Positions 1 through 27,959 of a stretch of DNA of 27,959 nt are shown here, one piece after another (the stretch's first letter is position 1; each line of letters starts with the position of its first letter). Under the pieces are notes generated by a model, which was given only the letters and a program-made list of their open reading frames with translations, did no database searches and was not told where the DNA came from. The position numbers and the translations under genes are program-made. Origin of the DNA: Oscillospiraceae bacterium (lineage in GTDB: Bacteria > Bacillota_A > Clostridia > Oscillospirales > Ruminococcaceae); contig JAFWUX010000018.1 in assembly GCA_017523995.1 (NCBI GenBank), positions 1 through 27,959 on the forward strand, read 5' to 3'.

Positions 1-1
1 C

Positions 2-868
2 TTATTCTATAGGAATCTCCACGTTTATCAATGCTTGCCATACGCTTTCTCCTTTCAGCTTCAGCAGCCCGTCACAAACAGCTTGCAGTTCCTGCTTCGT
101 CTGTTCATTCAGGAATTCATCATGATCGGCAAGAATATCACCGAGATTATGCGCAGACATCATTACATCCTGCTCCAACCGACTTTGCAGAAGGCTCGGA
201 AGATCAAGCAGCAGTTTTGCATATTCTAAGCTCTGAATAGTAAATGGTGCATCTGAATCCTCAGAATCCACTTCTTTCCCGTTCCAAACCTTTTCATAAT
301 ACATTGCAAGCGCTATTTTCAGGTATTCTTCAAAATCCTCGATTTCTCTTGCAAGCATATGTGTTTGCGCTCTGGCACGATTATATCCGTGCGTTGTCAG
401 CAGTTCCTCCGGTATTCGGACATTATTCTCCTTGCAATACTTTCTTAGAAGGATTTTCCGTATTTCATATGCCTTAATTGCAGCATCATGCGCCCTGATC
501 GTATCAGAAATCAGCGAATACGGAATATGCTGGATAATCATATTCAGCAAAGGGCGTGCTTCCGGCGGCATCGGCGGTCGGTTCAGGTTCTGAATATGCT
601 CAATCGTTGCCTGTGAAAGACCGGTAATACGGACAGCAATCTGCATATCGTAATCAGGTGTCGGGTCTTCATTCAGTCCTAACAGATAGTCAGCCGAAAC
701 TTCATGATACCGCGCCATTGCTTCTATAATCTCCAGATCAGGCTTGCGTGCGCCGTTTTCATAGCGCCCGTATGTCTGCTGCGTAATGCCGATGCCCTCC
801 GCAACTTCGCGCTGAGAACGTTCTCCGCGCAGCTTGCGCAGACGTTCTGTGAAAACTCCAATGTCCAT
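2..868 (-). CDS. XRE-family phage-type repressor
   Basis: A 288-residue DNA-binding regulator, probably the repressor of the phage-like cassette to its right. Residues about 3-60 form a Cro/C1-type helix-turn-helix (SQREVAEGIGITQQTYGRYENG), followed by the usual SADYLLGL end of the domain. The remaining 220 or so residues are helical and charged, and I do not recognise them. They could sense a signal or oligomerise. I chose the start at MDIGVF because AAAGGAG lies ten bases upstream; an in-frame ATG eight codons earlier lacks such a site. The likely promoter is at 1178-1206, which gives a leader of about 300 nt full of inverted repeats. The DNA-binding role is secure. The repressor role is inferred from the layout: repressor on one strand, small regulators and a replication gene on the other. 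Confidence 0.85.
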   Translation of the reverse strand: MDIGVFTERLRKLRGERSQREVAEGIGITQQTYGRYENGARKPDLEIIEAMARYHEVSADYLLGLNEDPTPDYDMQIAVRITGLSQATIEHIQNLNRPPMPPEARPLLNMIIQHIPYSLISDTIRAHDAAIKAYEIRKILLRKYCKENNVRIPEELLTTHGYNRARAQTHMLAREIEDFEEYLKIALAMYYEKVWNGKEVDSEDSDAPFTIQSLEYAKLLLDLPSLLQSRLEQDVMMSAHNLGDILADHDEFLNEQTKQELQAVCDGLLKLKGESVWQALINVEIPIE

Positions 869-890
869 TGTGAAGCAGCTCCTTTCGCTC

Positions 891-978
891 AACCAGTGTC
901 GTGATACCCGACACTGGTTTTATGGGGTCGGATTTCTCGACCCCATCCACCTGCCCTGTTTCGGGGCAGGTGTTTTTT
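891..978 (+). ncRNA. Triple stem-loop ending in a U-run (possible small RNA or regulatory leader)
   Basis: Three perfect hairpins stand back to back. The first has an 11-bp stem, 891-901 with 909-919. The second has a 9-bp stem, 922-930 with 938-946. The third has a 9-bp stem, 948-956 with 964-972. Six Ts follow the third at 973-978, so on the + strand it is a good intrinsic terminator. No + strand gene precedes it. On the - strand the same DNA lies in the 5' leader of the XRE repressor, ending just before its Shine-Dalgarno site. Hairpin 1's right arm (908-912, CCGAC) can also pair with hairpin 2's left arm (927-931, GTCGG), so alternative folds exist. It may be an antisense RNA, a repressor leader, or both. 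The structure is certain; transcription is inferred. Confidence 0.5.
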
Positions 979-1024
979 ATGAAAATCGTATTTCAAAGCT
1001 GTCAAAACGGCAGTTTTGATACGC

Positions 1025-1039
1025 TGAACGAATCGTTCA
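1025..1039. promoter_or_regulatory. 15-bp palindrome, operator candidate
   Basis: TGAACGA-A-TCGTTCA is a perfect inverted repeat around one central base. A weaker hairpin (TCAAAAC/GTTTTGA, 1002-1019) lies just to its left. It sits between the repressor gene and the cassette promoters, where operators are expected. The GAAC/GTTC ends recall a LexA box, but the spacer is five bases rather than the usual four. The protein that binds it is unknown. Confidence 0.4.
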
Positions 1040-1089
1040 CCGTTATGTGAGCAAAAATAATATACATATGGCGTATCATCAAATTGATA

Positions 1090-1115
1090 TAATCCAAATA
1101 TACATCATTGGATTA
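1090..1115. promoter_or_regulatory. Inverted repeat upstream of the rightward promoter, operator candidate
   Basis: TAATCCAA and TTGGATTA form a perfect 8-bp inverted repeat with a 10-bp spacer. It ends five bases before the -35 box of the rightward promoter at 1121. Position and symmetry fit a repressor or activator site for the phage-like switch. The adjoining ATCAAATTGAT (1079-1089) is another short palindrome. Function is inferred from position only. Confidence 0.45.
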
Positions 1116-1120
1116 AGTGC

Positions 1121-1149
1121 TTGACAACTTGAATTTGGTGTGATACAAT
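1121..1149 (+). promoter_or_regulatory. Sigma-A promoter of the phage-like cassette (rightward)
   Basis: TTGACA (1121-1126), a 17-bp spacer, and TACAAT (1144-1149) preceded by TG (extended -10). Transcription would start near 1156 and read the small HTH gene at 1265. It runs straight through the opposing promoter at 1178-1206. Confidence 0.8.
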
Positions 1150-1177
1150 GGTATTATCGCCAATCATCACTATTGTC

Positions 1178-1206
1178 ATTATATCACATTATGGTTGGCT
1201 TGTCAA
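1178..1206 (-). promoter_or_regulatory. Sigma-A promoter facing left, for the XRE repressor
   Basis: On the - strand: TTGACA (1201-1206), 17-bp spacer, TATAAT (1178-1183), with extended -10 TGTGATATAAT. Transcription would start near 1171 and pass through the rightward promoter at 1121-1149. The two promoters therefore face each other, with starts about 15 bp apart. Confidence 0.8.
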
Positions 1207-1264
1207 GGAGGTGGATCAAATATTTTTCAGAAGTTTTGAAGAACCATAGGAAGGGGGACTGAAA

Positions 1265-1459
1265 ATGCAGAAAGCAAATCAGGACATTCGTGACTATGCA
1301 GCACAGAAAGGCGTGTATTTCTGGGAGATTGCAATGAAGCTCGGCATCTCTGAGCCGACCATTACCCGCTGGATGCGCGTCGAACTGCCTGCGGACAAGC
1401 ACCGGGAGATCGAACAGGTCATCAATGACATCGCAATCACCAAGTCGCAGAGTGAATGA
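1265..1459 (+). CDS. Small helix-turn-helix protein (Cro-like position)
   Basis: A 64-residue protein, almost all of it one helix-turn-helix. Its core is FWEIAMKLGISEPTITRWMR (residues about 19-38). AGGGGG sits seven bases before the ATG. It is the first gene of the rightward cassette, where phages and integrative elements keep a Cro-like or accessory regulator. Short proteins of this kind, with a YAAQKGVYFWEIA-type N-terminus, are common in mobile elements of Clostridia. It may compete with the XRE repressor at the face-to-face promoters. That role is inferred; the fold is clear from sequence. Its stop overlaps an ATG at 1456 in ATGA form, so translation of the next gene could be coupled. 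Confidence 0.75.
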   Translation: MQKANQDIRDYAAQKGVYFWEIAMKLGISEPTITRWMRVELPADKHREIEQVINDIAITKSQSE

Positions 1460-1536
1460 TTGTCCCAAGTGAAGCAGAAGTTCAAGCCATGGCAGAGAAG
1501 GAAACCCTGAACTGCCGCAACAGAAAGAGAGGTACT

Positions 1537-1791
1537 ATGAACATGATGCAGAACTACAATGTCAATGTCCCCGTCATGAAGGGTATCGCGGAGTGTGCTG
1601 AGATGTTCGGCATCAGCCAGCGCTACTGCCGCGAGCTCGCAAAGACCGGCGCCGTCCGTGCGGTGCGCGTCGGACGCGGCAAGATCCTCGTCAATGTCCA
1701 GAGCATGGCAGATTACTTCAACCGGACTTCGATCCCAGAGGATGAGGCCCCGAATCAGGGCGTCATCCAGCCGATCCCGGTCAGACTGTGA
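1537..1791 (+). CDS. Excisionase-like HTH_17 DNA-binding protein
   Basis: An 84-residue protein of the MerR-like/excisionase helix-turn-helix type. The stretch GIAECAEMFGISQRYCRELA, followed by KTGAVRAVRVGRGKILVNVQSM, is the winged helix in which a recognition helix leads to a VGRGKILV turn. The final 20 or so residues are acidic and unstructured. I chose the ATG at 1537 because GAGAGG precedes it by four bases. An in-frame ATG at 1456 would overlap the upstream stop as ATGA and add 27 residues that do not look conserved. Such proteins act as recombination directionality factors or small regulators in integrative elements. No integrase is visible in this window, so its partner would lie left of position 1 or be lost. 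Confidence 0.75.
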   Translation: MNMMQNYNVNVPVMKGIAECAEMFGISQRYCRELAKTGAVRAVRVGRGKILVNVQSMADYFNRTSIPEDEAPNQGVIQPIPVRL

Positions 1792-1800
1792 GGTGCAGAA

Positions 1801-2175
1801 GTGGCAAACAGACGGATGTTTTCAGGAGCAATCGTCAGTTCGGCACGATTTCTGCAAATGGGACAGACTGCACGGCTGCTCTATTACGATCTGGGTATGC
1901 ACGCGGATGATTCCGGTGTGGTCGAGGCATTCACAGTCATGCGGATGACAAGCGCAAGCGAGGACGATCTGCGGCTGCTGGCTGCAAAGGGCTTCATCGT
2001 CATTCTGAATGCCGAGCTGGTGACATACATCTGCGACTGGGACAAGAACAATGCCATTCGCAGCGACCGGCGCCAGCCGAGTATGTATGAAGGTCTGCTC
2101 GCACAGTATCGCAGCGGAGAAATGCTCCCCTATCTCTGTGACACAGGATGCTACAGGAACCATGGCATACCTTGA
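1801..2175 (+). pseudogene. Phage replisome organizer, N-terminal fragment
   Basis: The first ~112 residues match the N-terminal winged helix of phage/ICE replisome organizers: MANRRMFSGAIVSSARFL, LYYDLGMHADDSGVVEAF, DLRLLAAKGFIVILN, and ICDWDKNNAIRSDRRQPSMY. Complete family members run to roughly 250-300 residues, with a DnaD/DnaB-like tail that loads helicase. Here homology stops near 2130-2140. The last dozen residues are simply the aconitase DNA read in another frame. The start is GTG at 1801, with GAGGTG five bases upstream and nine bases after the preceding stop. The fragment keeps the DNA-binding part but not the helicase-loader part, so it is probably inactive or acts only as a DNA binder. 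The break marks a recombination junction with the aconitase gene. Confidence 0.75.
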
Positions 2176-3994
2176 ATTTGAAGCAATCGGCGTTCCGAGG
2201 GTAAAAACAGAACGATCTGTAGCATATATAGACCATAATACACTTCAAAATGGTTTTGAAAATGCGGACGATCATCGTTTTATCGGTTCAGTTGCCAAAA
2301 AGCACGGTATCTATTTTTTCCGTCCGGGTAACGGAATCTGTCATCAGGTACACCTTGAAAGATTCGGTATACCCGGCAAAACGCTGATAGGCTCCGACAG
2401 CCATACACCCACAGGCGGCGGTATCGGCATGATAGCTATAGGCGCAGGCGGACTTGATGTAGCAGTTGCAATGGGCGGCGGTGCCTACTATATTACATAT
2501 CCGAAAATTGTCAAGGTAAATCTGACAGGGAAGCTCTCTCAGTGGGTGGCTGCAAAAGATGTGATTTTAGAGGTGCTTAAAAGATTGACCGTCAAGGGCG
2601 GTGTCGGCAAAGTAATTGAATACTGCGGCGACGGTGTGAAAACACTGACTGTTCCGGAAAGAGCTACCATCACAAATATGGGCGCAGAGCTTGGCGCAAC
2701 CACATCCATTTTCCCTTCCGATGAAGTAACACTTTCATTTCTAAAAGCGCAGAACAGGGCAGAAGTTTGGACTGAATTGAAGGCTGATGACGATGCAGCT
2801 TATGATGAGGAAATCAATATTGATCTTTCTGCTGTCATCCCTATGGCAGCCTGCCCGCATTCCCCCGACAATGTTAAGACCGTCAAAGAAATAGGACATC
2901 TCAAGGTTGATCAGGTATGTATCGGCTCATGCACGAATTCCAGTTATATGGATATGATGAAGGTTGCATATATTCTCAGGGGCAAAACTGTCCATCCAGG
3001 TATTTCGCTCAGTATCGCACCCGGCTCAAAGCAAGTGCTGAATATGCTGGCTTCCAACGGCGCATTGGCTGATATGATTGATGCCGGAGCAAGAATTCTG
3101 GAATCCGCCTGCGGACCTTGTATCGGAATGGGACAATCACCGAATTCCGGCGGTGTGTCCCTGAGAACCTTTAACAGAAACTTTGAGGGGCGATCCGGCA
3201 CAAAAGATGGGCAGATTTATCTTGTTTCTCCAGAAATGGCAGCAGTTTCTGCACTGAATGGATATTTGACTGATCCTCGTGAACTGGGCGACATGCCGAA
3301 TTTTGAAATGCCGGAGCAGTTTACGATAAATGATAACATGATAGAAGAACCTGCTGACGAGATAGATATGGAGCAAATTGATATCCTCATAGGTCCGAAT
3401 ATTAAACCTTATCCGGTTACTGCGCCTCTTCTTCGTGATATTGCCTGTCAGGTTTCACTGAAGGTTGGTGATAATATCACAACAGATCATATCATGCCTG
3501 CTGGAGCAAAGATTCTTCCGCTCCGTTCAAATATCCCTGCAATCTCTAAGCATTGTTTTACAGTCTGCGATGAGTCTTTTCCTGCAAGAGCAACGGAGCT
3601 TGGGAATTCAATCATTGTAGGCGGCTCAAATTATGGTCAGGGCAGCTCCCGCGAACACGCCGCACTTGCACCGTTGTATTTGGGAATAAAAGCTGTTGTA
3701 GTCAAGAGTTTTGCACGGATTCACCGTGCTAATCTAATCAATGCCGGCATTCTCCCGCTTACATTTGCTAATGAATCCGATTACGATAAGATCGCCCAGG
3801 GCGATGAAATTGCACTTGAAAATGTTCGTGCAGACATTGAAGCAGACAAGATGGAGCTAACCCTTTTTAACAGGTCAACGGGTGAAAACATCCCTGTTCT
3901 CTGTGAGTTAACGGGCAGAACCAAAGATATTATTCTTGCAGGAGGACTGCTTGACTTTACAAGAGAGTCGCTAAAAAGCACGAATGGAGGATAA
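2051..3994 (+). CDS. acnA: Aconitate hydratase, 5' end replaced by phage DNA
   Basis: Aconitase converts citrate to isocitrate with a [4Fe-4S] cluster. Cluster cysteines are visible at 294 (GSCTNS), 354 and 357 (ACGPCIGMG), numbered from the ATG at 2051. SDSHTPTGGG (115-124) and the swivel-domain GSSREHA (531-537) are intact. Homology begins at TQDATGTMAYLEFEA (codon 31, base 2141). The first 30 residues are the replisome-organizer DNA read in another frame, and the usual ~30-residue N-terminus of the 640-residue clostridial form is missing. The true start is uncertain: ATG 2051 has GGGA upstream, and ATG 2162 has AGGA only three bases away. It may be translated from either, or be a decayed gene. 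Three bases separate it from the amylase gene, so the two are probably co-transcribed. Family is certain; activity is doubtful. Confidence 0.85.
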   Translation: MPFAATGASRVCMKVCSHSIAAEKCSPISVTQDATGTMAYLEFEAIGVPRVKTERSVAYIDHNTLQNGFENADDHRFIGSVAKKHGIYFFRPGNGICHQVHLERFGIPGKTLIGSDSHTPTGGGIGMIAIGAGGLDVAVAMGGGAYYITYPKIVKVNLTGKLSQWVAAKDVILEVLKRLTVKGGVGKVIEYCGDGVKTLTVPERATITNMGAELGATTSIFPSDEVTLSFLKAQNRAEVWTELKADDDAAYDEEINIDLSAVIPMAACPHSPDNVKTVKEIGHLKVDQVCIGSCTNSSYMDMMKVAYILRGKTVHPGISLSIAPGSKQVLNMLASNGALADMIDAGARILESACGPCIGMGQSPNSGGVSLRTFNRNFEGRSGTKDGQIYLVSPEMAAVSALNGYLTDPRELGDMPNFEMPEQFTINDNMIEEPADEIDMEQIDILIGPNIKPYPVTAPLLRDIACQVSLKVGDNITTDHIMPAGAKILPLRSNIPAISKHCFTVCDESFPARATELGNSIIVGGSNYGQGSSREHAALAPLYLGIKAVVVKSFARIHRANLINAGILPLTFANESDYDKIAQGDEIALENVRADIEADKMELTLFNRSTGENIPVLCELTGRTKDIILAGGLLDFTRESLKSTNGG

Positions 3995-3997
3995 ATA

Positions 3998-5308
3998 ATG
4001 TGGGCGTATGAAAGCGTATTCTATCAGATATATCCGCTGGGATTTTGCGGCGCTCCGTTTCAAAATGACGGAATTGAGGAATCAAGAATCCGAAAGATTA
4101 TAGATTGGGCTGATCATATTGAAGCACTGCAATGCAACGCAATCTATTTCTCACCCATATTCGAGTCGGATTCGCACGGATATGACACAAGGGATTATTC
4201 TAAAATCGACTGTCGCTTAGGGACGAATGAAGACTTTGCTGATGTTTGTAAAGAACTCCATAAAAGAGGAATCAAAGTCATTCTTGACGGTGTTTTCAAT
4301 CATGTCGGAAGAGGATTCTGGGCATTTCAGGATGTCCTTCGCAATCGTGAGAATTCGCGCTATAAAGATTGGTTTCATATAGACTTTGGCGTAAACTCGA
4401 ACTATAATGACGGCTTCTGGTATGAAGGCTGGGAAGGTCACTATGAGCTTGTCAAGCTCAACCTCTGGAACAATGAGGTTGTGGAGCATATTTTTGCCTG
4501 CATAAAAGGTTGGGTTGAGGAATTTGATATCGATGGTTTGCGGCTTGATGTTGCATATTGTCTGGATAAGGAATTTCTGAAACGGCTGCGCAAATATACG
4601 GAGGGACTAAAAAGCGACTTTTTTCTGATTGGAGAACTCCTGCACGGTGACTATTCGCAGTATGTAAACAACGAAATGCTGCATTCCGCAACAAATTATC
4701 AGTGCTATAAAGGCCTGTATTCCAGCTTTAACAGTATGAATATGTTTGAAATATGTCACTCTCTGCAAAATCAGTTTGGTTCAGAACAGTGGTGCCAATA
4801 TAGAGGGCTGCATCTGCTTAGTTTTGTGGACAACCATGATGTTTCAAGAATCGCAACGATTCTGACAAATAAGAACCATCTTCCGCTGGTCTATGCGCTG
4901 ATGTTCGGAATGCCCGGAATTCCATGCATATACTACGGAAGTGAATGGGGCGCAGAGGGTGACAAAAACCAAGGTGATCCTGCACTGAGAGTTTCATTTG
5001 AACAGTCGATTGACAATGATCTTTCCGCATATATTTCAAAGCTTGCTCAGATTCACCATGAAAGCCCGGCAATTTGCTATGGGGATTTCAGTATTCCGCT
5101 GCTTACTAATCGGCAGTGTATTATTCAGCGCAGATGTGAAACTGAAAGGATACTCGTAGCAATCAATGCAGATGAACATCCATATACGGCACATTTTGAT
5201 GCGGGATGCGGAATGGCTGATGAGCTGATAACAGGTACAAAACATGATTTTGGCGGCGGAAGTGAATTGCCCCCATACTCTGCAAAGATATGGAAAATGG
5301 AAAGATAG
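3998..5308 (+). CDS. GH13 alpha-amylase family glycosidase, cytoplasmic
   Basis: A 436-residue alpha-glucan hydrolase without signal peptide, so it probably acts on maltodextrins inside the cell. The four GH13 regions are present: DGVFNHVG (97-104), GLRLDVAY with nucleophile D184, LIGELLHG with acid/base E213, and FVDNHD with D278. The N-terminus (SVFYQIYPLGFCGAP) is that of a (beta/alpha)8 barrel starting at the first strand. A short C-terminal beta domain ends in LPPYSAKIWKM. It could be a maltodextrin glucosidase or cyclomaltodextrinase-type enzyme; the exact bond and product cannot be read from sequence. GGAGG lies eight bases before the ATG, and the start follows the aconitase stop by three bases, so the pair is an operon. 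It fits with the glycogen phosphorylase elsewhere in the window. Confidence 0.9.
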   Translation: MWAYESVFYQIYPLGFCGAPFQNDGIEESRIRKIIDWADHIEALQCNAIYFSPIFESDSHGYDTRDYSKIDCRLGTNEDFADVCKELHKRGIKVILDGVFNHVGRGFWAFQDVLRNRENSRYKDWFHIDFGVNSNYNDGFWYEGWEGHYELVKLNLWNNEVVEHIFACIKGWVEEFDIDGLRLDVAYCLDKEFLKRLRKYTEGLKSDFFLIGELLHGDYSQYVNNEMLHSATNYQCYKGLYSSFNSMNMFEICHSLQNQFGSEQWCQYRGLHLLSFVDNHDVSRIATILTNKNHLPLVYALMFGMPGIPCIYYGSEWGAEGDKNQGDPALRVSFEQSIDNDLSAYISKLAQIHHESPAICYGDFSIPLLTNRQCIIQRRCETERILVAINADEHPYTAHFDAGCGMADELITGTKHDFGGGSELPPYSAKIWKMER

Positions 5309-5373
5309 GTTTCTGCCGCGCAATTGCAGAGTGACAATAACTGGTATTGAAAAAATTACGGGAGGAGAGCACA

Positions 5374-8034
5374 ATGGACATGAACGAACGAAAGCCCATC
5401 GAAAGCGTTGCTGCCCTGGAAACCGAACTGAGACTTGTGCGAGAAGCTCAAAAACATTATTCTCTCTATACGCAGGAACAGGTTGACACAATTTTTCTTG
5501 CGGCAGCATCTGCAGCAAATAAGGCACGCCTTTCCCTCGCAAAAATGGCTGTTGAAGAAACCGGTATGGGTATTGTTGAGGATAAAGTTATTAAAAATAA
5601 TTACGCTGCTGAATATATTTATCATGCTTACAAGGACACAAAAACGTGCGGTATTATTGAGGAAGATATGGCATTCGGTATTCAGAGAATCGCAGAACCG
5701 ATCGGTGTAATTGCAGCTGTAATACCTACTACCAATCCAACCTCCACAGCGATATTTAAGGCATTGATCTCGTTAAAAACTAGAAACGGAATCATTTTTA
5801 GTCCACACCCGCGTGCGAAGAAATCGACTGTTGAGGCAGCACGTATTGTATATGAAGCAGCTGTAAAAGCCGGTGCACCCCAAAACATAATCTCCTGGAT
5901 AGACGCACCGAACCTTGAAATGACCAATCTCGTTATGAAGGAAGCGGATTTAATTCTTGCAACCGGAGGTCCCGGTATGGTCAAGGCTGCATACTCCAGC
6001 GGAAAACCTGCTCTTGGTGTAGGTGCGGGAAACACGCCTGCTATTATTGACAAATCAGCAAATATTGTACTTGCTGTCAGTTCCATCATACACTCAAAAA
6101 CATTTGATAACGGTATGATATGTGCCTCCGAACAGTCAGTCATTGTTCATCAGGATATCTATGATGTTGTTAAACGCGAATTCGCTGCACGCGGATGCTA
6201 TTTCCTTTCCACGGAAGAAACCGATAAAGTACGGCATACAATTCTGATAAACGGTGCTTTAAATGCCAAAATTGTCGGTCAGCGTGCGGCAACGATTGCA
6301 GAGTTATCCGGTGTCACTGTTGCAGCAGGAACAAAAGTGCTGATTGGTGAGGTTGAAAACGTCGATATTTCCGAAGAATTTGCACATGAAAAGCTCTCGC
6401 CTGTGCTTGCAATGTATAAAGCTGCGGATATTCAAGATGCATTTGCTAAAGCAGAGCAACTGATTGCAGACGGCGGTTACGGTCATACGGCATCGATCTA
6501 TCTCAATGAGCAAACTGAAACTGACATTCTGAATGAATTCAAAGCACGCATGAAAACTTGCCGCATTCTTGTGAACACGCCTTCATCACACGGAGGTATC
6601 GGTGATCTTTATAACTTTAAGCTGACTCCTTCATTAACATTGGGCTGTGGCTCATGGGGTGGAAACAGCGTAAGCGAAAATGTTGGTGTAAAACACCTTC
6701 TCAATATTAAAACCGTCGCTGTTAGGAGAGAAAATATGCTTTGGTTTAGAACGCCGGAAAAAGTGTATATAAAAAAAGGATGCCTGCCGGTTGCACTCGA
6801 CGAGCTAGGCAGTGTCATGGGAAAGAAACGTGCATTCATTGTAACAGATCATTTTTTGTACAGTGCAGGGTTTACCAAGCCAATCACTTCTAAACTTGAT
6901 GAATTGGGCATTGTTCACTCCACATTCTTCGATGTTGAGCCTGATCCGACTCTTGATAGTGCAGAAGCCGGAGCTGCACAAATGCGCTCGTTTCAACCTG
7001 ATGTAATTATTGCACTTGGCGGCGGATCGGCAATGGACGCAGCAAAGATCATGTGGGTGCTTTATGAACATCCGGAAGCGGACTTCAAAGACATGGCCAT
7101 GCGTTTTATTGATATTCGCAAGAGAGTCTATCCTTTTCCGAAAATGGGCGAAAAAGCATATTTCGTTGCTATTCCCACATCGGCAGGTACAGGCTCAGAG
7201 GTTACACCCTTTGCTGTCATAACAAATCGTGAAGATGGATGCAAATATCCGCTCGCCGACTATGAGTTGCTTCCCGATATGGCAATCGTTGATGCTGATA
7301 TGCATATGAGTGCGCCGAAAGGTCTCACTGCAGCATCCGGCATTGACGCTGTAACGCACGCACTTGAAGCCTATGCATCAATCATGGCAACTGACTATAC
7401 CGATGGATTGGCAATTCAGGCGCTTAAGGTCATATTTGAGTACCTGCCCCGAGCTTATGAGAATGGTCAAACTGATATTGAAGCCCGTGAAAAAATGGCG
7501 AATGCTGCAACTATGGCAGGTATGGCATTTGCCAACGCTTTTCTTGGTATTTCTCATTCGCTGGCACATAAACTCGGTGCTTATCATCATATTGCACATG
7601 GTATAGCGAATGCTCTGGTGATTTGCAATGTAATCCGATATAATGCTGCCGAGATTCCGGTGAAAATGGGAACATTCTCGCAGTATGATCACCCGCACGC
7701 CCTTGCAAGATATGCAGAAATAGCTGATGCGCTCGGGTTGGGCGGAAAGACCGATTCTGAAAAATTGGAAAATTTGATAACGGCAGTTGAGAACCTGAAA
7801 ACAAAAATCGGAATCAAGCCAACAATAGCAGACTATGGCATCAAGGAGGAAGACTTCCTTGCGACTCTTGACGAAATGACAGAGGCTGCGTTCGATGACC
7901 AGTGTTCAGGTGCAAATCCCAGATATCCGCTAATCTCTGAATTAAAACAGCTTTATCTTGACGCATACTACGGAAGAACCTTTATGGAAATTGAAATGCC
8001 GGGTGTAAACCAGCTGGAAAATCTATCAGAGTGA
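5374..8034 (+). CDS. adhE: Bifunctional acetaldehyde-CoA/alcohol dehydrogenase
   Basis: AdhE reduces acetyl-CoA to acetaldehyde and then to ethanol, regenerating NAD+ in fermentation. The 886 residues have the normal length and order: an aldehyde dehydrogenase half with catalytic Cys250 (TFDNGMICASEQS), then an iron-dependent alcohol dehydrogenase half. The second half has the nucleotide motif GGGSAMDAAK (549-558) and iron ligands Asp658, His662, His728 and His742, which line up with those of E. coli AdhE. Family members form helical spirosomes. The start at MDMNERK follows GGGAGGAG by seven bases; an earlier in-frame ATG has no such site. It lies 65 bases after the amylase gene on the same strand, with no terminator between them. 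A 9-bp inverted repeat straddles its stop codon. Confidence 0.96.
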   Translation: MDMNERKPIESVAALETELRLVREAQKHYSLYTQEQVDTIFLAAASAANKARLSLAKMAVEETGMGIVEDKVIKNNYAAEYIYHAYKDTKTCGIIEEDMAFGIQRIAEPIGVIAAVIPTTNPTSTAIFKALISLKTRNGIIFSPHPRAKKSTVEAARIVYEAAVKAGAPQNIISWIDAPNLEMTNLVMKEADLILATGGPGMVKAAYSSGKPALGVGAGNTPAIIDKSANIVLAVSSIIHSKTFDNGMICASEQSVIVHQDIYDVVKREFAARGCYFLSTEETDKVRHTILINGALNAKIVGQRAATIAELSGVTVAAGTKVLIGEVENVDISEEFAHEKLSPVLAMYKAADIQDAFAKAEQLIADGGYGHTASIYLNEQTETDILNEFKARMKTCRILVNTPSSHGGIGDLYNFKLTPSLTLGCGSWGGNSVSENVGVKHLLNIKTVAVRRENMLWFRTPEKVYIKKGCLPVALDELGSVMGKKRAFIVTDHFLYSAGFTKPITSKLDELGIVHSTFFDVEPDPTLDSAEAGAAQMRSFQPDVIIALGGGSAMDAAKIMWVLYEHPEADFKDMAMRFIDIRKRVYPFPKMGEKAYFVAIPTSAGTGSEVTPFAVITNREDGCKYPLADYELLPDMAIVDADMHMSAPKGLTAASGIDAVTHALEAYASIMATDYTDGLAIQALKVIFEYLPRAYENGQTDIEAREKMANAATMAGMAFANAFLGISHSLAHKLGAYHHIAHGIANALVICNVIRYNAAEIPVKMGTFSQYDHPHALARYAEIADALGLGGKTDSEKLENLITAVENLKTKIGIKPTIADYGIKEEDFLATLDEMTEAAFDDQCSGANPRYPLISELKQLYLDAYYGRTFMEIEMPGVNQLENLSE

Positions 8035-8047
8035 GAATCTGATAGAT
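8021..8047 (+). other. Stem-loop across the adhE stop codon
   Basis: ATCTATCAG (8021-8029) and CTGATAGAT (8039-8047) form a perfect 9-bp stem with a 9-nt loop that contains the adhE stop. No T-run follows. It may protect the adhE message end or dampen read-through to the kinase gene 27 bases on. Confidence 0.45.
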
Positions 8048-8073
8048 GAAAAGTGCTGAAGGGAGGAAGGAAA

Positions 8074-8829
8074 ATGCAGCTTAACACCGATAATATTATT
8101 GCAATATGTAAAGACAAAACAATTTATCGAGATGGTGACTATGCGTTGAAAGTGTTCGGAGACAGTTATCCTAAGCAGGATGTTCTCAATGAGGCGCTTA
8201 ATCAGGCACGGGTAGAACTAACCGGACTGAATATCCCGAAAATACACGAAATTACGACTATAAACGGTAAATGGACTATCGTTATGGATTACATCGAAGG
8301 TAAGACATTATCGCAAATATGGGAAGATAATCCCGAAAAGCTGGACGAATACATCGAGCAATTTGTAGTACTGCAAATGGATGTACAGTCACATAATTGT
8401 CAGCTTCTTGTGCGTCTGAAAGACAAGATGCATGGTAAAATCTCCGCATCAGCTTTCTCCGCCACGGTGCGATATGATCTGCATACAACCCTAGAGTCCA
8501 TGCCGAAACACCTAAAACTATGTCACGGCGATTTCAACCCGTCAAATATTATCATTACACCGGATGGTTCACCGTGCTATATTGACTGGGCACACGCAAC
8601 GCAGGGAAACGCCTCAGCGGATGTCGCACGTTCCTATCTATTGTTCTGCCTAAATGGAAGGGAAGATATTGCAAAAAAGTATCTCAGGTGTTTTTGCAAA
8701 AAATCCGATACAGCAATTCAGTATGTTCAAAAATGGATGCCTATTGTTGCTGCTTCGCAGTCCCTGAAAGGGAATGAAGCAGAAAAAGATTTCTTATCAT
8801 CGTGGGTAAATGTAGTCGATTACACATAA
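8074..8829 (+). CDS. APH/choline-kinase-fold phosphotransferase
   Basis: A 251-residue small-molecule kinase of the aminoglycoside phosphotransferase (APH) fold. The catalytic loop is LCHGDFNPSNIII, with His151, Asp153 and Asn158. The metal-binding Asp171 lies in YIDWAHA, and the hinge sequence is VMDYIEG (70-76). The N-lobe is short, with a probable ATP-binding lysine in ALKVF. Substrate cannot be told: the same fold phosphorylates choline, thiamine, fructosamine, homoserine and antibiotics. The start at MQLNTD has GGGAGG nine bases upstream, better than the ATG seven codons earlier. It is the last gene of the aconitase-amylase-AdhE run, 39 bases after adhE. A metabolic substrate seems more likely than an antibiotic, given these neighbours. 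Confidence 0.8.
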   Translation: MQLNTDNIIAICKDKTIYRDGDYALKVFGDSYPKQDVLNEALNQARVELTGLNIPKIHEITTINGKWTIVMDYIEGKTLSQIWEDNPEKLDEYIEQFVVLQMDVQSHNCQLLVRLKDKMHGKISASAFSATVRYDLHTTLESMPKHLKLCHGDFNPSNIIITPDGSPCYIDWAHATQGNASADVARSYLLFCLNGREDIAKKYLRCFCKKSDTAIQYVQKWMPIVAASQSLKGNEAEKDFLSSWVNVVDYT

Positions 8830-8878
8830 AGGATCAGTAGTAATAGCATTATCAAACATACTTCACCGTGAGAATTGC

Positions 8879-8907
8879 TTGACAATTCTGCCGTTTTGAT
8901 GTATAAT
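8879..8907 (+). promoter_or_regulatory. Sigma-A promoter of NAD synthetase gene
   Basis: TTGACA (8879-8884), exactly 17 bases, TATAAT (8902-8907). Transcription would start near 8914, seven bases before a hairpin in the leader. Confidence 0.85.
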
Positions 8908-8920
8908 AATCTCAACAAGC

Positions 8921-8954
8921 AAGGACGCTTCGATGATTCGGGGCGTCCTTTTGC
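8921..8954 (+). terminator. Leader hairpin with T-run, possible attenuator of nadE
   Basis: AAGGACGC (8921-8928) pairs with GCGTCCTT (8943-8950) around a 14-nt loop, and TT follows to make TTTT. It lies between the promoter (start about 8914) and the nadE ATG at 8978. A terminator this close to the start suggests transcription attenuation, though the T-run is short. Confidence 0.5.
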
Positions 8955-8977
8955 CGTTTTGCGGAATGAGGTTTATT

Positions 8978-10885
8978 ATGAAAGACGGTTTTATCAAAAT
9001 TGCCTGCGCAACACCTGAACTGAAGGTTGCAGACTGCACGTACAATGCGGACAGAATCATAGAACTGATTACGGAAGCACACCAAAAGGGTGTCAAAATC
9101 ATTTGTTTTCCGGAGCTGTCCGTCACCGGCTATACCTGCGGTGACCTATTTTTGCAGGATGCGCTGCTCAGTGCTGCCAAAACAGAGCTTGTTCGGATTA
9201 TCAGGGAAACGGAGAAACTGGATATTGTTTCGAACATCGGAATGCCGCTTGCTGTCTGCGGGAAGCTATATAACTGCGGCGTAGTCATCAACAAAGGAAA
9301 AGTGGTCGGTGCCGTGGCAAAAAAGAATATCCCAAATTACAGCGAGTTTTACGAGGTGCGGCATTTTACCGCGATGCCTGATGGTCTCTGTGCAGATGTG
9401 CCGCTGGATGGCGAACATTCTGTGCATATCGAAGACACTGTCTTTATCTGTAATGAACTGCCGGAGTTGACTTTTGGCATTGAAATCTGCGAGGATATGT
9501 GGGTATATTCGCCGCCTGCGGAAAGACTGGCTGCATCCGGTGCTGTTGTGATCTTCAATCTGTCCGCGAGCGATGAGGTAATCGGCAAAGCGGATTACCG
9601 CAGAACTTTAATCAAAGCGCATTCCGGCTCCATGGCGTGCGCGTATGCCTATGCTGACTGCGGCGTCGGTGAATCGACACAGGATATGGTCTTTGCCGGA
9701 CACAATCTCATTGCAGAAAACGGTTCTGTTCTGACGGAATCGAAAGCATTTTCAAGCGGCCTGACGGTTGCGGATATTGATATTCAAAAACTGCTGTATG
9801 AGCGCAGAAGAATGAACTCCTATACAGCATCCCCTAGCAGTCACAATGCTTATTTTTCATTGAAAGTCACCGAAACCGCCCTTGACAGAACATTTGCGAA
9901 AACGCCATTTGTGCCGACTGACAAGCACGCACTCGACAGCAGATGCGAGGAGATTCTCACAATGCAGGCAGTCGGTCTGATGACAAGACTGCGCCATATC
10001 GGATGCAAAACCGCTGTACTCGGTCTTTCCGGCGGGCTGGATTCCACGCTCGCGCTCATCGTGACAGTTCACGCTTTTGATATGCTCGGACTTGACCGGA
10101 GCGGCATTCAGACAATCACCATGCCCTGCTTCGGCACAACGGACAGGACATATCAAAATGCCTGTTCTCTTGCCAAAGCATACGGCGCAACGCTGTCTGA
10201 GATGAATATCTGCGCCAGTGTGATGCAGCATTTTGCTGACATCGGGCAGTCGCCGGATGTGCATGATGTGACCTATGAAAATGCACAGGCGAGAGAACGC
10301 ACGCAGATCCTCATGGACAAAGCGAATCAACTCTGCGGCATTGTCATCGGCACGGGTGATTTGTCAGAACTGGCGCTCGGCTGGGCAACCTACAACGGCG
10401 ACCATATGTCGATGTATGCTGTGAACGCATCCATTCCGAAAACATTGGTGCGCTGGCTGGTGAATTATGAGGCGGAAATCTCAGAGGGCGAACTGCAGAA
10501 AGTGCTGTCGGATATTCTGGATACGCCGGTCAGTCCGGAACTGCTTCCGCCGGAACAAAATGGTGCAATCTCACAGATAACTGAGGATATTGTCGGACCG
10601 TATGAACTGCACGATTTCTTCATGTACTATATGCTGCGATATGGTTTTGCACCGTCCAAGATCTTCCGCATTGCCTGCAATTCATTCGCGGATACATATC
10701 CGAAAGAAGTTATCCTGAAATGGTTGAAGATTTTTTACCATCGTTTCTTCACACAGCAATTCAAGCGCTCCTGTCTGCCGGACGGTCCGAAAGTCGGTAC
10801 GGTTACGCTGTCTCCGCGCGGTGACTGGCGTATGCCGAGTGATGCTTCCGCAAATATCTGGCTCAGAGAGATTGATCTTTTATAA
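8978..10885 (+). CDS. nadE: Glutamine-dependent NAD+ synthetase
   Basis: Makes NAD+ from nicotinic acid adenine dinucleotide, ATP and glutamine. The N-terminal half is a nitrilase-type glutaminase with the triad Glu46 (FPELSVTGY), Lys115 or 116 (KKNIPNYSEFYE) and Cys171 (GIEICEDMW). The C-terminal half is the synthetase with ATP-pyrophosphatase loop SGGLDS (351-356), then IGTGDLSELALGW and YNGDHMSMY, which belong to the NAD synthetase signature. The 635 residues match the long glutamine-using form. The start at MKDGFIK is supported by GGAATGAGG upstream; fifteen codons before it are in frame but overlap the leader hairpin. Single-gene unit with its own promoter and a terminator shared with the FBPase gene that converges on it. 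Confidence 0.95.
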   Translation: MKDGFIKIACATPELKVADCTYNADRIIELITEAHQKGVKIICFPELSVTGYTCGDLFLQDALLSAAKTELVRIIRETEKLDIVSNIGMPLAVCGKLYNCGVVINKGKVVGAVAKKNIPNYSEFYEVRHFTAMPDGLCADVPLDGEHSVHIEDTVFICNELPELTFGIEICEDMWVYSPPAERLAASGAVVIFNLSASDEVIGKADYRRTLIKAHSGSMACAYAYADCGVGESTQDMVFAGHNLIAENGSVLTESKAFSSGLTVADIDIQKLLYERRRMNSYTASPSSHNAYFSLKVTETALDRTFAKTPFVPTDKHALDSRCEEILTMQAVGLMTRLRHIGCKTAVLGLSGGLDSTLALIVTVHAFDMLGLDRSGIQTITMPCFGTTDRTYQNACSLAKAYGATLSEMNICASVMQHFADIGQSPDVHDVTYENAQARERTQILMDKANQLCGIVIGTGDLSELALGWATYNGDHMSMYAVNASIPKTLVRWLVNYEAEISEGELQKVLSDILDTPVSPELLPPEQNGAISQITEDIVGPYELHDFFMYYMLRYGFAPSKIFRIACNSFADTYPKEVILKWLKIFYHRFFTQQFKRSCLPDGPKVGTVTLSPRGDWRMPSDASANIWLREIDLL

Positions 10886-10901
10886 TCTTTGCGCATAGTA
10901 A

Positions 10902-10937
10902 AAACCGTGCAGTCTTTAGCCGCTGCACGGTTTCCCT
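10902..10937. terminator. Bidirectional terminator between nadE and fbp
   Basis: AAACCGTGCAG (10902-10912) pairs with CTGCACGGTTT (10923-10933), loop 10 nt. The + strand continues CCCTTTT; the - strand continues TTAC after the TTT of the stem. It separates two convergent genes. Confidence 0.85.
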
Positions 10938-10938
10938 T

Positions 10939-12854
10939 TTACTTGATAATGCCCGCTTTATATGCCTCCAAAAGCCGGCGCAGATCATTGATCTTATCAA
11001 GCATCTCCTCGCCCTTATCCGTATCGGAGATATTTGCACGGCGTTCCAGCTTTTCTACAAGGTGAATGGTCGGAGTATTTCCGCTTTCGCCTTCCACATA
11101 CGGCTTGTGCTCTGCAAGGTTCAGACTGTGAGAGTCATAAATCAGAGTGTAACCTGCAATACCTGTTGCAGACTGATATGCTTTGGAAATACCGCCGTCT
11201 ATGACATACAGCTTTCCGTCCGCCTTAACCGGGCTTTCCCCGTTCTTAATCTTCACAGGAACATGACCGTTTATGATATGACCTTTTTCCGGATTAAGCT
11301 CAAAATGTGCAAGCAGCGACATACATACATCCGCCTGCTCGGAAAAAGTATAATAGGCATTGTAATTTTCAATATGCAGCGATTTGTCTGCAAGCAGCGC
11401 ACGCTCAAAGAATGCCATCTTATCTTTTCCGTAAAGCGGAGACTTCGGACCGCACCAGAGATACCACATAAAATCGCCTGCGTATTCCTTTTCCGCGCCG
11501 CTGCAAAAATACGCCTGATTCACTAGTTCTCCGAGTTTGTCCAGCAGTTCTTTTCCGGAATATTGCTGCCCTTGAATACTCACACTTTGAAGTGCACCGT
11601 TTTCATCCATCGGGATGCAGCCGTGAAACAGGAGATTGTTGTTGCAGGTTTTGTACATTGCACCTTTTGCATAGATAAAACGGATATGCCGCTGGAGCTT
11701 CTCACTATGCCGGAAGGACGCTTTCAAAACCTTCATGAGTTCCGTTTCGCCCTCAGAGAGCGTCAGCGGTGAAGAAGGATCTACTGTCGGGAAATGCTTG
11801 TCAAGCAGTTCATGCACTTTACCGTCAATCATCACAGTACCATTGATGAAATCTGTTCTGCCGAAGAGGTCACGGTCTGTCATTTCCCATTCGGGATGCT
11901 TGGCAATGAGCTGACCTTCCAGCTTCATCTGGATCACGGTGATCGCCTTATGCATTTTTGCCGCAAGCTTCAGATCGACCGGATCATAGATATTATCATC
12001 AAGAGAATTCGGCATATACAGCGCACAGTCGTCATTTTCATAGGTCTCGGAAGCAAATACCGCCAGTGCCCGGAGGTTCAGCCCGTAGCCGTCTTCCAGA
12101 ACATCGAAATTATTGTAACGCATGGCAATGCGGATCACATTGGCGATCAGAACCGGATTTCCGGCAGCGGCGCCCATCCACGAAACATCGTGATTGCCCC
12201 ACTGGATATCAACATCATGCATTTTCATGAGCTCGTCTACTATCAGATCTGCGCGGGGTCCTCTGTCGAAAATATCACTGATGATATGCAGTTTGTCAAT
12301 GCATACAGACTGAATGAACTTGCAGAGGGAAATAATAAATGTCTCAGCAATGCCCGTGCTAATAATCGCACTGATCAGCTCATCATAATAGTAATCTTTG
12401 TTGACATCATCAGTCACGTTAAGCAGTTCATCCAGTATGTAGACCAAATCTGCCGGGATTCGCTTACGAATACGAGCACGGGTATATTTTGCAGAAACCG
12501 TTTCGCAGACCAGAATCAGCCGGTAATTGTCAGGCGAATCCATTCGTCAGAGAGTTCACCGACATTTGACAGACGTGTGATCTCCTTTTTCGGGTAGTAG
12601 ATTAGTTCCGCTAGTTTTTCACGATCGGAAGCGGAAACAGTTTTTCCGAGCACAAGGTCAATTTTGATTTTGATCATACCGGATGCACTCCGGAGCATAT
12701 GCAGGAACGCGCCGGATTCACCGTGAATATCGCTGAAAAAATATTCTGTCCCTTTCGGCAGGCTTCGGCTTGCTGAAAGATTGATGATCTCGCTTGCTGC
12801 ACTTTCCATCGTGGGATATTCTTTGGCAAGGAGTCTGAGGTATTTCACGTCCAT
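10939..12854 (-). pseudogene. fbp: Class III fructose-1,6-bisphosphatase, split by a -1 frameshift
   Basis: Gluconeogenic phosphatase converting fructose-1,6-bisphosphate to fructose-6-phosphate (Firmicutes class III, about 640 residues). The two frames together give about that length. Metallophosphoesterase motifs are all present: SDIHGE, SDIFDRGP, WGNHD, and NGHVPVK with VIDGGIS near the end. The N-terminal frame (12854 down to 12516) ends SDEWIRLTITG-stop. The rest continues in the next frame as YRLILVCETVSAKYTR. Restoring one base near 12525-12526 would give the expected EWIRLTIYRLILVCE. All other positions look conserved, so either this is a fresh lesion, a base-call error in a short T-run, or slippage. 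The start at MDVKYLR has AAAGGTG upstream. Promoter at 12896-12924. Confidence 0.9.
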
Positions 12855-12880
12855 ATCATCACACCTTTTTAAATAATATC

Positions 12881-12903
12881 GGTATAACATGTCTCATTAT
12901 ACC
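12881..12903. promoter_or_regulatory. Inverted repeat overlapping the fbp -10 box
   Basis: GGTATAA (12881-12887) and TTATACC (12897-12903) form a 7-bp inverted repeat. The right half overlaps the fbp -10 box, where a repressor would block RNA polymerase. The binding protein is unknown. Confidence 0.4.
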
Positions 12904-12924
12904 ACAGAGCGAAAGAAAATGCAA
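12896..12924 (-). promoter_or_regulatory. Sigma-A promoter of fbp
   Basis: On the - strand: TTGCAT (12919-12924), 17-bp spacer, TATAAT (12896-12901). It would start transcription near 12889, about 35 bases before the fbp ATG. Confidence 0.75.
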
Positions 12925-13060
12925 ATTTGTGAACCGGACGAAAGGGCGTCGTGAAAAACGACAACGCTATTGTTTTGCAAAACAGTGCTCCTTATCTGAG
13001 TCCTGACTCATGCTTTACTAGTACCGCTACAAGATAATTGCAGAAATCTGTGTTATTCTC

Positions 13061-13089
13061 TTGCTTTTTTGCAGGATTTAGAGTATAAT
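13061..13089 (+). promoter_or_regulatory. Sigma-A promoter of the AAA-ATPase-like gene
   Basis: TTGCTT (13061-13066), 17-bp spacer, TATAAT (13084-13089), 41 bases before the ATG at 13131. Good -10, fair -35. Confidence 0.7.
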
Positions 13090-13130
13090 ACAATCAAGAG
13101 TGACATATTTCACATGCGGAGGTGAGAACA

Positions 13131-14696
13131 ATGGGAATGTATCTGAATCCCGGAAACAGTAGTTTTTCCAGAATCCTGAAAACAGATTATATTGATAAAA
13201 CCGGTCTGATTGCGCTGATCAACAAAAGAGTCGATACGGAGCACAGCCTGATTTGCGTCAGCCGTCCGCGGCGTTTCGGCAAATCCTATGCTGCGAGAAT
13301 GCTTTGCGCTTATTATGACAGCACTTGTGATTCGCGTCCGCTGTTTGATAACTGTGCCGTCAGCAAATCCGAAGGCTACACCAGTCATATCAATCGGTAT
13401 CATGTGATTTATCTGGATATGTCGAATCTTCTTGAAAAAGTCAAGCCCGAACAGCTTGTGCAGTTTATCAAGGATAATGTGGAGGCAGAAATAATCAGCG
13501 CCTATCCGGATGTGAAAAAGGGAACCTCTTTCGATCAGACTTTGTTGCACACTGTCGAGCAAACAGGGAAGAAATTCTTTGCGATCATTGATGAGTGGGA
13601 CGCGCCGATCAGAGAGACGCCGGAAATCAGCGAAGAATACCTGAAATTTCTGCGAATGCTGTTCAAGAGCAGCGGAACGACCGCAAAAATATTCGCCGCA
13701 GCCTACATGACTGGTATCCTGCCGATCAAAAAAGACGGTTCAGAGTCCGCGATTTCCGATTTTGACGAATACTCTGTGCTGGAACCAGGTGAATTTGCAG
13801 AATTTACAGGCTTTACTGAGAACGAAGTCAAAACTCTTTGCGAAGAAAAGGGCATGGATTTCGCCGAGTTCAAAAAATGGTATGACGGATACTCATTCGG
13901 CAGCGAGAAGTCAATCTACAATCCATACTCAGTGATGAAAGCGCTTGACAGAAAAGCTGTACGCTCCTATTGGCGGAAAACTTCGGCTGCTGAAGCACTG
14001 ATTACCTATGTCAATCTCGGCGGCGACGAATTACAGGAGAAGATTGCAAGGCTGATTGCTGGTGAAGCTGTCACCGTGTACACCGAAGACTTTGAGAACG
14101 ATTTTGAGACCTTCAAATCCGACGACGATCTTCTGACGCTGCTGATTCATCTGGGATATCTGTCCTACGATGAGCAAACCTCGCTCGTGAAGATTCCGAA
14201 TGAAGAGGTACACGCAGAGTTCAGCCGCATTCTGAAAAAAGCAAAGAATAAGCGGCTGATCGAGCTCGTCCGCAGATCGGAACAGCTTTTCGCAGATACG
14301 CTTGCTGGTAACGAAGAAGCTGTTGTAAAGGCGATTCAGGCGGTGCGCGACTCCAACTACGCGCCGATGTATTACAACGACGAGCAGGCACTCCGTTATG
14401 CGGTTAAGTTTGCATATATTGTTTGCGAAGATCGCTATACGAAGATAGAGGAACTGCCCTCCGGCAGAGGTGTCGCGGATATTGTCTATCTGCCTGATCC
14501 AGGCGAGCGTCTGCCAGCACTGCTGATCGAACTGAAATGGAATAAGTGCGACGATGCCGCAATCGGGCAGATCAAAGAAAAGCATTATCCTGCCGTACTG
14601 GGGCATTACAACGGAAGCATGATTCTCATCGGTATCAATTACGATGAAAATACAAAGGTGCATTCCTGCAAGATTGAGAATGTTACAAAGGAATGA
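13131..14696 (+). CDS. AAA-ATPase-like protein with C-terminal PD-(D/E)XK nuclease domain
   Basis: A 521-residue two-domain protein. The N-terminal part matches AAA-ATPase_like (PF09820): a degenerate Walker A SRPRRFGKS (44-52), Walker B FFAIIDEWDAPI with Asp154-Glu155, and GYDGYSFG-like WYDGYSFGSEKSIYNPYSV. The C-terminal part matches PDDEXK_9 (PF08011), with Asp450 in GVADIVYLP and Glu467-x-Lys469 in LLIELKW, the nuclease active-site pattern. Such genes are widespread, often many copies per genome, in gut Clostridia and Bacteroidetes; their function is not settled, and links to mobile DNA or defence are guesses. GGAGGTG precedes the ATG by seven bases. It has its own promoter and sits just inside a tRNA-fragment attachment scar, which hints that it arrived on a mobile element. 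Confidence 0.88.
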   Translation: MGMYLNPGNSSFSRILKTDYIDKTGLIALINKRVDTEHSLICVSRPRRFGKSYAARMLCAYYDSTCDSRPLFDNCAVSKSEGYTSHINRYHVIYLDMSNLLEKVKPEQLVQFIKDNVEAEIISAYPDVKKGTSFDQTLLHTVEQTGKKFFAIIDEWDAPIRETPEISEEYLKFLRMLFKSSGTTAKIFAAAYMTGILPIKKDGSESAISDFDEYSVLEPGEFAEFTGFTENEVKTLCEEKGMDFAEFKKWYDGYSFGSEKSIYNPYSVMKALDRKAVRSYWRKTSAAEALITYVNLGGDELQEKIARLIAGEAVTVYTEDFENDFETFKSDDDLLTLLIHLGYLSYDEQTSLVKIPNEEVHAEFSRILKKAKNKRLIELVRRSEQLFADTLAGNEEAVVKAIQAVRDSNYAPMYYNDEQALRYAVKFAYIVCEDRYTKIEELPSGRGVADIVYLPDPGERLPALLIELKWNKCDDAAIGQIKEKHYPAVLGHYNGSMILIGINYDENTKVHSCKIENVTKE

Positions 14697-14717
14697 TTAC
14701 AGATTGTAAAACGGGTT

Positions 14718-14750
14718 CTTGGGCACTGTTTGGACACTATTTGGACACTA
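14718..14750. repeat. Three tandem 11-bp repeats left of the tRNA fragment
   Basis: CTTGGGCACTG, TTTGGACACTA, TTTGGACACTA follow each other with no gap; the last two are identical. An 11-bp period puts each copy on nearly the same face of the helix. Tandem sites like this beside a tRNA end are typical arm-type binding sites of tyrosine integrases. The rest of 14697-14860 holds no gene that I can see. Confidence 0.6.
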
Positions 14751-14860
14751 CGGAGATGAAAAAGTATAAAATCCTATGAAACAAGAAAACAAGAAAACCG
14801 CGTGTCAACGGCTAAAACGTAATTATATATAATGAGGTGAAATGCCTTTTATCCCTCTGG

Positions 14861-14898
14861 CAGTGTGGGGGTCACGGGTTCGAATCCCGTATGCTCCA
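14861..14898 (+). pseudogene. tRNA 3' end fragment (attachment-site scar)
   Basis: The T-arm ACGGG-TTCGAAT-CCCGT (14874-14890) and the acceptor 3' strand ATGCTCC plus A (14891-14898) are intact, followed by TCA. A whole tRNA would need GGAGCAT about 70 bases upstream and matching D and anticodon arms; none are present. The upstream DNA is AT-rich and unlike a tRNA. Tyrosine integrases that target tRNA 3' ends leave exactly such a copy at the element end far from the intact tRNA. The element would therefore lie to the left and the old chromosome to the right. Tandem 11-bp repeats flank it on both sides. Confidence 0.75.
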
Positions 14899-14917
14899 TC
14901 AATTATAATCCACGCAG

Positions 14918-14953
14918 ATACGCTGTTTCTTTGATCTCTAAGAAACAGCGTAT
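14918..14953 (+). terminator. Strong hairpin after the tRNA fragment
   Basis: ATACGCTGTTTCTT (14918-14931) pairs perfectly with AAGAAACAGCGTAT (14940-14953), a 14-bp stem with an 8-nt loop, followed by a T-rich tract. It probably was the terminator of the original tRNA gene and has stayed behind on the chromosome side. Confidence 0.7.
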
Positions 14954-14969
14954 TTCATTTATTTCTATT

Positions 14970-14991
14970 ATGGGTGCGAATTGGGTGCAAA
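14970..14991. repeat. Two tandem 11-bp repeats right of the tRNA fragment
   Basis: ATGGGTGCGAA and TTGGGTGCAAA stand end to end. They resemble the left-hand set (TTGGGCACTG) in the TTGGG core and share its 11-bp period. Together the two sets flank the tRNA fragment, as arm sites flank an integrase core. Confidence 0.5.
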
Positions 14992-15061
14992 AGCATATTT
15001 ATAATTATTCAGCTTTTCTCATATTCGTATCATGTGAATTCCGGATGAGGGTAGATATACG

Positions 15062-15733
15062 ATGAAGAATATCAGAACAAGAAGAATCATCATGTCCGTA
15101 ATGGGCGTTATGATCGGAGCGGTCAGCGTTGCCATCTTCAAAATGGCAGCATTCGGCGTTGACCCGTTTCAGTCATTTATGAGTGGCATTGATCAGCTCA
15201 TCCCGATTAGCTTCGGTACGCTTTATGTGCTTGTAAATGCAGTGCTGCTTGCGTTCAGCCTGATATTTGACAGGCATTATATCGGCATTGCAACTTTCAT
15301 CAATCTGTTCCTTCTGGGCTATGTCACGGAATATTCCTACAAATTCCTTTCATGGCTCATACCGGAACCGAATTTCATTCTGCGCATATTATTCCTGATA
15401 ACCGGAATTGTGATCATCTGCATCGGTTCGTCCATTTACATCACAGCTGATCTGGGCGTTTCAACATATGACGCAGTCGCGCTGGTCATGGCAAATAAGT
15501 GGAAAATCGGTAAATTCAAGTTTATCCGTGTCTGCACCGACCTGTGCTGCGTAGTGCTCGGTGTGGCAATGTTCCTGATTGCAGGCGGAACAATCAAAGC
15601 AGTCCCGGCGATTGCAGGGATCGGAACGATCATCACAGCGTTTTTCATGGGACCGCTGATTGAATTCTTCAGCGAACATATCGCAAAGAAGATGCTTGGC
15701 GATGAGAGCCTTGCAAAAGAGAATAAAAGCTGA
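15062..15733 (+). CDS. YczE/YitT-family integral membrane protein
   Basis: A 223-residue membrane protein with about five hydrophobic segments, starting at residues 10-30 (IIMSVMGVMIGAVSVAIFKM). The motif ITADLGVSTYDAVALVMA, and its echo KMAAFGVDPFQSFMSG near the N-terminus, are typical of the YczE/YyaS/YitT group. Members have no agreed function. The tail from about residue 205 is charged and cytoplasmic. GAGGG lies ten bases before the ATG, a rather long gap, and I see no clear promoter. It is the first chromosome-side gene after the tRNA scar, and a bidirectional terminator separates it from the sortase gene that converges on it. The paralogous YitT gene at 21634 is longer and carries an extra soluble domain. 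Confidence 0.8.
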   Translation: MKNIRTRRIIMSVMGVMIGAVSVAIFKMAAFGVDPFQSFMSGIDQLIPISFGTLYVLVNAVLLAFSLIFDRHYIGIATFINLFLLGYVTEYSYKFLSWLIPEPNFILRILFLITGIVIICIGSSIYITADLGVSTYDAVALVMANKWKIGKFKFIRVCTDLCCVVLGVAMFLIAGGTIKAVPAIAGIGTIITAFFMGPLIEFFSEHIAKKMLGDESLAKENKS

Positions 15734-15786
15734 AAACAGAACATCAGAATGCAACTCCGGTTCTGATCAATCGAATTACAATAAAA

Positions 15787-15823
15787 ATGAGCAATGAACC
15801 GATCGCGGTTATTGCTCATTTCT
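15787..15823. terminator. Bidirectional terminator between the YczE-like and sortase genes
   Basis: ATGAGCAATGAACCG (15787-15801) pairs with CGGTTATTGCTCAT (15806-15819) with one unpaired G. On the - strand TTTTTATTG follows, a good U-run for the sortase; on the + strand TTCTGTTTG follows. Confidence 0.8.
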
Positions 15824-15849
15824 GTTTGCTGCATGCATAGATTTCATTT

Positions 15850-16392
15850 TCAGCTCTGATATTTGCCGACAACAACAAGACGCTGCGAACCGTCATCGGT
15901 ACAGGTGATAATTGTAATTCTGTTGTCGCCGAAATCATCCAGCACCCACGTTTCGTTCGGCTCGACAATCCGCGTCTCGCTGACGGTATAGGTGTAGCAG
16001 TTTTTCTGTACGTCATAAAGCGCGATTTTCATGCCGGTGTCAACATTTTTCAGATTGTTAAAGTATTCCTTATACAGCGTGCTGCTGTGTCCGGCAAGGC
16101 AATAGTTTCCGCGCCCGAAATCGCCGGTATCCGGAAAATGCCCCACTGCCTTTGCGATTGTCTGCTGATCCGTTCCTTCCAGAATCGGTGCCTTGATATG
16201 CAGGTCCTCGATTTCTACAACCGGATTTTCGCGCATGAGCTTCTGCTTCTGCATCATGCGGTGCAGCTTGCGAATGCCGTAAAATCCGATCACGCTGAGT
16301 CCGGTGCAGATCGCAAGCAATCCGGCAATCAAAATCGTCCATTGTTTTTTCGTCAGTTTTTGTTTCTGTTCGGTTGACAAGTGAGAGATCAT
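15850..16392 (-). CDS. Membrane-anchored sortase
   Basis: A 180-residue sortase, a cysteine transpeptidase that joins surface proteins to the wall or to pilin subunits. A single N-terminal membrane helix spans residues 19-40, then the beta-barrel catalytic domain. The triad is His102 (CLAGHSST), Cys164 (ITIITCTDDG) and Arg171 (SQRLVVVGK). The short size and TITCT-x5-R spacing fit a class D-like enzyme, but I cannot assign the class firmly. The start at MISHLS follows AGGAAAG; a longer frame begins inside the promoter and is unlikely. No neighbour has an LPXTG-type sorting signal, so its substrates are elsewhere. It has its own strong promoter at 16415-16443. Confidence 0.88.
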   Translation of the reverse strand: MISHLSTEQKQKLTKKQWTILIAGLLAICTGLSVIGFYGIRKLHRMMQKQKLMRENPVVEIEDLHIKAPILEGTDQQTIAKAVGHFPDTGDFGRGNYCLAGHSSTLYKEYFNNLKNVDTGMKIALYDVQKNCYTYTVSETRIVEPNETWVLDDFGDNRITIITCTDDGSQRLVVVGKYQS

Positions 16393-16414
16393 CTTCTTTC
16401 CTGAATATAGAGAT

Positions 16415-16443
16415 ATTGTATCACAGAAGAAGAAGATTGTCAA
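16415..16443 (-). promoter_or_regulatory. Sigma-A promoter of the sortase gene
   Basis: On the - strand: TTGACA (16438-16443), 17-bp spacer, TACAAT (16415-16420) with the extended form TGTGATACAAT. Transcription would start near 16408, leaving a very short leader. Confidence 0.8.
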
Positions 16444-16508
16444 GGCAATTGCTTTTTCAAGATATTTGTGGTAATATTAAAATTATGCGTTAGGTTTTCG
16501 ATAGAAAC

Positions 16509-16522
16509 GCCGTCAGTATAGG
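16509..16522 (+). promoter_or_regulatory. Candidate ECF-type -10 region of the first sigma operon
   Basis: GCCGTCAGTATAGG lies 20 bases before the sigma ATG. The second sigma operon has GCTGTCTATATGGG in the same place (19911-19924, - strand). The shared GCYGTC-x2-TATRGG suggests a common alternative-sigma promoter and possible autoregulation or cross-regulation. The -35 part is not clear. Confidence 0.45.
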
Positions 16523-16541
16523 CAGAGGGAGGTGAGACAGC

Positions 16542-17099
16542 ATGGAGGATCGCGAGATCATTGCTATGTTCCAGACACGAGACGAGCAGGCAATCAAGCT
16601 GACACATGAGAAATACGGACCGCTTTGTATGACAATCGCTGGAAATATGCTCGGGAACCGTGAAGATGCAGAAGAATGCGTCAATGACGCGCTGATGCAT
16701 CTCTGGAATGCGATTCCGCCTGCTGTCCCGCAGTCTCTCGGTGCGTTTCTCGTCACCGCAGTCCGGAATGCGGCAAGGGACAGACTTTCATATGCAAACG
16801 CGCAGCGGCGCGGGAGCGGTCAGCTCTGCGCTGCACTCGACGAACTCTCGGAGATCATTCCGTCCTCCGAAACGCCTGAGCAGATGATCGACAGCATTGC
16901 TATTCGGGACGCAATGAAGCGGTTTCTCCCGACGCTCTCCCCTGCTGCACGCGGGATTTTTCTTCGGCGGTACTGGTTCTGTATGGACATCAGGGAGATT
17001 GCGGAGGATCTCGATTGCTCAGAGGGGCGCGTACATATGTCTCTGATGCGCACACGCAAGAAACTGAAAGCCTATTTGAAAAAGGAGGATTTGCTGTGA
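16542..17099 (+). CDS. ECF-like RNA polymerase sigma factor
   Basis: A 185-residue sigma-70 family factor with only regions 2 and 4. Region 2 is seen in AGNMLGNREDAEECVNDALMHLWNAI with the ECF-type DAEE, followed by FLVTAVRNAARDRL. Region 4 near the C-terminus (LSPAARGIFLRRYWFCMDIREIAEDLDCSEGRVHMSLMRTRKKL) carries the -35-binding helix-turn-helix. GGGAGGTGA precedes the ATG. Its stop overlaps the GTG start of a membrane protein by one to two bases (GTGA), the standard sigma/anti-sigma coupling. It probably responds to an envelope signal through that partner. It is a paralogue of the factor at 19321-19884, and the two operons converge. Confidence 0.9.
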   Translation: MEDREIIAMFQTRDEQAIKLTHEKYGPLCMTIAGNMLGNREDAEECVNDALMHLWNAIPPAVPQSLGAFLVTAVRNAARDRLSYANAQRRGSGQLCAALDELSEIIPSSETPEQMIDSIAIRDAMKRFLPTLSPAARGIFLRRYWFCMDIREIAEDLDCSEGRVHMSLMRTRKKLKAYLKKEDLL

Positions 17100-18115
17100 A
17101 ATACAAGGATTATTTTACAATCACGGATTGCGCGGATGAAGCTGAGATTGCTGAAATCATCGCAAACAGCCGGATGCAGCAGTCCCCTGCTGAAAAGGAG
17201 AATCCGGACATGAACAGACAAACGATTCATCACACAAAGCGCAGACTGGTGCCGACTTTGATCGCAGCTGCCGCTGCAGCAGTTGTCCTGACCGTCGGAA
17301 CAGCAGCCTATATCACCTATAACAAGCACATGGTACAGAGTTACTTCGGCACGATCGGTGAGGCGCGTGCTTCTGAACTGGAGCTTGCGGAGCCTGCGTA
17401 TTATACAAACGGCAAGGTCGGTGTCACCGCAGAGGCGCTGCTCAATGACGGCAGCTACGGTCTGCTGTTCCTGACCATTGACAAACTGGATGAAACGATC
17501 CCCGATTTCAAAAACGAACGCGGAAACTATGAGATTCATCCGGCGATTCAATTTGCCGAGCAGCCGGGCAATCTCAGCGCAATCGTTGAGGGCATCGACA
17601 CCGATGAAAATGATCCGAACCGTGTGCATCTTGCATTCCGGTTCAGCGTTCCGGATGATATAGATGCATCCGCCGGAACTGTATCTTTCAAAATTGTAAA
17701 TATCAATCCTGACGGCAGCGGGACTGAGAATGTGCAGAATGGATTTGAGGGTATCGAAATTCCACTTGATCTCAGCATCAACACCAAGCAAATCCACATG
17801 GTCTCCGAAGAAGGCAGGGAGCTTGATCTCTCCGGATACGAAGCAGTTACGCCGGACAATTACGGAATCGCGTACTGCAGTGATATGTCAATCACATGGA
17901 AAAACGGCAAGGAACAGCAGATCGGTCTGAACTGCGGCGCAGGCTTCGGCGGCGACGGCGGCGAAGAATCCGTACTGAGCTTCCGGATTGCTGCTGACGG
18001 TTCTGATATCACCGAGCCGGAATTCAGCGGCGATCCTGACACATGGTACGGCTATCTCGATATTGACGAGGTCGCATCCATCCGCATTCATAATACGACA
18101 TACTATCCTGAATAA
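17096..18115 (+). CDS. Membrane-anchored anti-sigma factor candidate
   Basis: A 339-residue protein with a 50-residue cytoplasmic head, one membrane helix at residues 51-74 (LVPTLIAAAAAAVVLTVG) and a large beta-rich outer domain ending at TTYYPE. It looks like the DUF4179-type anti-sigma proteins, but I have not confirmed the domain. The start is GTG at 17096 overlapping the sigma stop, with AAAGGAGG upstream; an earlier in-frame ATG lies within the sigma gene and is rejected. The head would bind the sigma factor, and the outer domain would sense a wall or extracellular signal. The cytoplasmic head has no HxxxCxxC zinc motif. Partner choice is inferred from translational coupling. Confidence 0.75.
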   Translation: MKYKDYFTITDCADEAEIAEIIANSRMQQSPAEKENPDMNRQTIHHTKRRLVPTLIAAAAAAVVLTVGTAAYITYNKHMVQSYFGTIGEARASELELAEPAYYTNGKVGVTAEALLNDGSYGLLFLTIDKLDETIPDFKNERGNYEIHPAIQFAEQPGNLSAIVEGIDTDENDPNRVHLAFRFSVPDDIDASAGTVSFKIVNINPDGSGTENVQNGFEGIEIPLDLSINTKQIHMVSEEGRELDLSGYEAVTPDNYGIAYCSDMSITWKNGKEQQIGLNCGAGFGGDGGEESVLSFRIAADGSDITEPEFSGDPDTWYGYLDIDEVASIRIHNTTYYPE

Positions 18116-18148
18116 ACAACATGAAATACTGACATAAAAAAACGAACC

Positions 18149-18183
18149 GCCGCTCCGATGCAAAACCGGAGCGGCGATCTTTT
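18149..18183. terminator. Bidirectional terminator between the two sigma operons
   Basis: GCCGCTCCG (18149-18157) pairs with CGGAGCGGC (18167-18175), loop 9 nt, followed by TTTTATT on the + strand; on the - strand the stem is followed by GGTTCG and then a long T-run from the A-tract at 18137-18142. Confidence 0.85.
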
Positions 18184-18184
18184 A

Positions 18185-19324
18185 TTATTCAAAATGCAAT
18201 TCAACAAACGGGCGTGAGAGCGAGCCGCCAAACATGTAATGCGATTTCAGCTCCGTGCCGTCCTCATATTGGAGAAACGGATAATGTTCGCGGAACGAAC
18301 CGGTATAAACTTTCGGCAGAAATGCACCGACTTCATAGGTGATTGCCTCGCCGGGTTCCAGATGAATATAGCTCCGGCGGCAGGTATCCTGATAAAACAT
18401 GCCCTCAGACTGATTGTACGCGAGTCCGGACGGGAACGCAGTTAAGCCGAAATATGATTTTCCGTTTGATTCAGCCGGCTCTGTGCTAGGCAGAACGCCG
18501 AAGCCATAATATGAAACATGAAAATCAAAATCATCGAATTCGGCCGGTGAACCGTCCGGATTTGTCAGACCGCGCATGCCGGAAAGGCCTGACACCGCAT
18601 TGATATTCTCGACTGTCAGTGTCCCCTTGACAAAGCACCAGTTCTCCGGATCTTCCTCGCCGCTTTCCCGATCAAACATATACATGACCGCACCGTTCTC
18701 AGTATCCACGGAGACAGACTGCGTTTTTCCATCAAAGAAATCCTTTGCTTTTGCATGCGTTTCACGGAAGGATTCCGTCAGATCATCAAAGGTCAGTCCG
18801 GCATCCGCAAGCGAATCATAGAGCTGCACATCATTCAGCGTCATCGCAAGAATACCGCTTTTGCCCATTGAATTGACAAGAAACCTGCTGCCGACCTCCT
18901 GCCGCAGATCGTTATCCGGCATCTCCATATCCGCAGGGAACGGAATGATCAGCTCCGTGGTTGTCACGGGAGGCTCGGTTGTGGTGGTGACGGTTGTTGT
19001 CTCCACGATCTCGAACAGATCGGTGCGGAGCGTTTCAACCGGCTTTTCGGATTCTGATTGCTGAGAGGCAGCAGTTTCTTCACTAGATGCTGTCTGTGTT
19101 GTACCGCTGCTTGCGGGCTGCTGACTCTGCACAATGCCGTCGCGGAATATGCTTGTGAACATCACTGCTGTTACGCTGACCGCCGCGATCACCGCAGCAG
19201 CTGCTCCGAACCGCGAAACAAACCGCTTGATATGCTGCTTTCTGCCGGAAAGATTCTGCGCCATGTCCTCATAGAACGCGGCATCGACTTCGCCGATCAC
19301 ATCAAGCAAATCCGTATTTTTCAT
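18185..19324 (-). CDS. Membrane-anchored anti-sigma factor candidate, Ser/Thr-rich linker
   Basis: A 379-residue single-pass protein. Residues 1-38 are cytoplasmic (MKNTDLLDVIGEVDAAFYED), residues 39-60 form the membrane helix, and residues 61-130 are a Ser/Thr/Gln/Glu-rich linker with runs such as TTTVTTTTEPPVTTTE. A beta-rich outer domain follows, which I do not recognise. The linker suggests a wall-spanning stalk. The ATG at 19322-19324 overlaps the sigma stop as ATGA, and GAGGAGGGG sits upstream, so the pair is translationally coupled. The outer domains of this protein and of the one at 17096 look unrelated by eye, so the two would sense different things. Role inferred from architecture. 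Confidence 0.75.
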   Translation of the reverse strand: MKNTDLLDVIGEVDAAFYEDMAQNLSGRKQHIKRFVSRFGAAAAVIAAVSVTAVMFTSIFRDGIVQSQQPASSGTTQTASSEETAASQQSESEKPVETLRTDLFEIVETTTVTTTTEPPVTTTELIIPFPADMEMPDNDLRQEVGSRFLVNSMGKSGILAMTLNDVQLYDSLADAGLTFDDLTESFRETHAKAKDFFDGKTQSVSVDTENGAVMYMFDRESGEEDPENWCFVKGTLTVENINAVSGLSGMRGLTNPDGSPAEFDDFDFHVSYYGFGVLPSTEPAESNGKSYFGLTAFPSGLAYNQSEGMFYQDTCRRSYIHLEPGEAITYEVGAFLPKVYTGSFREHYPFLQYEDGTELKSHYMFGGSLSRPFVELHFE

Positions 19325-19884
19325 AGATACCCCTCCTCTTCCAGATGGTTCCGGAGCGCCTGCCGCATCCGGCTGAGCGCCTTTTTGACAGCGTCCTCGG
19401 TCATGCCGTGCTGGATTGCAATGTCACGGATCGGCATCAGTGCGCCGTAGCGTTCCATGAAGATCCGCCGCTTGTTCGCTGACAATGCACCGAGAAACCG
19501 GTTCATCTCCGCGAGCAGCGCATTCCGGCTGATCTGTGCCTCGACATTCTCACCGGACGGAATACACTCCTCCAGTTCACTCAGTGCAACCGGTACCTGT
19601 CCGCCGCCGCGTTTCTGCCGGTTGTCTGCACGGTACCTGTTGATCGCTGCACGGCGCGTCAGAGTAATCAGATACGCCTGCAAGTGCTCCGGCGGATTCG
19701 TCGGAATCGAATTCCATGCACTGAGCAAAGCGTCATCGAATGTTTCCTCTGCATCGCGCTCATTCCCGAGAATGTTCATCGCAGTCCGTCTGCAAATGTC
19801 ACCGTAAGCCTCTGTCATCATTTGAATCGCCCGCTCATCGCGTGAGTGTATCAGCGCAATGATCTTTTTTTCGTCGGTCTGCAT
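19321..19884 (-). CDS. ECF-like RNA polymerase sigma factor
   Basis: A 187-residue sigma-70 family factor. Region 2 includes AMNILGNERDAEETFDDALLSAWNSI and LQAYLITLTRRAAINRYR; region 4 includes LSANKRRIFMERYGALMPIRDIAIQHGMTEDAVKKALSRMRQAL. It is clearly homologous to the factor at 16542. The start at MQTDEKK was chosen because homology begins there and GGCGGTGA lies upstream; the longer frame of 41 extra codons runs back through the transporter terminator. Its ATGA overlap with the next gene marks the sigma/anti-sigma unit. A candidate ECF-type promoter lies at 19911-19924. Confidence 0.9.
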   Translation of the reverse strand: MQTDEKKIIALIHSRDERAIQMMTEAYGDICRRTAMNILGNERDAEETFDDALLSAWNSIPTNPPEHLQAYLITLTRRAAINRYRADNRQKRGGGQVPVALSELEECIPSGENVEAQISRNALLAEMNRFLGALSANKRRIFMERYGALMPIRDIAIQHGMTEDAVKKALSRMRQALRNHLEEEGYL

Positions 19885-19910
19885 ATCGCTCACCGCCTTT
19901 CCTGTCCTTA

Positions 19911-19924
19911 CCCATATAGACAGC
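19911..19924 (-). promoter_or_regulatory. Candidate ECF-type -10 region of the second sigma operon
   Basis: On the - strand GCTGTCTATATGGG, matching GCCGTCAGTATAGG ahead of the first sigma gene. TGTCACC about 17 bases further upstream may be the -35. The match between two paralogous operons is the main support. Confidence 0.45.
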
Positions 19925-19943
19925 ATCCGCAGAAAAAGGTGAC

Positions 19944-19973
19944 AAAACAAATGCCCCTGCATTGAGGGGCATT
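19944..19973 (-). terminator. Terminator of the EamA transporter gene
   Basis: AATGCCCC (19950-19957) and GGGGCATT (19966-19973) form an 8-bp stem; on the - strand TTTGTTTTG follows. It starts four bases after the transporter stop and isolates it from the sigma operon. Confidence 0.75.
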
Positions 19974-19976
19974 GTT

Positions 19977-20849
19977 TCAGGATTTGTGTTGCACGGTATA
20001 CCGCCATTTGACAACCGCGGTTCCGATGATGATAATATAGCCGATGATGCTCCAGACATCCGGAAGCTGTCCGAGAAACAGGAATCCGAAGATCGCTGCA
20101 AAGATCACGATCGAGAAATCATAAACAGAGATTTCTTTCGCAGGCGCTTTTGCATATGCCTTCGTAATGAAAATCTGTCCGCCGGCTGCTGCTGCACCGG
20201 TCAGCGCCATGAACATCCACTGCTGCGGCGTCATGGGTTGATACTGAAACAGCAGCGGAATCAGCAACGCGATTGTTGTAAAGCCGGAGAAAAATGCTAC
20301 AATGATCATGCTGTTTTCGCCGCGCTTGCCGAGTGCACGCACGTTCGTATAGGCAAGACCTGCGCCGAGTCCGCCGATGATTCCGGCAGCGGCAGGGATC
20401 ATCTCCATGCCGAAGGAGGGCTTTGCAACAAACAGCGCACCGATAAATGCAACTACAACAGAGAGCCACTCAAACAGATTTGCCTGCTCCTTCAACATGA
20501 AATATGAAAACACAATCGCGAAAAACGGCGAGAGCTTATTCAGCATGGATGCATCCGAAATCGCCATGTGATCGACTGCATAAAAATTGCCGAGCATACC
20601 CAGCCCGCCTGCTACGGAACGCGTCACAAGATATTTCAGATTGCCTTTTCCGATCCGGAACGGCGTCTTCGTCCGGATCAAGGAGGATACGGCTATGAGC
20701 AGTGCGAAGAAATTGCGGAAGAAACATTTTTGCAGTGTCGGGATATCACCGGAGAGCCGGATAAACAGATTCATCAGCGCAAAACAGAATGCCGATGCTA
20801 TGATAAAGAGGATACCGAGCGTTGTATCCGATTTGGGTTTCTGATTCAA
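19977..20849 (-). CDS. EamA-family (DMT) transporter
   Basis: A 290-residue membrane protein with ten predicted helices in two five-helix halves, the drug/metabolite transporter plan. The first half starts LGILFIIASAFCFALMNLFIRL; the second starts near AAAGIIGGLGAGLAYTNVRAL. Conserved EamA features include the inverted repeat structure and a short charged tail. The substrate cannot be read from sequence. The apparent start is TTG at 20847-20849 with AAAGGA about eleven bases upstream; an ATG eight bases earlier is out of frame, so either TTG is the real start or the first residues differ. It has its own promoter at 20878-20906. Confidence 0.85.
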   Translation of the reverse strand: MNQKPKSDTTLGILFIIASAFCFALMNLFIRLSGDIPTLQKCFFRNFFALLIAVSSLIRTKTPFRIGKGNLKYLVTRSVAGGLGMLGNFYAVDHMAISDASMLNKLSPFFAIVFSYFMLKEQANLFEWLSVVVAFIGALFVAKPSFGMEMIPAAAGIIGGLGAGLAYTNVRALGKRGENSMIIVAFFSGFTTIALLIPLLFQYQPMTPQQWMFMALTGAAAAGGQIFITKAYAKAPAKEISVYDFSIVIFAAIFGFLFLGQLPDVWSIIGYIIIIGTAVVKWRYTVQHKS

Positions 20850-20877
20850 AGATCATCGCGTCCTTTCCTACTCCCAT

Positions 20878-20906
20878 ATTATACTGCATTTGCGCCGGAA
20901 ATGCAA
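20878..20906 (-). promoter_or_regulatory. Sigma-A promoter of the EamA transporter
   Basis: On the - strand: TTGCAT (20901-20906), 17-bp spacer, TATAAT (20878-20883). The transcript would have a leader of about 20 bases. Confidence 0.7.
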
Positions 20907-20928
20907 GTGGCACACATTTTCAAGAACA

Positions 20929-20964
20929 AAAAACAAGCAGATGCTTTGCGCACCTGCCTGTTTT
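20929..20964 (-). terminator. Terminator of the Lys/Ala-repeat protein gene
   Basis: AACAAGCAG (20932-20940) pairs with CTGCCTGTT (20954-20962, one G-U), and TTTTGTTC follows on the - strand. It ends the gene at 20995. Confidence 0.7.
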
Positions 20965-20994
20965 GGTTCAGCATTTATTTGCTGTGTCAAGAGA

Positions 20995-21378
20995 TCAAAG
21001 ATCAACCTTGAAATCATCCTGACCTTCGCCGTTTACAGTATAATAAGCCGCATTATCCTCCGGCTTTACATAAACAACGAACTCCTCGACGACCTTTCTC
21101 TTGTGCGTGGACTTGTACTTCTTCAGTGTATCCACTGCAAGCGTGCTGAGATCGAAATCTCTGCCGTCAATCTGAAGAATCGTCTTGATGACCGGCTCTG
21201 CCTTCTTCGCAGCAGGCTTCTTTGCAGCAGTTTTCTTTTCTGCCGGAGCCGCTGCAGCAGCGACCTTCTTTTCAGCCGGAGCTTTCTTAGCAGCGGTCTT
21301 CTTTTCAGCCGGAGCCTTCTTTGCAGCGACCTTCTTTTCAGCCGGAGCCTTCTTTGCATCAGTTGTCTTATCTGCCAT
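20995..21378 (-). CDS. Lys/Ala-rich repeat protein with DUF6465-like domain
   Basis: A 127-residue protein with two parts. Residues 9-52 repeat an 11-residue unit, KKAPAEKK(V/T)AA, four times, giving a basic, disordered, histone-H1-like arm. Residues 62-127 form a small domain (ILQIDGRDFDLSTLAVDTLKKYK, then VYVKPEDNAAYYTVNGE) that I match from memory to DUF6465, known from Clostridia. The basic arm suggests nucleic-acid binding, perhaps nucleoid compaction, but no binding motif proves it. The ATG at 21376-21378 has AAAGGAA nine bases upstream; a GTG three codons earlier is too close to that site. Strong promoter and dedicated terminator: single-gene unit, probably well expressed. Confidence 0.8.
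   Translation of the reverse strand: MADKTTDAKKAPAEKKVAAKKAPAEKKTAAKKAPAEKKVAAAAAPAEKKTAAKKPAAKKAEPVIKTILQIDGRDFDLSTLAVDTLKKYKSTHKRKVVEEFVVYVKPEDNAAYYTVNGEGQDDFKVDL
21223..21354 (-). repeat. Four 33-bp in-frame repeats in the Lys/Ala-rich arm
   Basis: Each 33-bp unit encodes the 11-residue KKAPAEKK(V/T)AA; the fourth has AA instead of KK. Near-identical DNA between units means copy number can change by slippage or recombination. Confidence 0.75.
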
Positions 21379-21425
21379 TTGAGACACTTCCTTTCCTCAA
21401 TCAAATTCGGCGTTTTGCCATTTGC

Positions 21426-21454
21426 ATTATAGCATAATATTCCCGTATTGTCAA
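21426..21454 (-). promoter_or_regulatory. Sigma-A promoter of the Lys/Ala-repeat protein
   Basis: On the - strand: TTGACA (21449-21454), 17-bp spacer, TATAAT (21426-21431): both boxes match consensus exactly. Confidence 0.85.
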
Positions 21455-21553
21455 GTAATCATACACTGAAAATTTAATATTTATTGCATCATTTTCAAAT
21501 ATGGACCGGCGTTTGCATTTTTCATTTTTGTATTCTGTATTTTTGCATACCCA

Positions 21554-21582
21554 TTGTTTTTTCCGGAAACATGTGATATAAT
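21554..21582 (+). promoter_or_regulatory. Sigma-A promoter of the YitT gene
   Basis: TTGTTT (21554-21559), 17-bp spacer, TATAAT (21577-21582) in extended form TGTGATATAAT. The leader would be about 45 bases. Confidence 0.75.
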
Positions 21583-21633
21583 ATTTTCAAAGAAAACCCG
21601 ATGTATGTCAGACTGCGGAAAGGATGATTTCAA

Positions 21634-22494
21634 ATGAAGACACCTGTATCCCGACACCTGCTCACAACACTTGCCGTCACGGTTGCTGCGTTTATCATGG
21701 CAGTCAATAAAAATACGTTCATTGATACCGCCGGATTGTACCCCGGCGGCGTATCCGGACTGACCATTCTGATTCAGCGATTTGTCAGCGATTTCTTTCA
21801 TTTATCCTTGCCGTTCACGGTTGTCAATCTTCTGCTCAATGCAATTCCGGTTTACATCGGGTTCCGCTATATCGGAAAGAACTTTACGCTTTATTCCTGC
21901 CTGATGATCGTACTCAACAGTATCTTCACAGACCTTCTTCCCTCCCATATCATTACGGAGGATGTTCTGCTCATCAGTATTTTCGGCGGTATCATTCAGG
22001 GTGCTGCAATCGCACTTTGTCTCAATGCCGGTGCAACATCCGGCGGCACGGATTTTATCTTGATCTTTTTATCAGAACGCCGCGGTGTCGATTCATTTTC
22101 CATGATCCTTGCATTCAATGCGGTGATTCTATGCATCGCCGGTTTCATATTCGGCTGGGACAAAGCGCTGTATTCCATCATCTTTCAGTATGCATCCACC
22201 GCGGTACTGCATGTACTCTATAAAAAATTCCAGCAGAGTACATTGTTCATCGTCACAACAAAGCCGGTCGCTGTCTGCAACGCAATCTACAATATCAGCA
22301 AGCACGGCGCAACGGTACTGGAAGGAGAAGGCTCCTACGAACACTGCGAACGCAATGTGGTGTATTCCGTTGTATCCGCAGCAGAGTCCAGACATGTGAT
22401 CAAAGTCATCCGCGAAGCGGATCCGGATGCGTTTATCAACGAAATGAAAACACAGAAGCTTTCCGGCAGATTCTATCAGCCGAAGGAACAATAA
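21634..22494 (+). CDS. YitT-family membrane protein with DUF2179 domain
   Basis: A 286-residue protein of the YitT family. Five or six membrane helices fill residues 8-195, with the family signatures FIDTAGLYPGGVSGLTILIQ and LNAGATSGGTDFILIFLSERRG. The last 90 residues form the soluble DUF2179 domain (FIVTTKPVAVCNAIYNISKHGATVLEGEGSY, then VIKVIREADPDAFI), a small ferredoxin-like fold. Function of the family is not established; some members affect spores or transport. GGAAAGG precedes the ATG by about ten bases. Own promoter at 21554-21582. I see no strong terminator behind it, only a short GC hairpin (GCCGG/CCGGC) near 22512. Confidence 0.92.
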   Translation: MKTPVSRHLLTTLAVTVAAFIMAVNKNTFIDTAGLYPGGVSGLTILIQRFVSDFFHLSLPFTVVNLLLNAIPVYIGFRYIGKNFTLYSCLMIVLNSIFTDLLPSHIITEDVLLISIFGGIIQGAAIALCLNAGATSGGTDFILIFLSERRGVDSFSMILAFNAVILCIAGFIFGWDKALYSIIFQYASTAVLHVLYKKFQQSTLFIVTTKPVAVCNAIYNISKHGATVLEGEGSYEHCERNVVYSVVSAAESRHVIKVIREADPDAFINEMKTQKLSGRFYQPKEQ

Positions 22495-22585
22495 AGCATC
22501 CGCCGGCTTATACCGGCTCCGCCGAGGCGAGAACAGCGCAGCAGAACCCGCAAATGCATAATCAATCTTTGTGCAAAAATACCAT

Positions 22586-22614
22586 TTGCACTTTCGGAAC
22601 GAATGTGATATAAT
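22586..22614 (+). promoter_or_regulatory. Sigma-A promoter of the MATE gene
   Basis: TTGCAC (22586-22591), 17-bp spacer, TATAAT (22609-22614) in extended form TGTGATATAAT. The start would be about 22621, exactly where the first leader hairpin begins. Confidence 0.8.
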
Positions 22615-22620
22615 AATCAG

Positions 22621-22667
22621 GAACGTGTAGCAATTCTGCGTAAATCCAGTTTTGCTGCACGTTTTTT
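22621..22667 (+). terminator. First leader terminator of the MATE gene (candidate riboswitch)
   Basis: AACGTGTAGCAA (22622-22633) pairs with TTGCTGCACGTT (22652-22663, one G-U), and TTTT follows. It begins at the predicted transcription start, so it would release an RNA of about 47 nt unless prevented. The loop contains TAAATCCAG, which recurs in the second terminator. Leader RNAs of MATE/mepA genes include the guanidine-IV (mepA) riboswitch, which also works through a terminator; I cannot confirm its consensus here. Confidence 0.6.
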
Positions 22668-22703
22668 CTGTCCGCAGCCGGACACAATTTCATATTTCTG
22701 AAA

Positions 22704-22756
22704 ACAGCGTGTCGCCATGAGCATAAATCCAGCTATGGCACATGCTGTATTTTTTT
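22704..22756 (+). terminator. Second leader terminator of the MATE gene
   Basis: ACAGCGTGT (22704-22712) pairs with ACATGCTGT (22740-22748), then GCCAT/ATGGC and AGC/GCT continue the stem with two single-base bulges. The loop is ATAAATCCA. An A and seven Ts (22750-22756) follow, making a strong terminator that touches the Shine-Dalgarno GAGGAGG. Read-through here is required for any MATE expression from 22586. Confidence 0.7.
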
Positions 22757-22774
22757 GAGGAGGTTTCTATATCT

Positions 22775-24205
22775 ATGGAACAAACAGCAAATCTTTTTCT
22801 CGGACGCGAACCGGTCGGCAGACTGATGCGGCAGTATGCGGTACCGTGCATCATCTCGCTGCTGGTCGGTGCGCTCTACAACATTGTTGACCAGATTTTC
22901 ATTGCAAACGCATCTTATCTCGGTTCCTACGGCAATGCCGCGAATACGGTTGTCTTTCCGATGACTGTCATCGCACTTGCGATTGCCGTCATGATCGGAG
23001 ACGGATGCTGCGCATTTGTCAGTCTGAGTCTCGGCAAAAATGAGCCGCTGCAGGCAAAGCGCAGTGTCGCGAACTCCGTTGTCATGACGGTCGTCAGCAG
23101 CGTTGCGCTGAGTGCGGTCTATCTGCTGTTCAGCGATCAGATTATCGCAATGTTCGGCGGGACAGTCAACCCGGAAACGTTCGATCGCTCGAAAGAATAC
23201 TTCTTCTGGATTGCGCTCGGTATCCCCTTCTATATGTTCGGGCAGGCAATGAATCCGGTGATCCGTGCAGACGGCAATCCGAAATTCGCAATGATTTCGA
23301 CGCTCTGCGGTGCAGTCATCAACATGATCCTTGATCCGGTAATGATCTTCGGGCTGCACTGGGGCATGACCGGCGCTGCGATTGCAACTGTTATCGGACA
23401 GATCGCCACCGCCGCACTGGCTGTCTGGTATCTCTGCCACATGAAGCTTGTGCAGCCCGAACGCTCTGATTTCCGCCTCTCACGCAATATCGTCGGCAAA
23501 ACACTGATTCTCGGCATCACGAGCTTTCTCTCGCAGATTTCACTTGTCGCCGCAATGGCTGCCATCAACAATATGATCCGCAAATACAGTGCACTCGATG
23601 CTGTTTTCGGTCAGGAGGAATTTGCACAGATTCCGATGGCTGTTGTCGGCATTGTGATGAAGTTCTTTCAGATCGTAATCTCGATCGTTGTCGGTATGGC
23701 GGCAGGCTGCATTCCGATTGTCGGCTTTAATATGGGCGCGGCACTGTATGAAAGAGTGCGCAGCCTGTTTACGAAGCTCCTGACTGCTGAGGCTGCAGTC
23801 GGCGCCGCTGCACTGCTGATCGTTGAACTGTTCCCGAAACAGCTGATCGGAATTCTCGGTGCTGCAAACGAAAGCAGCTTTTACACCGAATTTGCAATGC
23901 ACGCATTCCGCATCTACCTGTGCATGATGATCTTTGCGTGCGTCAATAAGGCGTGCTTCATTTTCCTGCAGGCGATGGGCAAGGCGTCGGAATCCACAGC
24001 GCTTTCCATGATCCGCGAGATCGTGTTCGGCGTCGGATTTGCACTGCTGCTGCCGCGGTTCTTCGGTCTGGACGGCGTGCTCTACTCCATGCCGGTTTCA
24101 GATATCCTGACATTTGCGGTTGCGCTTGTGCTGATTATCCGGACATACCGGCAGCTCAGCCGCTCTGATTTACATACAGCCAATCTGCAGAACGCAGCAT
24201 GCTGA
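22775..24205 (+). CDS. MATE-family multidrug/Na+ antiporter (MepA-like)
   Basis: A 476-residue membrane exporter with twelve helices in two six-helix bundles, the MATE plan. It opens with LMRQYAVPCIISLLVGALYNIVDQIFIAN, the typical first helix with the P-x7-Y-x3-D pattern, and contains ADGNPKFAM and QAMGKASESTALSMIREI in the repeats' linking helices. Likely exports cationic drugs or metabolites against Na+ or H+. The start at MEQTANLF is eleven bases after GGAGG, a slightly long gap; an in-frame ATG at 22742 lies inside the terminator stem and is unlikely. The 154-nt leader with two terminators indicates conditional transcription. A dedicated terminator follows at 24208. Confidence 0.93.
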   Translation: MEQTANLFLGREPVGRLMRQYAVPCIISLLVGALYNIVDQIFIANASYLGSYGNAANTVVFPMTVIALAIAVMIGDGCCAFVSLSLGKNEPLQAKRSVANSVVMTVVSSVALSAVYLLFSDQIIAMFGGTVNPETFDRSKEYFFWIALGIPFYMFGQAMNPVIRADGNPKFAMISTLCGAVINMILDPVMIFGLHWGMTGAAIATVIGQIATAALAVWYLCHMKLVQPERSDFRLSRNIVGKTLILGITSFLSQISLVAAMAAINNMIRKYSALDAVFGQEEFAQIPMAVVGIVMKFFQIVISIVVGMAAGCIPIVGFNMGAALYERVRSLFTKLLTAEAAVGAAALLIVELFPKQLIGILGAANESSFYTEFAMHAFRIYLCMMIFACVNKACFIFLQAMGKASESTALSMIREIVFGVGFALLLPRFFGLDGVLYSMPVSDILTFAVALVLIIRTYRQLSRSDLHTANLQNAAC

Positions 24206-24207
24206 GA

Positions 24208-24245
24208 AAAGGCGCTTCCTGTTGCCGCGGGAAGCGCCTTTCTGT
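24208..24245 (+). terminator. Terminator of the MATE gene
   Basis: AAAGGCGCTTCC (24208-24219) pairs with GGAAGCGCCTTT (24230-24241); TCTG follows after the TTT. A 12-bp perfect stem just after the stop codon. Confidence 0.85.
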
Positions 24246-24256
24246 TCGATACAAAC

Positions 24257-24291
24257 AAAAAAGCTCCTGGTCCATGAACAGAAGCTTTTTT
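24257..24291 (-). terminator. Terminator of tRNA-Pro
   Basis: AAAAAAGCT (24257-24265) and AGCTTTTTT (24283-24291) form a 9-bp stem; on the - strand the T-run continues as TTTTTTG. It lies 22 bases beyond the tRNA 3' end. Confidence 0.8.
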
Positions 24292-24312
24292 CGCGGCGGG
24301 GTTTTTGCCGCT

Positions 24313-24388
24313 TGGTCTGAGTGACCCGACTTGAACGGGCGGCCTCTACCACCCCAAGGTAGCGCGCTACCAACTGCGCCACACCCAG
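24313..24388 (-). tRNA. tRNA-Pro (anticodon GGG)
   Basis: On the - strand a full cloverleaf: acceptor CTGGGTG/CACTCAG, D-arm GCGC/GCGC, anticodon stem CTACC/GGTAG with loop TTGGGGT (anticodon GGG), and T-arm GCCCG-TTCAAGT-CGGGT. The CCA end is encoded (24313-24315). Consensus promoter at 24400-24428 and terminator at 24257-24291. It is intact, and its 3' end is unlike the fragment at 14861, so it is not that element's target. Confidence 0.95.
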
Positions 24389-24399
24389 ACAACAGTAGT

Positions 24400-24428
24400 A
24401 TTATATCACAATTCAGATGTTTTGTCAA
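24400..24428 (-). promoter_or_regulatory. Sigma-A promoter of tRNA-Pro
   Basis: On the - strand: TTGACA (24423-24428), 17-bp spacer, TATAAT (24400-24405) in extended form TGTGATATAAT. Confidence 0.85.
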
Positions 24429-24439
24429 GCGTTTTCAGA

Positions 24440-24478
24440 AAAATAACAGCGAACTCTGCTGCACGGCAAAGTTCGCTG
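24440..24478 (-). terminator. Terminator of the glgP-DUF805 operon
   Basis: CAGCGAACT (24447-24455) pairs with AGTTCGCTG (24470-24478); on the - strand TTATTTTTC follows. It lies 14 bases after the last DUF805 stop. Confidence 0.8.
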
Positions 24479-24491
24479 CATGAATTTGTTA

Positions 24492-24893
24492 TCAGACAAC
24501 AGAAGTCGGAACCGGACCAAACTCGTTTGTTTCCGGATGGCTCGGCTGTGCGCAGAAGATGATCGGAACAATACCGCCGATACCTGTCAGCCAGAGCAGA
24601 AGGAACAGCGGCGACTTGTTGACATCGTGCAGTCGGCGAATGCTCATTGAGACATAAAGGAAAGTCGCAGCAAGCGTAATGATACGGTAGATCAGCAGCA
24701 GAATGCCGTCAATGAACTTCGGCATAATCAAGCAGAGAATGAATGTTACAGCATATACAGCAACATCAATAATAAACAGTCCGAGCACAGCGAACCAGTA
24801 TTCGCGGCATGCGGTTCTGCCCTTGAAGTCCATGCACTCACCGATCTGCTTCATCAGTGCCTTAAAGGGTTTGAATTCCAACAGTTTTTCCAT
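24492..24893 (-). CDS. DUF805 membrane protein, second copy
   Basis: A 133-residue protein with the DUF805 plan: a short N-terminal FKGRTACREYWFAVLG (the R-x-x-R-x-E/A-F/Y-W motif), three to four membrane helices, and the signature SIRRLHDVNKSPLFLLL. The C-terminus FGPVPTSVV is the usual short tail. The function of DUF805 is unknown. AGGAGG precedes the ATG by seven bases. It follows the other DUF805 gene by 20 bases and ends the operon. The two copies share the RRLHDVN motif and the tail, but differ through most of the helices, so duplication is old. Confidence 0.88.
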   Translation of the reverse strand: MEKLLEFKPFKALMKQIGECMDFKGRTACREYWFAVLGLFIIDVAVYAVTFILCLIMPKFIDGILLLIYRIITLAATFLYVSMSIRRLHDVNKSPLFLLLWLTGIGGIVPIIFCAQPSHPETNEFGPVPTSVV

Positions 24894-24913
24894 TTTCGTT
24901 TCCTCCTGAAATT

Positions 24914-25339
24914 TTAATATTGTCTGATCGGATGAGGATCAGAGCCAAACAGATTTGTATCCTCCGTGCCTTCGCGGATCATCCAGATCAACAGGACAAT
25001 CGAACCGATACCTGTCAAAGCGATCAGCAGCCACCAGCCGCTGCGGTTGACATCATGCAGGCGGCGAACACCGAGGGCAGTCATCGGAATGATCACTGCA
25101 AGTGTATAAAGCGTGATGATCATCGAAATAATCACCGCAACAGGATTTGAGCTGTGGGGATCCATCGTGATGATTGCCGTGTAGCCGGAGAGCATGCTCG
25201 AAATCGTACTCAGGATTGTTACAAGCGCATAATGCACTGCAATCGCAATCCAGAATGCTTTGCGGTCTGTTCTGCCGCTGAACACGGCATAGTTGCGGAA
25301 CATTTGCAGATAATATCCGAAAAATGATGTCTGTTTCAT
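24914..25339 (-). CDS. DUF805 membrane protein, first copy
   Basis: A 141-residue DUF805 protein: FSGRTDRKAFWIAIAVHYAL at the N-terminus, helices around residues 30-50, 65-90 and 105-120, the signature GVRRLHDVNRSGWWLLIALTGIG, and tail NLFGSDPHP. AAAGGAG lies before the ATG. It begins 26 bases after the glycogen phosphorylase stop, where a short CCGGT/ACCGG inverted repeat sits, and no promoter is visible, so it is probably read from the glgP promoter. Whether the co-transcription with glgP has meaning is unknown. Confidence 0.88.
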   Translation of the reverse strand: MKQTSFFGYYLQMFRNYAVFSGRTDRKAFWIAIAVHYALVTILSTISSMLSGYTAIITMDPHSSNPVAVIISMIITLYTLAVIIPMTALGVRRLHDVNRSGWWLLIALTGIGSIVLLIWMIREGTEDTNLFGSDPHPIRQY

Positions 25340-25365
25340 TGGTGTCTCCTTTCCGGTTTCAAGGC

Positions 25366-27723
25366 TCAGACCGGATCAATATGCCAGCACTCCGCCGCAT
25401 ACTGACGAATGGTACGATCGGAGCTGAACGGACCGGCAGCACATGCATTGCGCCACTGCTTTGCGGAGAATGCCGCGGTATCACGATAATCAGAGAGCGC
25501 TTTCAGCTTTGTATCAACATAATCCGGCAGGTCAAGCAGCAGATAATAATGATCCGGCTGATGCCAGCTTGCACCGTCCAGCAGCGCAAAATAAAGCTCA
25601 CGGAATTCGCCAGTTCCGTCATCCGAAACCGTGCCGTCGATCAGGCTCTTTACCACGCGCGCTGTCATCGGATTCTTCGACATCACTGCGCGGCTGCAGT
25701 AGTGCTCAAGCTTTTCGAGGTCTTCAACCGTTGCGCCGAAGATATAGTTGTTCTCCGCGCCGGCTGCATCGACAATCTCGATATTTGCACCGTCCAGCGT
25801 GCCGAGCGTGACTGCACCGTTGAGCATCATCTTCATGTTGCCGGTGCCGGATGCTTCTGTGCCCGCGGTCGAAATCTGCTCGGAGATATCACAGGCAGCC
25901 ACAAGCTTTTCCGCATAGGAGACATTGTAATTCGTGACAAAGTGAACCTTCATCAGCCCGCGGACATCAGGATCATTGTCAATCAGTTTTGCAATCTCGT
26001 TGATATACTTGATGATTGCCTTTGCACGGCGGTATCCCGGCGCGGATTTTGCACCGAACAGGAATGTTGTCGGCGTGAAATCTTTGATCGTGCCGTCTTT
26101 GATGCCGTAGTAAATCCAGAGAATCGAGAATGCATTGAGCAGCTGACGCTTGTACTCATGCAGGCGCTTGATCTGGATATCAAAGCAGCTTTCCGGATCA
26201 ATGGAGACGCCCTCAGTCTTTTGGATATAATCCGCAAGCTGACGTTTCTTCTCCTGCTTGATTGCGCGGAATCGCTCCATGACAGCTGCATCGTCTGCGT
26301 ATCCGGAAAGATTCCGCAGATCGTTCAGTTCGGTCAGGAAGTGCCGCGAGCCGGAAAGCTCAGAGAACAAAGCAGTCAGCTCCGGATTGCAGACCCCGAG
26401 CCAGCGGCGCTGTGTGATGCCATTCGTCTTGTTCTGGAATTTCTCCGGTGCAAGCGCGTACCATTCCTTGAGAACGGTGGTTTTCAGCAGCTCTGTGTGA
26501 ATCGCTGCAACACCGTTGACATATCTGCCCGCGTACATCGCAAGATTCGCCATGTGAACCTGACCGTTCTTGATGATGCGCATGGCTTCAATCTCAGCCT
26601 GCGGATGATCCTTTGCATAGAGCTCCTCGAGGAACTGCTCTGAGATCTGCAGCATGATGGCGTAGATCTCCGGCAGAAGCTCCTCCACCAGATCGCAGTC
26701 CCACTTTTCCAGTGCCTCCTGCATGATCGTGTGATTCGTGTAGGAGAAAATCTGCTTTGCCATTGCAAGCGCTTCTGTAAAGGAATAACCTTCCGGTTTC
26801 AGCAGGCGGATCAGCTCCGGAATCGAAATCACCGGATGCGTATCGTTGAGCTGCACCGCCAGATGCTCCGGCAGCGAATCCAGCGTGCCGAACTGTGCCT
26901 TGTGCTTTTTCAGGCAGTCGGCAAGAGACGCTGCGCAGAAGAAATACTGCTGTTTGAGACGGAGCGCCTTGCCTGCGCGTGTATCGTCATTCGGATAAAG
27001 ACAGCGTGAGATATCCTCAGCGGAGATTGTCTCAGCGGACGCGGCAAGATAATCCTGCGCATTGAACGTGTCAAAATCAAATGCGCTGACCGGTTCCGCC
27101 TGCCAGAGACGCAGCGTGCCGATATGCGGCTCTTTGCCGTCTGCAGCGTATCCGATGACCGGCATATCGTAAGGGACTGCACGCACCGTCTGTCCGCGGT
27201 ATGCAACCGGAACAACATCAGCTTCACAGCGAATGCTCCACGGATCACCGAAGCGTGACCAGTCATCGCCGGTCTCGGTTTGTCTGCCGTTTTCAAAGCC
27301 CTGCTTAAACAGACCGTACCGATAGCGAATGCCGTAACCGTCAACAGGAAGTGAACATGTTGCAGCGCTGTCTAAAAAGCAAGCAGCCAGTCTGCCGAGA
27401 CCGCCGTTTCCGAGCGCAGCATCCTCGATCTCCTCAAATACGGAAAGCGAAGTGCCGGCATGCTCAAAAGCCCGCTGCATATCATCCAGCAGCCCGAGGC
27501 AGTAAAGATTATTGTATACCGCTCTGCCTATGAGAAACTCCATGGAGAAATAGCAGACGCGGCGATTTGTTAAATGTGCCTGACGGCAGCTGTTCCAGCG
27601 CGGCAGAATCTCAGCGGTCACAGCCTCGCCGAGCGCATTGTGCAGCGCATGTACCTCCGCCTTGTCAGCAGTTGTTCCGAGTGAAGCCTCAGCCCGTTTG
27701 AGTATCGCTTCAGCCCGATTCAT
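25366..27723 (-). CDS. glgP: Glycogen/starch/alpha-glucan phosphorylase
   Basis: Releases glucose-1-phosphate from glycogen or maltodextrin using phosphate and pyridoxal phosphate (PLP). The 785 residues are near the usual 790-820. PLP is held by Lys631 in EASGTGNMKMMLNG, the family signature; GNGGLGRLAACFLDS, LNDTHPVI and IKRLHEYKRQLLN are further conserved blocks. The N-terminal MNRAEAILKRAEAS is short, lacking the regulatory phosphorylation segment of animal enzymes. AAAGGAGG lies seven bases before the ATG. It works with the GH13 enzyme at 3998 in using stored or imported glucans. First gene of a leftward operon with two DUF805 genes, promoter at 27761-27789. Confidence 0.95.
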   Translation of the reverse strand: MNRAEAILKRAEASLGTTADKAEVHALHNALGEAVTAEILPRWNSCRQAHLTNRRVCYFSMEFLIGRAVYNNLYCLGLLDDMQRAFEHAGTSLSVFEEIEDAALGNGGLGRLAACFLDSAATCSLPVDGYGIRYRYGLFKQGFENGRQTETGDDWSRFGDPWSIRCEADVVPVAYRGQTVRAVPYDMPVIGYAADGKEPHIGTLRLWQAEPVSAFDFDTFNAQDYLAASAETISAEDISRCLYPNDDTRAGKALRLKQQYFFCAASLADCLKKHKAQFGTLDSLPEHLAVQLNDTHPVISIPELIRLLKPEGYSFTEALAMAKQIFSYTNHTIMQEALEKWDCDLVEELLPEIYAIMLQISEQFLEELYAKDHPQAEIEAMRIIKNGQVHMANLAMYAGRYVNGVAAIHTELLKTTVLKEWYALAPEKFQNKTNGITQRRWLGVCNPELTALFSELSGSRHFLTELNDLRNLSGYADDAAVMERFRAIKQEKKRQLADYIQKTEGVSIDPESCFDIQIKRLHEYKRQLLNAFSILWIYYGIKDGTIKDFTPTTFLFGAKSAPGYRRAKAIIKYINEIAKLIDNDPDVRGLMKVHFVTNYNVSYAEKLVAACDISEQISTAGTEASGTGNMKMMLNGAVTLGTLDGANIEIVDAAGAENNYIFGATVEDLEKLEHYCSRAVMSKNPMTARVVKSLIDGTVSDDGTGEFRELYFALLDGASWHQPDHYYLLLDLPDYVDTKLKALSDYRDTAAFSAKQWRNACAAGPFSSDRTIRQYAAECWHIDPV

Positions 27724-27760
27724 GGCATTTCCTCCTTTACCACAACTTGATATTGCTCCT

Positions 27761-27789
27761 ATTATATCACATTCTCAGCAAAAATGCAA
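27761..27789 (-). promoter_or_regulatory. Sigma-A promoter of the glgP operon
   Basis: On the - strand: TTGCAT (27784-27789), 17-bp spacer, TATAAT (27761-27766) in extended form TGTGATATAAT. The leader would be about 30 bases. Confidence 0.8.
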
Positions 27790-27878
27790 TGGGAACAGAT
27801 AAATATTTCTGAAAGAAATGTAGGAATGTCAATGATAGGTGACAGATTCCTTCCAAAAAAATACGAAGCACCAGAATT

Positions 27879-27933
27879 GGAAAGCCCAGCCTATGGAGGG
27901 AGCCACAGGCGACCGGAACAGGCTGGGCTTTCC
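27879..27933. other. Long perfect stem-loop near the window end
   Basis: GGAAAGCCCAGCCT (27879-27892) pairs perfectly with AGGCTGGGCTTTCC (27920-27933), a 14-bp stem with a 27-nt G/A-rich loop. No T-run follows, so it is a poor terminator on either strand. It may be a repeat element, a structured RNA, or the end of a mobile element that lies beyond the window. I see no gene in 27790-27959. Confidence 0.5.
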
Positions 27934-27959
27934 GGCGCTCACATGACCGCCAGATAATC

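Follow-up and report, generated by a model that had tools for sequence, protein, structure and literature searches.

A candidate terminator-embedded riboswitch of about 37 nt, present twice in the leader of a MATE exporter gene and recurrent in gut and rumen Clostridia

The stretch of DNA analyzed here (hereafter the window) comprises 27,959 nt of contig JAFWUX010000018.1 from an Oscillospiraceae bacterium. It contains a gene for a MATE-family exporter at 22775..24205 on the plus strand (476 aa, MEQTANLFLGREPVG...; Pfam PF01554 at E 6.3e-33 for the ORF 22742-24205). Its start is probably the ATG at 22775, in agreement with related proteins, and a ribosome-binding site, GAGGAGG, can be read at 22757..22763 (+). 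Further upstream, a consensus scan finds a sigma-70-type promoter at 22585..22614 (+), with a -35-like TTTGCA at 22585, a spacer of 18 and TATAAT at 22609-22614. An earlier note on this DNA had placed the transcript start at about 22621, at the first of two hairpins. Since 7 nt separate the TATAAT box from 22622, a start near 22620-22622 is plausible from the promoter position. Elsewhere in the window are a tRNA-Pro (GGG) at 24313-24388 (-), which has a perfect TTGACA-17-TATAAT promoter at 24428-24400 and a terminator-like site just upstream on the minus strand (24479-24446), and two ECF-type sigma factor genes at 16542-17099 (+) and 19321-20007 (-), whose adjoining ORFs (17015-18115 and 18185-19324) have no Pfam match.

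The two strong terminator hairpins described in the earlier note, at 22622-22667 and 22704-22756, are confirmed. The first consists of 22622-22663 and a T-run, and the second of 22704-22748 and the T-run 22750-22756. The two regions fold at -21.0 kcal/mol (z -6.69) and -23.4 kcal/mol (z -5.65), respectively, and in both cases 0 of 200 shuffles are as good. A simple terminator scan missed both hairpins, probably because it allowed only loops of 3-8 nt. Each hairpin carries TAAATCCAG, at 22641-22649 in the first and at 22724-22732 in the second. The sequence occurs once more, at 26111, inside a glycogen phosphorylase ORF on the opposite strand, and the chance expectation for the window is 0.19 copies. 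The 9-mer had been regarded as a loop shared by otherwise differing stems; it is indeed in both hairpins, but the common part exceeds the loop and includes the CGTGT of the 5' arm as well as helix-forming bases that flank the 9-mer. These parts belong to a core of about 37 nt, which contains the 9-mer and begins at the 5' end of each hairpin.

A scan of contigs from one genome per species with the MATE protein of the window found 590 encoded relatives, of which the best 80 were taken as loci; most of them come from Ruminococcus, Lachnospiraceae, Faecalibacterium, and their relatives. By covariance model, 79 of these best 80 have at least one copy of the core within 700 nt upstream of the MATE match, and the sole exception has just 105 nt of contig before the match. 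In these leaders the element takes the form (A)(A/G)CG-WGYR-GCn..nGC-GUAADUCC-R-G(U/C)U, followed by the terminator arm. The earlier note had proposed a search of related MATE leaders for hairpins with the 9-mer. The core is there, but it is a degenerate GUAADUCCRG that is kept outside the window, and the exact 9-mer occurs in only 68 of 240 elements, so that the literal 9-mer was rejected as the conserved unit in favor of the 37-nt core. This master list of 240 holds 150 copies from genome scans and 90 from the MATE loci and the window. It leaves out repeats of a core already listed from the 80 MATE loci, two chance pattern matches in that set (L033 and L045), weak or partial matches (L108, L161:1531, and L201:1386), and duplicates (L087, L172, and L181).

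The layout of the element varies among the 80 MATE loci. Single copies are found in 52 and direct tandems in 10; in 17, two copies flank a gene that encodes a 79-aa protein. The window is a direct tandem, with 84 nt between the starts of its two cores and without the 79-aa gene. A tandem element, as first proposed, is thus present here with two copies in series, but direct tandems are a minority of the MATE leaders. Given that 52 of 80 leaders hold one copy only, the two hairpins do not form one aptamer. The broader proposal of a conserved, binding-type element that is used twice stands, in that the core recurs in nearly all related leaders, its helices covary, and each copy has its own terminator. 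The 79-aa protein (MKR[IV]K.ACICQTLHF...; L001:3232-3471, L213:1227-1463, and others) gave no Pfam match above cut-off for one member and no NCBIfam match for another.

The element recurs in genome scans. All 16 genomes chosen from the MATE loci are positive at E <= 0.1. Around a Ruminococcus flavefaciens genome, the positives are 41 of 291 genomes in its class and 12 of 299 in its phylum (model R1, E <= 0.001). At the level of orders, the counts are 22/194, 38/246, 29/245, 19/95, and 8/35, and another class has 2 positives among 82 genomes (model R2, E <= 0.0005 for both). These samples overlap, and each includes its known-positive center genome. Positive genomes contain 1-3 copies at the scan cut-offs. 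A pattern scan of viral contigs returned 31 stretches, which by a rough estimate is of the order expected by chance, and six of the 31 sources have a model match at E <= 1e-4, one of these (L277) without a T-run after it. A phage origin of the element was rejected on these counts. In the viral-contig sources L263 and L276, the 79-aa gene and a MATE gene are present. One and the same leader is found on three IMG/VR contigs (L254, L258, and L260), where it precedes a 64-aa ORF and a small ORF that we take to be Veg-like; this is possibly a mobile element.

The core can fold into two covarying helices, P1 and P2, with a conserved internal loop. P1, in which a purine is bulged, is of the AAC/GUU or AGC/GCU type, P2 is a short hairpin, and in the internal loop WGYR faces GUAADUC with an inner Y-R pair. 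In the window, the distal copy at 22619..22654 (+) scores 44.9 bits with covariance model R1 and 41.1 bits with R2, and the proximal copy at 22703..22737 (+) scores 31.9 and 30.8 bits, with both copies included in the training sets. P1 of the distal copy pairs A22622-T22651, A22623-T22650, C22624-G22649, G22625-C22647 (with A22648 bulged), G22627-C22646, and T22628-A22644, and its P2 pairs G22630-C22639, C22631-G22638, and A22632-T22637. In the proximal copy, P1 pairs A22706-T22734, G22707-C22733, C22708-G22732, and G22709-C22730. Its P2 is weak (G22714-C22722 and C22715-G22721) and an unusual C is present at J1/2, which counts against the reading favored below.

Three alignments, A1 (90 copies), A2 (104), and A3 (110, all from genome scans except the two of the window), were used for covariation. 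A2 and A3 were fitted to the covariance model and hence lean towards it, and base conservation is partly a product of the search patterns and models that found the copies. Column pair 5-36 is AU in 55, GC in 29, UA in 4, and GU in 2 copies of A1, with none unpaired, and in A3 all 110 rows are paired at these columns (AU 48, UA 24, GC 22, GU 14, and CG 2). Changes on both sides are seen for seven of eight pairs in A2 and eight of ten in A3, the ten including the invariant inner pair G9-C32 and Y10-R30. The covariation score of A3 is 0.516 (0.241 when shuffled), and 93.9% of its cells are paired, compared with 79.7% in shuffled and 15-53% in slid alignments. Mutual information among 222 unique cores, which were end-aligned only, recovers the same helices (top pairs 5-36, 13-24, 4-37, 10-30, 12-25, 6-35, and 3-38). 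Pair 10-30 emerges as an internal-loop pair, with C10 accompanied by G30 in 30 of 31 cases, and bases outside the helices are conserved in this set. G-U pairs within the helices, including 17 at column pair 6-35 of A3 besides the 14 at 5-36, favor an RNA rather than a DNA operator.

Other controls are weaker. The number of pairs with changes on both sides is 3 in A1, compared with 3.1 in shuffles (no excess), 7 compared with 4.8 in A2 (reached by 10 of 500 shuffles), and 8 compared with 6.2 in A3 (17 of 500), and this count discriminates weakly. The further pair types are matched by 77 (A1), 33 (A2), and 140 (A3) of 500 shuffles. Pairing is lost from 34 rows of A3 at columns 3-38 and from 26 rows at columns 14-23. 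From A1, RNAalifold recovered P2 but not P1. The core alone is marginally stable, with mean pairing probabilities of 0.35 for 5-36, 0.32 for 13-24, and 0.05 for 7-33, and for pair 5-36 the window copies give probabilities of 0.03 and 0.06. Despite these weak or negative controls, the core resembles an aptamer, as expected of a riboswitch, in combining covarying helices with conserved bases outside them.

Nearly all copies are associated with a terminator. A T-tract is found within 35 nt of the core in 237 of 240 copies (median distance 11 nt), and all 237 fold the core together with its flank by at least seven cross pairs, with a median of -22.9 kcal/mol. Flanks swapped between loci fold at about -13 kcal/mol and shuffled flanks at about -10. 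The cross-pair count alone discriminates weakly, since 200-205 of 237 swapped flanks (and 144-152 of 237 shuffled ones) still reach seven; energy is the better measure. The terminator captures the 5' strand of the core in 174 copies and the 3' strand in 63. Both window terminators are of the former type (type A). Terminator 1 (22622..22667, +) has a 12-bp stem of 22622-22633 with 22652-22663 before its T-run and excludes the P1/P2 fold, and terminator 2 (22704..22756, +) was assigned by folding. Pair 5-36 is formed in 0 of 219 terminator folds, and its covariation therefore belongs to the competing fold. These predicted folds point to an expression platform that is mutually exclusive with the core, as in a riboswitch.

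The position of the element relative to promoters is also informative. For 187 of 240 copies, the end of a -10-like hexamer is no more than 10 nt from the model start, compared with 40-58 in three shuffles of the upstream sequences, so that most transcripts would begin at the core without a preceding leader peptide. This bears on ribosome-mediated attenuation, in which a leader peptide would respond to antibiotics. Although the element does precede exporters, among them an EmrB-family protein with LmrB as its top NCBIfam match (below cut-off), a core placed so close to the -10 box leaves no room for a leader ORF, and it has conserved bases outside its helices; we regard attenuation as scarcely probable. 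An unregulated element, either a conserved constitutive terminator or a dispersed repeat, would account for the good intrinsic terminators that the copies resemble and for the several genomes that hold two or three copies. However, the copies sit 5' of genes, mostly straight after promoters, where constant termination makes no sense. Moreover, the covariation lies in a fold that the terminator does not use, two terminator designs are built on the same core, and the few copies in each positive genome are tied to particular genes. This explanation is very improbable.

For the associated genes, the 150 genome-scan copies were counted, with downstream ORFs picked by script; three of the copies, L098, L107, and L157, come from a search of genomes in which such a MATE gene had been seen before, and the MATE counts of the 80 MATE-selected loci were excluded as evidence of association. 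MATE genes follow 81 copies (79 distinct), CarD-family genes 21, and MFS exporters 11 (clusters of 9 and 2). Rarer are DUF2798-like proteins (4), Cu-amine-oxidase-N proteins (3), the 79-aa protein (3), and ABC exporters (2). The remainder consists of an unassigned two-member cluster (L228 and L237), 18 single ORFs, several of which are probably spurious or antisense (e.g., L098, L159, and L160), and five copies without an ORF. In all, 125 of 150 copies are in clusters of named families, for which chosen members were checked in Pfam or NCBIfam and most members were not scanned individually. The MFS member L173 passes the EmrB/DHA2 cut-off, and its best NCBIfam match is LmrB, below the cut-off of that model. 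Single cases include UvrA (L120), rubrerythrin (L157), a TetR-type regulator (L156, weak match), and a cytidylate-kinase-like protein (L145, below the model cut-off). Another 26 copies outside the 240 precede mainly MATE genes, but also MFS, DUF2798, TetR, CarD, Cu-amine-oxidase-type, and one other, with a few lacking an ORF.

The element thus occupies leaders of several unrelated gene families (MATE, CarD, MFS, ABC, DUF2798, and others), as expected of a riboswitch. The pattern suggests that one signal acts on drug exporters and on CarD, a stress regulator that binds RNA polymerase. The regulon is mixed, extending to CarD, rubrerythrin, UvrA, and esterase-type proteins, and is not fully accounted for by a simple drug sensor. 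Loci with the element before CarD-family genes include L001:2536, L007:3030, L068:3289, L133, L135, L137, L146, L171, L176, L178, L180, L183, L184, L185, and L305, of which five (L007, L068, L135, L146, and L171) were checked in Pfam. At L158, where an element precedes a CarD-like gene, the opposite strand carries an azaaromatic riboswitch (yjdF, RF01764) at 1290-1387 (-), some 110 nt away. At L159, the neighborhood of the element includes a CarD-like gene, on the other strand, and a partial ORF that is presumably UvrA-like. In L118, L139, and L141, the element precedes proteins with Cu-amine-oxidase-N and an esterase-type domain (BD-FAE or Esterase), which may hint at plant phenolic esters.

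Comparison with the RNA families of Rfam 15 yielded no counterpart. The window leader has no family match at gathering, and at 22500-22800 up to E 10 there are eight matches, all far below gathering and of unrelated kinds. On the leaders of 16 MATE and 18 genome-scan loci, the element is likewise unmatched, with only the azaaromatic riboswitch and a tRNA found elsewhere. The earlier note had named guanidine-IV (mepA) as the first candidate. Guanidine-IV acts by termination, and like the present element, guanidine-IV or Gd4v switches precede MATE genes among others, according to excerpts of PMC7736828 and PMC9788692. However, none of the eight matches is guanidine-IV, although the library may not hold its model. 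The architecture also differs: those excerpts describe two hairpins joined by a pseudoknot in constructs of about 95 nt, whereas the present core works as a single unit, and both window loops carry the same 9-mer rather than complementary stretches. The main genes described there are sugE or a transaminase (PMC9788692, PMC7736828), and by eye no sugE was recognized among the 25 of 150 copies outside named clusters, nor any sugE-type gene among the downstream clusters. Guanidine-IV or Gd4v was rejected on architecture and genes, and is the least probable of all the explanations considered.

Several other systems offer partial parallels. The HMP-PP riboswitch (thiS motif), in an excerpt of PMC6478431, is also a small aptamer inside an intrinsic terminator, with mutually exclusive folds and an ON response. 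It differs in that its genes are for thiamin, and in that either core strand may be taken by the terminator here. The core has no Rfam match of this kind, though the library may not hold a thiS model, and no thiamin genes were recognized by eye among the same 25 copies. The azaaromatic riboswitch and a lumichrome-sensing FMN variant respond to toxic or foreign aromatics (PMC11477304, PMC4793209, both in part), but their structures are unrelated to the present core. Tandem (pseudo-cooperative) riboswitches, as outlined in part of PMC9481103, resemble the window in having complete switches of the same class in series, each with its own terminator; for the present element, however, the tandem layout is optional. 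No description of the motif was found in titles and the starts of abstracts, with supplements and most subscription journals outside the scope of this search.

In the main rival explanation, an antiterminator protein (LicT/BglG-like or another trans-factor) would bind the core RNA, sense the signal, and stabilize P1/P2. The RAT element bound by LicT/BglG, a short hairpin whose internal loops are asymmetric, competes with a terminator, and the present core may be compared to it in size, in its two short helices, and in its asymmetric internal loop. A protein would also suit a naked core of marginal stability and an element whose copies serve scattered genes. On the other hand, RAT has other conserved bases, is found with PTS sugar genes, and requires the protein; no PTS genes were recognized among the downstream clusters of the 150 genome-scan copies. 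No regulator gene was noticed constantly beside the element in an unsystematic look. The 79-aa protein fits this role poorly: a homolog is found in only 11 of 28 element-bearing genomes (one weak, one split over contig ends, and some assemblies incomplete) in a search that also took in G111 and G112, two genomes without an element match. An obligatory role of this protein as trans-factor is therefore not supported. Overall, a protein-bound antiterminator is possible but unlikely.

An ON riboswitch for a toxic compound fits the combination of a covarying core, terminator exclusion, 5' position, and an exporter-rich regulon, and each copy is probably such a terminator-embedded switch, or an orphan riboswitch candidate. 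The conserved covarying core, terminator exclusion, promoter position, and gene association are computed results, from which we infer the ON direction and a small-molecule ligand. RNA polymerase would start at or just before the core, and the 37 nt would fold into P1, the conserved internal loop, and the short P2 hairpin. Without ligand, the following RNA would capture one core strand to form an intrinsic terminator, and the MATE message would stop; with ligand, the core would be held, the terminator blocked, and transcription continued. Judging from the pumps downstream, the ligand is probably a toxic compound exported by MATE, EmrB/LmrB-like MFS, and ABC transporters. A known precedent for this logic is the lumichrome-sensing FMN variant, which precedes an EmrB/QacA-type exporter in Clostridioides difficile (PMC11477304, in part). 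We lean towards the wider view of an undescribed riboswitch class, common in gut and rumen Clostridia, which would respond directly to a toxic natural compound, drive these exporters together with CarD, and be embedded in terminators by either strand.

If this is true, many bacteria of the gut and rumen have their drug efflux governed by a small and frequent RNA sensor, which ties this efflux to CarD, a transcription-stress regulator. It would also suggest an induction route for the MATE pumps of Ruminococcus, Faecalibacterium, and their relatives. Discovery of the ligand would name a compound that these bacteria must expel and would yield a very compact aptamer for sensors.

The window would then contain two independent and complete switches in series. 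As both must be passed, a lower leak and a steeper response are expected, which is a reasonable inference from the tandem riboswitches covered in part of PMC9481103. Some proximal copies in other loci are degenerate, e.g., with GUUGACCC replacing GUAADUCC (L013:122-156 and the second copy of L021), and look as if the second switch is being lost.
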